Origin: Rhodococcoides corynebacterioides
GTDB lineage: Bacteria; Actinomycetota; Actinomycetes; Mycobacteriales; Mycobacteriaceae
Assembly: GCF_019834675.1 (NCBI RefSeq)
Contig: NZ_JABUBU010000001.1
Span: 744,001 to 808,000, forward strand
DNA length: 64,000 nucleotides
Direction of reading: 5' to 3'
The notes under the pieces are model-generated. The model was not told the DNA's origin, ran no database searches, and saw only the letters and a list, made by a program, of their open reading frames with translations. The position numbers and the translations under genes are program-made. Positions 1-64,000 of the stretch are shown piece by piece (positions within the stretch are counted from its first letter, which is position 1; every line of letters starts with the position of its first letter).

Positions 1-1097
1 CGGCGATGATCGCCTCCGGTCGCCGAATGGACTTCTCGACGCTCGCGCGTCCCACCGTCGACAAGCACTCGACCGGCGGTATCGGCGACAAGATCACCCT
101 CCCGCTCGCGCCGCTGGTCGCCGCGTGCGGCGCCGCCGTCCCGCAACTGTCCGGCCGCGGCCTCGGCTACACCGGCGGGACGCTGGACAAGCTGGAGTCC
201 GTTCCGGGGTGGCGCGCCGACCTCACCGCAGAGGAGATGACGCGCATCCTCGACGACCCGGCCGTCGGGGCGGTCGTGTGCGCCGCAGGAGCGGACCTCG
301 CGCCCGCGGACAAGAAGCTCTACGCCCTCCGCGACGTCACGGCCACCGTCGAGTCGATCCCCATGATCGCCGCGTCGATCATGAGCAAGAAGATCGCCGA
401 AGGCACGGGCGCGCTGGTCCTCGACGTCAAGTGCGGCTCCGGGGCGTTCATGTCCACCCTGGACGACGCGCGGGAGCTCGCCCGCACCATGGTCGACCTC
501 GGCACCGACGCCGGGGTCCGCACCGTCGCACTGGTGACCGACATGAACACCCCGCTCGGTCGCACCGCCGGCAACGCCCTCGAGGTCGAGGAGTCGGTGG
601 AGGTGCTCGCCGGCGGCGGCCCGGCCGACGTCGTCGAGCTGACGCTCGCCCTCGCCCGCGAGATGGTCGCCGCGGCGGGCCTCGACGTCGACCCGGCCGA
701 CAAGCTGGCCGACGGCACCGCGATGGACCGGTGGCGGGCGATGATCGCCGCGCAGGGCGGTGATCCCGACGCCCCGCTTCCCGTCGCGCGCCACACGCAC
801 GAGGTGACGGCGGAGCGCTCCGGAGTGCTCACGCGTCTCGACGCCCGCGCCGTCGGCATCGCGGCGTGGCGGCTCGGGGCCGGTCGCGAACGGCAGGGGC
901 AACCCGTCCAGGCGGGTGCGGGCGTGCGGTGGCACGCCGCGCCGGGTGACACCGTCACGGCGGGTCAGCCGCTGCTCACGCTGTGCACGGACACGCCCGA
1001 GCGGTTCGAGCGCGCGCAGGATGCGCTGGCCGGTGGCTGGACCATCGAGGACGGGGCCGCGCAGGAGCGGCGGCTGATCCTGGACCGGATCGGATGA
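1..1097 (+). CDS. deoA: Thymidine phosphorylase, 5' end outside window
   Basis: Cytosolic pyrimidine-nucleoside phosphorylase that splits thymidine (or deoxyuridine) with phosphate into the base and 2-deoxyribose-1-phosphate. The frame is open to the window edge and the family signature DKHSTGGIGDK lies near the visible N-terminus. In full-length enzymes of about 430 residues this motif sits around residue 80, so roughly 60-70 residues are missing. The ATG at position 6 is therefore internal. The phosphate- and base-binding core (SIMSKKIAEG, KCGSGAF) and the C-terminal domain that packs against it are present. The stop overlaps the next start as ATGA, implying translational coupling to a transporter. 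With add, upp and the purine phosphorylase it belongs to nucleoside salvage. Identity is secure. Confidence 0.95.
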   Translation, partial: AMIASGRRMDFSTLARPTVDKHSTGGIGDKITLPLAPLVAACGAAVPQLSGRGLGYTGGTLDKLESVPGWRADLTAEEMTRILDDPAVGAVVCAAGADLAPADKKLYALRDVTATVESIPMIAASIMSKKIAEGTGALVLDVKCGSGAFMSTLDDARELARTMVDLGTDAGVRTVALVTDMNTPLGRTAGNALEVEESVEVLAGGGPADVVELTLALAREMVAAAGLDVDPADKLADGTAMDRWRAMIAAQGGDPDAPLPVARHTHEVTAERSGVLTRLDARAVGIAAWRLGAGRERQGQPVQAGAGVRWHAAPGDTVTAGQPLLTLCTDTPERFERAQDALAGGWTIEDGAAQERRLILDRIG

Positions 1098-2590
1098 TCG
1101 CCGGGAGGCGGCGCGTCGGCGCGGTCGTCGCGGCGCTCGCCGCCGTGCTCGCCCTCCTCGGGGTGGCCGGCTGCTCGTCGGGCAGCGGCGCGTCCGACCT
1201 CGACGACGGGGTGCTCGTCGTCGGCACCGAGGGCACGTACAGCCCCTTCAGCTTCCAGGGCGACGACGGGCAGCTGACCGGATACGACGTCGACGTGGTG
1301 CGGGCGGTCGGGGAGCGGCTCGGCGTCCGCGTCGACTTCGTCCAGACCCCGTTCGACTCCATCTTCGCGGGGTTGCAGAGCGGTCGGTTCGACCTGATTG
1401 CCAACCAGGTCACCGTCAACGACGAGCGCCGCGAGCGCTACGACCTCTCCCGGCCCTACACGGTGTCGGAGGGCGAGATCCTCGCCCGGACGGGGGACAC
1501 GTCGATCACGTCCCTCGCCGATCTGGCCGGGCGCACCACCGCGCAGTCGTCCACGAGCAACTGGGCCGAGGTGGCGGCCGACGCCGGCGCTCGCGTCGAG
1601 GCCGTCGAAGGGTTCGTCCAGGCCGTCCAACTGGTCAAGGACGGGCGCGTCGACGCCACCGTCAACGATTCCCTCGCCGTCGCCGAGTACTTCGCGCAGA
1701 CCGGTGACACGGGCGTCGCCGTCGCGGCGCAGACGGGCGACACCAGCCTGCAGGCCTTCGCCGCACGCAAGGACAGCGGCCTGATGGACCGCGTGAACGA
1801 GGCCCTGCAGGGTCTCTACGACGACGGCACGCTGACGCGGATCTCCGAGCAGTACTTCGGGTCCGACGTCGCGGTGCCGGACGAGGCCGAGTTCGCGGCG
1901 ACCGAGGAGGCGACCGGCGGCTCGGGGACGTCGACCGGCGACCTGATCGCGCGCAACCTCGTGCCGATGCTGAAGGCGACCGTCACGATGACGTTGCCGC
2001 TCACCGCCATCAGTTTCGTGATCGGGCTGGCGATCGCGCTGGCCGTCGCGCTGGCGCGCATCTCGTCGATCCGGCCGCTCGCCCTCGCCGCCCGGTTCTA
2101 CGTCTCGATCGTGCGCGGGACGCCGCTGCTGCTGCAGCTGTTCATCGTGTTCTACGCGCTGCCGCAGTTCGGCGTCGTCATCTCGCCGTTCCCCGCGGCG
2201 GTCGTCGCGTTCAGCATCAACGTGGGCGGATACGCCGCGGAGATCATCCGTGCGGCGATCCTGTCGGTGCCGAAGGGGCAGTGGGAGGCGGCGCAGACCA
2301 TCGGCATGGGCTACCGCACCACGCTGCAGCGCATCGTTCTGCCGCAGGCCCTGCGGACCGCCGTCCCGCCGCTGTCGAACACGCTGATCTCGCTGGTGAA
2401 GGACACCTCGCTGGCGTCGACCATCCTGGTCACCGAACTGCTGCGCACCGCGCAGTTGGCGGCGGCCCCGACGTTCGACTTCTTCGCTCTGTACTCCGTT
2501 GCCGCGCTGTACTACTGGGTGATCTGCATCGCCCTGTCGTTCGTGCAGGGGCGGCTCGAGACCCGACTGGACAGGTACGTGGCGCGATGA
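1094..2590 (+). CDS. Polar amino acid ABC transporter, substrate-binding/permease fusion
   Basis: Single 498-residue protein combining a lipoprotein substrate-binding domain (SBP_bac_3 family, about residues 35-270) with a HisM/GlnP-type permease domain (about 285-490). The ATG at 1094 overlaps the deoA stop. It gives a hydrophobic signal ending in a lipobox (GVAGC), so the binding domain is probably lipid-anchored outside the membrane and tethered to its own permease. The binding domain starts with a typical GTEGTYSPF strand. The permease carries the EAAQTIGMGYRTTLQRIVLPQA coupling loop. Such fusions are usually glutamine, glutamate or basic amino acid importers; the substrate cannot be read from sequence. 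The ATPase gene follows with a 4-bp overlap. Its coupling to deoA is odd for an amino acid transporter. Confidence 0.9.
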   Translation: MIAGRRRVGAVVAALAAVLALLGVAGCSSGSGASDLDDGVLVVGTEGTYSPFSFQGDDGQLTGYDVDVVRAVGERLGVRVDFVQTPFDSIFAGLQSGRFDLIANQVTVNDERRERYDLSRPYTVSEGEILARTGDTSITSLADLAGRTTAQSSTSNWAEVAADAGARVEAVEGFVQAVQLVKDGRVDATVNDSLAVAEYFAQTGDTGVAVAAQTGDTSLQAFAARKDSGLMDRVNEALQGLYDDGTLTRISEQYFGSDVAVPDEAEFAATEEATGGSGTSTGDLIARNLVPMLKATVTMTLPLTAISFVIGLAIALAVALARISSIRPLALAARFYVSIVRGTPLLLQLFIVFYALPQFGVVISPFPAAVVAFSINVGGYAAEIIRAAILSVPKGQWEAAQTIGMGYRTTLQRIVLPQALRTAVPPLSNTLISLVKDTSLASTILVTELLRTAQLAAAPTFDFFALYSVAALYYWVICIALSFVQGRLETRLDRYVAR

Positions 2591-3357
2591 CCGCACCCTT
2601 GATCGAGGTGACCGGACTGCGACGCGCGTTCGGCGACCGCACCGTCCTGGACGGCATCGACTTCACCGCCGAGCGGGGGTGCGTCACCGTCGTCATCGGC
2701 CCGTCGGGATCGGGCAAGACGACGCTGCTGCGCGGCCTCAACGCGCTCGACGCGCCGGATGCGGGTCAGGTGCGCATCGGGGACGCGGCCGTCGATTTCG
2801 GTGCGCTGCCGTCGGGGCGGGGCGAGGCCCGTCGGGCGATCGCGCGGCTGCGGGCGCAGAGCGGCATGGTCTTCCAGAATCACAACCTGTTCCCGCATCG
2901 CACGGTGCTGCAGAACGTCACCGAGGGACCGGTGGTGGTGCAGGGGCACGCGCGCGCCGACGCCGAGCGTGAGGCGAAGGAGCTGCTCGATCGCGTCGGG
3001 CTCGCCGGCACCGAGGATCGCTTCCCGTTCCAGCTGTCCGGAGGCCAACAGCAGCGCGTCGGTATCGCGCGGGCGCTCGCGCTGCACCCGGAGATCGTGC
3101 TGTTCGACGAGCCGACGTCGGCGCTGGACCCGGAACTGGTCGGCGAGGTGCTCGCCGTGATGAAGCAGCTCGCGAGCGAGGGGTGGACGATGGTCGTGGT
3201 CACCCACGAGATCCGGTTCGCCCGGCAGGTGGCCGACCAGGTCCTGTTCCTCGACGGCGGGGTGGTGGCCGAGCGGGGAAGCGCCGAGCAGGTGCTCGAA
3301 CACCCGACGCAGGAACGCACGCAGCGCTTCCTCACCCGGATTCTCGACCCGCAGTAG
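2587..3357 (+). CDS. Polar amino acid ABC transporter ATP-binding protein
   Basis: 256-residue nucleotide-binding subunit (GlnQ/HisP type) that powers the fused receptor/permease encoded just upstream; the two genes overlap by 4 bp (ATGA). Visible motifs are Walker [11 protein letters not shown]-loop region [12 protein letters not shown] signature LSGGQQQR, Walker [12 protein letters not shown] and switch histidine VVTHE. The stop lies just before a probable leaderless promoter for add, so the deoA-transporter transcript may end or overlap there. Family assignment is firm; substrate is not determinable. Confidence 0.93.
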
Positions 3358-3360
3358 GGT
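3355..3360 (+). promoter_or_regulatory. TAGGGT -10 box of a probable leaderless add transcript
   Basis: TAGGGT lies 7 bp before the add ATG, matching the TANNNT -10 hexamer of actinobacterial leaderless promoters. The only SD-like run (GGAGG) is one base from the ATG, too close to work. The same TAGGGTCG string precedes upp and the purine nucleoside phosphorylase gene at the same spacing. Confidence 0.5.
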
Positions 3361-3367
3361 CGGAGGC

Positions 3368-4501
3368 ATGGCTGCGGTGGAGGAGATCGGAACGAACGGG
3401 ACGACCACGGGCGGCCCTGCGCCGCTCGATCTGCGCACTCTCGCGCAGGCACCGAAAGCCCTGCTGCACGACCACCTCGACGGTGGGCTGCGCCCGTCGA
3501 CCGTGGTGGAGCTCGCCGCCGACTGCGGGTACGACGGGCTCCCCGCGGCCGACGCCGAGAGCCTCGGCCGGTGGTTCCGCGACGCCGCCGACAGCGGGTC
3601 GCTCGAGCTGTACCTCGAGACGTTCGCCCACACCGTCGCGGTGATGCAGACCGCGGAGGGCCTGCAGCGGGTGGCGCGGGAATGCGCCGAGGATCTGGCG
3701 GCCGACGGCGTGATCTACGCCGAGGTGCGGTACGCCCCCGAGCAGCACCTCGAGAAGGGGCTGACTCTCGACGAGGTGGTGCAGCACACCCTGGAGGGAT
3801 TCCGGCAGGGCGAGAGCGCGGCGCGGGCGGCGGGCAAGCAGATCCGCGTCGGGTGCCTGCTCACCGCGATGCGCCACGCCGCGCGCTCGCGGGAGATCGC
3901 GGAACTGGCCGTGCGGTACCGGGATCAGGGTGTGGTCGGCTTCGACATCGCCGGCAAGGAAGCAGGGTTCCCGCCCAGCCGCCACCTCGACGCGTTCGAG
4001 TACATGCGAACGAACAACGCGCACTTCACCATTCACGCGGGGGAGGCGTTCGGGCTGCCCTCCATCCACGAGGCGATCGCGTTCTGCGGTACCGACCGCC
4101 TCGGCCACGGCGTCCGCATCGTCGACGACATCCACACCGGGGACGACGGCACCCCGCAGCTCGGCCGGTTGGCGGCGTACGTGCGAGACAAGCGCATCCC
4201 CCTCGAACTGTGTCCCAGCTCGAACGTCCAGACGGGCGCGGTGGCGAGCATCGCCGAGCACCCCTTCGACGTCTTGGCGCGCTTGCGGTTCCGCGTCACC
4301 GTCAACACCGACAACCGACTGATGAGCGACACGTCTATGAGCCGCGAGATGAAGGCCCTCGTCGACGCCTTCGGCTACGGGTGGTCGGACCTCGAGCGGT
4401 TCACGATCAACGCGCTGAAGTCGTCGTTCCTGCCGTTCGACGAGCGCCTCGCCCTCATCGACGACGTCGTGAAGCCGGGATATGCGGTGTTGCTGGGGTA
4501 G
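3368..4501 (+). CDS. add: Adenosine deaminase
   Basis: 377-residue zinc metallohydrolase that deaminates adenosine and deoxyadenosine to inosine and deoxyinosine. Metal and catalytic motifs are visible: HDHLDGG near residue 38, HAGE (His metal ligand and catalytic Glu) around residue 222, GHGVRI, SSNVQTG, and the C-terminal metal Asp in [10 protein letters not shown]. Length is normal for the family. The ATG at 3368 follows a TAGGGT box by 7 bp, which suggests a leaderless mRNA. It belongs functionally with deoA, upp and the purine phosphorylase. A perfect hairpin follows the stop. Downstream, synteny with the mycobacterial order is interrupted by about 30 kb of other genes. Confidence 0.95.
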
Positions 4502-4535
4502 ACGCCGGGACCGCCCGATCCGCTTCCCCGCGCAG

Positions 4536-4578
4536 TTCGGTGCAGTAGTCCACCCGGGAGGTGGACTACTGCACCGAA
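4536..4578. terminator. Perfect 19-bp inverted repeat between convergent genes
   Basis: Arms 4536-4554 and 4560-4578 are exact reverse complements around a 5-nt loop (CGGGA). The element sits between the stops of add (+) and the glycosyltransferase gene (-), the expected place for a bidirectional terminator. There is no U-tract on either strand, so it would be a hairpin-only actinobacterial type. An unrelated palindromic function cannot be excluded. Confidence 0.7.
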
Positions 4579-4583
4579 ACCCG

Positions 4584-6554
4584 TCAGGCCGTCAGGTCGT
4601 ACATCTGCACCCCGTCGACCGTCTGCGCGGTGAAGGTGGCTTCCACCCATGCCGCGATCTCGGCGGCGGGTCCGGAGCTGCGGCCGCCCTGGCCGCCGGC
4701 GAGGAAGTAGTGGATCCGCCGCTCGGCGACGTACTGCTGGAACTGCTCCAGCGTCGGCGACGGGTCGGATCCGTTGAAGCCGCCGATGGGCATGACCGGA
4801 TCCTCGGTCGCCAGTTGGTAACCCGAGGCAGCGTTCGATCCCACGGTGGCGGCCACCCAGGTGTAGTTCCCGGCGTCCTGCTCGAGCAGCGCGGTCAGCT
4901 CGGCGCCGGGAGTGCTGCCGGTCAGCAGTCCACCCGCGCCGCCTCCTGGAGCACCGTCCGATGCGGGAGCGCCGGGCGGGGGACCTCCGGCCGGCACACC
5001 TCCGGTCGGAGCTCCGGGGAACCTCCCCGCGGCCTGGCCGTCCCCGCGTCCTCGCCCGTCGCCGGGCCCGCCCATGCCGCCGCGTTCACCCTCGACGGAC
5101 GGGCCGGCGGAGACGATGGAGCCGGTGTGCGGAGTCGCGATGGTGTGCACCGTGTAGGCCGCGGGGCCGGCGAGCCCGGCGATCAGGGCGGCCATCACGG
5201 TGGCGGCGGCGAGACGACCCCGGGTGAGCCGGGGCACCAGCAGGCCCACCACGGCCACCACAGCGGCACCGACGACGACGAATCTGAGCCACGGAACGAA
5301 ATCGGCGCTGCGCGACAACAGGATCCACGCGGTCGCGACGGTCGCGATCACCGCCGCGGCGAGCACCAGTCGCGACGCGATGCGGTCCCGTCGACGCCAG
5401 ACCACGACCGCCCCGGTACCCACCAGGGCCGCGACGGCGGGGGCGAGCGCCACGGTGTAGTACGCGTGGAAGATGCCGGCCATGAAACTGAACGTCAGGC
5501 CGGTCACGACCAGCCAGAGACCCCACAGCACCACTCCCGCGCGCAACCCGTCCGTACGAGGGGCACGCCCGCGGAGCACCAGTGCGGCGAGTCCGAGGAT
5601 CAGCGCGGCCGGAATCAGCCAGGCGATCTGACCGCCCTGGGCCGGCTCGAACAGTCGGAGGATGCCGGTCTCGCCCCACTGTCCACCGCCGCCCCCGCCG
5701 CCGGGCACCACCGAGCCGGTCTCCTCACCGTTCAGACGGCCCAGGCCGTTGTACCCGAGCGTGAGCTCGAGGATCGAATTGTTCTGCGACCCACCGATCC
5801 ACGGCCTCGACGAGGCGGGCCACAGCTCGACGACGGCGATCCACCACCCGGCGGTGACGGCGGCGGCACCGAGGGCGGCGACCGACTGAACGACGCGGCG
5901 GGGCAGCGACACCGGGCCGGCGAGGAGGTAGGTGAGCGCGATCGGCGGCACGACCAGCATCACCTGAAGCTGCTTGGTGAGGAAGCCGGCTCCCACCGCG
6001 GCGCCGGCCAGGACGAGCCAGCGGGTGCGACCGTCGTCCACGGCGCGCAGCGCGGCCCAGACGGCGACGATCATGAGCAGCACCAGCAAGGCGTCGGGGT
6101 TGTCGAACCGGAACATCAGCGCCGCAACGGGTGTCAGCGCGAGGGTGAGTCCGGCGAGCAGACCCGCGGCCGGACCCGCGTGGCGGCGCACCGTGCGCCA
6201 CAGCAGCGCCACCGAGGCCGCCCCGACGATCACCTGCGGCGCCAGCACCGACCACGAGTTCAGGCCGAACAGGCGGACCGACAATCCCATGACCCACAAC
6301 GACATCGGCGGTTTGTCCACCGTGATGGAGTTCGCGGCGTCCGAGGATCCGAAGAAGAAGGCCGTCCAGGACTGCGAACCCGCCTGCACGGCAGCGGCGT
6401 AGAAGGAGTTGCCCCATCCGCTCGCCGAGAGGTTCACCAGATAGGCGACGGCGGTGCCCACGATCAGCAGGGTCGCGGCGGGTGTTTCCCAGCGGGGTGT
6501 CCGGCGGGACGGCGCCGGGGTGGGTGAGGGCCGCGTGGGCAGCAGCGTGGTCAT
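4584..6554 (-). CDS. ArnT-like GT39-family membrane glycosyltransferase
   Basis: 656-residue polytopic membrane protein of the dolichyl-phosphate-mannose/ArnT-type glycosyltransferase superfamily, which transfers sugars from polyprenyl-phosphate donors on the outer face of the membrane. The first hydrophobic segment is followed by an extracytoplasmic loop and the VDKPPMSLW segment typical of the family's acceptor/donor region. About a dozen hydrophobic segments follow. A Gly/Pro-rich linker (about residues 480-545) leads to a C-terminal globular domain with ALLEQDAGNYTWVAA and IHYFLAGGQGG. The start chosen is the ATG at 6554, which overlaps the stop of the upstream GT2 gene by 4 bp. The longer open frame upstream is only a shadow of that gene. 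Likely acts on cell-envelope glycans or lipids using the neighbour's polyprenyl sugar. Confidence 0.85.
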   Translation of the reverse strand: MTTLLPTRPSPTPAPSRRTPRWETPAATLLIVGTAVAYLVNLSASGWGNSFYAAAVQAGSQSWTAFFFGSSDAANSITVDKPPMSLWVMGLSVRLFGLNSWSVLAPQVIVGAASVALLWRTVRRHAGPAAGLLAGLTLALTPVAALMFRFDNPDALLVLLMIVAVWAALRAVDDGRTRWLVLAGAAVGAGFLTKQLQVMLVVPPIALTYLLAGPVSLPRRVVQSVAALGAAAVTAGWWIAVVELWPASSRPWIGGSQNNSILELTLGYNGLGRLNGEETGSVVPGGGGGGGQWGETGILRLFEPAQGGQIAWLIPAALILGLAALVLRGRAPRTDGLRAGVVLWGLWLVVTGLTFSFMAGIFHAYYTVALAPAVAALVGTGAVVVWRRRDRIASRLVLAAAVIATVATAWILLSRSADFVPWLRFVVVGAAVVAVVGLLVPRLTRGRLAAATVMAALIAGLAGPAAYTVHTIATPHTGSIVSAGPSVEGERGGMGGPGDGRGRGDGQAAGRFPGAPTGGVPAGGPPPGAPASDGAPGGGAGGLLTGSTPGAELTALLEQDAGNYTWVAATVGSNAASGYQLATEDPVMPIGGFNGSDPSPTLEQFQQYVAERRIHYFLAGGQGGRSSGPAAEIAAWVEATFTAQTVDGVQMYDLTA

Positions 6555-7807
6555 CGAGCGAGGTCCTTTCCGGACGGACGAACGGCGGGGGAGCGGAAGA
6601 CCCGGCGGAGGGCGACGAATCGGATGACGGTGGCGACGGCGTTGGCCAGGACCAGGACGGTCAGCTCGAGGTGCTTCGACGCGTCGGGACTCCAGCGGTG
6701 CAGCAGCAGAAGCGATCCCGCGGTCACGGCCCACCCGAGCGCGAAGATCGCCAGACCGTGCAGGTGGTGGCCGACGGCGCCGGCGGCCCCGCGAACACCG
6801 AAGGTGACGGCGCGGTTGGCCGCGGTGTTGAGGACGGCCGTGATCGCCAGAGCGAGGAGGTTGCTCGTCTGGGCCCCGAGCACGGGGTGGAGCAGCAGGT
6901 AGAGGACTCCGTAGGCGATCGTGCTGAGCCCTCCGATCCCGGCGAAGCGCACCAGTTGTCCCACCATGCCGATCGGCACGCCCTGGACCAGCGGCTCCCG
7001 CCCGACGCTCCGGCGCAGATCGCCGAGCGGCAGAGCGCCCGTGGCCAGGGCGCGGCCGACTCGCCAGCACCCCTTCAGGTCCGCGACCGCGGTGGCGGCG
7101 ATGTCCACCGTCGAGTGCGGATCGTCGACCCAGTCCACCGGAACCTCGTGGATGCGCAGGCCGGCTCGCTCGGCGAGGACCAACAGTTCCGTGTCGAAGA
7201 ACCAGCCGGTGTCCTGCACCAGCGGCAGCAGTTCCCGCGCGACGTCGGTGCGCAGGGCCTTGAACCCGCACTGGGCGTCGGAGAATCGCACGCGCAACGA
7301 TGTCCGCAGGATGAGGTTGTAGCTGCGCGAGACGATTTCGCGCTTCGGGCCGCGGACCACCCGCGACTGCGGGGCGAGCCTGGACCCGATGGCGACGTCG
7401 GAGTGTCCCGACGCCAGCGGGGCCAGGAGCGGAAGCAACGCGCGGAGGTCCGTCGAGAGGTCGACGTCCATGTACGCGACGATCGTGGCCGACGACGTCC
7501 GCCAGACGGCATCCAGCGCGCGGCCGCGCCCCCGGAGGTCGAGACGGACGACCTCCACGCGGTCCAGTTCGGCCGCGAGGGCGGCCGCGACGCCGGGGGT
7601 GTCGTCGGTGCTGGCGTTGTCCGCGACGACGATGCGGGTCCGGTAGGGCACGTGAGCGGCGAGGTGTCGGTGGAGACGCCGGATGCTGTCCGCGAGGACG
7701 GCGGCCTCGTTGTACACGGGGACGACGATGTCGACGGTGACGGCCGTGGACGGAGGTCCGTCCGGTCGCGTCACGAGCCGGCCGGTGGCGAGTTGTTCGG
7801 TAGTCAT
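6551..7807 (-). CDS. Polyprenyl-phosphate glycosyltransferase (GT2) fused to GtrA domain
   Basis: 418 residues. The N-terminal GT-A domain (about 20-245) has DIVVPVYNE, a nucleotide-binding ADNAS motif and the YMDVDLSTD Asp cluster, as in DPM1-like synthases that load a sugar onto polyprenyl phosphate. The C-terminal GtrA-like domain (about 285-405) has four hydrophobic helices and is associated with flipping or handling the lipid-linked sugar. The ATG at 7807 was chosen because the further N-terminal extension runs into the CCCGGG repeat region. It overlaps the downstream GT39 gene by 4 bp, so the pair probably works as donor synthase and transferase. It is divergent from a two-component system whose candidate operator lies in the shared upstream region. 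Confidence 0.87.
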   Translation of the reverse strand: MTTEQLATGRLVTRPDGPPSTAVTVDIVVPVYNEAAVLADSIRRLHRHLAAHVPYRTRIVVADNASTDDTPGVAAALAAELDRVEVVRLDLRGRGRALDAVWRTSSATIVAYMDVDLSTDLRALLPLLAPLASGHSDVAIGSRLAPQSRVVRGPKREIVSRSYNLILRTSLRVRFSDAQCGFKALRTDVARELLPLVQDTGWFFDTELLVLAERAGLRIHEVPVDWVDDPHSTVDIAATAVADLKGCWRVGRALATGALPLGDLRRSVGREPLVQGVPIGMVGQLVRFAGIGGLSTIAYGVLYLLLHPVLGAQTSNLLALAITAVLNTAANRAVTFGVRGAAGAVGHHLHGLAIFALGWAVTAGSLLLLHRWSPDASKHLELTVLVLANAVATVIRFVALRRVFRSPAVRPSGKDLAR

Positions 7808-7830
7808 GGGATTCGACGGTCGTGGGCGCG

Positions 7831-7910
7831 CCCGGGACGGGCCCGGGTCCGCCCCGGGAGTCACCCGGGAGTCGCGACGGTTCCCGGGAAGTTCCCGGGT
7901 TCGTCCCGGG
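7831..7910. promoter_or_regulatory. Seven CCCGGG hexamers phased at 11 bp, candidate response-regulator operator
   Basis: CCCGGG begins at 7831, 7842, 7853, 7864, 7883, 7894 and 7905. Spacing is exactly 11 bp in each group (four, then three), with 19 bp between groups. The last three have wider flanks (TTCCCGGGAA, GTTCCCGGGT, GTCCCGGGAA). The array fills the divergent region between the GT2 and response-regulator genes. OmpR/PhoB-family regulators bind head-to-tail repeats near 11-bp spacing, so this is a natural candidate operator for the adjacent regulator; that is inference. Confidence 0.6.
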
Positions 7911-7960
7911 AACCGCACGGGCTCGGGGCCGATCCTGGATCCGTGAGCGAGAATGCGTCG

Positions 7961-8677
7961 ATGACGTCCGATACGGTTCCCGGCGCCCCGGAAGCGACGG
8001 TGCTGGTGGTCGACGACGAGCCGACCATCGTGGAGCTGCTCGCCGTCAGCCTGAAGTTCCAGGGCTTCGCGGTGCGCACCGCGCGCAGCGGACCGGAGGC
8101 GATCGACGTCGCCCGCAGCCTGCGGCCGGACGCCCTGATCCTGGACGTCATGATGCCGGAGATGGACGGGTTCGGGCTGCTGCGGCGACTACGTGCCGAC
8201 GGGATCGACGCGCCGGTGCTGTTCCTCACGGCGCGGGATGCCGTGGAGGACAAGGTCACCGGTCTGACGATGGGTGCCGACGACTATGTCACCAAGCCGT
8301 TCAGCCTCGAGGAAGTCGTGGCACGACTGCGCGTGATCCTCCGTCGACGCATTCCGGGAACCGAACCGCAGCCGTCCCGCATCACGTTCGCCGACATCGA
8401 ACTGGACGACGACACGCACGAGGTGTGGAAGGCAGGAGAGCCGGTCTCGTTGTCGCCCACGGAGTTCACGCTGCTGCGCTACTTCATGGTCAACGCCGGA
8501 ACGGTGCTCTCCAAGCCTCGCATCCTCGATCACGTCTGGCACTACGACTTCGGCGGGGAAGTCGGAGTGGTCGAGTCGTACGTGTCCTACCTGCGGCGCA
8601 AGATCGACACCACGGAACCCCGTCTGCTGCACACCCTTCGCGGCGTCGGCTACGTGATGCGGGTGCCGCGCCGGTGA
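7961..8677 (+). CDS. OmpR/PhoB-family response regulator
   Basis: 238 residues. The receiver domain (about 12-125) has the acidic pair DDE, phosphoacceptor Asp in LILDVMMPEMDG, the conserved Thr in FLTARD and Lys in YVTKPF. A winged-helix DNA-binding domain (about 140-235) ends with the usual LRGVGYVMR. ATG 7961 is used; an in-frame GTG at 7943 would add six residues, and neither has a strong Shine-Dalgarno. The stop overlaps the GTG of the histidine kinase gene, so regulator and kinase are coupled. Likely controls the divergent glycosyltransferases and itself through the phased CCCGGG array. The signal sensed is unknown. Confidence 0.92.
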   Translation: MTSDTVPGAPEATVLVVDDEPTIVELLAVSLKFQGFAVRTARSGPEAIDVARSLRPDALILDVMMPEMDGFGLLRRLRADGIDAPVLFLTARDAVEDKVTGLTMGADDYVTKPFSLEEVVARLRVILRRRIPGTEPQPSRITFADIELDDDTHEVWKAGEPVSLSPTEFTLLRYFMVNAGTVLSKPRILDHVWHYDFGGEVGVVESYVSYLRRKIDTTEPRLLHTLRGVGYVMRVPRR

Positions 8678-10095
8678 GACGACCGAACGCCGTGCCGTTG
8701 CGCGTCACCCTGGTCGCCGCGCTGCTGCTGCTGGTCGCGGTGGGTCTGGCGGCGTCCGGACTCGCGGTGACCACCGCCCTGCAGAACACTCTGCTGGCCC
8801 GCGTGGACACCCAACTCGAGGAGGCGGCGTCGGGCTGGGCGCGTCCCCGCGAGGACCGCCCACCCCCGCCGTCGGGGGACATCGGGCCGGGTCGCCCGCC
8901 GACGTCGTTCTACGTTCGGTCCGTCACGGCGGACGGCACCGTGCGCACGTCGATCAACGACAACTCCTCGCCGGGACCGGATCTCACCGCGGTCGCGTCG
9001 CCGACCCCGGTGACGGTGGGGTCGGCGAACGACGGCGACGAGCAGTGGCGCGTGGTCACCGTGTCGAACCAGGACGGATCGACCACCGTCGGGGTGTCCC
9101 TCGCGGAGAACGCTGCGATCGTCGGACGCCTGGTCGTCCTCGAACTCTCGATCGGTGCGGGCGTCCTGGTGGTCCTGGGCCTCGTCGCCTGGTGGGTGGT
9201 GCGGCGCAGTCTGCGCCCGCTGCGGGAGGTGGAGGCGACGGCGGAAGCGATCGCCGCGGGTGATCTGCATCGCCGTGTCCCCGAACGCGATGCGCGGACC
9301 GAGGTCGGCCGACTGTCGGCCGCGCTCAACGGGATGCTGGCGCAGATCCAGCAGGCGGTCGCGGAATCCGCTGCCTCGGAACGCACCGCGCGCGCGTCGG
9401 AGGACCGGATGCGACGATTCGTCGCCGACGCCTCGCACGAACTGCGCACCCCGCTGACGACGATCCGGGGCTTCGCCGAGTTGTATCGGCAGGGCGCGAG
9501 CACCGACGTCGAGCTGATCATGACGAGAATCGGTGGCGAGGCGGCCCGCATGGGGCTGCTGGTGGAGGATCTGGTGATGCTTGCGCGGCTGGACGCGGAA
9601 CGTCCCGTCGCCAGCGCGCCCGTGGACCTGTTGCAGATCGCGGCCGACGCGGTCCACGACGCTGCGGCGGCGGCCCCGTCGCGCACGGTCGATCTCGAGG
9701 TGCTGCCCGGCAGCGGGGTGCCCGAGGTGCTCGGCGACGACGCCCGGCTGCGTCAGGTGCTGGGGAACCTGGTGAGCAACGCGCTGCGCCACACGCCGGA
9801 CACCGCGTCGATCACCGTGGCCGTCGGCACGGTGGGGGAGACGGCGATTCTCCGGGTGCGCGACACCGGACCGGGACTGTCCGACGAGGACGCCGGCCGC
9901 GTCTTCGAGCGCTTCTACCGAGCCGACCGATCCCGGACCCGGGAGAGCGGCGGCAGCGGGCTCGGGCTGTCCATCGTGGCGGCTCTCGTCGCCGCACACG
10001 GGGGTCGGGTCACGGTCGATTCGTCGCCGGAACGGGGGTCGACGTTCACCGTGGAACTGCCACTGCTGCAGCGCGAGTCGGCTCCGGCGGAGTGA
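8674..10095 (+). CDS. Membrane sensor histidine kinase
   Basis: 473 residues with a GTG start inside the regulator stop (GTGA). Two membrane helices (about 12-35 and 155-178) flank an extracytoplasmic sensor region of about 120 residues rich in Pro, Asp and Gly. HAMP domain follows (about 180-235, PLREVEATAEAIAAGDL). The HisKA phosphoacceptor is ASHELRTPLTTIRGF. The HATPase domain has N-box NLVSNALRHTP, G1 VRDTGPGLS, F-box FERFYR and G2 GGSGLGLSIV. A complete, apparently functional kinase partnered with the upstream response regulator. Convergent with the MFS gene, with about 20 bp between stops. Confidence 0.92.
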   Translation: MRRPNAVPLRVTLVAALLLLVAVGLAASGLAVTTALQNTLLARVDTQLEEAASGWARPREDRPPPPSGDIGPGRPPTSFYVRSVTADGTVRTSINDNSSPGPDLTAVASPTPVTVGSANDGDEQWRVVTVSNQDGSTTVGVSLAENAAIVGRLVVLELSIGAGVLVVLGLVAWWVVRRSLRPLREVEATAEAIAAGDLHRRVPERDARTEVGRLSAALNGMLAQIQQAVAESAASERTARASEDRMRRFVADASHELRTPLTTIRGFAELYRQGASTDVELIMTRIGGEAARMGLLVEDLVMLARLDAERPVASAPVDLLQIAADAVHDAAAAAPSRTVDLEVLPGSGVPEVLGDDARLRQVLGNLVSNALRHTPDTASITVAVGTVGETAILRVRDTGPGLSDEDAGRVFERFYRADRSRTRESGGSGLGLSIVAALVAAHGGRVTVDSSPERGSTFTVELPLLQRESAPAE

Positions 10096-10116
10096 GGACA
10101 CGGCCGACGACGGTGC

Positions 10117-11292
10117 TCACGCCGGTCTCGACCGGAACAGCGCGCTCCACGTGGAGACGGCGGCGCCCGCGAGCAGCCCCCCGGTCAGGACGAACACCGC
10201 ACCGGCCCCCGCGGATCCGGCGATGGCGCCGGCGGCGAGCGGAATCACCACCTGCCCCAGTCGGTTTCCGGTCAGCCGCAACGACAGTGCGGAGGCGCGG
10301 TTGGACGGGTTGACCAAGCCCGCCACCCAGGTCATGGTCAGCGGTTGCGCCAGGCCCCAGAAGAATCCGGCGATCGAGACGAGAATGCCGACCACCCAGG
10401 GTTGGGGGAGTACCGGCACGAGAATCATGGGGAGCGCCGAGCACAGACTCCCCGACACCAGGAGCCAGTTCCGGGGCGCCACCGCGAGCAGGCGGGTCAG
10501 CAGGGTGCGGGAGACGATGGCGGCGACGGACCGCGCGGTCAGGATGACGGTCACCACCATTACGCTGTAGCCGTGGTGCTCACCGAACACGGGCAGATAG
10601 GCGATCATCAGGTCCATCGACGTCAGGATGATGAGGCTCGAGAAGACCGCCGGCCGCATACCGCGGGTGGTGAGCATCGCGCGCGTCGACTGGGTCTCGT
10701 ACTCGGCCCGCACCTGCGCGGAGTCACGGCTGATGGTGAGCGACGGTGCCGCGGTCAGAGCCGTGGCGACCGCGGCGACGCCCAGCATCGCGATCAGCGC
10801 ACCGGTGGTGTCGACGTGCCCGATGTCGCTGCGCGAGGCGAGAACGCCCACCACCGGAATGCCGATCGACTGACCCACCGAGATCCAGACGGTGAGGCCG
10901 CCGAAGCGGCGGTCGTAGTTCTCCGGCCGTGAGCGGACCGGAACGTATCCCTGGCTCGAGACCATCGTCAGGATGTGGCTGAAGCCCAGCAGGACACAAC
11001 CGAGCGCGAGGAGGGGAATCGCCGAGCTCACCAGCACGATGGCCACGGCGACGAGAGACAGGGCGGTGCCGACGCGGAGGATCGTGGCGGCGCGTCGGCC
11101 GTCGACCGCACGGCCGATGCGCATCGCGGCCATTAGTGGCACCAGCGAGTAGAGCGCGGTGAGGATGCCGACGGTCACGCCGTCGCCCCCGAGTTCGAGG
11201 GCCTTGTAGGTGATCATCACGCGGACCGCGGCGTACACGGCCTGGATGAGTGCCGTGGTGGCACAGAGCATGACGAACCACGATCGCGTCAT
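10117..11292 (-). CDS. MFS transporter of the catabolic island
   Basis: 391 residues with about 12 hydrophobic segments and an MFS-like loop after helix 2 (MRIGRAVDGRRAA). No substrate-specific motif is recognised. It lies 45 bp downstream of the GntR regulator on the same strand, so the two are probably cotranscribed. It could export a toxic intermediate or import the substrate of the divergent acyl-CoA pathway. The ATG at 11292 is the only good start. Proline/drug resistance-type exporters look similar, so direction of transport is open. Confidence 0.8.
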   Translation of the reverse strand: MTRSWFVMLCATTALIQAVYAAVRVMITYKALELGGDGVTVGILTALYSLVPLMAAMRIGRAVDGRRAATILRVGTALSLVAVAIVLVSSAIPLLALGCVLLGFSHILTMVSSQGYVPVRSRPENYDRRFGGLTVWISVGQSIGIPVVGVLASRSDIGHVDTTGALIAMLGVAAVATALTAAPSLTISRDSAQVRAEYETQSTRAMLTTRGMRPAVFSSLIILTSMDLMIAYLPVFGEHHGYSVMVVTVILTARSVAAIVSRTLLTRLLAVAPRNWLLVSGSLCSALPMILVPVLPQPWVVGILVSIAGFFWGLAQPLTMTWVAGLVNPSNRASALSLRLTGNRLGQVVIPLAAGAIAGSAGAGAVFVLTGGLLAGAAVSTWSALFRSRPA

Positions 11293-11337
11293 CGCACGTG
11301 TTCCCGAGCCGTGGCGCCGCGGCGCCCGGTCGGGGCG

Positions 11338-12039
11338 TCAGGCATTCGAGAAGTTCTCGGTTTCGTCCGCCCCGGATGCGCGCAGATCGGGCTGCTGCTC
11401 GCGGATTCGACTGGCGCGCGCGACGTGGTCGGCCGTCAACCGTCCCGCCGCCTCGGCGTCGCCCCGTTCGATGGCGTCGAGGATGCGGTCGTGGTCGGCC
11501 TGGAGCTCGGCCGCGTCCGCCGGGTGGCGCCACACGGTGGTGCCGGGAGTGAAACGCGCCCACAACAATTCGAGGTGTTGCACGATGAGCGGCGACGTCT
11601 GCCGGTAGATGGCGAAGTGGAACGCGCGGTTCAGCACGGACAATTCGGCCGGTGCCGCGGTGCCCGCGGACTGTGCGGCCGCCAGGGCCGCATGCGCCGC
11701 GCGGATCTCCTCGAGTCCACGAGGAGTCATGCGCTCGACGGCCATCTCCGCGGCCGTGCGTTCGGCGGCGGCGCGGAGCCGGTAGAGGTCGCGGGCCGTG
11801 TCCGGGGTCATCTCACGCACCGACGCGCCCTTGTGCGCGTCGTAGGAGACGACGCCGTCGGCTTCGAGCATGCGCAGTGCCTCGCGCACCGGCGTGGCGC
11901 TGACGCCGTACCGCTTGGCCAGCACGGTCTGCTTGATCAGCTCACCCGGCTTGATGGCGCCGCTCGCGACGTCCTCCTTCAGGCGTTCGACGACGTATTG
12001 CGTCCGGCTGACCGGGGGAGCGGAACTCTCGACACTCAT
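11338..12039 (-). CDS. GntR-family (FCD domain) transcriptional regulator
   Basis: 233 residues. The N-terminal winged HTH (about 12-75) includes GELIKQTVLAKRYGVSATPVREALRML, the GntR recognition region, shown here as overlapping motifs IKQTVLAKRYGVS and PVREALRML. The C-terminal all-helical FCD ligand-binding domain (about 85-220) usually binds small organic acids or acyl compounds via Asp/His metal ligands. ATG 12039 is preceded by AAAGGG. The gene diverges from the prpD-like operon. A perfect 16-bp palindrome sits exactly between the -35 and -10 of that operon's promoter and recurs at the acyl-CoA synthetase promoter, so this protein is the likely repressor of both. Confidence 0.9.
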   Translation of the reverse strand: MSVESSAPPVSRTQYVVERLKEDVASGAIKPGELIKQTVLAKRYGVSATPVREALRMLEADGVVSYDAHKGASVREMTPDTARDLYRLRAAAERTAAEMAVERMTPRGLEEIRAAHAALAAAQSAGTAAPAELSVLNRAFHFAIYRQTSPLIVQHLELLWARFTPGTTVWRHPADAAELQADHDRILDAIERGDAEAAGRLTADHVARASRIREQQPDLRASGADETENFSNA

Positions 12040-12171
12040 GCCGGACCCTTTCTCGCGTGTGTTGCGTGGTCGACAGCAGCGCTGCCGTTCGTTCTGCGTT
12101 CTACATTCTCTACCCCATCGAGTGCCGAGCATACGTCCGATACGGCGCCGTTGAGTGCTTTCTATGAACGG

Positions 12172-12200
12172 TAGACAACACTCTATAGAGTGTGTAACGT
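12172..12200 (+). promoter_or_regulatory. Promoter of the prpD-like operon with palindromic operator as its spacer
   Basis: -35 TAGACA (12172-12177), 17-bp spacer (12178-12194) and -10 TAACGT (12195-12200). Bases 12178-12193 form a perfect palindrome, ACACTCTATAGAGTGT, filling the spacer; a bound repressor would block RNA polymerase directly. A weaker inverted pair TCTA...TAGA lies at 12161-12175. The remainder of the 267-bp gap shows nothing else clear. The same layout occurs on the minus strand at 24914-24942. Confidence 0.7.
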
Positions 12201-12306
12201 GCGTCACGAGGCCGAAAGGGTGTGACCGACACCTCCCCGCCCGACATGCTTGTCCCGCCGATCGTCGCAGCGGGACGATGACCACCACCCGAAGACGGAG
12301 ATGCCC

Positions 12307-13695
12307 ATGAGCTCCCACGCCACCCTCACCCGCACGGTCGCGGAGTGGATCGTCCACCAGAGCTCGACGGCATTGCCCGTCGAGATGGACCACCACGTGC
12401 GCCGCATGCTCCTCGATCACCTCGCGGGTGTCGCGGCGAGTTCGGTCGGCGAGGTCTCGGCGGCGGTCGGCGTCCACGTCGCCCGAACCTACCGAGGGTC
12501 GACGGCCACCGCGATCGGCCACGGCCGCACGTCGGCGCTGGGGGCCGCCGTCCTCAACGGCACCAACGGACACGGCATCGAATCCGACGAGGGCTACACC
12601 CCGGGTTCGATGCACCCCACGTCGGTGGTCTTCCCGGCCGTGTTCGCCGTCGCCCAGGAGCGAGGCATCAGCGGCGATCGCGTGCTGCGCGCCGCGGCCA
12701 TCGGCATGGAGCTGGCCTGCCGCCTCGCCGACGCCGGCCACCCCGCCACGCGGAACCGGCACTTCCACAACACGCCCGTCGCCGGTGTCTTCGGGGCTGC
12801 GGCCGCCGTCTCGGTGTTGCTGGGCCTGGACGAGGACGGCGTCGCCAACGCCCTCGGACTCGCCGGATCGCACGCCGGCGGCGTGTTCGAGTTCCTCGGT
12901 GGGTCGGCCGAGGTCAAGCGGTTCCATCCCGGCAAGGCGGCGCGGGACGGCATCACCAGCGCGGACTTGGCCGAGGCAGGGTTGACCGGTCCGACCACGA
13001 TTCTCGAGGGTCGCGACGGCTACTTCGCCGCCTTCGCGGGGGAGGAGGGCACCGACTGGTTCGCCGACACCGTCACCCGCCGACTAGGCGAAGAGTGGGT
13101 GCTGCTGCGGACCTACGTCAAGCCCTACCCCTGCTGCCGCCACCTGCACGGCGCCATCGACGCGATGCTGGCGCTGCGGGACGAATTCGACCTCGACCCC
13201 GAGTCCATCACCTCCATCGAGGTCGGCACCTTCGCCATCGCGACACGTCACGCCGGCCGCGTCCTCGACACGGTTCTGCAAGGCCAGCTGAGCCTGCCGT
13301 TCACCGTCGCCGTGGCTGCACTCACCGGATCGGTGACGCTCACCGACTTCTCCGAGACCGCCCGACAGGACCCTCGCGCCCTCGCTCTGATGGACAAGGT
13401 CGTCGTCCGTCTCGACGAGGCCGCCGATGCCTCCTACCCCAAGACCGGGCGTCCCGCCGACGTCACCGTCGTGACCTCCGACGGCGCGCGCTACCAGCAT
13501 CGCGTCGAACAGCCCTACGGCGAACCGACCAACCCCATGTCGGACACGGACCTCGAGGTCAAGGCCTACGGGTTGCTCGAACCCGTGATCGGCCTCGCCG
13601 GGGCCAAGACCCTCGTCGAGGCCTGCTGGAACTTCGACACCCTCGACTTTCTCGACGAACTCGACGCAGCCGTTCGGTCCGCCAAGCCCGTCTGA
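12307..13695 (+). CDS. MmgE/PrpD family protein
   Basis: 462 residues with the two-domain MmgE/PrpD architecture, a family that includes 2-methylcitrate dehydratase, cis-aconitate decarboxylase and iminodisuccinate epimerase. Family landmarks visible are NGTNGHGIESDEGY, HPTSVVFPA, GVFGAAAAV, a Lys in KRFHPGKAARDGI and the YPCCRHLH segment. The ATG at 12307 is chosen over 12301 because GGAG lies 6 bp upstream of it. First gene of a long plus-strand operon. No methylcitrate synthase or lyase is nearby, so propionate metabolism is unlikely. A dehydratase, epimerase or decarboxylase step on the imported organic acid is more plausible; the reaction is unassigned. Confidence 0.85.
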   Translation: MSSHATLTRTVAEWIVHQSSTALPVEMDHHVRRMLLDHLAGVAASSVGEVSAAVGVHVARTYRGSTATAIGHGRTSALGAAVLNGTNGHGIESDEGYTPGSMHPTSVVFPAVFAVAQERGISGDRVLRAAAIGMELACRLADAGHPATRNRHFHNTPVAGVFGAAAAVSVLLGLDEDGVANALGLAGSHAGGVFEFLGGSAEVKRFHPGKAARDGITSADLAEAGLTGPTTILEGRDGYFAAFAGEEGTDWFADTVTRRLGEEWVLLRTYVKPYPCCRHLHGAIDAMLALRDEFDLDPESITSIEVGTFAIATRHAGRVLDTVLQGQLSLPFTVAVAALTGSVTLTDFSETARQDPRALALMDKVVVRLDEAADASYPKTGRPADVTVVTSDGARYQHRVEQPYGEPTNPMSDTDLEVKAYGLLEPVIGLAGAKTLVEACWNFDTLDFLDELDAAVRSAKPV

Positions 13696-13750
13696 CCCCT
13701 CACGCCCACTCCGGCGCCTGCGGGCGGTCGGACACCAGAAAGGACCTCTC

Positions 13751-14890
13751 ATGGAGGTTGCAGTACACGATCTGGATCTCGCCTACGGCGATTTCACCGC
13801 GATCAAGAGTCTCGATTTGACCATCCCCGACGGCGAATCCGTCGTCCTGCTCGGCCAGTCCGGCTGCGGCAAGACGAGCACGATGCGGTGCATCGCCGGC
13901 CTCGAGACGCCCACCGGCGGAACAATATCCATTGGCGACAAGACCGTTTTCGACGGCAACTCCGGTCGCGTTGTTCCCGTGTACAAGCGCAACGTCGGCA
14001 TGGTCTTCCAGTCCTATGCGGTCTGGCCGCACAAGACGGTGCTCGAGAACGTCGCGTTCCCGCTCAAGATGAAGGGCGTCGCCAAGGCCCGCCGCCGCAC
14101 CGAGGCGCTCGCCGTTCTCGAACTCGTCGGGCTCGCCCACCTCGCAGATCGGGGAGCAAGCATGCTGTCCGGTGGTCAGATGCAGCGCGTCGCGCTTGCT
14201 CGGTCGATGGCGATGTCGCCGAGCGTGTTGCTGCTCGACGAGCCGCTCTCCAACCTCGACGCTCGGCTGCGGGACGACCTGCGCGTCGAGCTCCGCCGCA
14301 TTCAGACCGAGCGCGGACTCACCAGCCTCTACGTCACGCACGACCAGCAGGAGGCGCTGGCGCTGGCCGATCGGATCGCGATCATGCAGGCCGGTCGTAT
14401 CAGTCAGCTCGGGACGCCCGAGGAGATCTACGGCACGCCCGCCAGCGCGTCGATCGCCAGCTTCCTCGGCGTGACCAACGTGTTCCCGGTCGCACCGGGA
14501 TCCACCTCGCGCGCGCTCGAGCTCGCTGACACCGAAGTCGTGTTGCGCACCGACCGGGCCGTGCCCGCGGTGGCGTCGAGTGCCTGCATACGCCCCGAGG
14601 ACATCACGGTCACGCTCGATTCCGGCAACGACGTCAGTGACCTGTCGGGCAAGCGAGGCGACGCCAATCACCTGGGCGGCGTCGTCCGCATCGCGGTGTT
14701 CCAGGGCTCGACCATCCGCTGCAAGGTGGAGATCGACGGCGGCATCGAGCTCGACGCGGTGTGCCCGCCGCCCTCGACCGGTGTCCTCGCGCCCGGCGCC
14801 CGCGTCACGGTGTCCGTCGACGCTGCCGCGGTCAAGGTTCTGCCGGACGAGGTTCCGTCCGCCGAGACCCGGGCGGCGGTGGCGGCATGA
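13751..14890 (+). CDS. PotA/FbpC-type ABC transporter ATP-binding protein
   Basis: 379-residue ABC ATPase with a C-terminal TOBE-like regulatory domain (about 285-370). Motifs are Walker A GQSGCGKTS, Q-loop VFQSYAVWPH, signature LSGGQMQR, Walker B LLLDEPLSNLD and switch YVTHD. ATG 13751 has AAAGGA upstream, the same leader motif found before the binding-protein gene. The subgroup serves Fe(III), polyamine, thiamine, phosphonate and some organic-acid importers. Catabolic neighbours argue for a carbon substrate rather than iron. It overlaps the permease gene by 4 bp. Confidence 0.9.
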   Translation: MEVAVHDLDLAYGDFTAIKSLDLTIPDGESVVLLGQSGCGKTSTMRCIAGLETPTGGTISIGDKTVFDGNSGRVVPVYKRNVGMVFQSYAVWPHKTVLENVAFPLKMKGVAKARRRTEALAVLELVGLAHLADRGASMLSGGQMQRVALARSMAMSPSVLLLDEPLSNLDARLRDDLRVELRRIQTERGLTSLYVTHDQQEALALADRIAIMQAGRISQLGTPEEIYGTPASASIASFLGVTNVFPVAPGSTSRALELADTEVVLRTDRAVPAVASSACIRPEDITVTLDSGNDVSDLSGKRGDANHLGGVVRIAVFQGSTIRCKVEIDGGIELDAVCPPPSTGVLAPGARVTVSVDAAAVKVLPDEVPSAETRAAVAA

Positions 14891-16656
14891 GCCAGGCCGT
14901 GCTCGACCGACCCGCCGCCGACGTGCCCACGCCGCCGCCGGCTCGCAAGCGCAACCGCAAGATCGGCCGTCGCGGGAAGCTTGCCAGCATCCCGCTGCTC
15001 GCCGTGGTGGCGTTCCTGGTCCTGGTGCCCGCCGGCTTCGTGCTCCTCGCGGCCTTCAGTGAATCGGTGCCCCGCCCGGGCAGCATCTCGTTCGATCTGA
15101 CGCTGCGCAACGTCGACGTCCTCCTCGAGGCCGGCGTCCTGGGCGCGACGGGCAACTCTCTCGTCATCGCCGTCTCGGCCACGTTCCTCGCCCTCTGCAT
15201 CGGCGGCTTCCTGGCCTTCATCACCGCGCGAACTAACGTGCGCTGCAAGGGGTTCGTGTTCCTCATCGGCCTCATGCCGATGTTCCTGCCGTCGTACGTC
15301 GGCGCGCTTGCCTGGTCGATCCTCGGCAGCCCCGGAGCGGGCCTGATCAACGTCGGCACTCGCGACCTCGGCATGGGGAGCCCGGTGAACATGTACTCGG
15401 TCGAAGGCGTGGTGATGGTGTTCGCCATGTACTACGCGCCCTACGCTTTCCTGCTCATCCACGCGTCGATGTCGATGATGAACCCCGACCTCGAGGACGC
15501 GTCGAACGTGCACGGCGCCTCGACGTGGCGGACCATTCGGTCCGTCACCGCTCCGCTCGCATTGCCGGCGATCATGGGCTCGGGCCTGCTGATGTTCATC
15601 CTCATCCTCGAGAACTTCCCCGTCGCCCAGGTTCTGGCGACACCGGGTCAGATCGACACCCTGCCCACGTTCATCTACCGCCTGATGAACACGTCGCCGT
15701 CGCGTGGCAACGAGGCCTCGGTCATCGCGATCGTGCTGGTGGCCGCCGTCATCGCCATCACCGTGGTGCAGCGCAAGGTCTTGGCGAAGCGATCTTTCAC
15801 CACCGTGTCGGGCAAGGGTGTCAAGGCCCGCACGCTCGACCTGGGCAAGCTTCGGACGCCCGCGCTGCTGCTGGCGCTCGTCTACTTCGTTCTCGCGATC
15901 GTGCTGCCGCTGCTGGCGCTGTTCCTCTCGGCCATCCGCAGCTCGCCGTACATGCAGTCCTTCTCGAGCCTGGCCGAGCCCGGTGCGCTGGACATCACGT
16001 CGTTCTCGGACGTCCTGACCTCGGACGTGTTCCACACCGCCGCCACCAACAGTGTCCTCGTGTCGATCATGGCCGCCGCCGGCGGCACGGTGCTCGCCTT
16101 CCTGGTCGGGTACACGGTCTACCGGACCAGCTCGTACGCCCGCGGACTCCTCGAAGCGCTGTCGATGGTGCCCCTCGCGATCCCTGCGATCGTCCTCGGT
16201 ATCGGCTTGCTCTGGACCTGGCTGGTCATGCCGGTACCGGTCTACGGCACGCTGTGGGTGCTCATCATCGGTTTCGTCGCCGTGCAGATGCCGCAGGGCT
16301 TCCGAGGCATCGCCGCGGCGATCCAGTCCACGGATCGTGACCTCGAGGACAGCGCAGTTCTGCTCGGCGCGCGCCGCTCTCGGGCCATCTCCTTCGTGAC
16401 ACTGCCCCTGCTGCGGGTCGCCGTCTCGTCGACGTTCCTCATGCTGCTGATGCTCAGCATGCGTGAACTCACCGTGCCGCTGTTCCTCTACACCACCGAC
16501 ACACGGATCCTGTCCATCGCGATCTACGACCAGTTCGAGAACGGTGGAGCCCTGCGGGAAGCGTCGGCTCTGGCCCTCGTCTACTGCGCCATCATGTTCC
16601 TCCTCAGCTACCTGCCTCGCCGCATCGGCGCCAAGAGCGGAGTCGGCCATGCGTGA
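14887..16656 (+). CDS. FbpB-type ABC transporter permease, two fused permease domains
   Basis: 589 residues with two BPD_transp_1 domains in tandem (about 95-290 and 375-575), around 12 membrane helices. Each has an EAA-type coupling loop (DLEDASNVHGAST and DLEDSAVLLGARRSRA). One polypeptide thus replaces the usual permease pair, as in FbpB. The ATG at 14887 overlaps the ATPase stop. The cytosolic N-terminus is basic and Pro-rich. It works with the flanking ATPase and lipoprotein as the importer for this island. Confidence 0.92.
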   Translation: MSQAVLDRPAADVPTPPPARKRNRKIGRRGKLASIPLLAVVAFLVLVPAGFVLLAAFSESVPRPGSISFDLTLRNVDVLLEAGVLGATGNSLVIAVSATFLALCIGGFLAFITARTNVRCKGFVFLIGLMPMFLPSYVGALAWSILGSPGAGLINVGTRDLGMGSPVNMYSVEGVVMVFAMYYAPYAFLLIHASMSMMNPDLEDASNVHGASTWRTIRSVTAPLALPAIMGSGLLMFILILENFPVAQVLATPGQIDTLPTFIYRLMNTSPSRGNEASVIAIVLVAAVIAITVVQRKVLAKRSFTTVSGKGVKARTLDLGKLRTPALLLALVYFVLAIVLPLLALFLSAIRSSPYMQSFSSLAEPGALDITSFSDVLTSDVFHTAATNSVLVSIMAAAGGTVLAFLVGYTVYRTSSYARGLLEALSMVPLAIPAIVLGIGLLWTWLVMPVPVYGTLWVLIIGFVAVQMPQGFRGIAAAIQSTDRDLEDSAVLLGARRSRAISFVTLPLLRVAVSSTFLMLLMLSMRELTVPLFLYTTDTRILSIAIYDQFENGGALREASALALVYCAIMFLLSYLPRRIGAKSGVGHA

Positions 16657-16705
16657 CCCGAATCACAGTGTCGGAACGCCGACTACGACTTCGAAAGGAC
16701 GCACC

Positions 16706-17860
16706 GTGAGCGCACCGCGACGGGTTGCGAGACGACGGACCACCCGGTTGGCGGGGATCCTGGCCGTGGCCACGGCACTGGTGGTCTCCACGGTCGCCTG
16801 CGGGCAGGAAGGTGGCGGCAAGGACGAGCAGGCTCGGGAACTGCTGCCCCCCTCCGAGGTCGACACCAGCAACGGTCTCGTCATCGACGGCGAGCTCGTG
16901 GCCGACAAGGAACTCTGGGAGGCAGCGCAGGGCCAGGTGGTCAAGCTGTACTCCGGAACCGGCAAGGAGGCGGAGGACCTCACGGCCGCCCGATTCAAGC
17001 AGGAGACGGGCCTCGACATCGAGCTCACCCGACTGCCCACCAACAAGCTCGCCGAGCGCGTGCTCTCCGAGCAGGGTGCCGGCAAGCTCGGTGCGGACAT
17101 CGCTCGGGTCACCGATCCGCGTGTCGCACGGGAGTTCTCGGAGCAGGGCGTGTTCGTGCCGTACACCACGCCGTTCGACCGGCTTCTGCGCGAGCAGAAC
17201 ACAGGGGTGCGCGACACCTACCTCAACTGCTACTACTTCGTGAACGCGATGGGATACAACGACGCGATCATCGAGGAGGATCAGCCCACCCAGTGGGAAG
17301 ACCTGGTCGATCCGAAGTACGCCGGCAAGCTGGGCGTGGTCGCGGTGACCACCGGTGGCACGCTCAACGCTCTGGCGCACTTCCAGATCTCCACGCTGGG
17401 ACGGGAGTTCCTCGAGCAGCAGGGCCGGCAGAACCCGCGCATCTTCGACTCGACGTCCACCGAGGTCGACGCCCTCGCCCGCGGCGAGATCTCCGTCGCC
17501 TCGCTCAGCTTCAACAACGCCTTCGCAGCAGAATTGGCCGGAGCCCCGCTGGAATTGGTGATTCCGGACAAGGGCGTCTCCGCGTCGGAGAATCTCATGG
17601 GCATGACGGCGAACGGTCTGCAGAATCCCGCCGCGCAGGTGTTCATGAACTGGACGATGTCGAAGTCAGGCCAGTCGTTCGCCGCGGCCCAAGGATTCGT
17701 GCCCGCTCGCACGGACATGGAGCCGGTCAAGGCCGGCGGGAAATACCAGTTGCCGCAGGCCGATTCGCCCCAGTTCCACTTGTTCTCCGAGGAGGACTAC
17801 GAGAAGTACGCGGCACGCGACGAGGAATGGTGGAAGCAGGCGTTCGACTACATGGGCTGA
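16706..17860 (+). CDS. ABC transporter substrate-binding lipoprotein
   Basis: 384 residues from a GTG at 16706, chosen because AAAGGA precedes it by 6 bp and it yields a compact lipoprotein signal ending in STVAC. A longer frame from ATG 16649 overlaps the permease by 8 bp and would put a non-signal extension first. The mature protein has the extracellular solute-binding fold of the FbpA/AfuA/PotD class, with KLYSGTGKEAEDL at the start and WEDLVDPKYAGKLGV at the hinge. Typical Fe-binding Tyr pairs are not evident, which fits an organic ligand. Ligand unknown. Confidence 0.88.
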   Translation: MSAPRRVARRRTTRLAGILAVATALVVSTVACGQEGGGKDEQARELLPPSEVDTSNGLVIDGELVADKELWEAAQGQVVKLYSGTGKEAEDLTAARFKQETGLDIELTRLPTNKLAERVLSEQGAGKLGADIARVTDPRVAREFSEQGVFVPYTTPFDRLLREQNTGVRDTYLNCYYFVNAMGYNDAIIEEDQPTQWEDLVDPKYAGKLGVVAVTTGGTLNALAHFQISTLGREFLEQQGRQNPRIFDSTSTEVDALARGEISVASLSFNNAFAAELAGAPLELVIPDKGVSASENLMGMTANGLQNPAAQVFMNWTMSKSGQSFAAAQGFVPARTDMEPVKAGGKYQLPQADSPQFHLFSEEDYEKYAARDEEWWKQAFDYMG

Positions 17861-17902
17861 CCCCCGGGGGTGTGGACGAGTCGCGCCACCGTCGCTGACC
17901 CA

Positions 17903-17918
17903 AGACTCTATAACCTAT
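17903..17918 (+). promoter_or_regulatory. Possible half-operator upstream of acyl-CoA dehydrogenase
   Basis: AGACTCTATAACCTAT shares ACTCTATA with the palindromic operators at 12178 and 24921 but lacks the right half. It lies 29 bp before the acyl-CoA dehydrogenase ATG in an 86-bp gap. It may be a weak internal binding site for the GntR regulator; coincidence is possible. Confidence 0.35.
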
Positions 17919-17946
17919 CGAATCTCGAATACCCAGAGGAAATTCC

Positions 17947-19110
17947 ATGACTGCAGTGATGACCGAGCGCGAGGCGCTCGTCGATTCGGTTCGTGCGTTC
18001 GCCCAGCGTCACCTCGCGAGCGGTGCGCTCGAGCGCGCGCACGATCCGGCCTACTCCTGGGACATCGCCCGCCTCCTCGGCGCCCAGGACCTCCTCGGCC
18101 TGACCATCGCGGAGAAGGACGGGGGACAGGGGGCGACCCTGGCCGACGCCGTCGCCGTGATCAAGGAGGTGGCGCAGTTCTGCCCGAAGAGCGCGGACAT
18201 CCTCCAGGCCGGCAACTTCGGCGCGATCCGCACGTTCGCGGAATTCGGCACCGAGGAACAGAAGGCGAAGTATCTGCCGGACCTGTTGTCCGGCAACGCC
18301 TTGATCAGCCTGGGGATGAGCGAGCCGGAGGCCGGGTCCGCGGCGACCGAGCTGCAGACCTCGGTCACCGAGGAGGGTGACGGTTATCGGTTGAACGGCA
18401 CCAAAATCTGGGGCACGCACAGCGTCGACGCCACCCTCTTCCTCGTGTACGTCCGCTTCGGACCGGGCACCCGGAACATCGGCTCGGTGCTCGTCGAGCG
18501 GGGTGCCGAGGGGTTCACGCTCGGACAGCCCTCGAACTACATGAGCGGCGAGCAGTGGTGTCAGCTCTACTTCGACGACGTGTGGGTGCCACGGGAGAAC
18601 GTGCTCCTCGGGCCCGGTGGCTTCAAGAAGCAGATGAGCGGCTTCAACGTCGAGCGCATCGGGAACGCCTCGCGCGCACTGGCGTTGGGTCGTCTGGCGT
18701 TCGACACCGCCCGCGCCCACGTGAGTGAGCGCACGCAGTTCGGGCGCACCCTGAACGAGTTCCAGGGCCTGCAGTGGAAGTTCGCGGAGGTGGCCGTGGC
18801 ACTCGACGGTGCCGAACTGCTGCTCGATCGCGCTGTCACCAACGCGGCGGCCGGGCTGCCGAGTGCCTACGAGACCTCCGTCGCCAAGCTCGCCGCCAAC
18901 GAGGCCGGGTTCCTCGCGGCCAACGAGGCCATGCAAGCGATGGGTGCCCTCGGATACAGCCAGGAATCGCTGGTCGAATACTGCATGCGACGCACCCGCG
19001 GGTGGATGATCGCCGGTGGTTCGCTGGAGATGCTCAAGAACCGCATCGCCGAAGAGGTCTTCGACCGCAAGTTCAGCCAGCGCGCCCCGCGCCCGGAGAC
19101 CGCGCGATGA
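17947..19110 (+). CDS. Acyl-CoA dehydrogenase
   Basis: 387-residue FAD flavoenzyme of the acyl-CoA dehydrogenase fold, closest in feel to glutaryl-/short-branched-chain types. N-terminal helices, then the beta domain with GMSEPEAGSAATEL and GTKIWGTHSVDA, then the C-terminal helical domain with RTQFGRTLNEFQ. At the usual catalytic Glu site of short/medium-chain enzymes (YEGT) this protein has MIAGGSLEM, so that Glu is absent. A Glu in the earlier helix (FNVERIGNAS) matches the alternative base used by isovaleryl- and long-chain dehydrogenases. AGAGGA precedes the ATG. The stop overlaps the hydratase/dehydrogenase gene. Probably oxidises the activated substrate at C2-C3. Confidence 0.9.
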   Translation: MTAVMTEREALVDSVRAFAQRHLASGALERAHDPAYSWDIARLLGAQDLLGLTIAEKDGGQGATLADAVAVIKEVAQFCPKSADILQAGNFGAIRTFAEFGTEEQKAKYLPDLLSGNALISLGMSEPEAGSAATELQTSVTEEGDGYRLNGTKIWGTHSVDATLFLVYVRFGPGTRNIGSVLVERGAEGFTLGQPSNYMSGEQWCQLYFDDVWVPRENVLLGPGGFKKQMSGFNVERIGNASRALALGRLAFDTARAHVSERTQFGRTLNEFQGLQWKFAEVAVALDGAELLLDRAVTNAAAGLPSAYETSVAKLAANEAGFLAANEAMQAMGALGYSQESLVEYCMRRTRGWMIAGGSLEMLKNRIAEEVFDRKFSQRAPRPETAR

Positions 19111-21167
19111 CCCTGACCACCAGCGCGCCGCCGACGTCGGTGGTCGGTTACGACGTGGACGGCTCGGTCGCCGTGCTCACGATCGACAACCCGCCCGTCA
19201 ACGCCGGCAGCGCGGCGGTGCGAGCGGGGTTGCTGAGCGGCCTGGACCGGGCGCTGTCCGACACCGGCGTGCGCGCCGTGGTCGTGATCGGCGCGGGGGC
19301 GAACTTCGTCTCCGGCAGCGACCTCAGAGAATTCGACGGGCCGGTACCGGAGCCGACGCTGCCCACAGTGATCGAGGCGATCGAGGCGTCGCCGAAGCCC
19401 GTCGTGGCCGCCCTGTCCGGGGCCACGCTGGGTGGAGGGCTCGAATTGGCCCTGGGATGCGACGCGCGAATCGCACACCCGGACACCGTCGTCGGCCTGC
19501 CCGAGGTCACGCTCGGCATGATTCCCGGCGCCGGCGGAACGCAACGGCCGCTCCGCATCCTCGGCCCCGCTCGCACGCTGGAGTTCGCGACGTCGGGCAA
19601 GCGCATGCCGGTTCGATGGGCGGCCGAGTGCGGTCTCGTCGACGACATCGCCGTCGGACCGCTCAGGGCGGCGGCCGTCGAGTTCGCCGCGAGCCGAGCG
19701 GTGAAGCGGGTCCTGCAGGACCTTCCCGTCGCGGCGGATTCGTCCTCGGCCGATCTCGAGGGGGCCGCGGTCGCCGTCGTGGCGGCCGGACGAGGTCGAC
19801 CGCAGTACGCCGCGGCCGTGGCGGCCGTCGTGTCCGGGATGGCGCTTCCCGCGCGAGCTGCGCTCGCTTTCGAGCGCAGCGAGTTCACCCGTCTGCGCAA
19901 CGGGTCCGAGGCGGCCGCACTGCGGCACCTGTTCTTCGCGCGTCGGGCGACCACGAAGGCGAACAAGCCCTCGCTTCCGCGCGAGGTCGACTCGATCGGC
20001 GTCGTGGGCGCCGGCACCATGGGTGCCGGTATCGCTCGGGCCTTCGTCGAGGCCGGCCGGTCGGTGATCCTCGTCGACCGGAACCCCGAGGCTGCGACCG
20101 GTGCGGTCGACCGCCTACGAGCGACGTACGACGCCGCGGTCGCGCGGGGGCGGATGCAGCGGGACGACGCCGAGTCGGCTCTGCTTCTGCTGTCGGCGGG
20201 CAGATCCGTGACCGCGCTGGACGGTTGCGATCTGGTGATCGAAGCGGTCTTCGAGTACATGGACGTCAAGAAGGACCTCCTGCGACGCCTCCAGCGCGTG
20301 GTGCCGTCGCACGCGACACTGGCCACGAACACGTCGTACCTCGACGTCGACGAGCTGGCCACGGCGCTCGACCGACCCGAGCGGCTGGTGGGCATGCACT
20401 TCTTCAGTCCCGCGCACCGCGCGGCGGTACTCGAGGTGGTGCGAGGGAAGCAGACCTCGCGGGCGTCCCTCGACCGCGCTCTCTCCGCGGCGGCGGTGCT
20501 GAGGAAGCTGCCCATCGTCGCGGGCGTCTGCGACGGGTTCGTCGGCAATCGGATCTACAACGCCTACCGACGACAGTGCGAACTGATGCTCGAGGAAGGC
20601 GCGGTGCCGGCGCAGGTCGACCGCGCCCTGGTCGAGTTCGGTTTCGCCATGGGACCGTTCGCGGTCTCGGACATGTCCGGTCTCGACATCGCCTGGCGGA
20701 TGCGTCGATCTCGTGATGCCGTGCGGGATCCCGCCGAGCGTTACCCCGACGTCGCCGACACGCTGTGCGAGATGGGCAGATTCGGTCAGAAGACCGGTGC
20801 GGGGTGGTACCGCTACCCGGACGGATCGCGGCAACCCGTCGATGATTCCGAGGTCACCCGGCTCGTCGAGCAGTCGTCGGCGCGCAAGGGAATCGCACGA
20901 CGACCGTTCTCCGACGAGGACATCGTCGATCGCGCGCTTCTGTCGATGACCAACGAGGCCGCCCTGCTGCTGGCGGAGGGAATCGCGGATCGTCCCGGCG
21001 ACGTGGACCTGATGCTCACCTCCGCCTACGGATTCCCCCGACACATCGGCGGACTCGGTCCGTGGGTGCGCGGACAGGACGCCGCCGATCTCGACCGGCG
21101 TCTGGCGGACCTCGCGGCCGTCACCGGGCCGGGCTTCGTCACGGCCGATCTCGGAGTCTTCCGATGA
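19107..21167 (+). CDS. Enoyl-CoA hydratase / 3-hydroxyacyl-CoA dehydrogenase fusion
   Basis: 686-residue multifunctional beta-oxidation enzyme. The N-terminal crotonase domain (about 10-200) has the oxyanion stretch GATLGGGLELALGCD and GLPEVTLGMIPGAGGTQR with both catalytic Glu positions kept. The middle NAD-binding domain (about 295-475) has GVVGAGTMGAGIA, NTSYLDVDELA and catalytic-His motif GMHFFSPAH. The C-terminal dehydrogenase domain repeats (about 480-680) follow with GFVGNRIYNAYRR. ATG 19107 overlaps the upstream stop. It performs hydration and NAD-dependent oxidation; the thiolase at 25914 would complete the cycle. Confidence 0.92.
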   Translation: MTLTTSAPPTSVVGYDVDGSVAVLTIDNPPVNAGSAAVRAGLLSGLDRALSDTGVRAVVVIGAGANFVSGSDLREFDGPVPEPTLPTVIEAIEASPKPVVAALSGATLGGGLELALGCDARIAHPDTVVGLPEVTLGMIPGAGGTQRPLRILGPARTLEFATSGKRMPVRWAAECGLVDDIAVGPLRAAAVEFAASRAVKRVLQDLPVAADSSSADLEGAAVAVVAAGRGRPQYAAAVAAVVSGMALPARAALAFERSEFTRLRNGSEAAALRHLFFARRATTKANKPSLPREVDSIGVVGAGTMGAGIARAFVEAGRSVILVDRNPEAATGAVDRLRATYDAAVARGRMQRDDAESALLLLSAGRSVTALDGCDLVIEAVFEYMDVKKDLLRRLQRVVPSHATLATNTSYLDVDELATALDRPERLVGMHFFSPAHRAAVLEVVRGKQTSRASLDRALSAAAVLRKLPIVAGVCDGFVGNRIYNAYRRQCELMLEEGAVPAQVDRALVEFGFAMGPFAVSDMSGLDIAWRMRRSRDAVRDPAERYPDVADTLCEMGRFGQKTGAGWYRYPDGSRQPVDDSEVTRLVEQSSARKGIARRPFSDEDIVDRALLSMTNEAALLLAEGIADRPGDVDLMLTSAYGFPRHIGGLGPWVRGQDAADLDRRLADLAAVTGPGFVTADLGVFR

Positions 21168-21799
21168 CTCCCGTCCCTTCCGACGGGTCGAATTCCGTGT
21201 CGAACGACCCCGCCACCACGCCCGGCCATGCGGCCGGGCGTGGTGGCGTCTCCGGACGCATTCCACCCGCGTCCGCCGTCGGTGAGGTCGCCGAGCGAGT
21301 GCGGGCCCGTCGTGGCGGCGCACTGACCCCACTCGACCTGGCGCTGCTGCACAGTGCGCGGTTCGCCGACGGGTGGAACACCCTGCTGGGGGCCGTGCGC
21401 TCGTCGATGACACTGCGCGGCGACCTCCGCGAAGCGGCGATCTGCCGGATCGCGGTGCTGAACGGCGCGGCTTACGAGTGGAACGCGCACGCACCGCTCG
21501 CCCGGAGCGAGGGCGTCACGGCCGCCCAGCTGTCAGCGTTGCGGGATCGTGAAGTCGACAGTGCCGCACTCGGCGGCGAGCTCGCCCTGATCGTCTCCTA
21601 CACCGACGCCATGACCCGCACGGTGACGGTTCCGCAGGAGCTCTTCGACGCGGTTCTGGACGAGCTCGGCGTCGCGTGCACCGTCGAGCTCACCGGCACC
21701 GTCGCCGCGTACAACATGGTCTCCCGCTTCCTCGTCGCGCTGGACATCGGACGCGGCCGGCCGGAGACCCCACTGCAGATCGAACGGGAGTCACCATGA
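21164..21799 (+). CDS. Carboxymuconolactone decarboxylase-fold protein
   Basis: 211 residues. The AhpD-like/CMD core lies at about 60-190, with LREAAICRIAVLNGAAYEWNAH as the central helix, quoted here as LREAAICRIAVLNG then YEWNAH. The AhpD CxxC redox motif is absent, so peroxidase function is unlikely; Trp-x-x-His matches the decarboxylase/lactonase-like branch. The first 40 residues are Ser/Pro/Gly-rich and probably disordered. Translationally coupled on both sides (ATGA). Its place amid beta-oxidation genes suggests a step on a cyclic or keto acid intermediate, not assignable from sequence. Confidence 0.8.
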   Translation: MTPVPSDGSNSVSNDPATTPGHAAGRGGVSGRIPPASAVGEVAERVRARRGGALTPLDLALLHSARFADGWNTLLGAVRSSMTLRGDLREAAICRIAVLNGAAYEWNAHAPLARSEGVTAAQLSALRDREVDSAALGGELALIVSYTDAMTRTVTVPQELFDAVLDELGVACTVELTGTVAAYNMVSRFLVALDIGRGRPETPLQIERESP

Positions 21800-22596
21800 C
21801 AGGACGATTGGACGGACGAGTCGCCGTGGTCACGGGCGCGGGGAGCGTCGGGCCCGGATGGGGGAACGGACGAGCCACGGCCGTCCGATTCGCCGAGGAG
21901 GGAGCCACGGTCTTCGCCGTGGATCTCGACCCGGCCGCACTGGACGAGACGGTGCGTCGGTCGGGTGAGCACAGCGGCTCGATCGTGCCCGTCCAGTGCG
22001 ACGTCACCGACAGCGCCGCCGTGGAGGCCGTGGTGAGGCGGTGCATGGCCGAGGCCGGCCGTCTCGACGTCCTGGTCAACAACGTCGGTGGCTCGCGCGC
22101 CGGTGGCCCGGTGGAGATGAGCGAGGACGAGTGGTCGGCGCAGCTCGAGTTCAACCTCACGACGACGTTTCTGCTGTGCAAACACGTTCTTCCGCACATG
22201 AAGTCCGCCGGCTCGGGGGCGATCGTGAACACGTCGTCGACGTCCGGGTTGCGATGGACCGGGGCCGCCCAGTCGGCGTACTCCGCCGCGAAGGCGGGCA
22301 TCGTCGCGTTCACCCGGTCGATCGCCGTCCAGCACGCGCCGTTCGGAATCCGGGCCAACACGGTCGTGCCGGGACAGCTCCACACCCCGATGGTGGAAAC
22401 CCGCCTCGCCGGGCAGCGAGCCGGCGGCGACGTGGCCGCTCTGCTCGAGCAGCGTCTCGCGCGCATCCCGCTCGGCTTCATGGGCGACGGGCGGGACACC
22501 GCCAACGCTGCGCTGTTCCTCGCCAGCGACGACGCGCGATTCGTCACGGCGACCGAGATCATCGTCGACGGGGGAATGTCGGCGCGCTGCGACTGA
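21796..22596 (+). CDS. Short-chain dehydrogenase/reductase
   Basis: 266-residue classical SDR. The cofactor motif is TGAGSVGPGWGNG, longer than the usual TGxxxGxG loop. NNVGG, catalytic Ser in NTSSTSG and YSAAK (Tyr and Lys) are in order, and the C-terminus has IIVDGG. Asp in the VDLD stretch after beta-2 favours NAD(H). Last gene of the plus-strand operon, overlapping the upstream gene by 4 bp and followed by a strong palindrome. Presumably oxidises or reduces a hydroxyacyl/keto intermediate. Confidence 0.9.
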   Translation: MTGRLDGRVAVVTGAGSVGPGWGNGRATAVRFAEEGATVFAVDLDPAALDETVRRSGEHSGSIVPVQCDVTDSAAVEAVVRRCMAEAGRLDVLVNNVGGSRAGGPVEMSEDEWSAQLEFNLTTTFLLCKHVLPHMKSAGSGAIVNTSSTSGLRWTGAAQSAYSAAKAGIVAFTRSIAVQHAPFGIRANTVVPGQLHTPMVETRLAGQRAGGDVAALLEQRLARIPLGFMGDGRDTANAALFLASDDARFVTATEIIVDGGMSARCD

Positions 22597-22616
22597 CCGC
22601 ATCGCGATCGACACGC

Positions 22617-22652
22617 CGAAGGCCGGCCACCGAATTCGGTGGCCGGCCTTCG
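22617..22652. terminator. 36-bp perfect palindrome between convergent genes
   Basis: The 18-bp arms 22617-22634 and 22635-22652 are exact complements with the centre at AATT and no fixed loop. It lies 20 bp after the SDR stop and 12 bp before the synthetase stop, in a convergent gap. A very stable GC-rich hairpin, lacking a U-tract, that would serve both transcripts. Confidence 0.75.
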
Positions 22653-22664
22653 ATGCGTCGACGG

Positions 22665-24827
22665 TCAGCTCTGTGCCGCGACCGTGTCGTCCGTTCGCGG
22701 GGCGGCGGCGTGGTGATCACGGGACACCGCCGTCCGAACCAGCGAGTCGAGCGCCAGTACCCCTTGGCCCCGCGGCCGCACCGACACGGGGTTCAGTTCC
22801 GCCTCGAGCACCTCGGTGTTGGACACAGCCAGGGTGGAGACGGCGACGATGGTGTCGGCCAGAGCGTCGAGGTCCCCTTCGGGTAGACCGCGGTATCCGG
22901 TGACCACGGACAGTCCCTTCACCTCGCCGATCATCTCGCGGGCGGTCTCGCGGGTGACCGGCGCGAGCCTGATCGACGAGTCCGCGAAGATCTCGGCCAG
23001 CACGCCGCCCGTGGAGAGGACGACGATGGGACCCACGTCGCGGCTGACCCGATAGCCGACCAGCGCGTCGGCGAGACCGCGAGAGGCCATCTGCTGCACG
23101 AGCACTCGGTCGACCACGACCTCGGGCGCGTGGGCGGCGACGTTCGCGACGATGCTCCGCGCCGCGGCGCGGACACCGTTCGCGTCGGTGACGTTCAGAA
23201 CGACTCCGCCGACGTCGGACTTGTGCGGAACCTCGTCCGAGAGCACCTTGACGACGACGGGGTAGTCGAACGGGAGGTCGATCTCGACGCCGTCGTCCGC
23301 CAGGCTCGCGGTGTCGAGCGCGACGAACGGGCTCACCGCCACTCCGAGCCGACCGAGAAGCTGTCCCGACTCGAGCTCGTCGAGGACCGCCGTGGGGGCG
23401 TCGGCGTCCACCGCGAATCGGGTGCCGCCGCCGATGGTGGCCGGGACGCGGTGGTAGGTGGCGGCGATGACGTCGGCGCAGGACTCGGGCGTGCGGAACG
23501 CCGGGACGCCGGAGGTGTTCAGCAGCGCGGCGGCGTCCGGGGCCTCGGGGAGGGCGAACGCCACGATGGGAACCTCGTGGTCGCCGCGCTCGGAGATCGC
23601 CTGCACGGCCAGTTCGGGATTGAGGCGTGCGGAGGACCCGATGACGAAGACGATCAGGTCGAACTCGCCGCTGTTCTGCAGGGCGTCGAGTGCCGCGGTG
23701 ACGACGTCGTGGCGCGCACCGGCGAGACCCAGATCGGCGATGCCGCTGTGGGGGATCGGTGCGCCGCGCTCCGCCATGGTGGCGACGAGGTCCTCGCTCG
23801 GGCCGACGACCGTCAACCCGTGGAGAGCGAGCTGGTCGACCATGATCGCGGCTCCGCCGCCGGTGGTGGTCACCACGCCGACGCGCGGGGAGACGGGAGT
23901 GGGGGAGGTGGGGACGCGGAGCAGCAGTCCGGGCGCCTCCACGAGGGACTCGAAGCAGTAGACGCGTGCGAACCCGCAGGCACGGAAGAAAGCTTCGGAT
24001 TCACTGTCCTCACCGGCGAGGGCTCCCGTGTGCGAGACCGAGAGCGCGGCGGCCTCGTCGGAGCGGCCGAGCTTGTAGACCGCGATGGGCTTGCCGGCGG
24101 CTGCCGCGGCGCGGGCGAACGACGCGAGATCCTCGGAATGGCGGAGCGATTCGAGGAACAGGGCGAAAGAGGTGACACCCGGATCGTCGACCATCGACTC
24201 GCACAGCGCGCCGAGCGACAGATCGGCCTCGCCGCCCGTGGAGACGAGTCCGGCGAAACCGATGCCGCGGCCGCGGGCGCGGCTGACGAGGGAGCCGATG
24301 ACGCTGCCGGACTGCGAGGCGACGAAGATGCCGCCGGCCGGGATGTTCGGCTCGCCGAAGGCGGCGTTGCCGGTGAGCATCACGCCGGTGCGGGGGTTGA
24401 CCACCCCGAGGCTGCTCGGGCCGATCACGCGGACGGAGCCCGTGGCGGCGGCGGCACGCAGGCGCTCCTCGCGCTCGACGCCCTCGGGGCCGTCCTCCGC
24501 GAAGCCCGAGGACAGCACGGTGGCGGCCGTGACGCCCAGTGCGGCACATTCCTCGACCGCGGCGATCGCGGCCTCGGCGCCCGTCATGATGTAGACGTGC
24601 TCGGGAACCTCCGGCAGCGCGGTGAGGCTCGGCCACGCCTTGGCGCCCTGCACCGTCTCGCGTCGGGGATTGACGAAGTAGGCGTTGCCTCGGTAGCCGG
24701 CCTGCGCGAGGAACTGTTGCGGACGAGCCGTCGTCTTCGTCGGGTCGTCGGAGGCACCGACGATGGCGATGGACGCCGGGTCGATGAGGCGTTCGGCGAA
24801 CGAGCGGTCGTGGCGGTGGTCGGTCAT
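22665..24827 (-). CDS. ADP-forming acyl-CoA synthetase (CoA-binding, ligase and ATP-grasp domains)
   Basis: 720-residue single-chain NDP-forming acyl-CoA synthetase. The CoA-binding Rossmann domain (about 10-140) has ASIAIVGASDDP. Succinyl-CoA ligase-like domains follow with phosphohistidine motif SVSHTGALAGED. The C-terminal ATP-grasp domain (about 490-700) has PVVVKVLSDEVPHKSD and GGVLAEIF. It makes acyl-CoA from acid, CoA and ATP with ADP and phosphate. ATG 24827 has AGGAG 9 bp upstream; longer versions run through the promoter region. Its promoter contains the island operator, so it is probably the CoA-activation step of the same pathway. Confidence 0.88.
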   Translation of the reverse strand: MTDHRHDRSFAERLIDPASIAIVGASDDPTKTTARPQQFLAQAGYRGNAYFVNPRRETVQGAKAWPSLTALPEVPEHVYIMTGAEAAIAAVEECAALGVTAATVLSSGFAEDGPEGVEREERLRAAAATGSVRVIGPSSLGVVNPRTGVMLTGNAAFGEPNIPAGGIFVASQSGSVIGSLVSRARGRGIGFAGLVSTGGEADLSLGALCESMVDDPGVTSFALFLESLRHSEDLASFARAAAAAGKPIAVYKLGRSDEAAALSVSHTGALAGEDSESEAFFRACGFARVYCFESLVEAPGLLLRVPTSPTPVSPRVGVVTTTGGGAAIMVDQLALHGLTVVGPSEDLVATMAERGAPIPHSGIADLGLAGARHDVVTAALDALQNSGEFDLIVFVIGSSARLNPELAVQAISERGDHEVPIVAFALPEAPDAAALLNTSGVPAFRTPESCADVIAATYHRVPATIGGGTRFAVDADAPTAVLDELESGQLLGRLGVAVSPFVALDTASLADDGVEIDLPFDYPVVVKVLSDEVPHKSDVGGVVLNVTDANGVRAAARSIVANVAAHAPEVVVDRVLVQQMASRGLADALVGYRVSRDVGPIVVLSTGGVLAEIFADSSIRLAPVTRETAREMIGEVKGLSVVTGYRGLPEGDLDALADTIVAVSTLAVSNTEVLEAELNPVSVRPRGQGVLALDSLVRTAVSRDHHAAAPRTDDTVAAQS

Positions 24828-24913
24828 GGGCTCAACTCCTGCGAGCAGCGGTCGGGGGCGGCGTGACGGCGTCGCGCGGTGGGGTGGACCACACCACTGG
24901 GCCGACATGACGT

Positions 24914-24942
24914 ACATTACACACTCTATAGACTACTGTCTA
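24914..24942 (-). promoter_or_regulatory. Promoter of the acyl-CoA synthetase gene with operator as its spacer
   Basis: On the minus strand, -35 TAGACA (24942-24937), 17-bp spacer (24936-24920) and -10 TAATGT (24919-24914). The spacer holds TCTATAGA plus the ACACTCTATAGA half of the palindrome seen at 12178. Spacing and hexamers match the prpD-operon promoter. The same DNA is 25-45 bp upstream of the divergent thioesterase start, so one site could control both directions. Confidence 0.65.
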
Positions 24943-24960
24943 TCAGGATGGGAGGTCATC

Positions 24961-25884
24961 GTGACCGAATGGGAGACCGACGGCGACGACACGTCCGAGC
25001 CCGGTGTGATCAACCGCGAGACGCTGGTCGAGCGGTTGGCCGTCGTTCGGCACGCGAGCGCGCGCGCCGACACCTTCGTCGGACATCCGGTGCGCGGCTT
25101 CGCGCAACGCACGTTCGGTGGGCACCTGGTGGCGCAGGCGATGCTCGCCGCGGCCGAGACGGTCGAGACCTCCGATCGGGTCGTGAATTCGCTGCACTGC
25201 TCGTTCCTTCGTATCGGGACGCACGCGCACCCGCTCGAGTACACGGTCTCCCGGATCAGGGACGGCCGGTCGTTCTCGGTGCGCGAGATCGCCATTCGTC
25301 AGGACGGGCGCGAACTGGCGCGCCTGTCGATCACGTTCTGCACGAGCGCGGCTCACGGCACCCCGTCATCGTCGACCGTGTCGCTCGACGTGCCCGCTCC
25401 GGACGCACTGGAACCGCTGCACCGCCGACGGGCTCTCGGTCTGCCCGCGGACGGCATCAAGCTGCCGGCACGGGAACACTGGTGGACCGCGTCGCGTCCG
25501 GTCGACATCCGTTACGTCGACGGGACCGACGACCGCACCTTCTGGTTCCGCACCGCCCCGGCCGAGGACGCACCGCAGAACGTGCACCGCGCGATGCTCG
25601 CCTTCGCCAGTGACCGGTCACTGCTGCCCGTCATCAGTCACGCTCGCGGCGACCTCGAGACTGCCCACCTCATGCGCACCGCCAGCGTGGACCACGCCCT
25701 GTGGTTCCATGCCGACGTGACAGCGGGGGAATGGTGTCTCTACGTCCAGGATTCACCGTTCCACACGGCTCGATCCGGTCTCGCCCGCGGCAGCATCCTC
25801 GGACGTGACGGCGAGCTCGTCGCCACCGTGATGCAACAGGGGCTGATCAACGACGACGGCCCCACTTCGACCACCCGAACCTGA
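24961..25884 (+). CDS. Acyl-CoA thioesterase II (TesB family)
   Basis: 307 residues, double hot-dog fold. The N-terminal hot-dog has RTFGGHLVAQAMLAA and SLHCSFLRIG; the C-terminal hot-dog has the Asp-containing VDHALWFH and catalytic-type GRGSI-like segment ARGSILGRDGELVAT. The GTG at 24961 was chosen because GGGAGG lies 5 bp upstream; upstream ATGs fall within the operator or the divergent gene. Thioesterases in such islands release CoA from dead-end intermediates. It is followed 29 bp later by the thiolase. Confidence 0.88.
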   Translation: MTEWETDGDDTSEPGVINRETLVERLAVVRHASARADTFVGHPVRGFAQRTFGGHLVAQAMLAAAETVETSDRVVNSLHCSFLRIGTHAHPLEYTVSRIRDGRSFSVREIAIRQDGRELARLSITFCTSAAHGTPSSSTVSLDVPAPDALEPLHRRRALGLPADGIKLPAREHWWTASRPVDIRYVDGTDDRTFWFRTAPAEDAPQNVHRAMLAFASDRSLLPVISHARGDLETAHLMRTASVDHALWFHADVTAGEWCLYVQDSPFHTARSGLARGSILGRDGELVATVMQQGLINDDGPTSTTRT

Positions 25885-25913
25885 CGATCCACACCCGATA
25901 CCCGGAGGACCTC

Positions 25914-27119
25914 ATGCCCGACGCCGTCGTCTGCACCCCGCTGCGCACCCCCGTGGGCCGCTTCGGCGGAACGCTGAAGGACGTCACCGCCCCCACCCTC
26001 GCCACCACCGTCGTCGCCGAGATCCTCACCCGCACCGGCCTGTCCGGCACCGACATCGACGACGTCATCCTCGGCCAGGGCTCCCCCAACGGCGAAGCTC
26101 CCGCCATCGGCCGCGTCGCGGCCCTCGACGCCGGCCTCGGCATCGGCGTCCCCGGCCGCCAGGTGGACCGCCGCTGCGGCTCCGGACTGCAGGCGGTGCT
26201 CGACGCCGCCATGCAGGTGCAGTCCGGCGCGAGCGAGATCGTGCTCGCCGGCGGAGTGGAGTCGATGTCGCAGACCGAGTTCTACTCCACCGGGATGCGG
26301 TGGGGGGTCCGCGGCGACGCAGTCGCCCTGCACGACCGCCTCGCCCGCGCCCGAGTCACCGCCGGCGGCACCGCATTTCCTGTACCCGGCGGCATGATCG
26401 AGACCGCCGAGAACCTGCGCGCGCAGTACGGCATCTCCCGCACCGACCAGGATGCGCTGGCGGTGCAGTCGCACCGACGTGCCGTCGCGGCGCAGGAGAG
26501 CGGAGTCTTCGCCGAGGAGATCGTGCCCGTCACCGTGCCGAACCGCCGCGGAGACGTCGTCGTCGACCGGGACGAGCACCCCCGCGCCGACACCACCACC
26601 GAGTCCCTCGCCCGACTGCGCCCCCTCCGCGGCGCGATCGACCCCGAAGCGACGGTCACCGCCGGCAACGCCAGCGGCCAGAACGACGGCGCCGCCCTCT
26701 GCGTGGTCACCACCCCGGAGAAGGCCGCCGCCCTCGGGCTCGACCCGATGGTGCGCCTCGCGGGCTGGGCGGTGTCCGGTGTCGCCCCCGCCACGATGGG
26801 GATCGGACCGGTGTCCGCCACCGCCGCCGTTCTGGGCCGCCTGGGTCTGACCCTCGCCGACATGGACGTGGTCGAGCTGAACGAGGCCTTCGCCGCGCAG
26901 GTGCTCGCCGTCCTGCGCGAGTGGGAGATCGATGCCGACGACCCGCGGCTCAATCGCCACGGGTCGGGCATCTCCCTCGGACACCCCGTCGGTGCGACGG
27001 GAGCCCGCATTCTCACCACGCTGGCGCGGGAGATGGTCCGCACCGACGCACGCTACGGTCTCGAGACCATGTGCATCGGCGGCGGTCAGGGCCTCGCGGC
27101 GGTCTTCGAACGCGTCTGA
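25914..27119 (+). CDS. Acetyl-CoA C-acyltransferase (thiolase)
   Basis: 401-residue degradative thiolase. Nucleophilic Cys in VDRRCGSGLQAV, GGVESMSQ, NASGQNDGAA, catalytic His in NRHGSGISLGHPVGATGAR and second Cys in MCIGGGQG. GGAGGACCTC precedes the ATG. It cleaves a 3-ketoacyl-CoA to acetyl-CoA and a shortened acyl-CoA, completing the cycle begun by the dehydrogenase and the hydratase/dehydrogenase fusion. Transcribed with the thioesterase. Confidence 0.93.
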   Translation: MPDAVVCTPLRTPVGRFGGTLKDVTAPTLATTVVAEILTRTGLSGTDIDDVILGQGSPNGEAPAIGRVAALDAGLGIGVPGRQVDRRCGSGLQAVLDAAMQVQSGASEIVLAGGVESMSQTEFYSTGMRWGVRGDAVALHDRLARARVTAGGTAFPVPGGMIETAENLRAQYGISRTDQDALAVQSHRRAVAAQESGVFAEEIVPVTVPNRRGDVVVDRDEHPRADTTTESLARLRPLRGAIDPEATVTAGNASGQNDGAALCVVTTPEKAAALGLDPMVRLAGWAVSGVAPATMGIGPVSATAAVLGRLGLTLADMDVVELNEAFAAQVLAVLREWEIDADDPRLNRHGSGISLGHPVGATGARILTTLAREMVRTDARYGLETMCIGGGQGLAAVFERV

Positions 27120-27125
27120 CCGGCC

Positions 27126-27131
27126 TACACT
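27126..27131 (+). promoter_or_regulatory. TACACT -10 box of a probable leaderless DUF2200 transcript
   Basis: TACACT lies 6 bp before the GTG start of the DUF2200 gene, in an 18-bp gap after the thiolase stop, with no Shine-Dalgarno. This matches actinobacterial leaderless promoters. Confidence 0.45.
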
Positions 27132-27137
27132 CTCTTC

Positions 27138-27479
27138 GTGCATCGCATTTTCACCACCCCGGTGTCCTCGGTCTATCCGCACTACGTCACCAAGGCGGAG
27201 CGCAAGGGGCGGACCAAGGCCGAGGTGGACGAGATCCTGCGCTGGCTCACGGGTTTCGACGACGCCGAACTGGCCCGTCACCTCGCGGAGGACACCACGT
27301 TCCTCGACTTCTTCGACGCGGCGCACCTCAACCCGAACGCGCCGCTGATCACGGGGTCCGTGTGCGGGGTGCGCGTGGAGAACGTCGAGGACCCCCTCAT
27401 GCAGAACATCCGCCGGCTGGACAAGCTGATCGACGAGCTGGCCAAGGGCCGTCCGATGGAGAAAATTCTGCGGACTTGA
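27138..27479 (+). CDS. DUF2200 family protein
   Basis: 113 residues starting at GTG 27138. Strongly conserved family features are visible: [14 protein letters not shown] at the N-terminus, [28 protein letters not shown] and the C-terminal [21 protein letters not shown]2200 proteins are small cytosolic proteins of unknown biochemical role, often single genes. It stands apart from both neighbouring systems. A large palindrome follows 21 bp after the stop. Confidence 0.88.
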
Positions 27480-27500
27480 TTCGGCGGCACCGGGCGGCAC

Positions 27501-27574
27501 CTGCCTGGATGCACACGACTCGGCCCGATCGACGGATACCCGCCGATCGGGCCGACCTGTGTGCGCTGGGGCAG
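27501..27574 (+). repeat. Palindromic element A, left of the nitrilase cluster
   Basis: A 74-bp imperfect palindrome. The inner arms contain CCCGATC and GATCGGG, the outer ones CTGCC and GGCAG. Its reverse complement aligns along nearly its whole length with the element at 35147-35222, so the two copies lie in opposite orientation on either side of the eight-gene cluster. It may terminate DUF2200 transcription or be a mobile REP/MITE-like repeat. The rest of 27575-27744 holds only the leader of the next gene. Confidence 0.65.
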
Positions 27575-27744
27575 GTCGATCCAAGGAGCGTCGCCGCGTG
27601 TCGTCCGGGTTACGCGAGTGAGCACAACGAAACACAGTGGTGTTCCAGCGATGACCAACCGGACACGCGCCGAGCGTGTACTCGATGTCGAAGGCGCACC
27701 ACAGGTTTCGGTCCCGCGCCTTCCACGACTCCGGGAGGCACGCC

Positions 27745-28269
27745 ATGGCCGCGTTCGATCAGACCATCCTCGACAACATGTCCGCCTCGCTGGCGGAGAT
27801 CCCGCACCCGTCGTTGCCCAAGGGCAGCACCATCTACGGCGGCACCAAGATCTTCCCGGACTACAAGGCGGAGAACGGCGAGTCCTACTTCACCCTGGTG
27901 CACGGTATCGCGCACGAGTCGTCCGTCAGTTTCGTCGCCGTCCTCCAAGCCACCCGCGCGCTGCGGAAGGGCTACGAGTCGGCGATGTACTTCTACGGTC
28001 CCGGTGCGATCAACTGCCTCGCGACGCGCGGGTTCCCCACCACCGGAGATTCCGGCTTCCCCGGCGAGCAGAACATCAACGACGCGCTGGCGACGTTCAT
28101 CTCCGAGGGTGGCACCGTTTTCTGCTGCCGCTTCGGGCTCGCGCTGCACGGTGGCCGCGAGGAGGACCTCATCGAGGGTGTCGTGCCCGCGCATCCGTTG
28201 GACGTGCAGGACGCGCTGATCCACTACGCACGCAAGGGCGCGATCATCAACTCCACGTACATGGTCTGA
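27745..28269 (+). CDS. MSMEG_0572 family (nitrogen-starvation cluster) protein
   Basis: 174 residues from the ATG at 27745, which has GGGAGG upstream. It is recognised as the MSMEG_0572/Sll0783-type family that starts Nit1C clusters; its activity is not established. Visible conserved blocks are IYGGTKIFPDYKAENGESYF, AMYFYGPGAINCLATRGFP and GEQNINDALATFI, with two Cys near GTVFCCRFGLALHG. The glycine-rich, DsrE-like appearance suggests a small alpha/beta fold. First gene of the cluster, 13 bp before the radical SAM gene. Confidence 0.85.
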   Translation: MAAFDQTILDNMSASLAEIPHPSLPKGSTIYGGTKIFPDYKAENGESYFTLVHGIAHESSVSFVAVLQATRALRKGYESAMYFYGPGAINCLATRGFPTTGDSGFPGEQNINDALATFISEGGTVFCCRFGLALHGGREEDLIEGVVPAHPLDVQDALIHYARKGAIINSTYMV

Positions 28270-28282
28270 GGGGGCGAGACCC

Positions 28283-29356
28283 GTGTCCGACGCCACCGTA
28301 CGAACGAGGAACCACCGGGTGGACCTCGCGCTGCTCGGCATCAGGGGCACGCCTCCGGTGCGACGGACGGCCGGGGCGGGCCCGAGCGACGACGGTCATC
28401 TGAGCATCGAGGGACTGGGTGCCGCGTTGCCCCGCAATCCAGCGAGTCCCTATGTGCTGGAGGGGGATCGGGTCCTCTTCGACGGCGACGACATCGGTCT
28501 CGACGTCGCCGCCATCGCGCGGCCGGCGTTCTACGACCTCACCACCGACGAGGGTGTGCCCTACGAGAAGCTCGCCAAGCTGCACGGCATCGGCGTTCTC
28601 GCGAGCACCGTGGTGCAGACCTGCATCCGCTACGACGAGTCGCAGCGCTGCCGCTTCTGCTCGATCGAGGAGTCGCTCCGCTCCGGGGCCACCGTCGCGG
28701 TGAAGAAGCCTGCGGACCTGGCCGCGGTCGCCGAGGCCGCCGTGCGTCTGGACGGCATCACGCAGATGGTCCTCACCACGGGGACGTCGGCCGGGCGCGA
28801 CCGCGGCGCGCTGCACCTGGCCCGGTGCGTACGCGCGGTGCGCGCCGCGGTGCCGGACCTGCCGATCCAGGTGCAGTGCGAACCTCCGGGCGACCTCGCG
28901 ACCATCCAGGAGCTGTACGACGCGGGTGCGCGGTCGATCGGCATTCACGTCGAGTCGCTCGACGACGACGTGCGTCGCCGCTGGATGCCGGGCAAGGCGT
29001 CGGTGTCCCTCGCCGAGTACCGCGCGGCCTGGGTCGAGGCGGTGCGGGTGTTCGGCCGCAACCAAGTGTCGACCTATCTGCTGGTGGGGCTGGGTGAGAA
29101 CCCCGACGAGGTGGTCGCGGGTGCCCGCGAGCTGATCGAGATGGGGGTCTACCCGTTCGTCGTGCCGTTCCGGCCGCATCCCGGCACGCTGGCGGTCGAC
29201 GTGGACGGGGCCGGCGCACCGTCCGCCGAGCTGCTCACCGACGTCAGCGTCCGCGTCGCCGCTGCGCTGACCGAGGCCGGAATGCTCGGTGCCGATCAGC
29301 AAGCGGGGTGCGCCGCCTGCGGCGCGTGCTCGGTCCTGCAGACGATGGGCGGCTGA
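28283..29356 (+). CDS. MSMEG_0568 family radical SAM protein
   Basis: 357 residues, GTG start. The expected [4Fe-4S]/SAM cysteines are Cys114, Cys123 and Cys126 (CIRYDESQRCRFC), spaced CX8CX2C rather than the canonical CX3CX2C. A C-terminal CAACGAC (Cys343, 346, 349) could bind an auxiliary iron-sulfur cluster. TIM-barrel features include LTTGTSAGRDRG and QVQCEPPGDL. Its family is named from M. smegmatis MSMEG_0568; the reaction is unknown. It is placed between the first cluster protein and the GNAT-AIR synthase fusion, with 1 bp after its stop before the next ATG. Confidence 0.9.
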   Translation: MSDATVRTRNHRVDLALLGIRGTPPVRRTAGAGPSDDGHLSIEGLGAALPRNPASPYVLEGDRVLFDGDDIGLDVAAIARPAFYDLTTDEGVPYEKLAKLHGIGVLASTVVQTCIRYDESQRCRFCSIEESLRSGATVAVKKPADLAAVAEAAVRLDGITQMVLTTGTSAGRDRGALHLARCVRAVRAAVPDLPIQVQCEPPGDLATIQELYDAGARSIGIHVESLDDDVRRRWMPGKASVSLAEYRAAWVEAVRVFGRNQVSTYLLVGLGENPDEVVAGARELIEMGVYPFVVPFRPHPGTLAVDVDGAGAPSAELLTDVSVRVAAALTEAGMLGADQQAGCAACGACSVLQTMGG

Positions 29357-29357
29357 G

Positions 29358-30755
29358 ATGACCGTCGACCTGTCCGTTCTCACCGGGCCACCCGCGACGC
29401 CCACCGCACCGTTCCTGGTGCGGCAGGCGGACTCCGTCGCCGACCTGGCCGCGTACCGGTCGCTGCGCCGACAGGCGTTCGTGGTCGAGCAGGGGCTGTT
29501 CGACGGGACCGACCTCGACGAGGTGGACGACGATCCCCGCACGGTGGTCCTGGTGGCCACCGCTCCCGACGGCACGGTCCTCGGCGGCGTGCGTGTCGCA
29601 CCCCGAACGGAACCCGATTCCGGCTGGTGGGCGGGGAGCCGGCTCGTCGTCGCGCGGGGGAGTCGTCGCGGCACCGTGGGTCCGGCCCTCGTGCGAGCCG
29701 CGTGCGCGTTCGTGGAGACGGCGGGCGTGCTGCGGTTCGACGCGGTGGTGCAGGCACGACACGCGGAGATGTTCGCGTCGATCGGCTGGATCACGACGGA
29801 ACGGACCGCGGTGAACGGCACGCCCCACGTGGTGATGCGGTGGCCGATCGGTGCGGTGCAGCGTCTGGTCGACTCGACCAAAGCCGTGCTCGCCGCCGCA
29901 CTCGCGCCGTTCGCCGACGCGCGGATGGGGCTGGGCGGCAGCGGGTTCCGCGGCGACGACGGCGCTCCCGTTCCCGGCTCCGACCTCGTCGCCGCGTGCG
30001 ATGCCATCGTCCCGTCGATGGTCGAACGCGATCCGGAGTGGGCGGGATGGTGCGCCGCCCTGGTGAACGTCAACGACCTGTCGGCGATGGGGGCCGCTCC
30101 GGTCGGCCTGCTCGATGCGGTCGGCGCGCCCACGGCGTCGCACCTCGCCCGCGTCGTGCGCGGTCTGGCCCGGGCGTCGCAGGTCTGGGGCGTTCCGGTG
30201 CTCGGTGGCCACACGCAGGTCGGGGTCCCGGCGGCCCTGTCCGTGACGGCACTCGGACGGACGCCGTCGCCGGTGCCCGCGGGCGGCGGACGGGTGGGTG
30301 ACCACCTGCGTCTCACCGTCGATCTCGGCGGTGGCTGGCGCCCCGGATACACCGGAACGCAATGGGATTCGACCTCGACCCGCTCGTCGGACGAGTTGCG
30401 CGCGATGGGTTCGTTCGTGGCGCGGGCCGCGCCACATGCGGCGAAGGACGTGAGTATGGCGGGCCTCGCCGGCACCGCGGGCATGCTCGCCGAGGCGTCG
30501 GGCACCGGCGTCGAACTCGACGTGACCGCGATACCGCGACCCGACGGCGTCGACACGGGTCGGTGGCTCACCTGCTTCCCCGGCTTCGCCATGATCACGG
30601 CCGACCGCCCGGGACACACCGTCCCGGACGCGGGCCCGGCCACGACCGCCGTCTGCGGACGGCTCACCTCCACTCCGGGCGTCACCTTGCGGTGGCCCGA
30701 CGGAGTGACCACCACTGCGGTCGAGTCCGCAGTCACAGGATTGGGACGAGCATGA
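29358..30755 (+). CDS. MSMEG_0567-type GNAT acetyltransferase fused to AIR synthase-like domain
   Basis: 465 residues. The N-terminal GNAT-like domain (about 18-165) has AYRSLRRQAFVVEQGLF and the acyl-CoA loop area LVVARGSRRGTVGPAL. The C-terminal part (about 185-460) resembles AIR synthase/PurM and selenophosphate synthetase-type ATP-binding proteins: GLGGSGFRGDDGAP, ALVNVNDLSAMGA, VPVLGGHTQVG. In cyanobacteria the two halves are separate (Sll0786, Sll0787); here they are one protein, as in mycobacteria. The ATG at 29358 is 1 bp after the upstream stop. It overlaps the nitrilase gene by 4 bp. Suggests ATP-dependent cyclisation or activation plus acyl transfer. Confidence 0.88.
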   Translation: MTVDLSVLTGPPATPTAPFLVRQADSVADLAAYRSLRRQAFVVEQGLFDGTDLDEVDDDPRTVVLVATAPDGTVLGGVRVAPRTEPDSGWWAGSRLVVARGSRRGTVGPALVRAACAFVETAGVLRFDAVVQARHAEMFASIGWITTERTAVNGTPHVVMRWPIGAVQRLVDSTKAVLAAALAPFADARMGLGGSGFRGDDGAPVPGSDLVAACDAIVPSMVERDPEWAGWCAALVNVNDLSAMGAAPVGLLDAVGAPTASHLARVVRGLARASQVWGVPVLGGHTQVGVPAALSVTALGRTPSPVPAGGGRVGDHLRLTVDLGGGWRPGYTGTQWDSTSTRSSDELRAMGSFVARAAPHAAKDVSMAGLAGTAGMLAEASGTGVELDVTAIPRPDGVDTGRWLTCFPGFAMITADRPGHTVPDAGPATTAVCGRLTSTPGVTLRWPDGVTTTAVESAVTGLGRA

Positions 30756-31654
30756 TCACGATTTCCGTAGCGGCGCAACGGTTCGGTCGCGACATGGAGG
30801 AATCCTTCGCCACCATCGGGCGCCTGATCGACGAGGCGCGCCGCCGAGACACGTCGTTGCTGGTGCTCCCGGAGGCATGTCTCGGGGGCTACCTGCCGAG
30901 TCTCGGCGGCGGCGACGAGTCCGAGGAGACCCGACAGCGCCGACTCCGCAACCTGCCGCCGGCGCTGGACCTCGACGGTCCCGAGATCGCTCGTGTGGCG
31001 GCGATGGCGGGCGGCATGGTGGTGACCTTCGGATTCTGCGAGGCGGACGGAGCGGACCGCTACAACGCGGCCGTGACGGTCCACGGGGACGGCGTGCTGG
31101 GCTCGTACCGCAAGGTGCACCAGCCGCTCGGGGAGAACCTCTGCTACGCAGCAGGTTCCGAGTACCGGGCGTTCGACACCCCGGTCGGTCGGATGGGGAT
31201 GCAGATCTGTTACGACAAGGCTTTCCCGGAGGCCGCGCGTGAGCTCGCGCTCGACGGCGCCGAGATCATCACCTCCCTCTCGGCCTGGCCGACGTCCCGA
31301 ACGGGGCGCGCCGAGAACATGGCCGACGACCGGTGGACTCACCGCTTCGACATCTATGACCGGGCCCGCGCGCTCGAGAACCAGGTGGTGTGGGTGGCGT
31401 CGAACCAGGCCGGATCCTTCGGCTCGCTCGACTTCGTCTGCAGCGCCAAGATCGTCGGACCGGGCGGTGAGGTCCTGGCGGGGACCGGGGTGCGCCCCGG
31501 TCTCGCGACGGCCACCCTCGACGTCCGAGACGCCATCGCGGCGGCACGCGGCGGAGGCATGTACAACCTGCGCGACCGGCGACCGTCGGTGTACGGCACG
31601 TTGGTCGACGACGACAGCATGTCGCGCGTGGATCGGGTGATGAGCCGTGCCTGA
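30752..31654 (+). CDS. Nitrilase-superfamily carbon-nitrogen hydrolase (Nit1 type)
   Basis: 300 residues. The catalytic triad is intact: Glu41 (LPEACLGG), Lys121 (YRKVHQP) and Cys153 (QICYDKAFPE; TGT codon at 31208-31210). It hydrolyses C-N bonds in nitriles or amides through a Cys thioester. This is the defining gene of the Nit1C cluster, which is reported to be needed for cyanide assimilation in a Pseudomonas strain. The true substrate here is not established. It overlaps the upstream gene by 4 bp and the MSMEG_0570-type gene by 8 bp. A degenerate paralogue lies at 33208. Confidence 0.9.
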   Translation: MITISVAAQRFGRDMEESFATIGRLIDEARRRDTSLLVLPEACLGGYLPSLGGGDESEETRQRRLRNLPPALDLDGPEIARVAAMAGGMVVTFGFCEADGADRYNAAVTVHGDGVLGSYRKVHQPLGENLCYAAGSEYRAFDTPVGRMGMQICYDKAFPEAARELALDGAEIITSLSAWPTSRTGRAENMADDRWTHRFDIYDRARALENQVVWVASNQAGSFGSLDFVCSAKIVGPGGEVLAGTGVRPGLATATLDVRDAIAAARGGGMYNLRDRRPSVYGTLVDDDSMSRVDRVMSRA

Positions 31655-31952
31655 GATGACCTTCACCGTGCAATGGCCCGACGGACGTCGACGGCGGTAT
31701 TACTCGCCGTCCCTCGTGATCACCGAGCACCTCACCGTCGGTGCTCGATACGAAGTCGGGGACTTCCTCGACCGCAGCGCGGCCGCATTGACCGAGGCGA
31801 GCGACCGCGTGCAGGCGAAGTACGGGTTCCCGTGCTCCTCGGCGGCCGCGAGCCTGCGCGACATCCGGACCGCCGCCGCTGGGACGTCGGGCTCCGTCGA
31901 GGTTCTCGCGTTCGAGGGTGCTGTGTCCGAGAGTGCAGGGGGTGGGCGATGA
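31647..31952 (+). CDS. MSMEG_0570 family protein
   Basis: 101 residues from GTG 31647, or 98 from ATG 31656. A small cytosolic protein of the nitrogen-starvation cluster family, with MTFTVQWPDG, SPSLVITEHLTVGARYEV and a C-terminal YGFPCSSAAASLRDI. No catalytic motif is recognised. Its conserved place between the nitrilase and the flavoprotein suggests an accessory role. It overlaps both neighbours. Confidence 0.82.
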   Translation: MPEMTFTVQWPDGRRRRYYSPSLVITEHLTVGARYEVGDFLDRSAAALTEASDRVQAKYGFPCSSAAASLRDIRTAAAGTSGSVEVLAFEGAVSESAGGGR

Positions 31953-33199
31953 CCGAGCATCACACCGCCGTCGTGATCGGCGCGGGCCAAGCCGGACTCT
32001 CCATGAGTTGGCACCTGACGCAGCGGGGCGTCGACCACGTGGTCCTCGAGCGGGACACCACCGCGCACGAGTGGATCGACGGCCGCTGGGACAACTTCAC
32101 CCTGGTGACCCCGAACTGGCAGTGCGTCCTGCCCGGATACGCCTACGACGGGGACGATCCCGACGGGTTCATGACACGGGACCTGGTGTACGACTTCGTC
32201 CGTCGCTACGCCGACTCGTTCGACGCGCCGGTGCGCGAGCACGTGGCGGTCCACTCGCTACGGCAGCGACTCGGCGGCGGCTACCACCTCGAGACGTCGG
32301 CCGGGGCGATGACCGCCGATCAGGTGGTGGTGGCCGTCGGCGGCTACCACCTTCCGTCGATTCCCCGCCTGGCGGAACGCATCTCACCGGACGTCACGCA
32401 GATCCACTCGTCGCGGTATCGCAGCGGCGCCGCACTGCCGGACGGCGCCGTGCTGGTCGTCGGGACGGGGCAGTCGGGCGCCCAGATCGCCGAGGATCTG
32501 CATCTCGAGGGGCGGCAGGTCCATCTGGTCGCCGGATCCGCACCGCGCGTGGCACGGTTCTACCGCGGACGTGACTGCGTGGCGTGGTTGCAGGACATGG
32601 GCGTCTACGACGTCTCGATCGCCGACCATGCGGGCGGACTCGCCAAGCGCGAGAGCACCAACCACTACGTGACGGGGCGGGACGGCGGACGTGACATCGA
32701 CCTGCGTGCGTTCGCACTCGAAGGGATGCGCCTTTACGGGCGGCTCACCGACGTCGACGCGGACGGTGTTCTTCGGTTCGCGCCGACCCTCGAGCAGTCG
32801 CTGGATGCGGCGGATGCCGTGGCCGACGGCATCAAGAACGACATCGACGCCTATGTCGCTGCGGCCGGCATCGACGCGCCCACCGAGCCGCGCTACACCC
32901 CGGTGTGGCGACCGGACGTCGAACCGACCGAGCTGGACCTCGCCGCCGCGGGCATCACGTCGGTGGTGTGGGCGGTCGGGTTCCGGCGCGACTATCGGTG
33001 GGTGAAGGTCGGAGTGTTCGACGGCGAGGGGCATCCCGCCCACGTCCGCGGTGTCACCGGTGCCGAGGGTCTCTGCTTCCTGGGTCTGCCGTGGCAGAAC
33101 ACCTGGGGTTCGGGACGTTTCGCGGCCATCGCCCGCGACGCGGAGTACCTCGCCGAACACCTGGCGTCGATCTCCTCCCGCGAGCCGGCCGGAGTCTGA
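31949..33199 (+). CDS. MSMEG_0569 family flavin-dependent oxidoreductase
   Basis: 416-residue FAD protein with the layout of flavin monooxygenases. The FAD motif VIGAGQAGLSMS is at residues 9-20. The second dinucleotide motif VVGTGQSGAQIAED is at about 170. An ATG-type C-terminal FAD motif area is FLGLPWQNTWGSGRF. NAD(P)H and oxygen use are inferred from the fold. The ATG at 31949 overlaps the previous stop. Probably oxidises an intermediate made by the radical SAM and AIR synthase-like enzymes; no biochemical role is known to me. Confidence 0.9.
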   Translation: MTEHHTAVVIGAGQAGLSMSWHLTQRGVDHVVLERDTTAHEWIDGRWDNFTLVTPNWQCVLPGYAYDGDDPDGFMTRDLVYDFVRRYADSFDAPVREHVAVHSLRQRLGGGYHLETSAGAMTADQVVVAVGGYHLPSIPRLAERISPDVTQIHSSRYRSGAALPDGAVLVVGTGQSGAQIAEDLHLEGRQVHLVAGSAPRVARFYRGRDCVAWLQDMGVYDVSIADHAGGLAKRESTNHYVTGRDGGRDIDLRAFALEGMRLYGRLTDVDADGVLRFAPTLEQSLDAADAVADGIKNDIDAYVAAAGIDAPTEPRYTPVWRPDVEPTELDLAAAGITSVVWAVGFRRDYRWVKVGVFDGEGHPAHVRGVTGAEGLCFLGLPWQNTWGSGRFAAIARDAEYLAEHLASISSREPAGV

Positions 33200-33207
33200 G
33201 GCGCACC

Positions 33208-34077
33208 GTGGTCACGACGCGCGTCGGGGCGCTCGCCGGGCACTTCGGACGGGACGTCGACCGATGTGTCGACAAGGTCGTGGGGATCATCGAGGACGGT
33301 CACCGCCGCGGGGTCGATCTGATCGTGTTCCCCGACGCGTGCCTCGGCGGTTATCTCGGCGACCTGACCGACCCCGACGTGGACGACCTGCCCCCGGCGC
33401 TGGACCCCCGCGGCCCCGAACTGACGCGGATCGTCGGGGCCGCCGGCGGCATGACCGTCTGCCTCGGCTACACGGAGTGTGCCGTCGGCGAGCGCTACAA
33501 CGCGGCGGTCTGTCTCACCGGTGACGGGATCCTCGGCTCGCACCGCAAGGTGCATCGGCCCGCCGGGGAGCATCTGGCCTATGCGGCGGGGGAGTCGTTC
33601 TCCGCCTTCGACACTCCCGTCGGGCGCATGGGGCTGCTCATCGACTACGACAAGACGTTCCCGGAGGCCGCCCGCACCCTTGCCCTCGACGGTGCCCGCG
33701 TGATCGCGGCACTGTCCGCGTGGCCCGCCAGCGTCACCGACCGGGCGTCGAAGTTGGCGAACGACAGGCAGTCTCGCCTGTTCGACCTCTACGACGGAGC
33801 GCGGGCGGCGGAGAATCAAGTGGTGCTGCTGTCGTCCAACCACACCGGCGTCATGGGCTCGCTGCGGTTCCTGGGGCAGGCGAAGGTGGTCGGCCCCGGC
33901 GGCGAGGTGCTGTGCCGCACACGGGACAAGGGGGGTTTGGCGTGGTGCGACCTCGACATCGACGCGGAGGTCGAGCGGGCCCGCCGCACCTTGCACCATC
34001 TGTGCGAACGGCGTCCGGAAACTTATCGCTCCCACCACCGTGTCGACCAGGGGGACCCGTGCGCGTCGCACTCCTGA
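33208..34077 (+). CDS. Nitrilase paralogue lacking catalytic Cys and Glu (probable pseudoenzyme)
   Basis: 289 residues from GTG 33208, clearly homologous to the nitrilase encoded at 30752 (shared blocks RYNAAV, GSxRKVHxP, FDTPVGRMG, YDKxFPEAAR). The active-site Glu is Asp43 (FPDACLGG; GAC at 33334-33336). The nucleophilic Cys is Asp146 (LLIDYDKTFPE; GAC at 33643-33645). Only Lys114 is kept. The frame is intact and the rest of the fold conserved, so this is not simple decay. It may form a regulatory or structural partner of the active paralogue. Its 3' end overlaps the glycosyltransferase gene by 19 bp. Confidence 0.88.
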   Translation: MVTTRVGALAGHFGRDVDRCVDKVVGIIEDGHRRGVDLIVFPDACLGGYLGDLTDPDVDDLPPALDPRGPELTRIVGAAGGMTVCLGYTECAVGERYNAAVCLTGDGILGSHRKVHRPAGEHLAYAAGESFSAFDTPVGRMGLLIDYDKTFPEAARTLALDGARVIAALSAWPASVTDRASKLANDRQSRLFDLYDGARAAENQVVLLSSNHTGVMGSLRFLGQAKVVGPGGEVLCRTRDKGGLAWCDLDIDAEVERARRTLHHLCERRPETYRSHHRVDQGDPCASHS

Positions 34078-35120
34078 CCTACTCCACCAAACCGCGCGGC
34101 GGCGTCGTGCATACCGTCGAACTGGCGGAGGCACTGGCCGCCGCCGGAGCCGACGTCACGCTGTGGTCGCTCGCACGTGGGGGCGACGAGGGCTTCTACC
34201 GTCCGATCGATCCCGCCGTCACAGTCCGGCTGGTGCCGTTCCCGCACCGTGAGGCCGAGTCGGTCGGTGACCGGATCCTGCGCTCGATCGCGTTGCTCGG
34301 CAGCGCGTTCGAGGCCGACTCGGCGGACATCGTCCACGCCCAGGACTGCATCTCGGCCAATGCTGTCGGGCGTTGCATCCGCACGATTCATCACCTCGAG
34401 ACCTTCACCACGCCCGCCCTGGCCGCCTGTCACGAGAAGGCCATCGTGCAGCCCTACGCGCATCTCTGCGTGTCGCGGTCCGTCGCGGACGAGGTGGCCG
34501 CGGGCTGGGGCCTCGACCCGACCGTCATCCCGAACGGTGTCGACGCGGCGCGATTCGCGACGGCGGACGGCGACGGGTGGCGGGCTCGCTTGGGTCGGTA
34601 CGTCCTCGCGGTGGGCGGGATCGAACCGCGGAAGGGCAGCCTCGACCTGCTCGAGGCGTATGCGGTGCTGCGCGAGCGGCGTCCCGACGTGCGGTTGGTC
34701 TTCGCCGGGGGTGAGACCTTGTTCGATTACCGCGACTACCGCGCGCGGTTCGACGCGCGACTCGCCGAGCTGGGCGGGACGCCGCCGGTGGTCCTGGGCA
34801 CCGTCGACCACGACGTGCTCCCGTCCGTCGTGGCCGGCGCCGCGGCGTTCGCGTTCCTCTCGACCAAGGAGGGGTTCGGGTTGGCCGCGATGGAGGCGCT
34901 GGCGGCGTCGGTCCCCGTGGTGGTCCGCGACCTGCCGGTTTTCCGGGAGGTGTTCGGGCACGCCGTGCGTTACGGGGGATCCACCGAGGCGACAGCCGAC
35001 GCCCTGGAGTCGGCGATGGACTCGGATTCACTGGCGGCCGCGGGGCGTGCGCTCGCGGGGTCGCTCACCTGGGCCGACGCCGCCGCCCGGCACCTCGAGT
35101 TCTACGAGCGCGTGGGGTGA
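34059..35120 (+). CDS. MSMEG_0565 family glycosyltransferase (GT4)
   Basis: 353-residue GT-B fold transferase. The N-terminal acceptor domain starts RVALLTYSTKPRGGVVHTVEL. The C-terminal nucleotide-sugar domain has AVGGIEPRKGSLDLL and the catalytic EX7E-type segment STKEGFGLAAMEALAASVP. The GTG at 34059 lies inside the paralogous nitrilase gene. A sugar transferase at the end of the cluster suggests that the final product is glycosylated. Last gene of the cluster, followed by palindromic element B. Confidence 0.88.
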   Translation: MRVALLTYSTKPRGGVVHTVELAEALAAAGADVTLWSLARGGDEGFYRPIDPAVTVRLVPFPHREAESVGDRILRSIALLGSAFEADSADIVHAQDCISANAVGRCIRTIHHLETFTTPALAACHEKAIVQPYAHLCVSRSVADEVAAGWGLDPTVIPNGVDAARFATADGDGWRARLGRYVLAVGGIEPRKGSLDLLEAYAVLRERRPDVRLVFAGGETLFDYRDYRARFDARLAELGGTPPVVLGTVDHDVLPSVVAGAAAFAFLSTKEGFGLAAMEALAASVPVVVRDLPVFREVFGHAVRYGGSTEATADALESAMDSDSLAAAGRALAGSLTWADAAARHLEFYERVG

Positions 35121-35146
35121 TGGGCCGGGGTGCTGGGCCCCGCGGG

Positions 35147-35222
35147 CATGCCCTGGTGCACACAGGTCGCACCCGATCGGCGGGATCCCGTCGATCGGGG
35201 CGACTCGTGTGCACTGAGGCAG
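35147..35222 (-). repeat. Palindromic element B, right of the nitrilase cluster
   Basis: A 76-bp imperfect palindrome with arms around TGCACAC...GTGTGCA and CCGATCGGCGGG...CCCGTCGATCGG. It matches the reverse complement of element A at 27501-27574 at most positions. It sits between the convergent stops of the glycosyltransferase (+) and the Rv3311-like gene (-), so terminator function is plausible. Sequence kinship with A is beyond what independent terminators would need. Confidence 0.65.
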
Positions 35223-35227
35223 GTCGG

Positions 35228-36535
35228 TCAGGTGGTGACGCGCAGCCGCGTCTCGAACTCCCGCTCGAGGTCGCGCCAGGACTCGGCCTCGGCGTCGAAC
35301 GGCGGGCTCGGCGCCATCCGGCCGGGCGTCGGCTCGAGAATCCCCGACACCAGCCAACCCAGCGGGGTGGAGGGTGCGAGCGCCTCCTCGACCGACGAGT
35401 CACCGGCGAAATCCGCTGCGTCGGTGAACAATTCGACGGCGAGGTCGAGCTGGTCGACGTCCACGGCCTCGGGTCCGCGGGCGAGATCGTCGGCGATCCC
35501 GGGCAGGACGTAGACGTTCTCGTCGGTCACCACCACGTCGAGGGAGCCGTCGACGGCGGCGGTCCGCACGTCGTCGTACGTCTCGAGGGAGGCGAGGTCG
35601 TGCTCGTGGTCGTCGGCGAGGTAGCGCGCGAGAGCCCGCTCACTGGTGAAGACGAGAACGGCGCCGGACCGTCCGAGGAACACCGGCTCGTCGTCGAGGT
35701 AGCACCGCAGGGTGTAGTACGTGTTCTCGCCGGTGATGATCCGGATCGGATCGATCCCGACGGACGCCCAGAAGTCGTCCTCGTCGTCCTCGTCGTCCTC
35801 GTCGGTGTCGTCGTCCTCGGTCCCGGCCGCGGCGACTCCACCCACGGCGGGCACCGCTGCGGCGTCGGTGCGGGGCTCGACGTCGAGGTCGGGGTCGTCG
35901 ATCTCGTCCGGGTCCTCCGCATCCACCACGTTCTCGGCGGCGGCCGTGATCTCGGCGTCCGCATCGGCCACCGCGGCGTCGTCGACCTGCGGGGTGACCA
36001 ACACCGTGTCGATCGCGTCGAGCACGTCGTCCCACCCGTCGGCCAGCGCGGTTCCGATGCGGTTCCACAGCTGCTTGCCCTCGCGCCCGACGAAGGCGTC
36101 GGCGCCCCGGCCCAGCACCGCGAACAGATGGTTGGCCGAGAAGTACCGCGTGACCGTGTCGAGTTCGCAGACCTCGCCGAGCGTGCGCGCCATGCCGAGG
36201 GAGCGGGCGAGCTCGACGACGACGTCCTCGGTGGGCTCCTCCGCCGCGAGTTCCGGTACTCCGATGAGGTCGTATACGTGATCGTCGTCGGGCTCGATGT
36301 GTTCGGCGGACAGGGCCCGCACGGTGCGCCACTGCGGATGATCGACCAGATCGTTGTCGTCGTCGGCACGGACGAACGCCGCGAGGTGGGCGACCGACGG
36401 GAAGGCGAACAACGCGTCGTCGCGGCCGAGGAAGGCCTCCCACTCCTCGCCGTCCTCGCGCCATTCCGGCGCCCACAGGGTGACCAGGTCGCCGGCGGTG
36501 ACTCCGAGCTCGATCGGGACGATGTCCTGTGCCAT
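35228..36535 (-). CDS. Conserved actinobacterial protein, Rv3311-like
   Basis: 435 residues, no signal or membrane segment. Two similar halves (about 1-165 and 255-420), each with an ITAGDLVTLW/ITGENTYYTL-like start and a VFTSERALARYL/FAFPSVAHLAAFV segment, suggest an internal duplication. They are joined by a strongly acidic linker (about 185-250) ending in a run of Asp/Glu. Position and strand match Rv3311 in the mycobacterial order deoA-add-Rv3311-upp, from memory. Function unknown. ATG 36535 starts the frame. Confidence 0.75.
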   Translation of the reverse strand: MAQDIVPIELGVTAGDLVTLWAPEWREDGEEWEAFLGRDDALFAFPSVAHLAAFVRADDDNDLVDHPQWRTVRALSAEHIEPDDDHVYDLIGVPELAAEEPTEDVVVELARSLGMARTLGEVCELDTVTRYFSANHLFAVLGRGADAFVGREGKQLWNRIGTALADGWDDVLDAIDTVLVTPQVDDAAVADADAEITAAAENVVDAEDPDEIDDPDLDVEPRTDAAAVPAVGGVAAAGTEDDDTDEDDEDDEDDFWASVGIDPIRIITGENTYYTLRCYLDDEPVFLGRSGAVLVFTSERALARYLADDHEHDLASLETYDDVRTAAVDGSLDVVVTDENVYVLPGIADDLARGPEAVDVDQLDLAVELFTDAADFAGDSSVEEALAPSTPLGWLVSGILEPTPGRMAPSPPFDAEAESWRDLEREFETRLRVTT

Positions 36536-36587
36536 GCGCGCGAGCCTATCTCAGCGGCAGGGAAGCAGGAGGTCGTGCATCACGGGC

Positions 36588-37685
36588 TCACTCTGTCGGC
36601 CGGTAGAAACCGTGAAAGGCCATGCCCGAGTTGGTGGTTCGGACCGGTGACACCGACACCGGATCACCCGCCTCGACCAGTTGACCGTTGCCGACCACCA
36701 TCGCGACGTGGCCGTCCCACACCGCGAGATCCCCCGGCATCAGATTCTCCACCGACACCGGGCTGCCGACCGACTGGTCGGCGGCGAGACGGGGAATGTC
36801 CACGCCGGCCTGGCCGTACGCGCTCTGCGTCAGTCCGCTGCAGTCCAATCCCTGGCCGGGAGTGGTGCCGCCCCAGACGTACGGGGTGCCCTGCTGCGCG
36901 AGGGCGAAGCGGACGGCGTCGGCTGCCTGCGCGTTGGGCGCCAGGGCGGTGGATCCGTCCGGGAGCACCACCTCGCGGCCGGTCCCGCCCGCGGCGGGGT
37001 CGTAGAACCGGTGGTTGGACGCCGACTCGGCGGGCCCGGTGTCCGGGACGGCCGGATGCGGTTCGAGCGCGCTGCGCAGGAACCGCTCGGCGTCCGTGAC
37101 GACCGACGAGGCTCCCGGAACCGACGGCACGACCGGCGGGATCAGAGCCGACACCTCGGCGCCCAGCGCGTCCAGTTCGGCCCGCACCCGCGCCGCGACG
37201 GCCCCCGCCTTCGTCACGGCCGACTGCGCCAGTGCCGCCAGTGCCGCGGCACCGGCCGGAGTCACGGCGGTCGGCAGCAGCGGCGCCGCGGCGGCGACGA
37301 ACGAGGCCGCGATCGCCTCCACCTCCGCGGTTCCTCGTGCCACCACCTCGCAGGCCCGTCCGGCGAGCGCCCCCAACGCCTCGGACTCCCGCGCCAAGGC
37401 CGTCGCCGCCTCGGCGGCCCGACCGCACATCTCGCCCACCGCGGTCGCGGCGGCGCCGGACCACCGGGAGTCGTCGACGGTGCCCCGCAGCGCGGACCCG
37501 ACGGCCTCGATGGTGGTCGATCCGGCCGCCAACACGGAGTCCACCGACCCCGGCGGCAGGACCCCGCGCCCCAGGGTGTCGAGAACGTCCTGGATCGGGG
37601 CGAGCAAAGCGCTGGGGTTCGGCACCGTCAGCGTCACGGTGATCGTGTCCGGGGCGGGGGCAACCGGATCGGTGACCGCCTTCAT
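36588..37685 (-). CDS. NlpC/P60 (C40) peptidase with helical T7SS-like N-terminus
   Basis: 365 residues. The C-terminal NlpC/P60 domain (about 250-365) has catalytic Cys in GLDCSGLTQ, His in [11 protein letters not shown] and the third polar site at NGQLVEAGD, so it should cut peptidoglycan stem peptides. The N-terminal 200 residues are Ala-rich helices with a Trp near SRWSGAA, resembling WXG/PE-type secretion substrates, and no Sec signal is seen. The gene overlaps by 4 bp an EspC-like gene. The pair may be exported together by a type VII (ESX) system. Confidence 0.85.
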
Positions 37686-37984
37686 CCGCGCAGGTCCGCG
37701 GCGGTGGCGTCGTCACCCTCGCGGTACGTCCGCGATGCCGAGAGCACCGACGTCCCGACCGTGTCGACGACGTCGGCGAGCGAGCCGAGGGCGGCGCAGT
37801 GGCGTTCGACGGCCGCACCGAAGAGGGCGGCGAAGGCGCCCCCGATCGGCCCCAGGGCGGGACCGACGACGGCGGCCGCGCGCCCGGCGGCGGCCGCGTC
37901 CGAGACCACGGCGGCGGTGCCGTGCAGCGAGGTGGCCAGGGTCGGCAGGTACTCCGGGTCGACGTGCACGTCGGGGGTGGTCAT
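37682..37984 (-). CDS. EspC-like type VII secretion target
   Basis: 100 residues starting at ATG 37984 with GAGAGGAC upstream. The sequence opens [20 protein letters not shown], then long Ala-rich helices, as in the ESX EspC family (T7SS target). It ends with a YREGDD segment resembling the YxxxD/E secretion signal (YREGD). Translationally coupled to the NlpC/P60 gene, suggesting a secreted heterodimer or chaperone-like partner. Homology is judged from pattern only. Confidence 0.72.
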
Positions 37985-38080
37985 GGCGGTGTCCTCTCGC
38001 GAGCGGCCGCGGCACCGGGGTGGGCCCGGCACCGTTCTCCGTGTGTTGGACGCCGCGCCCCCGGTTCCGGTTCCGCCCTC

Positions 38081-38086
38081 TAGGGT
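38081..38086 (+). promoter_or_regulatory. TAGGGT -10 box of a probable leaderless upp transcript
   Basis: TAGGGT followed by CG and 7 bp in total before GTG 38094. This supports the GTG as start of a leaderless mRNA. Same string and spacing as upstream of add and the purine nucleoside phosphorylase gene. Confidence 0.5.
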
Positions 38087-38093
38087 CGACGAC

Positions 38094-38735
38094 GTGAACA
38101 CCACGCCCGGTATGGAGACGATCGTCCTCGACCACCCCCTCGCGTCCGCGCTGCTGACCCAGATGCGTGACCGCTCCACCGACAACCCGGCCTTCCGGTC
38201 GGCGCTGCGCCAGCTGACCCAGATGCTGGTGTACGAGGCGCTGCGCGGCGCGCCGTTGGTGGAATTCGACGTGGACACCCCCGTCGCCACGACGACGGGC
38301 TACCGGCTGGCCTCGCCGCCGCTCCTCGTGCCGGTGCTGCGCGCCGGACTGGGCATGGTGGAGAAGGCGAGCTCGCTCATCCCGCAGTCGCGGGTGGGCT
38401 TCGTGGGCATCGCCCGCGACGAGAAGACGCACCAGCCCACGCCGTACATGGAGTCGCTGCCCGACGATCTGGCCGGCTACCCGGTCTACGTCCTCGACCC
38501 GATGCTGGCCACCGGCGGGTCGATGGTGCACACCATCGAACTGCTCGTCCAACGCGGCGCCGACGACGTCACCGCCATCTGCGTCGTCGCGGCACCCGAG
38601 GGCGTCGAGACGCTGGGCGCGGCGGGGTTGCCCGTCCGGCTGATCGCGGCCGCCGTCGACGAGGGCCTGAACGAGAACGCCTACATCGTCCCGGGCCTCG
38701 GCGACGCCGGCGATCGCCAGTTCGGGCCGCGCTGA
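38094..38735 (+). CDS. upp: Uracil phosphoribosyltransferase
   Basis: 213 residues from GTG 38094, or 207 from ATG 38112, which is nearer the usual family length. It converts uracil and PRPP to UMP. Motifs are [15 protein letters not shown], the PRPP loop [14 protein letters not shown] and the C-terminal uracil-binding [15 protein letters not shown]. Convergent with pmmB, 3 bp between stops. Part of the nucleoside salvage set. Confidence 0.95.
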
Positions 38736-38738
38736 CGC

Positions 38739-40346
38739 TCAGAACGTCCTGGCGAACTCCGCCAGCTCGGCGAGCACGGCACGGCCGCGCGCTCGGGCGG
38801 ACTCGAGGTCGCCGCGCCCGTCCACGGGCTCGACCACCTCGAGATACGCCTTCAGCTTCGGTTCCGTTCCCGACGGGCGCACGATCACGCGGAACCGGTC
38901 GCCGGTGAGTTCGATCGCGTCCGTGCGCAGATCGTCCGTCCGGTCGTTCAGGTCCGACATCGTCACCGCGGATCCGGCCAGTGTGGCGGGGGGCCGGCGC
39001 CGGAGTGTCGTGGTCATGGCGGTGATCTCGGCGAGGTCCTCGACGCGTCGGGACACCTGCGCGCCCACGCGGGCACCGAACTCGACGTCGAGGTCGTCCA
39101 GGACGTCGAGCAGAGTCCGCCCGTCGTGGGCCAGCTCGGCGGCGACATGGGCGAGCAGGACGGCAGCGGAGATTCCGTCCTTGTCGCGCACCGCATCCGG
39201 GTCGACGCAGTGGCCGATGGCTTCCTCGTACGCGTAGACCAGACCGTCGCCGGCGCGCACGAGCCACTTGAACCCGGTGAGGGTCCGACGGTGGCGGGCG
39301 CCGCGGGCAACCGCGAGCGGGCCCAGCAGCGTGGACGAGACGATCGTGGACGCCACCAGGGCGCCGGGTGCGCTGGACCGCAGGATGTGGTCCGCGAGCA
39401 CGGCGCCCGTCTCGTCGCCGCTGAGCATCCGCCACCCGTCCGGCCCCCGCACGCCGACGGCGCAGCGATCGGCATCCGGGTCCAGGGCCACGGCGAGGGT
39501 CGCGTCGGACCGCTCGGCGAGTGCGAGCAGGAGATCGGCGGCTCCCGCTTCCTCGGGGTTCGGGAACGCGACCGTCGGGAAGTCGGGGTCCGGGACGAAC
39601 TGCTCGTCGACCGTGACGACGTCGTCGAATCCGGCGCGGCGCAGCGCCTCGACGGCGAGGTCGCCGCCGACACCGTGCAGTGGAGTCAGGGCGATCCTGA
39701 CGCGGGAGTGGCTCTCCCGCGGGGGAACGCGGCGCAGGAGGCGGTCGAGGTACGGCCCGACGACGTCGTCCACGGTGGGACCGACGGGGACCCGGGGGAC
39801 GCGGGACGCGCCGTCGGCGGACCGGATGAGGGCCTCGATCTCCCGGTCGGCGGGGGAGACCAACTGGGCACCGCCGTCGAGGTAGAGCTTGTAGCCGTTG
39901 TCGGCGGGCGGGTTGTGCGAGGCGGTGATCTGGACGCCCGCGACGGCGCCGCGCGCGCGGGTCGTGAACGCCAGGATCGGCGTCGGGAGCGGGTCGGGGA
40001 GCAACGTCACGCGAAACCCGCTCGCGGCGAACACTTCCGCCGCGGCGGCGGCGAACGCCGCCGAGCCGTGTCGGGCGTCGCGACCGACCACGATCTCCGA
40101 CCCCGGTGCGTGCCGCGCCGACAGGTACGCGGCGACGCCGGCGCTCGCGCGGACGACGACCGCGACGTTCATGCCGTTCGGGCCCGCTCGGACCGGGCCG
40201 CGCAGACCCGCGGTGCCGAAGGCCAGGGTGGCGGCGAACCGATCGGTCAGGTCGTCGTCGGAGGCCGCCAGCAGCTCGGCGCGCGCGTCCGGATCGGGAT
40301 CGTCGGCGAGCCAGCGTTCGAGGCGGTCGCGGTTTACGGCGGTCAC
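38739..40346 (-). CDS. pmmB: Phosphomannomutase/phosphopentomutase-like phosphohexomutase
   Basis: 535-residue alpha-D-phosphohexomutase. Active-site Ser in [13 protein letters not shown], metal loop DPDADRCAV, sugar-binding GFKWLVRAG and EEAIGH, and phosphate-binding [11 protein letters not shown] 40346 overlaps the purine phosphorylase stop (GTGA). The coupling to a nucleoside phosphorylase suggests that it may isomerise ribose- or deoxyribose-1-phosphate from salvage as well as hexose phosphates. It corresponds in position to mycobacterial pmmB. Confidence 0.9.
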
Positions 40347-41167
40347 AGGTGCGGAACCAGGTCGCGCAGCAGCGTTCCCATCCGGACGGCCGACGCCGCG
40401 CCGGCGGCGATGACCTCCTCGCCGTCCAACGGCTCGCCGGTGATGCCTGCGGCCAGATTGGTCACCAGGGAGATGCCCAGGACGCGCGCGCCCACGGCCC
40501 GCGCGGCGATGGTCTCGTGGACCGTCGACATCCCCACCAGGTCCGCGCCGAGGGTGCGGAGCATGCGGATCTCGGCGGGCGTCTCGTAGTGCGGGCCCGG
40601 CAGTCCGGCGTAGACGCCCTCGGCGAGCGTCGGGTCGATGGACCGGGCCACCGCGCGCAACTCGGCGGAGTAGGCGTCGACGAGGTTCACGAACTGCGCC
40701 CCGACCATCGGGGAGCGGCCCGTCAGGTTCAGGTGGTCCGAGATCAGGACGGGGTCGCCCACGGCCATGCCGTCCCGGATACCGCCGGCGGCGTTGGTCA
40801 GCACGACCGTCCGCGCGCCCGCCGCGGCCGCCGTCCGCACCGGGTGGACCACCCGCGCGAGGTGATGTCCCTCGTAGGCGTGCGTGCGGCCCAGCAGGAT
40901 CAGCACCGGCGTCTCGCCGACCCGGACCGACCACATGGAGTTGCTGTGGCCCAGGGCGCGGGGCGCCGCGAAGCCGGGCAGCTCGGACATCGGGACGACG
41001 TGGTCCGGGTCGCCGAACTGCTCGGCGGCCCGTTGCCACCCCGACCCCAGGACGACGGCGACGGGATGACGGTCGACGCCCGTGATCCGCGCGAGGGCGG
41101 CCGCGGCGGCCTCCGCGGCGGCGGTGGGGTCGAGTTCCGGGTCGGCGGCTGCGTGGGGGGTGTTCAC
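40343..41167 (-). CDS. deoD: Purine nucleoside phosphorylase (trimeric class)
   Basis: 274 residues. Cleaves inosine and guanosine with phosphate. Visible family motifs are VVLGSGW, the phosphate/ribose site [27 protein letters not shown] and GMSTVHE, which mark the trimeric PNP/MTAP class rather than hexameric E. coli DeoD; the symbol follows mycobacterial usage (punA elsewhere). GTG 41167 is 7 bp after TAGGGT. Adenosine deaminase would supply inosine to this enzyme. Confidence 0.93.
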
Positions 41168-41174
41168 CCGACCG

Positions 41175-41180
41175 ACCCTA
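41175..41180 (-). promoter_or_regulatory. TAGGGT -10 box of a probable leaderless deoD transcript
   Basis: On the minus strand TAGGGT is followed by 7 bp and GTG. No Shine-Dalgarno is present. Third instance of the TAGGGTCG pattern before a nucleoside salvage gene. Confidence 0.5.
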
Positions 41181-41194
41181 GTGCGATCGCCGGG

Positions 41195-41350
41195 TCAATC
41201 CGCGTACGTCCGGTAGAGCCGCCAGAACCACACGGACGCCGCCGATCCGAGGACGACGCCGGAGCCGTAGGCGCCCACCGACACCAACATCGCCGACGCC
41301 GCCACGAGGACGACGATGACGACGGTCTGCAGAACGGCCGCGAGGTGCAC
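41195..41350 (-). CDS. Small single-pass membrane protein
   Basis: 51 residues from GTG 41350 with AGGAG 9 bp upstream. One or two hydrophobic stretches (LQTVVIVVLVAASAMLV, then YGSGVVLGSAASVWFW) are followed by a short basic/aromatic tail RLYRTYAD. It fills the gap between the purine phosphorylase and the enoyl-CoA isomerase-like gene. Function unknown. A longer frame on the same strand is Arg-rich and not protein-like. Confidence 0.6.
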   Translation of the reverse strand: MHLAAVLQTVVIVVLVAASAMLVSVGAYGSGVVLGSAASVWFWRLYRTYAD

Positions 41351-41405
41351 CGATCACCGCTCCTCTCGCTGTCGACCGGCGCCGCCGTGCGGGGTTACCG
41401 GTGAG

Positions 41406-41411
41406 TACCAT
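41406..41411 (+). promoter_or_regulatory. TACCAT -10 box of a probable leaderless enoyl-CoA isomerase transcript
   Basis: TACCAT ends 6 bp before ATG 41418 and there is no Shine-Dalgarno, consistent with leaderless transcription. Confidence 0.4.
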
Positions 41412-41417
41412 CCGATC

Positions 41418-42119
41418 ATGCCTGCACTCGAGCGCGACGGCGACGTCTTCGTCCTCTCCCTTGCCCATGCCGACGGTGTCAATCCCGAGAACCGCTTCCA
41501 TCCGGACTGGATCGAGCAGGTGCACGCGCTGCTCGACGAGGTCGACGCGGTCGAGGGACCGGCCGCCCTGGTGACGGTCGGCGCAGGCAAGTTCTACTCC
41601 AACGGACTCGACACCGACTACCTCTTCGCGCACGCCGACCGCATTCCGGAGTACCTGGACCTCGTGCACACGGTCTACACCCGCCTGCTGCGCTTCCCGA
41701 TGGCGACCGTCGCGGCGATCAACGGCCACGCCTTCGGTGCCGGGGCCATGCTCGCGCTGTGCCACGACACGTCGGTCATGCGGGCCGACCGCGGTTTCTT
41801 CTGCCTGCCGGAGGTCAGCCTCGGCATGCCGTTCACCGAGGGCATGTCCACGCTGCTGCTCGAACGGCTGCCGAACGCCACGGCCGTGGAGGCCATGACC
41901 ACCGGCCGCCGCTACGGCGCCGCCGATGCGGTCGCGCACCACATCGTGGGGGAGAGCGCGGCCGAGGACGCCGTCGTCGCCCGGGCGGTCGAGATCGCCG
42001 CGGCGCGGACGGCGACGCACGGCCCGAACATGACCTCGATCAAGGACAGCATCCACACCCGCACCCTGGCGGCCCTGTCGGTGCAGACCGGGGACAGTTC
42101 GTTCTCCTTCGGTTCCTGA
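41418..42119 (+). CDS. Enoyl-CoA hydratase/isomerase family protein
   Basis: 233-residue crotonase-fold protein. Oxyanion-hole segments YSNGLDTDYL and AINGHAFGAGAMLALCHD are present, and one catalytic Glu is kept (FCLPEVSLGMPF). The Glu that hydratases have in the GGGxE helix is replaced by Met/Ala, which resembles delta3,delta2-enoyl-CoA isomerases. Short for a hydratase. It stands alone; the next gene begins 82 bp later. Confidence 0.85.
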   Translation: MPALERDGDVFVLSLAHADGVNPENRFHPDWIEQVHALLDEVDAVEGPAALVTVGAGKFYSNGLDTDYLFAHADRIPEYLDLVHTVYTRLLRFPMATVAAINGHAFGAGAMLALCHDTSVMRADRGFFCLPEVSLGMPFTEGMSTLLLERLPNATAVEAMTTGRRYGAADAVAHHIVGESAAEDAVVARAVEIAAARTATHGPNMTSIKDSIHTRTLAALSVQTGDSSFSFGS

Positions 42120-42201
42120 CGGGCCCCGGGCCGGCCCCGATCGGCGTCCCGATCCGCGCCTGACCCGTCCGCGTGAGTCGGCCGGTGCGAGACTGTCCGT
42201 C

Positions 42202-43386
42202 GTGACCTCCTTCCCGGCCGACGCCCTCGACGGCGTCGTCACCGCCGCGACCCCGGACCTCGTCGCGCTGTCGCACGCGATCCACGCGCGTCCGGAGCTG
42301 GCGTTCGAGGAGACGTTCGCCTCGGCCGCGACGGCGGACCTGCTCGTTGCCGCCGGCTTCGAGGTGACGCGGGGTGTGGCGGGTCTGCCGACGGCGTTCG
42401 ACGCGCGGTACGGGTCGGGTGACCTGGTGATCGCCCTGTGCGCGGAGTACGACGCGTTGCCGGAGATCGGCCACGCCTGCGGGCACAACATCATCGCGGC
42501 GTCGGCCGTCGGCGCGGGGCTGGCGCTCGCCTCCGCCGCGGACGAGCTGGGGCTGACCGTCCGCGTGCTCGGCACGCCGGCCGAGGAGACCGGCGGCGGC
42601 AAGGTGGTCATGCTCGAGGCCGGCCTGTTCGACGACGTGGGCGCGGCGATGATGGTGCATCCCGGTCCGTTCGACATCGTGGCGGCCCGGTCGCTCGCGC
42701 TGGCGGACATCGCCGTGCGGTACCGCGGGCGAGAGGCACACGCCTCCGCCGCGCCGGAGTGGGGGATCAACGCCGCCGACGCCGCGACCGTCGCCCAGGT
42801 GAGCATCGGTCTCCTGCGGCAGCATCTGCGTCCGGGTCAGCAGGTGCACGGCATCGTCGGGCACGCCGGAACGGCGCCGAACATCGTGCCCGGCTCGTCG
42901 GAACTGCTCTACTACCTGCGGGCCGACACGGCGGAGGAGCTCGACGACCTCGACCGGCGGGCGCGGGGGTGCTTCGCGGCCGGCGCCGTGGCCACCGGGT
43001 GCACCCACGAGGTGGCGACGGTCTCGCCCACCTACACCGAACTGACCCCCGATTCCTGGTTGGTCGAGCGCTACCGCGACGTCGTCGGCGACCTCGGTCG
43101 CACCGCCGTTCCGCGCGAGTTCGAGACGTCGCGGCCGTTCGGCAGCACGGACATGGGTAACGTGACTGCGCGCGTCCCCGGCATCCACCCCGTCATCGGG
43201 TTGGACTCGCGGGGCGCCGTCACCCATCAACCGCAGTTCACCGCGGCGTGCGTGACCGAGTCCGCCGACCGTGCCGTGGTGGACGGTGCCCGTGCTCTGG
43301 CGCGGGTCGCCGTGCTCGCGGCCACCGACGCACACCACCGCGACCGCCTCGTCGCGGCAGCACACGAGAGGACGAGAAGACCATGA
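42202..43386 (+). CDS. amiB1: M20D-family amidohydrolase AmiB1
   Basis: 394-residue cytosolic metallo-amidohydrolase of the IAA-amino acid hydrolase/carboxypeptidase type. Metal-binding motifs GHACGHN and GTPAEETGGGK, a His in MMVHPGP, and dimerisation-domain segment REAHASAAPEWGINA. GTG 42202 starts the protein. It overlaps amiA1 by 4 bp, so the two paralogues probably form a heteromeric or sequential pair hydrolysing N-acyl amino acids or peptides. Matches the mycobacterial pair by position. Confidence 0.88.
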   Translation: MTSFPADALDGVVTAATPDLVALSHAIHARPELAFEETFASAATADLLVAAGFEVTRGVAGLPTAFDARYGSGDLVIALCAEYDALPEIGHACGHNIIAASAVGAGLALASAADELGLTVRVLGTPAEETGGGKVVMLEAGLFDDVGAAMMVHPGPFDIVAARSLALADIAVRYRGREAHASAAPEWGINAADAATVAQVSIGLLRQHLRPGQQVHGIVGHAGTAPNIVPGSSELLYYLRADTAEELDDLDRRARGCFAAGAVATGCTHEVATVSPTYTELTPDSWLVERYRDVVGDLGRTAVPREFETSRPFGSTDMGNVTARVPGIHPVIGLDSRGAVTHQPQFTAACVTESADRAVVDGARALARVAVLAATDAHHRDRLVAAAHERTRRP

Positions 43387-44549
43387 ATCCCGCCGACGCC
43401 TGGATCGATGCGCACGGTGCGGATCTGGTGGCGTGGCGTCGTCGTATCCACGCCCATCCGGAACTGGCTCGGCAGGAGTTCGCGACCACCGCCTTCGTGG
43501 TCGAGACCCTCCGAACGGCCGGCTTGTCGCCGACGGTGCTGCCGGGGGGCACCGGGGTCGTGTGTGACATCGGCCCCGCGGGTCCGCGCATCGCGCTGCG
43601 GGCGGACATGGACGCACTGCCGCTGACGGAGTTCACGGGCGCGGAGTACTCGTCGACGGTCCCCGGGGTGTCCCACGCGTGCGGACACGACGCCCACACC
43701 ACCGTGCTTCTCGCGACCGGCCTGGTGCTGGCCTCGCTGCCGTCGCTGACGCAGGGGGTGCGCCTGATCTTCCAACCCGCCGAGGAGGTCATGCCCGGCG
43801 GCGCGATCGACCTGGTCGCGGCGGGCGTGCTCGACGGCGTCTCCCAGATCCACGCGCTGCACTGCGATCCCCGGCTCGAGGTCGGCAAGGTCGGCATCCG
43901 CGTCGGCGCGATCACCTCGGCGGCGGACACCGTCGAACTGCGTCTCGATTCGGCCGGCGGCCACACCTCGCGGCCGCACCTGACGTCCGACCTGGTGTAC
44001 GCGCTGGGGTCCGTCATCACCGCGCTGCCGGGTCTGCTGAGCCGCCGAGTGGATCCGCGGACCAGCACCGTCATGGTGTGGGGCGCCGTCGTGGCCGGTC
44101 AGGCGCCGAACGCCATCCCGCAGAAGGGCATGCTGACCGGCACCGTCCGCACGGGCGATCATCAGACGTGGGAACTGCTCGAGCCATTGGTGCACGAGAT
44201 CGTGGCCGGTGTGTTGGCGCCGACGGGCGTGAAGTTCGAGGTCGAGTACCGGCGTGGAGTACCGCCCGTGGTGAACGACGAGCACGCCACGCGCCGCTTC
44301 GAAGCGGCCATCCGGTCTCTCGGACCGGACGCGTTGGCCGACACCGCGCAGTCCGGCGGTGGGGAGGACTTCTCCTGGTACCTCGAGCACGTGCCGGGGG
44401 CGATGGCGCGACTCGGGGTGTGGTCGGGACACGGGCCGCAGCTGGACATCCACCAGGCGACGTTCGATCTGGACGAGCGGGCGCTCGCGGTGGGCGTGCG
44501 GGTCATGACGGCGCTGGCCCTCGGTCTCGACGGTCCCGAGCGCGACTAG
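43383..44549 (+). CDS. amiA1: M20D-family amidohydrolase AmiA1
   Basis: 388 residues, paralogue of the upstream protein. Motifs are LRADMDALP, SHACGHDAHT, FQPAEEVMPGGA and the dimerisation segment SAGGHTSRPH. Predicted Zn/Mn-dependent N-acyl-amino acid or peptide amidohydrolase. ATG 43383 overlaps the amiB1 stop. It ends 16 bp from the convergent gamma-glutamylcyclotransferase-like gene. Confidence 0.88.
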   Translation: MNPADAWIDAHGADLVAWRRRIHAHPELARQEFATTAFVVETLRTAGLSPTVLPGGTGVVCDIGPAGPRIALRADMDALPLTEFTGAEYSSTVPGVSHACGHDAHTTVLLATGLVLASLPSLTQGVRLIFQPAEEVMPGGAIDLVAAGVLDGVSQIHALHCDPRLEVGKVGIRVGAITSAADTVELRLDSAGGHTSRPHLTSDLVYALGSVITALPGLLSRRVDPRTSTVMVWGAVVAGQAPNAIPQKGMLTGTVRTGDHQTWELLEPLVHEIVAGVLAPTGVKFEVEYRRGVPPVVNDEHATRRFEAAIRSLGPDALADTAQSGGGEDFSWYLEHVPGAMARLGVWSGHGPQLDIHQATFDLDERALAVGVRVMTALALGLDGPERD

Positions 44550-44565
44550 CCCGTCGGCCGCGCGA

Positions 44566-45030
44566 TCAGGGCGCGGTGCCCGGTCCCACGTTCCGGGAGT
44601 TGCGGGTGCGCAGGTCTCGCACGTAGTCCGCGGGTGCGCCGGCGATCTCGGCGGCCTCGGCCATCACGCCCAGGTAGCGGGCGCTGGGCAGCCCGCCCTC
44701 GTACGCGTCGAGGACGTAGAGCCACGCCAGCACGGGACCGTCCTGCGTGTCCACGCGGAGTCGGATCTTGCGGTGGATGCCGAGCTCCGAGCCCTCCCAC
44801 CGGTCCAGGCGGTCCTCGTCCTCGGGCGGCACGTCGTAGAGCACGACGAACACGCGCGACTCGGGGTCCTCGACGACCGTGGCCAGCGCGCCCTCCCAGC
44901 CGATGTCCCCGCCGCCGAACGTCAGGCGCCACCCCTGCAACCATCCGGTTCCGGCCACGGGCGAATGGGGGCACCGCTCGAGCATCTGCTCGGGATGCAT
45001 GTTGGAACCGTAGGCGGCGTAGATCGGCAC
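44566..45030 (-). CDS. Gamma-glutamylcyclotransferase-like protein
   Basis: 154 residues from GTG 45030. The N-terminal IYAAYGSNMHPEQM is the substrate-binding loop of the AIG2/GGCT fold, and the catalytic acid is the Glu in RWEGSELG. Cyclotransferases of this fold act on gamma-glutamyl compounds. Equivalent by position to Rv3304. A long frame upstream runs through lpdA and is a shadow. Confidence 0.82.
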   Translation of the reverse strand: MPIYAAYGSNMHPEQMLERCPHSPVAGTGWLQGWRLTFGGGDIGWEGALATVVEDPESRVFVVLYDVPPEDEDRLDRWEGSELGIHRKIRLRVDTQDGPVLAWLYVLDAYEGGLPSARYLGVMAEAAEIAGAPADYVRDLRTRNSRNVGPGTAP

Positions 45031-45165
45031 GGCGGTCAGCCTAATCCGTCGGCGCCGCGACCTCGGGCCGGGGAGCGGACCGTCGGTGCGGTGAATTAGG
45101 TTGAGGGGGTGTGAGTGACCCTCACGCACGCTCGTTCTCCCGCACATCCACCACGGAGGCTCTTC

Positions 45166-46569
45166 ATGACCCGCATCGTGATCATCGGCGGCGGACCGGC
45201 CGGCTACGAGGCCGCGTTGGTCGCAGCGCAACACGGTGGGTCGGTCACCCTGGTCGATTCCGACGGCGTGGGTGGAGCCTGTGTGCTGTGGGACTGTGTG
45301 CCCTCCAAGACCTTCATCGCCTCCACCGGCATCCGCACGGACATGCGTCGGGCGTCGGATCTGGGCATCGAGCTCGACCCGTCGTCGGCGGTGGTCGACC
45401 TGCCGCAGATCCACAACCGCGTCAAATCCCTTGCGCAAGCACAGAGTTCGGATATCCGAGCGCGCCTGCAGACGGTCGGCGTGCGCGTGCTCTCCGGCTC
45501 GGCCAAGGTGGTCGACACCCAGCCGGGCCTCGCCGCGCACACGGTCGAGGCCGCGTTGTCGACGGGGCAGACCGAGCGGATGGATGCCGAGGTGGTGCTC
45601 GTCGCCACCGGCGCCAGCCCGCGGGTGCTGCCGGGTGCGCAGCCGGACGGCGAGCGCATCCTCACCTGGCGTCAGCTCTACGACCTCCGGGAACTGCCGT
45701 CGCACCTGATCGTGGTCGGGTCCGGTGTCACCGGCGCCGAGTTCGTCTCCGCCTACACCGAGATGGGCGTCAAGGTCACCGTGGTGTCGAGCCGTGACCG
45801 TGTGCTGCCCGGCGAGGACGCCGACGCCGCCCTGGTGCTCGAGGACGTGCTGTCCGAGCGTGGTGTCACCCTGGTCAAGCAGGCTCGGGCCGATTCCGTG
45901 ACCCGCACCGACGACGGCATCGTCGTCACGCTCTCCGACGGCCGGACCGTCGAGGGGTCGCACGCGCTGATGACCGTGGGATCCGTGCCCAACACCGCGG
46001 ACCTCGGACTCGAGAACGTCGGGCTCGAACTCGACCGCGGGGGCTACCTGCGCGTCGACCGCGTCTCGCGTACCAGCGTGCCCGGCATCTACGCCGCCGG
46101 TGACTGCACCGGCCTGTTGCCGCTCGCGTCGGTCGCGGCGATGCAGGGCCGCATCGCGATGTACCACGCGCTGGGCGAGGGCGTCAGCCCGATCAAGCTC
46201 AAGACCGTCGCCTCGGCCGTCTTCACCCGCCCCGAGATCGCCACCGTCGGCGTCGGGCAGTCGGCCATCGACAACGGCGAGGTGCCGGCGCGCACGGTGA
46301 TGCTGCCGCTGAACACCAACCCGCGCGCCAAGATGTCCGGCCTGCGCCGCGGCTTCGTCAAGATCTTCTGCCGCCCGGCCACCGGCGTGGTCATCGGCGG
46401 CGTGGTGGTCGCGCCCACCGCGTCGGAGCTCATCCTGCCCATCGCGATCGCGGTGCAGAACAACCTCACCGTTCGCGATCTCGCCCAGACGTTCTCGGTT
46501 TACCCCTCGCTCACCGGGTCCATCACCGAGGCCGCGCGTCAGCTCATCAGCCACGACGACCTGGACTGA
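45166..46569 (+). CDS. lpdA: NAD(P)H-quinone dehydrogenase of the lipoamide dehydrogenase family
   Basis: 467-residue flavoprotein disulfide reductase family member. FAD motif IIGGGPAGYE, NAD motif VVGSGVTGAEFV, second FAD motif GIYAAGDCTG. The redox pair CX4C is present (Cys39, Cys44; CVLWDC). The C-terminal active-site His of true lipoamide dehydrogenases is replaced (YPSLTGS), as in LpdA quinone reductases. ATG 45166 has GGAGG 6 bp upstream; an earlier in-frame start adds 17 residues without a ribosome site. Possibly leaves one thiol pair without its usual base. Confidence 0.88.
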   Translation: MTRIVIIGGGPAGYEAALVAAQHGGSVTLVDSDGVGGACVLWDCVPSKTFIASTGIRTDMRRASDLGIELDPSSAVVDLPQIHNRVKSLAQAQSSDIRARLQTVGVRVLSGSAKVVDTQPGLAAHTVEAALSTGQTERMDAEVVLVATGASPRVLPGAQPDGERILTWRQLYDLRELPSHLIVVGSGVTGAEFVSAYTEMGVKVTVVSSRDRVLPGEDADAALVLEDVLSERGVTLVKQARADSVTRTDDGIVVTLSDGRTVEGSHALMTVGSVPNTADLGLENVGLELDRGGYLRVDRVSRTSVPGIYAAGDCTGLLPLASVAAMQGRIAMYHALGEGVSPIKLKTVASAVFTRPEIATVGVGQSAIDNGEVPARTVMLPLNTNPRAKMSGLRRGFVKIFCRPATGVVIGGVVVAPTASELILPIAIAVQNNLTVRDLAQTFSVYPSLTGSITEAARQLISHDDLD

Positions 46570-46578
46570 GTCCGGGCG

Positions 46579-47190
46579 TCAGTCTCCGGTGACCGGTTGG
46601 CGCAGGATCGTCCGCAGGCGCTCGGGCGCGGTACGACGGGCGTCGTTCAGGTAGATCTCGTGGTGGCGGCCGGTGAGCGACCGGCCCCGGGCCGTCGCCT
46701 CGTCGTGCATCGCCGCGATGACCGGACCCTCGGCGTCGTAGGGGCCGACGTGCAGGGTCTGCACGACCGCGCCCTCCTCCATCGTCCGCATCTCGACCGA
46801 GCGCGGCGGCGGCCCACCGGCACGTTCGCGCACCCGGCCCTGCACGGTGTCCACGTGCTCGTCCGTGAGCCACTCGGGGACGACGGTGAGCACGGTCCAG
46901 TGCCACCTGTTCTTGTTCCGGCCCGAGGTGAACGCCTCCAGGTCGTCGGCCCACCACAAGGCTTCCAGCGGCGGAATGCGGTAGTCGCGGTGCAACTCTC
47001 GGGAGGACAGGAACTTCAGGCCGTACGTGACGGGGTACAGCGACGCGAGGGCGTCCGCGTAGGCCGACGACGTGTTCGGGTCACCCGTTCCGTCGACGGC
47101 GAGGTACCGACGCGCGGGCAGGTCGAGGAGGTCGATGCGGCCGCGGCGCGCCGTGTACCCGACGAGTTCGCGGCGGGGATCGAACGGCAC
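46579..47190 (-). CDS. GyrI-like small-molecule-binding domain protein
   Basis: 203 residues. The C-terminal half resembles the GyrI/AraC effector-binding fold (LPARRYLAVDGTGDP, MRTMEEGAVVQTLHVGPYD, GRHHEIYLND). GTG 47190 was chosen since GGAGG lies 5 bp upstream; GTG 47196 is an alternative. Proteins of this class bind or hydrolyse small lipophilic compounds. Convergent with lpdA at a 9-bp gap. Confidence 0.78.
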   Translation of the reverse strand: MPFDPRRELVGYTARRGRIDLLDLPARRYLAVDGTGDPNTSSAYADALASLYPVTYGLKFLSSRELHRDYRIPPLEALWWADDLEAFTSGRNKNRWHWTVLTVVPEWLTDEHVDTVQGRVRERAGGPPPRSVEMRTMEEGAVVQTLHVGPYDAEGPVIAAMHDEATARGRSLTGRHHEIYLNDARRTAPERLRTILRQPVTGD

Positions 47191-47361
47191 GGGCACCTCC
47201 GGACCGGGACGGGACACGGTGGACGGGTCGACGGGACCGCCCGTTCTCGCGACCGTGTGACGCAGACGGTACGTCCGCCACCGTCGAATGCGCGACCCGA
47301 TGGTCAACGTGCGCAATCCCGCGGCCATGTGTTGCGCGGACTGCATCGTCTTGTTTGAGTT

Positions 47362-47374
47362 GTGTGGATCACAC
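47362..47374. promoter_or_regulatory. Short inverted repeat in the gyrI-like/E2 divergent region
   Basis: GTGTGGATCACAC is a perfect 5-bp-arm inverted repeat, 45 bp before the E2 start. It could be a CRP- or GntR-like operator. No other signal is clear in the 229-bp gap. Confidence 0.3.
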
Positions 47375-47419
47375 CGGGGACGATCTCTCCGGGTGCGACG
47401 ACGACGAGAGGACCCGACC

Positions 47420-48787
47420 ATGGGCGCCCGCAGCTTTCTTCTTCCCGATCTCGGCGAAGGCCTCACCGAAGCAGAACTCATCAGCTGGTCGGTGACTCCG
47501 GGCGACACCGTCGAACTCAACCAGGTCATCGCCGAGGTGGAGACGGCCAAGGCCTCCGTGGAGCTGCCGTCGCCCTACGCGGGCGTCGTGCTGGCCCTGC
47601 ACGTCGACGCCGGGGACACCGTCGAGGTGGGCACGCCGATCATCGACATCGGTGACGGAGCGGACGACGTCGCGTCCCCGAGTGCTGCGTCGCCGAGTGC
47701 CGTGTCTCCGAGTGCCGTGTCTCCGAGTGGCGAGGCCGCGAGCGTCGAGGCCCCGAGCACCGCCGCGCGGAACGGAGCCGACCACGACGACGCCGGTCCG
47801 GACGGCCGCGTTCCGGTCCTGGTCGGGTACGGCGTCGCGGGCGAGACGGCCAGCCGCCGCGCCACCACGACCCCGGCCGACACGACGCCTCCGGTCGCCA
47901 CCCCGTCGGAGCCGGACTCCCGACCCCTCGCGGCGCCGCCGGTGCGGTTCCTCGCCCGGCAGGAAGGTATCGACCTCACGGACGTGCCGCCGACCGGCCC
48001 CCGCGGTGAGGTGACCCGCGAGGACGTCGCCGCGTACCTCGACCGAGCCGCCGGCGAGTCCGACTCCGCTCCGCTCGACACTCCGGCGCGGGAGACCCGG
48101 ACACCGATCAAGGGGGTGCGGAAGCACACCGCGGACGCCATGGTCCGCAGCGCGTTCACCGCGCCGCACGTGACCGAATTCGTCACCGTGGACGTCACAC
48201 CGACGATGGAGTTGCTGGACCGTCTGCGACGGTCCGCCCACCTCGACGGCGTCCGACTCACCCCGCTGGTGCTGGTCGCGAAGGCGCTCCTGATCGCGGT
48301 GCGCCGCAACCCGTCGCTGAACTCGTCCTGGGAAGAGGAGAACCGCGAAATCGTCACCAAGCACTACGTCAACCTCGGCATCGCGGCCGCCACCCCCCGC
48401 GGGTTGATGGTGCCGAACGTCAAGGACGCCGACCGGCTGAGCCTGCGCGACCTCGCCCTGGCGCTGTCCGACCTGACCGCCGTGGCCAAGGAGGGCAAGA
48501 CAGGCCCGCGCGACCTCGAGGACGGCACCATCACGATCACCAACGTCGGTGTCTTCGGGGTCGACTCGGGCACGCCCATTCTCAACCCCGGTGAAGCCGC
48601 CATTCTGTGCATGGGCGCCATCAGGCCGCGCCCGTGGGAGTTCGAGGGGCAGATCGCCCTGCGGCAGGTCACCACGCTGAGCGTCTCGTTCGACCACCGA
48701 CTGGTGGACGGTGAGCAGGGGTCTCGGTTCCTCGCCGACATCGCCGCCGTGCTGTCCGACCCGATGGCACTGATCGCGATGAGCTGA
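47420..48787 (+). CDS. 2-oxoacid dehydrogenase E2 (dihydrolipoamide acyltransferase)
   Basis: 455 residues. The N-terminal lipoyl domain (about 1-80) carries the lipoylated Lys in VETAKASVELP. A Ser/Pro/Ala linker has an imperfect SPSA repeat. The peripheral subunit-binding domain (about 175-210) has PPVRFLARQEGIDL. The catalytic domain (about 235-455) has active-site His/Asp in SFDHRLVDGEQG. GAGAGGA precedes the ATG. Branched-chain type is suggested by length, but no E1 alpha or beta gene is in the window. LpdA nearby is unlikely to be its E3. Confidence 0.87.
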   Translation: MGARSFLLPDLGEGLTEAELISWSVTPGDTVELNQVIAEVETAKASVELPSPYAGVVLALHVDAGDTVEVGTPIIDIGDGADDVASPSAASPSAVSPSAVSPSGEAASVEAPSTAARNGADHDDAGPDGRVPVLVGYGVAGETASRRATTTPADTTPPVATPSEPDSRPLAAPPVRFLARQEGIDLTDVPPTGPRGEVTREDVAAYLDRAAGESDSAPLDTPARETRTPIKGVRKHTADAMVRSAFTAPHVTEFVTVDVTPTMELLDRLRRSAHLDGVRLTPLVLVAKALLIAVRRNPSLNSSWEEENREIVTKHYVNLGIAAATPRGLMVPNVKDADRLSLRDLALALSDLTAVAKEGKTGPRDLEDGTITITNVGVFGVDSGTPILNPGEAAILCMGAIRPRPWEFEGQIALRQVTTLSVSFDHRLVDGEQGSRFLADIAAVLSDPMALIAMS

Positions 48788-48809
48788 GCCTCGTCCCGCG
48801 GCTGTGACG

Positions 48810-49880
48810 TCAGAAGGCGTACCGCACGGTGAGCCAGGGTGCGCGCTCGGCGATGATGTCCGTCAACCGCGCCACCGCGGCGGCCTTGACGTCGTTCCGG
48901 TAGCGGACGTTGAGCGCACCGTTCTGGGATCGCTTGACCTGCTGGGTGTGCGGCGTCCAGAGCACGTTCTCGGCTTTCGGGTGCCACCCCAGGTTGACCT
49001 GGTGCAAATCGCGGTTGTGGGTCAGCATGATGACCTCCACCGCGGCCTGCTTCTTGAAGTCGTCACCCGTTGCGGCGGCGACGGAGTCGATCAGCGTCGT
49101 CCACCGGTCCTCCCACCCCTCGACGAGCACGACCGGGGAGAAGTTCAGATGGACCTCGTAGCCGGCGGCGACGAAGTCGTCGAGCGCGGCCAGTCGGTCC
49201 GCGATGGGTGAGGTGCGGATGTCGAGCAGGCGCGACTCCTGCTCCGGCATCAGCGAGAAGCGGATGCGGGTGCCCCCGCGCGGGTCCAGTGACAGCAGAT
49301 CCCGGTTGACGTACTTGGTAGCGAAGCTGGCCTTGGCGCCCTCCCACCCCGCGAAGGCGCGGATCAGGTCGGCGACGTTGTCGCTGACCGTGGCGTCGAC
49401 GCTGCAGTCGCTGTTCTCCCCGATGTCGTAGACCCAGTCCGTCGGATCGCACTGGTTCGCCGCGGGCTTGGGCCCCTGCCGTGTCACGTGCCGGCCGAGG
49501 TAGCCGACGATCCTGTCGATGTTGGTGAACACCGTGATCGGATTGGCGTAGCCCTTGCGGCGGGGCACGTAGCAGTAGGCGCAGGCCATCGCGCATCCGT
49601 TGGCCGTGGACGGGGCGATCCAGTCCGCCGACCGCCCGTTGGGCCGCGCGGTCAGCGACTTCTTCACCCCGAGCACCAGGTCCTCGGTCTTGACCCGCAC
49701 CCAGCGGTCGATGTTGCCCTCGTTGCCGTGCAGCGACGGGATCTGCCAGTGCGAGTCGACCTCGATCACCTCGGCGGACGGGAAGCGGGCCAGCACCTCC
49801 TGGCCGCGCAGGTCCGCGATCGCCTCCGGTTCGGCCCAGATGCGGCGCGGATCGAGCAGGGCGGGGGTGGGGGCATTCAC
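48810..49880 (-). CDS. Spore photoproduct lyase-like radical SAM protein
   Basis: 356 residues, GTG start. Canonical radical SAM CX3CX2C in NGCAMACAYCYV. The SPL family features are WIAPSTANGC, KYVNRDLL-like TKYVN and SLMPEQESRLLD. True spore photoproduct lyases repair UV lesions in Gram-positive spores; this lineage does not sporulate, so the substrate is probably different. Convergent with the E2 gene, divergent from hemerythrin. A 131-bp upstream gap holds no clear motif. Confidence 0.82.
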   Translation of the reverse strand: MNAPTPALLDPRRIWAEPEAIADLRGQEVLARFPSAEVIEVDSHWQIPSLHGNEGNIDRWVRVKTEDLVLGVKKSLTARPNGRSADWIAPSTANGCAMACAYCYVPRRKGYANPITVFTNIDRIVGYLGRHVTRQGPKPAANQCDPTDWVYDIGENSDCSVDATVSDNVADLIRAFAGWEGAKASFATKYVNRDLLSLDPRGGTRIRFSLMPEQESRLLDIRTSPIADRLAALDDFVAAGYEVHLNFSPVVLVEGWEDRWTTLIDSVAAATGDDFKKQAAVEVIMLTHNRDLHQVNLGWHPKAENVLWTPHTQQVKRSQNGALNVRYRNDVKAAAVARLTDIIAERAPWLTVRYAF

Positions 49881-50011
49881 CTCCCCGGGCTATCACGACC
49901 CACCGACACCGCCGGCGAGGAAGTCGAGTACAAGTGAACTGCAAGCGGCGCGGCGCACAGTCCTCGTGACGGCCGACCCTCCCGGGTCCGGCCCCGACGA
50001 GAGGACACGCC

Positions 50012-50689
50012 ATGGGCACCAGCCCCGCCCGCCCCACCACGTTCGACGACACCCTCGGCATGCGGCTCTCGCACCGCGCGATGATCGCCGACGCGGGTCG
50101 CCTCACCGACCTGCTCGCCGGCCTGGCCGCGGGTGCACCCACCGACGCCCGGCACGGCGCGGCCGTCGCCGAGTACCTGCGCCTGTTCTGCACCAGCATC
50201 GAGCACCACCACCGCACCGAGGACGACGTCCTGTGGCCGATTCTCGTCGAGAACGCCGGCCCGCACGTCGACCTGTCCGAGCTCACCGAGGACCACGACG
50301 CGCTCGATCCGATCCTCGCGGCCGTGCGCGAGCTCGCCTCGCAGCTGCCCGACCGGACGGCTGCCGCGGCGCTCGCCGGCCACCTCGGTCGGTTGCGCGA
50401 TCTGCTCACCGAGCACATCGCGGAGGAGGAGGCCACGATCTTTCCGATGATCACGGGGTACGTCCCTCTCGACCGGTGGGCGCAGGTGGAGAAGGCCGCC
50501 AAGAAAGGCGCCCGGCCCGATTTCGAGATCGCCCGCGCGCTCGACTGCCTGACCGACGCCGAGCGCCCGGCGATTCGTCGTGAATTCCCGCTGCCGGCGC
50601 GCCTGATGATCAAGGTGATGGCGTCGCGGCACCACCGTCGGGAACGGGCGGTGTTCGGGCCGTCAGCAGTGCTCGCGCAGCACGCCTGA
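50012..50689 (+). CDS. Hemerythrin domain protein
   Basis: 225 residues. Four-helix HHE domain with iron ligands LSHRAMIADAG, SIEHHHRTEDDVLWP, LTEDHDALDP and LTEHIAEEEATIFP. Binds a di-iron centre, likely for oxygen or NO sensing or redox defence. GAGAGGA before the ATG. Its 3' end overlaps the convergent regulator gene by 80 bp, so the last 27 codons are read on both strands. Confidence 0.9.
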   Translation: MGTSPARPTTFDDTLGMRLSHRAMIADAGRLTDLLAGLAAGAPTDARHGAAVAEYLRLFCTSIEHHHRTEDDVLWPILVENAGPHVDLSELTEDHDALDPILAAVRELASQLPDRTAAAALAGHLGRLRDLLTEHIAEEEATIFPMITGYVPLDRWAQVEKAAKKGARPDFEIARALDCLTDAERPAIRREFPLPARLMIKVMASRHHRRERAVFGPSAVLAQHA

Positions 50690-53600
50690 CCCGGTCCTCC
50701 GTCTCGTCGGCGCGGCGGCGATGGACCGCGGCGTCGTCGCCCCGGCCGAGTGCCGCGGCGCTCGCCGCCAGCGCGCCGTCGACGGTGCCCACCGAGAACG
50801 AGCCCGCGTCGAGCCCGCCGATCGTGCCGCTGAACGGACGCAGCGCGTCGTACACCGCGCGGCACTCGTCGACGTCGCCCGCCGCCGCCGCGAGGTGGGC
50901 GCGCATGACCGTCCAGGCGCGCCAGGCGTAATCGCGGGCCGGTCTCGGGCTCCTGCGGTACAGCGTGGCCGCGGTGGCCCGGTCGCCCGCCAGCAGATGG
51001 ACGAAGGCCGTCGGCACCTCCACCGGGAACCACGTGTCCTCGCTCGCGCGCCGGGTGCGCTGCCACAGGTCGTCGTCGACGACTCCGGTGTGGATCGCTC
51101 GCATCACCCGGCTGATCAGGCCGAACACCGACGCCAGCGAGAGGCCCTGCTCGGCCATGTCGCGGGCGAGGGCGTCGTAGCGGCGAACGGCCTCGTCGAG
51201 ATCCCCGGCGAGGGCGTGCAGCAGGGCGTCGAAGAGTTCGGCGACCCCGACCAGTTCGAGGAGCTGGTGACCCGCCGCCGCGGACAGCGCCCGGTCCAGT
51301 TCCGCGCGCGCCGCCTCGAGGTCCGCGCGGGCGCACGCGGCGAGGAAGAGCTGGAAGTACGCGACCGCGACGTGATCGCCGCGCCCCTCGTCGGCGGCGA
51401 CGGCGAGCAACCGGCGTGCGGCAGGCTCGCGCGCGTCGTCGTGGTCGGGCCCGTACGCGAGGTATCCGAAGGCGCCCAATGCTCGGCACAGGGCCTCCGG
51501 ATCGTCGCTGCGGTCCGCCTCGGCCACGGCGGCCACGGCGTGGTGTTCTGCTGCTGCGTCGTCGAGGCCTTCCCACTCGAAGAAGGCCGCCGCGTGCAGG
51601 CGTGCGCGGTCACCCGGATCGTCGGTCGTGTCGAGCAACCGGTCCAGCACCGCGATCAGCGGCAGGTCCGGCTCGGCCGCATCGCGCACCGACCACACGG
51701 GAGGGGCGGTCCACCCGGTGGCCGCGGCGAACGGGGACCGACCGAGACGGTCGGCGAGAGCGAGGGCATCGCGGCGGATACGACGGGCGCCGGTGGCGTC
51801 GCCCGCCCGCGCCGCGGACCCGATCAACGGCACCACAACGTCGTAGACGAGAGCCGGGTCGGGCGGGTCCGCGGTCTCCGCGAGCGTCCGCGCGCGCCGA
51901 CGCAGGTCCAACGACGTCGACCACGCGCCGGCCTCGTCCGCCGCGCGAGCCGCGGCGAGGGCGAGACCGACACCGTCGGCAGCGGTCGCCGCCGTGGCCG
52001 ACGCGAGCGCGTGGTGGGCCAGCGCCGTCGGGTCGGACCGGCTCCGGGTGCGCAACGCCGCGGCGACCCGAGCGTGGATCCGGGCGCGACGCAGCTGCGG
52101 TTGGTCGGTGTAGAGGACGTCGCGGAACAGCGTGTGCGAGAACCGAACCAGGGTCGACCCGACCTCGTCGAGCACGCCGTCCACCACTGCGGGTTCGAGG
52201 GCGTCCAGGACGTCGTCGTCGTCCGAGACGGCGGCCAGGAGGTCGAGGTCGACGTCGCGGCCGAGCACGGCGGCGCGGCGCAGCACCACCGACGTGTGCT
52301 CGGGGAGGCGTGCCAACCGGGCCCGCAGGATGGCCTCGATGCCGTCGGGCACGGCGACGTCCGCCGCACGCGGACCGTGCGAGCCCACCAGCCGAGCGAG
52401 CTCACGGACGAAGAGCGGGTTGCCTCCACCGCGGCGGGCGATCCGGTCGGCGACGTCCGCCGACAGCACGACCCCCGCGGCGCGGGCCACCGCGCGGGCA
52501 CCGTCCGCGCCCACCGCGGTCAGCGCGATCACGTCCGACCGGTGTCGACCCGGGGCCAGCGCCGGCAGCAGGGTCGGCGTCACCTCGGACGGCCGGTAGG
52601 TGGCGACGACGGCGAGCGGACGCTCCCAGAACGTCGCGACGAGGTGGCGCAGGACGTGCACCGTCGTCTCGTCGGCGCGGTGCAGGTCGTCCAGAACGAG
52701 GACCAGCGCACCCTCGGCGAGGTGCCGCTCGCAGACCTCCTCGAGCCGGCGCGCGCGGTCGAAGGGAGACACGGCGGCCGGGGGTGGCTCGTCCTCGGTC
52801 AGCGCGCCGGCGATCTGCGCCCAGGGCCAGCCGGGCGGCGCACCGGGGACCTCCGAGCACCGTCCGGTCGCGACGGTCACCCCGCGGGCGCGCGCCTCGT
52901 CCGCCGCCAGCCCGGCCAGGGTGCTCTTGCCCTCGCCGGCCTCGCCCGCCACCCAGACCGTGGCAGCGCGGGACTCGGCCTCGACACGAGCGATCGCCGC
53001 GCGCAGGCGGTCGAGCTCGGCCGGGCGCGCGTTCGCCGACACCGCCGCGGCGGTCTCCGGGTGCGGCGACCCCAGCGTGGCGACGGGCCGGGCCGGTGGA
53101 TCCGGAAGGGTCGCGTCGGGCGTCGGGACGCCGACGTCCCGGTGGGCGAGGATGTCCGCTTCCAGGGCGCGCAGGCGCGGCGCCGGGTCCACGCCGAACT
53201 CCTCGGCGAGGTGGCGTCGGCTGCGCGCGAGCACGTCCAGTGCGTCGAGCTGACGGCCGAGTCGATAGAGCGCGGTGGCCAGCAGCCGCACGCTCTCCTC
53301 GCGGTCCGGCCGGGTCTGCACGACCCCGCTGAGTTCGGCCACGACCGCCGCGTCGTCCGAGAGGCGGATCCCGCACGCGGCGTGCATCTCTCGGGCGAGG
53401 GAGCGGAGATCGTCGAGTCGCGCGGCCTCGGCGACGGCCCAGGCGGCGTCGCGGACCTCGGCGTACGCCGACCCGCGCCATCGAGCGAGTGCGTCGGCGA
53501 GCACCCGGCGCGCGACGGCGGCGTCGGGTGCGTCGCGGGCACGGGTCAACGCACGGTCGACGAGGCGGGCGTCCACCGCGTCCTCGGGGAGCACGAGGCC

Positions 53601-53918
53601 GTAGCCCGGCGCCGCGCCGACCAGCAGGCGGGGCCGCCCACGCGCGGGGCGGTTCGGCTCGAGGATGCGGCGCAGGTTGGACACGTGCACCTGCAGGGCC
53701 GCGAGCGCGCGCGGCGGCGGCGTGGCCCACAGGTCGTCGACCAGTGTGTCCACCGGGACGACGTCCCCGCCGCCGATCACCAGGCGCTGCAGCAGCGCTC
53801 GTTGCCGCCGACTCCCGGTCGACACCTCCCGCCCGCCCACCGTCACCACGAGCGGGCCGAGGACGGAGATCGTCACCGGTGCGGGAGCCGAGTGGGAGTC
53901 CGACGCGGGCGTGACCAC
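50610..53918 (-). CDS. SARP/AfsR-like regulator with BTAD and ATPase domains
   Basis: 1102 residues from GTG 53918. An OmpR-type winged helix (about 15-95) is followed by a bacterial transcriptional activator domain (about 100-245). An AAA/STAND ATPase (about 290-560) has Walker A AGEAGEGKSTL and Walker B LVLVLDDLHRAD, and a long TPR-like helical region fills the rest. Such proteins switch on pathways when the ATPase senses a signal. It starts 10 bp after nei and may be cotranscribed with lhr-nei; no biosynthetic cluster adjoins it. The upstream extension of the frame overlaps nei and was dropped. Confidence 0.88.
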   Translation of the reverse strand: MVTPASDSHSAPAPVTISVLGPLVVTVGGREVSTGSRRQRALLQRLVIGGGDVVPVDTLVDDLWATPPPRALAALQVHVSNLRRILEPNRPARGRPRLLVGAAPGYGLVLPEDAVDARLVDRALTRARDAPDAAVARRVLADALARWRGSAYAEVRDAAWAVAEAARLDDLRSLAREMHAACGIRLSDDAAVVAELSGVVQTRPDREESVRLLATALYRLGRQLDALDVLARSRRHLAEEFGVDPAPRLRALEADILAHRDVGVPTPDATLPDPPARPVATLGSPHPETAAAVSANARPAELDRLRAAIARVEAESRAATVWVAGEAGEGKSTLAGLAADEARARGVTVATGRCSEVPGAPPGWPWAQIAGALTEDEPPPAAVSPFDRARRLEEVCERHLAEGALVLVLDDLHRADETTVHVLRHLVATFWERPLAVVATYRPSEVTPTLLPALAPGRHRSDVIALTAVGADGARAVARAAGVVLSADVADRIARRGGGNPLFVRELARLVGSHGPRAADVAVPDGIEAILRARLARLPEHTSVVLRRAAVLGRDVDLDLLAAVSDDDDVLDALEPAVVDGVLDEVGSTLVRFSHTLFRDVLYTDQPQLRRARIHARVAAALRTRSRSDPTALAHHALASATAATAADGVGLALAAARAADEAGAWSTSLDLRRRARTLAETADPPDPALVYDVVVPLIGSAARAGDATGARRIRRDALALADRLGRSPFAAATGWTAPPVWSVRDAAEPDLPLIAVLDRLLDTTDDPGDRARLHAAAFFEWEGLDDAAAEHHAVAAVAEADRSDDPEALCRALGAFGYLAYGPDHDDAREPAARRLLAVAADEGRGDHVAVAYFQLFLAACARADLEAARAELDRALSAAAGHQLLELVGVAELFDALLHALAGDLDEAVRRYDALARDMAEQGLSLASVFGLISRVMRAIHTGVVDDDLWQRTRRASEDTWFPVEVPTAFVHLLAGDRATAATLYRRSPRPARDYAWRAWTVMRAHLAAAAGDVDECRAVYDALRPFSGTIGGLDAGSFSVGTVDGALAASAAALGRGDDAAVHRRRADETEDRVRRAARALLTARTPPVPDGGAATPSP

Positions 53919-53928
53919 GCCGGTCAGG

Positions 53929-54723
53929 CTACTGCGCGGCGGCGACGGCCACCGGTGGTTGGCATCGCGGACACCAGTAGATCTGCCGCTCCTCGGTGGG
54001 GTCGTCTCCGAGGTGGCCGAACCGGATGGCCGTCCCGCACCGACGGCACGGTTTCCCGTCGCGCCCGTAGACCCAGAAGTGCCGCCCGGCGCGGAGGTCC
54101 CCGGTGAAGGTGCGCGCGTTCCGGTCCTTGTTGGCGACGATGCTGCGGTGCGACAGGTCGACCATCGGCGCGAGGTCGACCGCCCGGACGGGCGCGCGGG
54201 GGTCGACGCCGCGGACGAAGCAGATCTCGTTGCGGTAGACGTTGCCCAGACCGGCGAGGTTGCGCTGATCGAGCAGCGCGAGTCCGATGGGCCGGTCCGG
54301 GTCCGCGGCCAGATTCGCGATCGCGAGCTCCGCGTCCCACGTCGGTCCCAGCAGGTCGGGCCCCAGATACCCGACCGCCTCGTCGAGCGTGTCCAGGATC
54401 TCCACCACGCCGAGCTCGAAGCCGACGGCCACACGGTCGTCGGTGGCGAGCACGATGCGCGCCTGGTAGGCGGGCCGCCGCCAACGCGTCTCGGGGCGGT
54501 AGACGTGCCAGGCACCCTCCATCTTCAGGTGCGAGTGGATCACGTGGTGGGCGACCTCGATGGCCAGGTGTTTGCCCACCGAGTGCACCGCCTGCACGCG
54601 GTGGCCGGAGAAGTCGACGGTGGCGTAGCGCGGCACCCGCACGTCGCAGACGGTGAGAACCTTGCCGTCGAGCGCGTCGCGCAGGGTGTTGGCGGTGCGC
54701 CACACGGTGTCGCCCTCGGGCAT
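53929..54723 (-). CDS. nei: Endonuclease VIII / formamidopyrimidine-type DNA glycosylase
   Basis: 264 residues, base-excision repair glycosylase-lyase. Catalytic Pro2-Glu3 (MPEGD), Lys in SVGKHL, helix-two-turn-helix NLAGLGNVYRNE and C-terminal zinc finger CRRCGTAIR...YWCPRC. ATG 54723 directly follows the lhr stop with no gap. Adjacency to lhr is conserved in mycobacteria. Removes oxidised pyrimidines. Confidence 0.93.
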   Translation of the reverse strand: MPEGDTVWRTANTLRDALDGKVLTVCDVRVPRYATVDFSGHRVQAVHSVGKHLAIEVAHHVIHSHLKMEGAWHVYRPETRWRRPAYQARIVLATDDRVAVGFELGVVEILDTLDEAVGYLGPDLLGPTWDAELAIANLAADPDRPIGLALLDQRNLAGLGNVYRNEICFVRGVDPRAPVRAVDLAPMVDLSHRSIVANKDRNARTFTGDLRAGRHFWVYGRDGKPCRRCGTAIRFGHLGDDPTEERQIYWCPRCQPPVAVAAAQ

Positions 54724-57700
54724 CTAGGTGACCCTGATCCGCAGGCCGCGCGGGGTGGCCGTGAACCCCGACTCGGCGAGCACGGACGCGAGCACGGTGC
54801 CGTGGATGTCCTCGCCGTCGGTGCGTTCGACCAGCAGACGGTCGACCGAGCGGGTGGTCACCAGCGAGCTCAGCGCGGCACCGGCGGCCGACAGGGCGTC
54901 GCGGTCGGCGGTGAACGTCAGCACCGACTTACCGCCGCGCTCGACGAACAGCACCAGGTGACCGTCTACCAGCACCACGAGTGCGCCCGCCTTGCGTCCC
55001 GGGCGGTGACCGGACGCGCCCTCGACCTCGCTCTTGGGCCACGGCAGCGCGGCGCCGTAGGGGTTGGCCGGGTCCGTCGCCGCCAACGCGACGGCACCGA
55101 GGCTGCGCTCGGACTCGCTGCGCAGGCGATCCACCACGTCGGAGGTGGAGAACTGGGCGCCGCCGAGGGAGTCGACGAAGTACCCCCGGCGGGCGCGACC
55201 CGAGTCCTCGAACCCGGTGAGCACCTTGTACACCCCGCCGAAGCCACCGGGAATGCCCTCGTCCATCACCGACCCCCGCGTGACGACGCCGTACCGCTCG
55301 AGCAGGATCTCCGCCGTCGCGTGGGCGCGCACGGTGGGGTCCGTGTCGACCTCCGGCACCAGAGCCCACCGACCGCCGACGGTGGGCGGACCGGTGCGGG
55401 TGGGCAGGGTGGGCCGTGCGTAGCGCTGGTAGGAGCGGGAGCGGGGGGAGCGACGAGCCGGCCGGTGACTCGGCGCGGACCGCGTGGCGCCGTGCAGCAG
55501 TGACCGTAGCGGCGCGAACGTGTCGTTGGTCAGGTGTCCGGTCCACACGAGGTCCCACAGCGCGGCGGCGAGCGTCGTGTCGTCCGGCGGGTCGACCGCG
55601 CGTTCGCGCAGCACCGTTCCCACGGTGTCGGAGAGCTGGCGGAAGAAGAACGCGCCGCCACCCGACAGGGCTTGCAGGACGGCGTGTTGGAGGTCGCTGA
55701 GCTCGTCGTCGCGGGGGAGGGGGAGGGTCACCGGAGCGGCGTCGGCCGGGTGCAGGCAGACCCACCCGTCCTTCGACGAGATGGATCCGTGGCCGGACCA
55801 CACGACCTCACCGGTGGCGGTGAGCTCGTCGAGCATGGCCGGCGAGTAGTCCCGCACGCGCTGCGGCAGGATCAGTGACTCCCACGCCGACGCCGGGATC
55901 GGGACGCCGGCGAGTTGATCGATCACGGTGACCACGCCGTCGAGACCGCGCAGGGTGCCGCCGACGTGCTGCCAGCGCGGCAGGAACCGGCCGAGGACGT
56001 GCGTGGGTACGGGCTCCACGTCCTGACGGGCCGCGGCGAGGGAACGCCGTCGCAGACGGCGGAGCACCTCGGCATCGCACCATTCGCTGCCCGACCCGCC
56101 GGGCCGGAACTCGCCCTCCACCACACGTTTCGCCGCGGAGAGGCGCAGCAGGACGTCGCGGGCCACTGCGGAACCCACGCCGAACCGGCCGGCGACGTCG
56201 GCCACCGAGAAGGGGCCGTGGGTGCGGGCGTACCGGCTCACCAGGTCGCCCATCGGATCGTCGACGGGTTCGATGAACGCGTCCGGAACGCCGATCGGGA
56301 GCGGGACGCCGAGGGCGTCGCGCAGCCTGCTCGCGTCCTCGATGGCCACCCACCACGAGGACCCGGCGAAGGACACCTCGAGGGCGCGCCGGTCCGAGAC
56401 CAGGTCCGCCACCCATCCGGCCGCGGCCTCCGGGGTCTCGCACCGTGCCGAGAGTTCGGCCGTGGTGAGCGGGCCGAGCAGGCGCAGCAGATCGGCCACG
56501 CCCTCCTTGTCGCGGGCCTTCCGGTCCGGCGCGAGCCGTTGCAGCTCGGTCTCGGTGTCCGCGACCACGGCGGCGTCGAGCAGGTCGCGCAGCTCCACCC
56601 GGCCGAGCAGCTCGGCGAGCAGCGAGGCATCGAGAGACAGTGCGGCAGCGCGGCGTTCGGCCAGCGGCGAATCGCCCTCGTACATGAACTGGCCGACGTA
56701 GGAGAACAGCAGCGACGTGGCGAACGGCGACGGCGTGTCGGTGTCGACCGTCAGCACCCGGATCTGGCGCCGGGCGATGCGGGTGCTCAGCGCCTCCAGG
56801 GACGGCAGGTCGTACACGTCCTGGAGGCACTCGCGCACCGTCTCGAGCAGGATCGGGAACGTCGGGTACTTCCGCGCGACGTCCAGCAGCTGGGCGGCGC
56901 GCTGCCGCTGCTGCCACAGCGGCGCCCGCTTGCCCGGATTACGACGCGGCAGAAGCAGTGCACGCGCGGCACATTCGCGGAAACGGGAGGCGAAGAGCGC
57001 GGACCCGCCCACCTGCTCGGTGACGATGTCGGCGATCTCGTCGCGGTCGAAGACGAACAGGTCGGCGCCGGGCGGCTCGTCCTCGGTGTCGGGCAGCCGC
57101 ACGATGATGCCGTCGTCGGACGCCGTCGGCTGGGAGTCGATGCCGAACCGCTCGATCAACCGTGCGCCCACGGCCAGCGCCCACGGCGCGTGCACCTGCT
57201 GGCCGTAGGGCGAGTGCAGCACCAGCCGCCAGTCGCCCAGTTCGTCCCGGAACCGCTCCACCACGAGGGTCCGGTCGGTCGGGAGATGGCCGGTGGCCGT
57301 GCGCTGTTCGGACAGCAACGCGAGCAGGTTGGTGACCGCGTTGGCGTCCAGGCCGCCGGCGGCCAACTTCTCGCGCATCGCGTCGTCGTCCGTCGCGGAC
57401 CGGAGGAAACCGCCGAGGGCCTCGCCGAGTTCGGCCGGACGACCCAGCCCGTCACCGTGCCAGAAGGGCAGGCGGCCGGGTTGGCCGTACGCGGGGCTGA
57501 CCAGAACGCGGTCGTGCGTGATCTCCTCGATGCGCCAGCTGGTGGCGCCGAGGGCGAACACGTCGCCCACCCGCGACTCGTAGACCATCTCCTCGTCGAG
57601 TTCGCCCACCCGGCTGGCCTTCTCCCCGACCATGAACACGCCGAACAGTCCGCGGTCGGGGATGGCGCCACCCGAGGTGACGGCCAGGCGTTGGGCACCG

Positions 57701-59286
57701 GGCCGGCCGGTGAGCGAGCCGCCGTCGCGATCCCACACCAGGCGCGGGCGTAGTTCGGCGAACTCGTCCGAGGGGTAGCGCCCGGACAGCAGGTCGAGCG
57801 TGGACTCGAAGGCCGATCGGGGCAGCGTCGCGAAATTGCCGGTGCGACGCACGGTGTCGAACCACTCGTCGGCGTCGATCGGTTCGAGAGCGCACGCGGC
57901 GACCGTCTGCTGGGCCAGGATGTCGAGCGGATTCGCGGGGACCTTCAGCGCCTCGATGTGGCCCTCGGTCATGCGCTGGACCGTCACCGCGCAGTGGATC
58001 AGGTCGGTGCGGTGCTTCGGGAACAGCACGCCGCGGGAGATCTCGCCGACCTGGTGGCCCGCACGTCCCACGCGCTGCAGTCCGCTGGCCACCGACGGCG
58101 GCGCCTCGACCTGGACCACCAGGTCCACCGCGCCCATGTCGATGCCGAGCTCGAGACTGCTGGTGGCCACCACGCACTTGAGGCGCCCGGACTTCAGGTC
58201 GTCCTCGATGAGGGCACGCTGATCCTTGCTGACGCTGCCGTGGTGGGCGCGCGCGAGCAACGGCTCCGATCCGTGGACCACCTCGCCGGAGGATCCGATC
58301 TGCGACGGCGGCGCGTGGTCCGTGGGCACCCCCTCGCCGAGCCGCTCGGCGTACACCTCGTTGAGGCGCGCGGTGAGACGTTCCGACAGGCGCCGCGAGT
58401 TGGCGAACACGATCGAGGACCGATGCTCGAGCACGAGGTCGACGATCTGCGCCTCGACGTGCGGCCAGATCGACCCCTGCTGCGGCGCCGCGGAGGCGGA
58501 TCCCTCCTGCGGCTCGGTGGTGCCGAGCTCGGTCATGTCCTCCACCGGCACCCGCACCGAGAGGTCGAAGGTCTTGGGCGACGCGGGAGCCACGATGCGG
58601 ATGGGCGCGCTGCCGGTGAGGAAGCGGCCCACCTCCTCGTGCGGGCGCACCGTCGCCGAGAGCCCGATGCGTTGCGCGGGACGGTCGAGCGCGCCGTCGA
58701 GCCGCTCGAGTGAGAGTGCCAGGTGCGCACCGCGTTTGGTGCCGGCGACGGCGTGCACCTCGTCGACGATGACGGTGTCGACGGTCTGCAACGTCTCCCG
58801 CGCCGCCGAGGTCAGCATGAGGAACAGCGACTCCGGGGTGGTGATGAGGATGTCCGGTGGCGTCTTGAGCATGGCGCGGCGATCCGCGGGACTGGTGTCA
58901 CCCGAGCGCACCCCCACCGAGATCTCCGGCGGCGCGATGCCCTGCAGCTTGGCGGTCTGCGTGATCCCGACCAACGGCGCGCGCAGGTTTCGCTCGACGT
59001 CCACGGCCAGGGCCTTGAGCGGCGACACGTACAGAACGCGCGTCCCCCGCTCGGCGTCGTCCCCGGCGCCGGTGGGCCGCTGGACCAGCCGATCGAGAGC
59101 CCAGAGGAACGCGGACAGGGTCTTGCCGGACCCGGTGGGTGCCACCACCAGAGTGTGATCACCGCTCGAGATGGAGTCCCAGGCACCGAGCTGCGCGCCC
59201 GTCGGCGCCGGGAACGCACCCTCGAACCACGCGCGGGTGGGCGCGGAGAACCGTGCCAGTACCTGATCGGGCGGGGGAGTGCTCAC
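54724..59286 (-). CDS. lhr: Lhr-family ATP-dependent DNA helicase
   Basis: 1520 residues from GTG 59286; a GTG at 59301 adds five. 59286 matches the distance to the first conserved motif better. SF2 helicase core: APTGSGKT (motif I), DEVHAVAGTKRG (II), SATVRPHEEV (III), ELGIDMGAVDLVVQVEAP (V region, shown as ELGIDMGAVDL), QRVGRAGHQ (VI). A winged helix and long Lhr-specific C-terminal region follow. It translocates 3'-5' on single-stranded DNA and unwinds RNA:DNA hybrids in repair. Coupled to nei. Confidence 0.93.
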   Translation of the reverse strand: MSTPPPDQVLARFSAPTRAWFEGAFPAPTGAQLGAWDSISSGDHTLVVAPTGSGKTLSAFLWALDRLVQRPTGAGDDAERGTRVLYVSPLKALAVDVERNLRAPLVGITQTAKLQGIAPPEISVGVRSGDTSPADRRAMLKTPPDILITTPESLFLMLTSAARETLQTVDTVIVDEVHAVAGTKRGAHLALSLERLDGALDRPAQRIGLSATVRPHEEVGRFLTGSAPIRIVAPASPKTFDLSVRVPVEDMTELGTTEPQEGSASAAPQQGSIWPHVEAQIVDLVLEHRSSIVFANSRRLSERLTARLNEVYAERLGEGVPTDHAPPSQIGSSGEVVHGSEPLLARAHHGSVSKDQRALIEDDLKSGRLKCVVATSSLELGIDMGAVDLVVQVEAPPSVASGLQRVGRAGHQVGEISRGVLFPKHRTDLIHCAVTVQRMTEGHIEALKVPANPLDILAQQTVAACALEPIDADEWFDTVRRTGNFATLPRSAFESTLDLLSGRYPSDEFAELRPRLVWDRDGGSLTGRPGAQRLAVTSGGAIPDRGLFGVFMVGEKASRVGELDEEMVYESRVGDVFALGATSWRIEEITHDRVLVSPAYGQPGRLPFWHGDGLGRPAELGEALGGFLRSATDDDAMREKLAAGGLDANAVTNLLALLSEQRTATGHLPTDRTLVVERFRDELGDWRLVLHSPYGQQVHAPWALAVGARLIERFGIDSQPTASDDGIIVRLPDTEDEPPGADLFVFDRDEIADIVTEQVGGSALFASRFRECAARALLLPRRNPGKRAPLWQQRQRAAQLLDVARKYPTFPILLETVRECLQDVYDLPSLEALSTRIARRQIRVLTVDTDTPSPFATSLLFSYVGQFMYEGDSPLAERRAAALSLDASLLAELLGRVELRDLLDAAVVADTETELQRLAPDRKARDKEGVADLLRLLGPLTTAELSARCETPEAAAGWVADLVSDRRALEVSFAGSSWWVAIEDASRLRDALGVPLPIGVPDAFIEPVDDPMGDLVSRYARTHGPFSVADVAGRFGVGSAVARDVLLRLSAAKRVVEGEFRPGGSGSEWCDAEVLRRLRRRSLAAARQDVEPVPTHVLGRFLPRWQHVGGTLRGLDGVVTVIDQLAGVPIPASAWESLILPQRVRDYSPAMLDELTATGEVVWSGHGSISSKDGWVCLHPADAAPVTLPLPRDDELSDLQHAVLQALSGGGAFFFRQLSDTVGTVLRERAVDPPDDTTLAAALWDLVWTGHLTNDTFAPLRSLLHGATRSAPSHRPARRSPRSRSYQRYARPTLPTRTGPPTVGGRWALVPEVDTDPTVRAHATAEILLERYGVVTRGSVMDEGIPGGFGGVYKVLTGFEDSGRARRGYFVDSLGGAQFSTSDVVDRLRSESERSLGAVALAATDPANPYGAALPWPKSEVEGASGHRPGRKAGALVVLVDGHLVLFVERGGKSVLTFTADRDALSAAGAALSSLVTTRSVDRLLVERTDGEDIHGTVLASVLAESGFTATPRGLRIRVT

Positions 59287-59324
59287 CGGTCCATAGTGCA
59301 CCGACCCACCGACACGGCCACGGA

Positions 59325-59909
59325 TCAGATGTCCTCGAGCTTCTCCTCGCCGCGGTTGCGGAAGAACTTGAACCCCGGAATGCCGATGACGGCCTTGCGC
59401 ACGTCCTTGGTCACCTCGAGCAGTTGGTGGATCTCGGGAGCGACGGTGTCCATGGTGGCGAGGATGGGCATGATCGCCTCCATGCGCTCCATGAGCTCGG
59501 GCAGCTGGTCGACCATCCGGATCGACGCGTCGAGCTCCTGCTCGGAGAAGTTGTCGACGAAGCGCCGGCCCAGGGGAATGCCGCGGTCCGCGATCGGCTG
59601 CAGCTCGGCGATCATGGACTGCGCCCGCGCGGAGGCGTCGCCCGCACCGACGACGACCTCGGCCGCGTCGTCGGTGGTGCGCGCCGCGGCGTCGATCACC
59701 TCACCCGCCCGCGCGGTGATCTCCTCGACCGACGTCAGCAGCGCGTCGAGCCGTCCGAAGAGATCGTCGATCCGCGACGGCATGGCGGCGACGAGGGCGA
59801 CGGTGTCCATCGACCACGACACCGTCGCACGGACCAGGGAGAGCGCGGTGCCGACGGACGGCACCGGCAGTCGCACGGTCTGAACCTCGAGTTCTCGGTC
59901 GGACGCCAC
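59325..59909 (-). CDS. Conserved hypothetical helical protein
   Basis: 194 residues from GTG 59909. Mostly amphipathic helices with heptad character (about 45-105), including RIDDLFGRLDALLTSVEEI; then QELDASIRMVDQLPELMERM and a basic C-terminus IPGFKFFRNRGEEKL. No catalytic motif. Similar actinobacterial proteins are membrane-peripheral and uncharacterised. It lies upstream of lhr on the same strand and diverges from the epimerase gene. Confidence 0.6.
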   Translation of the reverse strand: MASDRELEVQTVRLPVPSVGTALSLVRATVSWSMDTVALVAAMPSRIDDLFGRLDALLTSVEEITARAGEVIDAAARTTDDAAEVVVGAGDASARAQSMIAELQPIADRGIPLGRRFVDNFSEQELDASIRMVDQLPELMERMEAIMPILATMDTVAPEIHQLLEVTKDVRKAVIGIPGFKFFRNRGEEKLEDI

Positions 59910-59995
59910 CGCATCACTATGTCACCCGGCCGCCTCCGAGCGGGGACGAGCGGGTGACGACCGTCACTCGGACGAGACCTCGCCGTCGACGTCCG

Positions 59996-60001
59996 TAATC
60001 T
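59996..60001 (+). promoter_or_regulatory. TAATCT -10 box of a probable leaderless epimerase transcript
   Basis: TAATCT ends 7 bp before ATG 60009 with no Shine-Dalgarno, the same arrangement as upstream of add and upp. Confidence 0.45.
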
Positions 60002-60008
60002 CGGATCC

Positions 60009-61175
60009 ATGAAGGCATTCGTCACCGGCGCCAGCGGCTACATCGGTTCTCGGCTCGTCGCCTCCCTGGTCGCGGACGGCGTCGACGTCGTGGTGGGATC
60101 GCGGACACCGGAACGCCTGCGCTCGTTCGACTGGTACGACGCGGTCGACGCCGTTCGACTCGACGTCACCGACGCCGACTCCTGCCGGGACGCACTCGGC
60201 GAGTCCTCCGTCGACGTCGCCTACTACCTGGTCCATGCCATCGGCGAGTCCGGGTACCGCCGCACCGACCTCGACTCGGCACGCCATTTCGCGGAGGCCG
60301 CACGCGACGCCGGTGTCGGTCGCATCGTCTACCTGGGCGGATTCGTACCCGAGGGCGAGGAGTTGTCCGAGCACCTCGCCAGCCGGGCCGAGGTCGGGGA
60401 GGCGTTGCAGGTCGACGGGATCGAGGTGGTGTGGCTGCGCGCCGCCATCGTGATCGGTGCCGGGTCCACGTCGTTCGAGATGATGCGCTACCTCGCCGAC
60501 CGGCTGCCCGTCCTGCCGTTGCCGACCTGGCTGGACAAGCCCGTCCAGCCCATCGCCGTCGACGACGTCGTGCACTACCTGCGCGGCACGGCCGACGAGT
60601 CGGTGCCGGCGGGGGCCTACGACATCGCCGGTCCGGAGATCCTGCCGTACCGGGATCTCGTCTTCGCCTACGTGCGCGCGGCCGGACTGCACCGGCTCGG
60701 CGTTCCGACGCCGCCGGTCCCCACCAAGCTGGCCGGGTTCGTCATCGGGCGGTTGATCCCGGTGCCGGGACTGCTCGCCGACGACCTGGTGCAGTCGCTG
60801 GTCAACTCCATGACGGCGTCGGAGAAGCGCATCGAGCGCTACGTTCCCGACCCCGACGGCGGGCTCACCGGCGTCGACGACGCCATGCGGCGCAGCCTCC
60901 TCGGCGCGGGACACCCGCGGTCGGTGAGCCGGAACCCCGATGCGCTGCGGCTGGCGGACTCGGACGCGGAGTGGACCGGCGGCGACGTCCGGTCCATTCG
61001 CCGCTACGGCGCCGAGCTGCTCGGCGAGGACGGGTGGAAGCTGATCGAGGCGCTCGGTGCCGGGGCCGTCCTCTACTCGTGGCCGATCGCGCCGGTGGTG
61101 CGGACCAACCTCGACGTGGCAGCGAGCGTGGTTGGCACCGTCTCCGCACGGGTACGGTCGCTCCTGCACCGCTGA
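60009..61175 (+). CDS. NAD(P)-dependent epimerase/dehydratase-like protein
   Basis: 388-residue atypical extended SDR. The cofactor motif VTGASGYIGSRL and HAIGES loop are clear. The canonical YxxxK catalytic pair is not evident, as in NmrA-like and complex-I-assembly-type atypical SDRs. The C-terminal third (about 265-380) contains a conserved helical region ending in LYSWPIAPVVRTNLD. A quinone- or NAD-sensing role is possible. CPBP protease gene follows by 25 bp. Confidence 0.78.
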   Translation: MKAFVTGASGYIGSRLVASLVADGVDVVVGSRTPERLRSFDWYDAVDAVRLDVTDADSCRDALGESSVDVAYYLVHAIGESGYRRTDLDSARHFAEAARDAGVGRIVYLGGFVPEGEELSEHLASRAEVGEALQVDGIEVVWLRAAIVIGAGSTSFEMMRYLADRLPVLPLPTWLDKPVQPIAVDDVVHYLRGTADESVPAGAYDIAGPEILPYRDLVFAYVRAAGLHRLGVPTPPVPTKLAGFVIGRLIPVPGLLADDLVQSLVNSMTASEKRIERYVPDPDGGLTGVDDAMRRSLLGAGHPRSVSRNPDALRLADSDAEWTGGDVRSIRRYGAELLGEDGWKLIEALGAGAVLYSWPIAPVVRTNLDVAASVVGTVSARVRSLLHR

Positions 61176-61200
61176 CCCGAAAGGACGGTGAGGTTTGTCC

Positions 61201-61911
61201 ATGGTGTCCTGGCAGACCCGAATGGAGAGCGTCGTCCGGTCCGCCCTGGTCGACAAGGTCGACCGCGACCACACCGAAACCGATCGCGCGTTCTTGCGGC
61301 GTCGCATCGTCGTCGGGATCGTGCTGGTGGTGGGGGCGACCCTGCTCGGAATCTCGCTGTCGGTGGAGCCGGGCGATCCGTTGTTCTACACCTTGACCAT
61401 CGCGTTGGCGCTGGTGTGGATCGTCGGCGGATTCCTGTCCGGGCCGCTGCACCTCGGACGGATCCCGTTTCGCGGGCACCTGCGTCGGCCCATCCTGACC
61501 CCCATCGCGATCGGCTTGGCGGCGGGCGCGGTCTTCGTCCTGGGCGCTCTGATCGTCCGAGAGATCCCACCGCTGCGGGACTTCACCGCGAACGTTCTCG
61601 ACCACGCGCGCGTCGGACCGTTGGCCCTGATCGTGTTCATCACGCTGTTCAACGGGCTGGCCGAGGAGATCTTCTTCCGCGGCGCCCTGTTCGCCGCCAT
61701 CGGCCGGGGACGTCCGGTGCTGATCTCCACCATCGTCTACACCATCGCCACCCTCGCGACGGGCAACCCGATGCTGGGCTTCGCCGCGATCACGCTCGGG
61801 TTCGTCCTCGGACTCGAGCGGCGCGCGTCGGGCGGCATTCTCGCGCCGATCCTGACCCACGTCTCGTGGTCGACGGTCATGGTGTTCGCCATGCCCCCGC
61901 TGTTCGCGTGA
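61201..61911 (+). CDS. CPBP family intramembrane protease-like protein
   Basis: 236 residues with about seven hydrophobic helices. CPBP/Abi motif 1 is intact (LAEEIFFRGALF). Motif 3 His is in LTHVSWS. The motif 2 His (FxxxH) is not apparent: IVYTIATLATG has Thr at that place, so activity is uncertain. ATG 61201 is used; GGTGAGG lies 7 bp before it. Overlaps the Lrp gene by 4 bp. Confidence 0.82.
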   Translation: MVSWQTRMESVVRSALVDKVDRDHTETDRAFLRRRIVVGIVLVVGATLLGISLSVEPGDPLFYTLTIALALVWIVGGFLSGPLHLGRIPFRGHLRRPILTPIAIGLAAGAVFVLGALIVREIPPLRDFTANVLDHARVGPLALIVFITLFNGLAEEIFFRGALFAAIGRGRPVLISTIVYTIATLATGNPMLGFAAITLGFVLGLERRASGGILAPILTHVSWSTVMVFAMPPLFA

Positions 61912-62369
61912 GTGCCGACCGCGTGAGTGCCCCGAAGCCGACGCTCGACGCCGTCGACACGGTGATCGTCACCGAGCTGATCCGCGACGGCCGCGCCACC
62001 CTCGCCCACCTCGCGGAGAAGGCGGGCCTGTCGGTGTCCGCGGTGCAGGCGCGGGTGCGTCGACTCGAATCGTCCGGCGTCGTCACCGGGTACACGGCGC
62101 GCGTCGATCACGAGGTGTTGGGGGAGCCGCTGACGGCGTTCGTCGCCATCACCCCGCTGGACCCGACGGCGCCCGACGACGCCCCGGCGAGACTGCGTGA
62201 CCTCGACGGCGTCCGCGCCTGCCATTCCGTGGCCGGCGAGGACAGCTACGTCCTGCTGGTGCGCGTCGGCTCCCCCCGCGACCTCGAACACCTGCTGCAG
62301 CGGATCCGCACCACCGCCGGAGTGAACACGCGCAGCACCATCGTGCTGCAGACCTTCTACGACGAGTAG
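61908..62369 (+). CDS. Lrp/AsnC family transcriptional regulator
   Basis: 153 residues. N-terminal AsnC HTH (about 14-75; ATLAHLAEKAGLSVSAVQAR) and C-terminal RAM ligand-binding domain (LTAFVAITPLD, GEDSYVLLVRVGSP). GTG 61908 overlaps the CPBP stop; GTG 61923 is possible. Feast/famine regulators bind amino acids. Corresponds in neighbourhood to mycobacterial lrpA. No target site was identified. Confidence 0.88.
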   Translation: MSADRVSAPKPTLDAVDTVIVTELIRDGRATLAHLAEKAGLSVSAVQARVRRLESSGVVTGYTARVDHEVLGEPLTAFVAITPLDPTAPDDAPARLRDLDGVRACHSVAGEDSYVLLVRVGSPRDLEHLLQRIRTTAGVNTRSTIVLQTFYDE

Positions 62370-62373
62370 CCGA

Positions 62374-62418
62374 GCCGAGTAGGCGAGAGCCGAGTTGGTG
62401 AGACCCGAGTAGGTGAGC
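62374..62418 (+). repeat. Three tandem 15-bp repeats
   Basis: Units 62374-62388, 62389-62403 and 62404-62418 follow the consensus GCCGAGTAGGTGAGA with one or two changes each. A degraded fourth copy begins within the Lrp stop region (62361-62373). A small minisatellite between the Lrp gene and the methyltransferase gene. Confidence 0.75.
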
Positions 62419-62465
62419 GCCGCACGGCCGGATTACGAGCCGCGACCCGGGGGCATACAGCCCCC

Positions 62466-62981
62466 ATGCCGATGAGTTCGACCGAGGGAAAGTCCTGGAC
62501 CCGCGATCGCGTGTTCGCGCTGGCGGAGGAGGGGCCGGTGTCGGTGCTCGACATCGGCCCCGGCGTCGGGACGTACGCGAAATTGCTGGCCGGGCCGCAC
62601 GTGAGCCGACTGACGGGCATCGAGATCTGGCAGCCCTACGTCGACACCTATCGGCTGCACGAGTACTACGACGAGATCGTCGTGGGCGACGCGCGCAAGG
62701 TCGACCTGCCGGACGCGGACGTGGTGATCATCGGTGACGTCGCCGAGCACATGACGGAGGCGGACGCCCTCACGCTGTGGGAGCGCTGCACCGCGGCGGC
62801 GCGCAAGGCCGTCTACCTGTCCATCCCGATCGTGCACTACCCCCAGCACGAGATCGAGGGCAATCCGCACGAGATCCACGTCGACGAGGACTGGAACCAC
62901 GAGCGCGTCCTCGCGGCCTTCGACGGCATCGGCGCGTACGAACTCGGCAGCGAGGTCGGCGTCTACGAACGCCGCGTCTGA
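62466..62981 (+). CDS. Class I SAM-dependent methyltransferase
   Basis: 171 residues. SAM-binding motif I is VLDIGPGVGTYAKLL; the Asp/Glu after beta-2 is TGIEIW; motif GDARKVDLPDADVVIIGDV completes the Rossmann part, shown as GDARKVDLPD. Short, with a minimal cap region. Target unknown. The 3' end overlaps the convergent haloacid dehalogenase gene by 19 bp. Confidence 0.8.
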   Translation: MPMSSTEGKSWTRDRVFALAEEGPVSVLDIGPGVGTYAKLLAGPHVSRLTGIEIWQPYVDTYRLHEYYDEIVVGDARKVDLPDADVVIIGDVAEHMTEADALTLWERCTAAARKAVYLSIPIVHYPQHEIEGNPHEIHVDEDWNHERVLAAFDGIGAYELGSEVGVYERRV

Positions 62982-63697
62982 GCGCCTGTTCGGGCGAGCA
63001 CGGCTCCGAGCTCGACGAGGTCCCGGACCACGACGTCCCAGTCGCCCGTCGGCCCGGGATCCGCGCCGCCGGGGCCGTGTTCGAGCGGTCGGCGCACGAA
63101 CGCCGTGCGAAGGCCGCAGGCCTGCGCCGCTGCGAGATCGTCGTTGTGCGCCGCCACCATCAGGCACCGCTCCGGCTCCAGATCGAGCAGGTCGGCGGTC
63201 CGCAGGTAGCTCTCCGGCGTCGGCTTGTACGCCCGCACCACCTGGGCGCCCAGAATCGTGTCCCACGGCAGCCCGGCGTTCCGCGCCATGTCCAGCAGCA
63301 GCGAGACGTTGCCGTTGGACAGCGGCGCCACCGGCACCAGACCCCGAATCGCGGTGAGTCCTGCGACCGAATCCGGCCACGGCGGGAGCGCGTGCCACGC
63401 CGCGTTCAGGGCGTCGACGGCCGCACCGTCCACGTCGATCCCGAGCTCGGTCAGCAGATCCACCAGGCTCTCCCGGTGCAGGACATCGAGTGCGGTGAAC
63501 CCCCGCGTTCCCTGGCGGATCGGCTGCATCGACGGCTGATACCGCGCCCGCCACCGGTCCGCGAAGTCGAACGGATCGAGGTCGACGCGATCGGGTGCGT
63601 GCGCCGCGAACCAGCTTCGCGCGGCCGACGCGATGCCGGACCGCCAGTCCACGACGGTGCCGAAGACGTCGAACAGCGCGACGCGGACGTCGATCAT
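62963..63697 (-). CDS. Haloacid dehalogenase type II-like HAD hydrolase
   Basis: 244 residues from ATG 63697. Nucleophile Asp in LFDVFGTVVDW, Ser in PLSNGN, Lys in YKPTPESY and acidic motif AAHNDDLAAA match L-2-haloacid dehalogenases. Hydrolyses 2-haloacids or phosphate esters. It overlaps the upstream DUF1707 gene by 4 bp and the methyltransferase tail by 19 bp. Confidence 0.87.
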   Translation of the reverse strand: MIDVRVALFDVFGTVVDWRSGIASAARSWFAAHAPDRVDLDPFDFADRWRARYQPSMQPIRQGTRGFTALDVLHRESLVDLLTELGIDVDGAAVDALNAAWHALPPWPDSVAGLTAIRGLVPVAPLSNGNVSLLLDMARNAGLPWDTILGAQVVRAYKPTPESYLRTADLLDLEPERCLMVAAHNDDLAAAQACGLRTAFVRRPLEHGPGGADPGPTGDWDVVVRDLVELGAVLARTGAQTRRS

Positions 63698-64000
63698 CGG
63701 TCGTCGCGGCCGGCGAAGAGCAGTGCGCCCGCCGCCGGGATCGCGAGGAACCACAGCCAGGTGCCGGTCACGAAGAAGAGCACCGTCGCCGCGATCGGCA
63801 CCAGGGCCATGACGGCGCGCCGCCAGTCACGGCCGGCGCCGGTGTCCGAGACGGCCGGCGTGGACTTCTCGCCCGTCACGGCCGTGGACGACCCGTCCGT
63901 CGAGGACGAGGGCACCAGGTCGGCTCCCGCGCCGGGCAGGTCGGCGAACAGCGGGACCAACTCGCCGCGGGTCACGGCACGACCGACCGCCGCCGACCGC
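63694..64000 (-). CDS. DUF1707/2TM membrane protein, N-terminus outside window
   Basis: The open frame runs off the window. The first visible residues RSAAVGRAVTRGELVPLFADLP fit the end of a DUF1707 (SHOCT-like) domain, quoted as TRGELVPLFADLP, so the GTG at 63975 is likely internal. A disordered Ser/Thr linker and two membrane helices (VMALVPIAATVLFFV, WLWFLAIPAAGALLF) follow. DUF1707 proteins are common actinobacterial membrane proteins of unknown function. Confidence 0.7.
   Translation of the reverse strand, partial: RSAAVGRAVTRGELVPLFADLPGAGADLVPSSSTDGSSTAVTGEKSTPAVSDTGAGRDWRRAVMALVPIAATVLFFVTGTWLWFLAIPAAGALLFAGRDDR

What the first reader, a model, noticed from the sequence alone, without database searches (positions are those of the whole stretch)
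33208..34077. Intact nitrilase paralogue with Cys-to-Asp and Glu-to-Asp active-site changes
Next to an intact nitrilase (E41/K121/C153), the second copy reads D43/K114/D146. TGC to GAC needs two changes, and flanking motifs and length are kept, so selection seems to maintain it. It may form a heteromer that regulates or scaffolds the active enzyme, or bind an intermediate.
Basis: partly seen in the sequence, partly recalled or inferred. Interest (0 to 1): 0.75.

Follow-up and report, generated by a model that had tools for sequence, protein, structure and literature searches.

The report
Cysteine-free nitrilase with invariant twin aspartates
Beside an intact-looking nitrilase, this bacterial operon carries a sister protein whose catalytic cysteine position is an aspartate in every orthologue examined, so it is likely not the amidase it has been called and is predicted to have been rebuilt to bind, or act differently on, a compound of the same nitrogen-starvation pathway.

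Summary
The window carries an eight-gene Nit1C/gpr-type operon (27745-35120). Its second nitrilase-fold gene ("N2", 33208-34077) reads D43/K114/E121/D146; the first ("N1", 30752-31654) reads E41/K121/E128/C153. This is not a local mutation: in 43 N2 copies from whole-genome searches D146 and K114 are 43/43, D43 and E121 41/43; N1 is EKEC in 107/107 distinct sequences. N2 is one clade, sister to Cys-bearing stand-alone hydrolases, so the change most simply arose once and was kept. Selection on N2 is no weaker than on N1; the model is a confident nitrilase fold. A heteromer with N1 is not favoured: N1 and the flavoprotein form a separate diverged subtype in Gordonia/Mycolicibacterium-type clusters while N2 does not, and N2 distances show almost no N1-specific component. 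N2 lies directly upstream of an MSMEG_0565-family glycosyltransferase in 91 of 91 full clusters. Best reading: a repurposed, thiol-free pocket that likely binds, or acts without a thiol on, a pathway intermediate. In print its orthologue by gene order, MSMEG_0566, is an "aliphatic amidase" credited with nitrogen assimilation; the residues argue against that. Function is untested.

The parts
33208..34077 (+). N2: nitrilase-fold protein (289 aa) with D43/K114/E121/D146 in place of Glu-Lys-Glu-Cys; the object of the finding
   Evidence: (PF00795, 95.8 bits against cut-off 23.2)
33334..33336 (+). codon GAC of D43 (position of the catalytic Glu)
33547..33549 (+). codon AAG of K114 (catalytic Lys kept)
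33568..33570 (+). codon GAG of E121 (second Glu kept)
33643..33645 (+). codon GAC of D146 (position of the nucleophilic Cys)
30752..31654 (+). N1: paralogue with intact E41/K121/E128/C153 (300 aa)
34059..35120 (+). glycosyltransferase of the MSMEG_0565 family; its reading frame overlaps the end of N2 by 19 bases
   Evidence: (TIGR04047, 435 bits against cut-off 259.85)
31949..33199 (+). flavin-dependent oxidoreductase, MSMEG_0569 family
   Evidence: TIGR04046, 646.6 against 498.35
31656..31952 (+). MSMEG_0570 family protein
   Evidence: TIGR04042, 111.5 against 79.85
29358..30755 (+). fused GNAT acetyltransferase / AIR-synthase-like protein, MSMEG_0567 family (start taken at the ATG after the radical SAM stop; the ORF list begins at 29289)
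   Evidence: (TIGR04045 84.7 against 68.45; TIGR04050 508.5 against 312.2)
28283..29356 (+). radical SAM protein, MSMEG_0568 family
   Evidence: TIGR04043, 496.3 against 303.7
27745..28269 (+). MSMEG_0572/Sll0783 family protein (start inferred at the ATG seen; the ORF list begins at 27676)
   Evidence: (TIGR04044, 252.5 against 109.85)

Best explanation
N2 is a conserved cysteine-free relative of the nitrilases, found in one actinobacterial form of the Nit1C/gpr operon, that likely no longer hydrolyses C-N bonds and would instead use a predicted pocket of three carboxylates and one lysine to bind, or to act by acid-base chemistry on, an intermediate of the operon's pathway. Shown: the residues, their fixation in one clade, purifying selection, the profile match, and the position directly upstream of the glycosyltransferase. 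Predicted: the fold. Inferred: that thiol-based hydrolysis is lost; that the ligand resembles N1's substrate or product (62 positions are identical and at least 97% conserved in both families, among them Y49, W172, P173, R187 and N211); that the added negative charge would favour a cationic (amine, ammonium, amidine) or metal-bound ligand; and that N2 works in the arm with the glycosyltransferase, the 0572 protein and the radical SAM protein rather than as a subunit of N1. Untested: ligand, reaction, oligomeric state.
Against: No ligand or activity data for N2 were available. D43 and E121 are not absolute: L129 G43, L138 H43, L139 V121, L117/L150 D121. All 41 N2 genomes have an N1-like match, which a heteromer would also predict. 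Glycosyltransferases of the family occur without N2 elsewhere (L199 Tistrella with a Nit6803-type nitrilase; weaker relatives in seven genomes of the order that have no N2), and G188 has N2 without a glycosyltransferase beside it. Couplings of N2 are weaker and scattered within one cluster type (0572 partial 0.31, 0.13, 0.37; glycosyltransferase 0.45, 0.27, 0.00), and N2-glycosyltransferase is only 0.11 overall. The differing N1 subtypes may have diverged in place rather than been exchanged: they are weakly sister (86/72) on the tree. Whether the 62 shared positions line the pocket was not measured. Sampling: one of the two seed peptides contains D146, so its 80 loci are biased; the 43 were not found that way.
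Confidence: 0.5

Rival explanations
1. N2 is a catalytically dead subunit that forms a heteromer with N1 and regulates, shapes or stabilises it (the first reader's main idea; plant NIT4A/NIT4B nitrilases are the precedent for functional heteromers).
For: An N1-like match in 41 of 41 genomes with N2; 51% identity with shared conserved residues in 186-204, a region that lies near the dimer interface in solved relatives (recalled, not measured); sorghum NIT4A/NIT4B2 act as a heteromer (passage in PMC5154151; the original paper was not held).
Against: N1 and the flavoprotein are a diverged subtype in Gordonia/Mycolicibacterium-type clusters while N2 is not; N2-N1 partial correlation 0.02 linear, 0.10 rank, rank bootstrap -0.01 to 0.24; N1 in a separate operon in L040, L043 and L091 (two independent cases); N1-type clusters without N2 exist (G365, L154/L234; G344, L153), with no further match in those genomes than N1 and a Cys-bearing stand-alone copy; a mere scaffold would not obviously need invariant K114 and D146 (inference).
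Confidence: 0.25
2. N2 is an active enzyme with new chemistry in which D146 is the nucleophile or general base, as Ser-to-Asp swaps turned alpha/beta-hydrolases into dehalogenases and epoxide hydrolases (analogy recalled).
For: All N2 examined keep K114 and D146; D43 and D146 are among the five positions fixed differently from both N1 and the sister clade; an intact fold is predicted with a helix starting at D146.
Against: No precedent was seen in the paper searches; no substrate is known; conservation alone cannot tell catalysis from binding.
Confidence: 0.15
3. N2 is a decaying or neutral copy, or the finding is a sequencing or reading artefact.
For: Loss of the catalytic Cys is a usual mark of decay.
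Against: The same Asp pair across families, omega no higher than N1, intact ORF and confident predicted fold; decay looks different in L140-L143.
Confidence: 0.02

Closest known systems
MSMEG_0566 of the M. smegmatis gpr operon (MSMEG_0565-0572), annotated aliphatic amidase
   Same: Same operon content and same place between the MSMEG_0565-family glycosyltransferase and the MSMEG_0567-family protein, as in the Mycolicibacterium clusters fetched (L062, L072, L089, L090); N2 of named Mycolicibacterium species reads D/K/E/D.
   Different: In print it is listed as an amidase that could contribute to nitrogen assimilation (PMC6039565 passage; PMC4617892 and PMC4222082 table rows), which the missing Cys argues against. 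The M. smegmatis sequence itself was not identified by name here.
N1, the active-type carbon-nitrogen hydrolase of the same operon
   Same: Fold family, length, 51% identity, 62 positions conserved in both.
   Different: Glu-Lys-Glu-Cys against Asp-Lys-Glu-Asp; W195/R198 of N1 are Q188/L191 in N2.
Nit6803/NitC nitrilase of classical Nit1C clusters
   Same: Fold family and operon type (PMC1199592, PMC11049912 passages).
   Different: N2 scores 31.5 bits and N1 41.9 against the TIGR04048 cut-off of 502.6; the two proteobacterial clusters looked at have one nitrilase, of the Nit6803 type (L198, L199).
Plant NIT4A/NIT4B heteromeric nitrilases
   Same: Paralogous nitrilase-superfamily proteins acting together (PMC5154151 passage).
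   Different: There the pair forms a heteromeric complex; here the genomic signal does not favour one.

Membership tests
Nitrilase superfamily (PF00795 fold family) | Profile match over the domain | tested here: met
   PF00795 95.8 bits, cut-off 23.2
Nitrilase superfamily (PF00795 fold family) | Alpha-beta-beta-alpha fold | tested here: met
Active nitrilase-superfamily hydrolases (nitrilases, amidases, carbamoylases) | Glu-Lys-Cys triad | tested here: not met
   D43/K114/D146
Active nitrilase-superfamily hydrolases (nitrilases, amidases, carbamoylases) | Second Glu after the Lys | tested here: met
   E121
Active nitrilase-superfamily hydrolases (nitrilases, amidases, carbamoylases) | Hydrolysis of a C-N bond | not testable with these tools
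   needs assay
Nit6803 family nitrilase (TIGR04048) | Score above curated cut-off 502.6 | tested here: not met
   N2 31.5 bits, N1 41.9 bits
Nit1C gene cluster | 0572-type, radical SAM, GNAT, AIRS, 0570-type and flavoprotein genes together | tested here: met
   TIGR04044, 04043, 04045, 04050, 04042, 04046 above cut-offs; the cyanobacterial-type AIRS model TIGR04049 is below its cut-off (182.5 against 321.3)
Nit1C gene cluster | Nit6803-type (subfamily 1) nitrilase gene | tested here: not met
   N1 is of another type; filed as a variant of the cluster
gpr operon (MSMEG_0565-0572) | Eight gene types of that operon | tested here: met
   gene order in the window differs from Mycolicibacterium
gpr operon (MSMEG_0565-0572) | GlnR control and peroxide-resistance phenotype | tested here: inconclusive
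   recalled GlnR-box pattern not clearly enriched in the window (46 matches, 37 expected, 8 of 100 shuffles as many); phenotype not testable

The most novel reading that the evidence does not exclude
N2 founds a class of nitrilase-fold enzymes whose nucleophile or base is aspartate (Asp-Lys-Glu-Asp), carrying out a non-hydrolytic or non-thiol reaction in the Nit1C/gpr pathway of actinobacteria, next to the glycosylation step.
Probability: 0.2. Interest if true: 0.85.

Novelty: new variant of a known kind. Interest (0 to 1): 0.6.

Why it matters
The chemistry of the Nit1C/gpr pathway is, as far as the passages I read go, unsolved, although deleting the M. smegmatis operon lowers peroxide resistance and the NADPH/NADP ratio (PMC6039565, abstract and passages). 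A protein that is kept in the operon yet has lost the catalytic Cys marks a step that is unlikely to be amide or nitrile hydrolysis of the usual kind, questions an annotation carried in transcriptome papers, and gives clean point mutants to test. If the Asp site is catalytic it would extend a superfamily defined by its Cys.

Tried and rejected
Local mutation or decay: rejected by conservation and omega. GlnR-box link: a recalled pattern gave no clear excess over chance in the window; not used. 'The glycosyltransferase needs N2': rejected as a general rule, since L199 and other clusters have the one without the other. Strong co-evolution of N2 with 0572: seen overall (partial 0.69) but weak within single cluster types; a lead only. 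Context of the stand-alone Cys-bearing sister copies (L151, L152, L156): ten chosen neighbour proteins scanned, no neighbour family shared by all three (short-chain dehydrogenases near L152 and L156). N2 outside Actinomycetota: among 72,556 plasmid records four Rhodococcus plasmids carry an N2 at 60-80% identity and the other 29 matches are under 60%, while the radical SAM matches 513 records; the species-wide scan found 447 relatives but only the best 80 were shown, one of them (L047) a bin titled Acidobacteriaceae, which I did not follow; other phyla were otherwise not searched for N2. Prior reports of Asp-bearing nitrilases: searches found no paper, 24, 72 and 94 listed none that I recognised by title and abstract start (72 lists 12 of 26); of these I looked into PMC5154151 and PMC8689077 by passages. 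Nit1C and gpr searches: 20 of 24 listed; 3; 4; none; PMC1199592, PMC11049912, PMC4222082, PMC4617892 and PMC6039565 were read by passages only, none whole. Rows dropped: matches covering under 220 residues and near-identical copies before the 121/107/16 counts; an N1 split between two contigs (L052/L196, read .EEC at a contig edge) was left out for length; classes N1/N2 were set by identity and best match, not by the residues. The tree used 65 of 244 rows, thinned to under 80% identity within N1, N2 and other. Of the 41 N2 genomes, G072 has a second N2 copy that was not fetched.

Full report
What is there. The window holds one closely packed operon, 27745-35120 on the + strand: MSMEG_0572-family protein, radical SAM protein, fused GNAT/AIR-synthase-like protein, N1, MSMEG_0570-family protein, flavoprotein, N2, glycosyltransferase. 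Several reading frames overlap (N1 and its upstream neighbour by 4 bases, 0570 and the flavoprotein by 4, N2 and the glycosyltransferase by 19). Six NCBI families of the Nit1C cluster pass their curated cut-offs, but the nitrilase is not of the Nit6803 type. The gene content equals the M. smegmatis gpr operon MSMEG_0565-0572 (PMC6039565, abstract and passages). The nearest named record seen is Rhodococcoides kroppenstedtii, N2 98% identical (records very near the window may be left out there).

The observation. N2 has D43/K114/E121/D146 where N1 has E41/K121/E128/C153.

It is a family trait. In 43 N2 copies taken from whole-genome searches (41 genomes of the order and two from elsewhere in the phylum; identity to the window 57-100%, median 64%) the four positions read DKED 39, GKED 1, HKED 1, DKVD 1, DKDD 1. 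Over all loci, 121 distinct N2 give DKED 117 and the same four exceptions, and 107 distinct N1 give EKEC 107. The 200 listed hits of two protein searches (120 each, with overlap) all read DKED. The 80 loci were found partly with a seed peptide that contains D146, so they are not an independent test; those were not found that way.

Where it came from. On a tree of 65 representatives, built with the four catalytic columns left out, N2 is one clade (support 98/97), and its sister (joined at 95/87) is a clade (100/99) of stand-alone hydrolases that keep Glu-Lys-Glu-Cys. The 120 listed relatives of one such hydrolase (six of the eight named with an organism are Solirubrobacteraceae) read EKEC in 118 and lack the Glu column in 2; none is a half-way form. 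So the simplest history is one change on the stem of N2, followed by long retention. Four copies outside the cluster, in one genus (L140-L143), show what decay looks like: EQ-C, EQ-C, D--G and GN-S; L140, the one kept in the tree, falls among N1.

What differs inside the protein. Positions nearly fixed in both families but different are D43/E41, D146/C153, Q188/W195, L191/R198, L222/V229, L262/M270 and E267/D275; of these D43, D146, L191, L262 and E267 also differ from the sister clade. Sixty-two positions are identical and at least 97% conserved in both, among them Y49, W172, P173, R187, N203 and N211; 23 more are fixed in N2 but variable in N1, some of them (such as R179, Q224, K241) also different from the sister. 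Coordinates were not on hand, so which of these line the pocket was not measured. A kept frame with an altered centre suggests a kept or related ligand with changed chemistry (inference).

Which gene does N2 go with? In 91 clusters with the seven longer gene types, N2 is on the same strand directly before the glycosyltransferase in 91 (gap from the N2 stop to the first matched base -18 to 128, median 2); the recognised gene to its left is the flavoprotein in 47, the AIR-synthase-like gene in 35, N1 in 8, none in 1. Of 249 genomes of the order, 48 have some match and 41 have N2; all 41 also have an N1-like match. A glycosyltransferase of 411 bits or more is in 40 genomes, all of them among the 41; the 41st, G188, has N2 beside an 0572 gene at a contig end and only a distant glycosyltransferase elsewhere. 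In Gordonia/Mycolicibacterium-type clusters (24) N1 and the flavoprotein are a different subtype (medians 56 and 59% identity to the window, against 78 and 73 in the 35 Rhodococcus-type clusters) while N2 (71.5 against 72.6), radical SAM (74 against 76) and glycosyltransferase (66 against 67) are not. Whether these subtypes were exchanged or diverged in place is open: the two N1 groups are weakly sister (86/72) on the tree, and some genomes carry both (G632 to G635). Pairwise-distance partial correlations over 90 clusters: N1-flavoprotein 0.81 (rank 0.55), N2-0572 0.69 (rank 0.67), N2-radical SAM 0.33, N2-glycosyltransferase 0.11, N2-N1 0.02 (rank 0.10; rank bootstrap -0.01 to 0.24); within one cluster type the N2 couplings are weaker and scattered. 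In L040, L043 and L091 the operon with N2 lacks N1 and the flavoprotein, which lie elsewhere in those genomes as a pair; L043, titled Kitasatospora, matches L091 (Williamsia muralis) in 267 of 269 N2 residues, so these are two cases. These facts speak against N2 being a dedicated partner of one N1, though they do not exclude contact.

Limits of the glycosyltransferase link. A Tistrella plasmid has the glycosyltransferase in a cluster with a Nit6803-type nitrilase and no recognised N2 (L199); other actinobacterial clusters have a distant one and no recognised N1 or N2. An N1 cluster in G365 lacks both N2 and the glycosyltransferase in 19 kb (L234), and the genome's only other strong match is a Cys-bearing stand-alone copy. 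So N2 and this glycosyltransferase look like a joint addition to N1-type clusters, not a universal pair (inference).

Mechanism. Shown: loss of the thiol, retention of Lys and second Glu, fixation of the Asp pair, operon position. Predicted: intact fold. Inferred: loss of the usual covalent hydrolysis, because the superfamily works through the Cys (established knowledge; PMC8689077 and PMC1199592 passages name Glu, Lys and Cys). Inferred further: the site, now with three carboxylates around one Lys, binds or handles a polar, perhaps cationic, pathway intermediate. I put this at 0.5, a heteromeric partner of N1 at 0.25, a true Asp-based enzyme at 0.15.

Comparison with what is in print. Two transcriptome papers list MSMEG_0566 as aliphatic amidase, up under nitrogen limitation or starvation (8.94 in PMC4222082, 2.96 in PMC4617892; [quoted passage not shown] By gene order N2 is its orthologue; the M. 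smegmatis sequence was not identified by name here. I saw no report of the Asp change in the listings of my ten paper searches, some of which were capped, and in the passages read.

Noticed in passing
window 27505-27595 and 35148-35232: The operon is bracketed on both sides by long hairpins (RNA fold z-scores -5.0 and -7.4) of one dispersed palindromic repeat; 25 matches at E up to 1e-3 in the own genome, some places counted on both strands. A terminator-like or mobile repeat is possible.
   Followed up: partly
L140 5469-6419, L141 5977-6804, L142 6383-7222, L143 6244-7533: A third nitrilase-like family outside the cluster in one genus (four genomes) with degraded active sites, the Lys-Glu segment partly deleted; a useful control for decay.
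   Followed up: partly
L200 (R. qingshengii plasmid pLP1): The whole eight-gene cluster lies between IS3-family transposase genes on a linear plasmid typed as mobilizable, so it may move as a unit.
   Followed up: no
L201, L202, L203, L206, L209, L227, L230-L233: A second, divergent cluster type in Actinomycetota with radical SAM, in nearly all GNAT, in several AIRS and 0572 genes, and a distant MSMEG_0565-like glycosyltransferase, but no recognised N1 or N2 in the stretch (a Nit6803 query was used only and found none there).
   Followed up: partly
L189-L195: Some Williamsia and Rhodococcoides genomes carry a small separate operon with N1 and flavoprotein, in several with an 0572 gene in front; in G632 to G635 this is in addition to an N1 in the main cluster, which there lacks the flavoprotein.
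   Followed up: partly
gpr operon in print (MSMEG_0571): PMC6039565 (passage) proposes a selenocysteine read-through of MSMEG_0571; the window's N1 reads as an ordinary 300-aa hydrolase ending at TGA, so that claim deserves a check.
   Followed up: no
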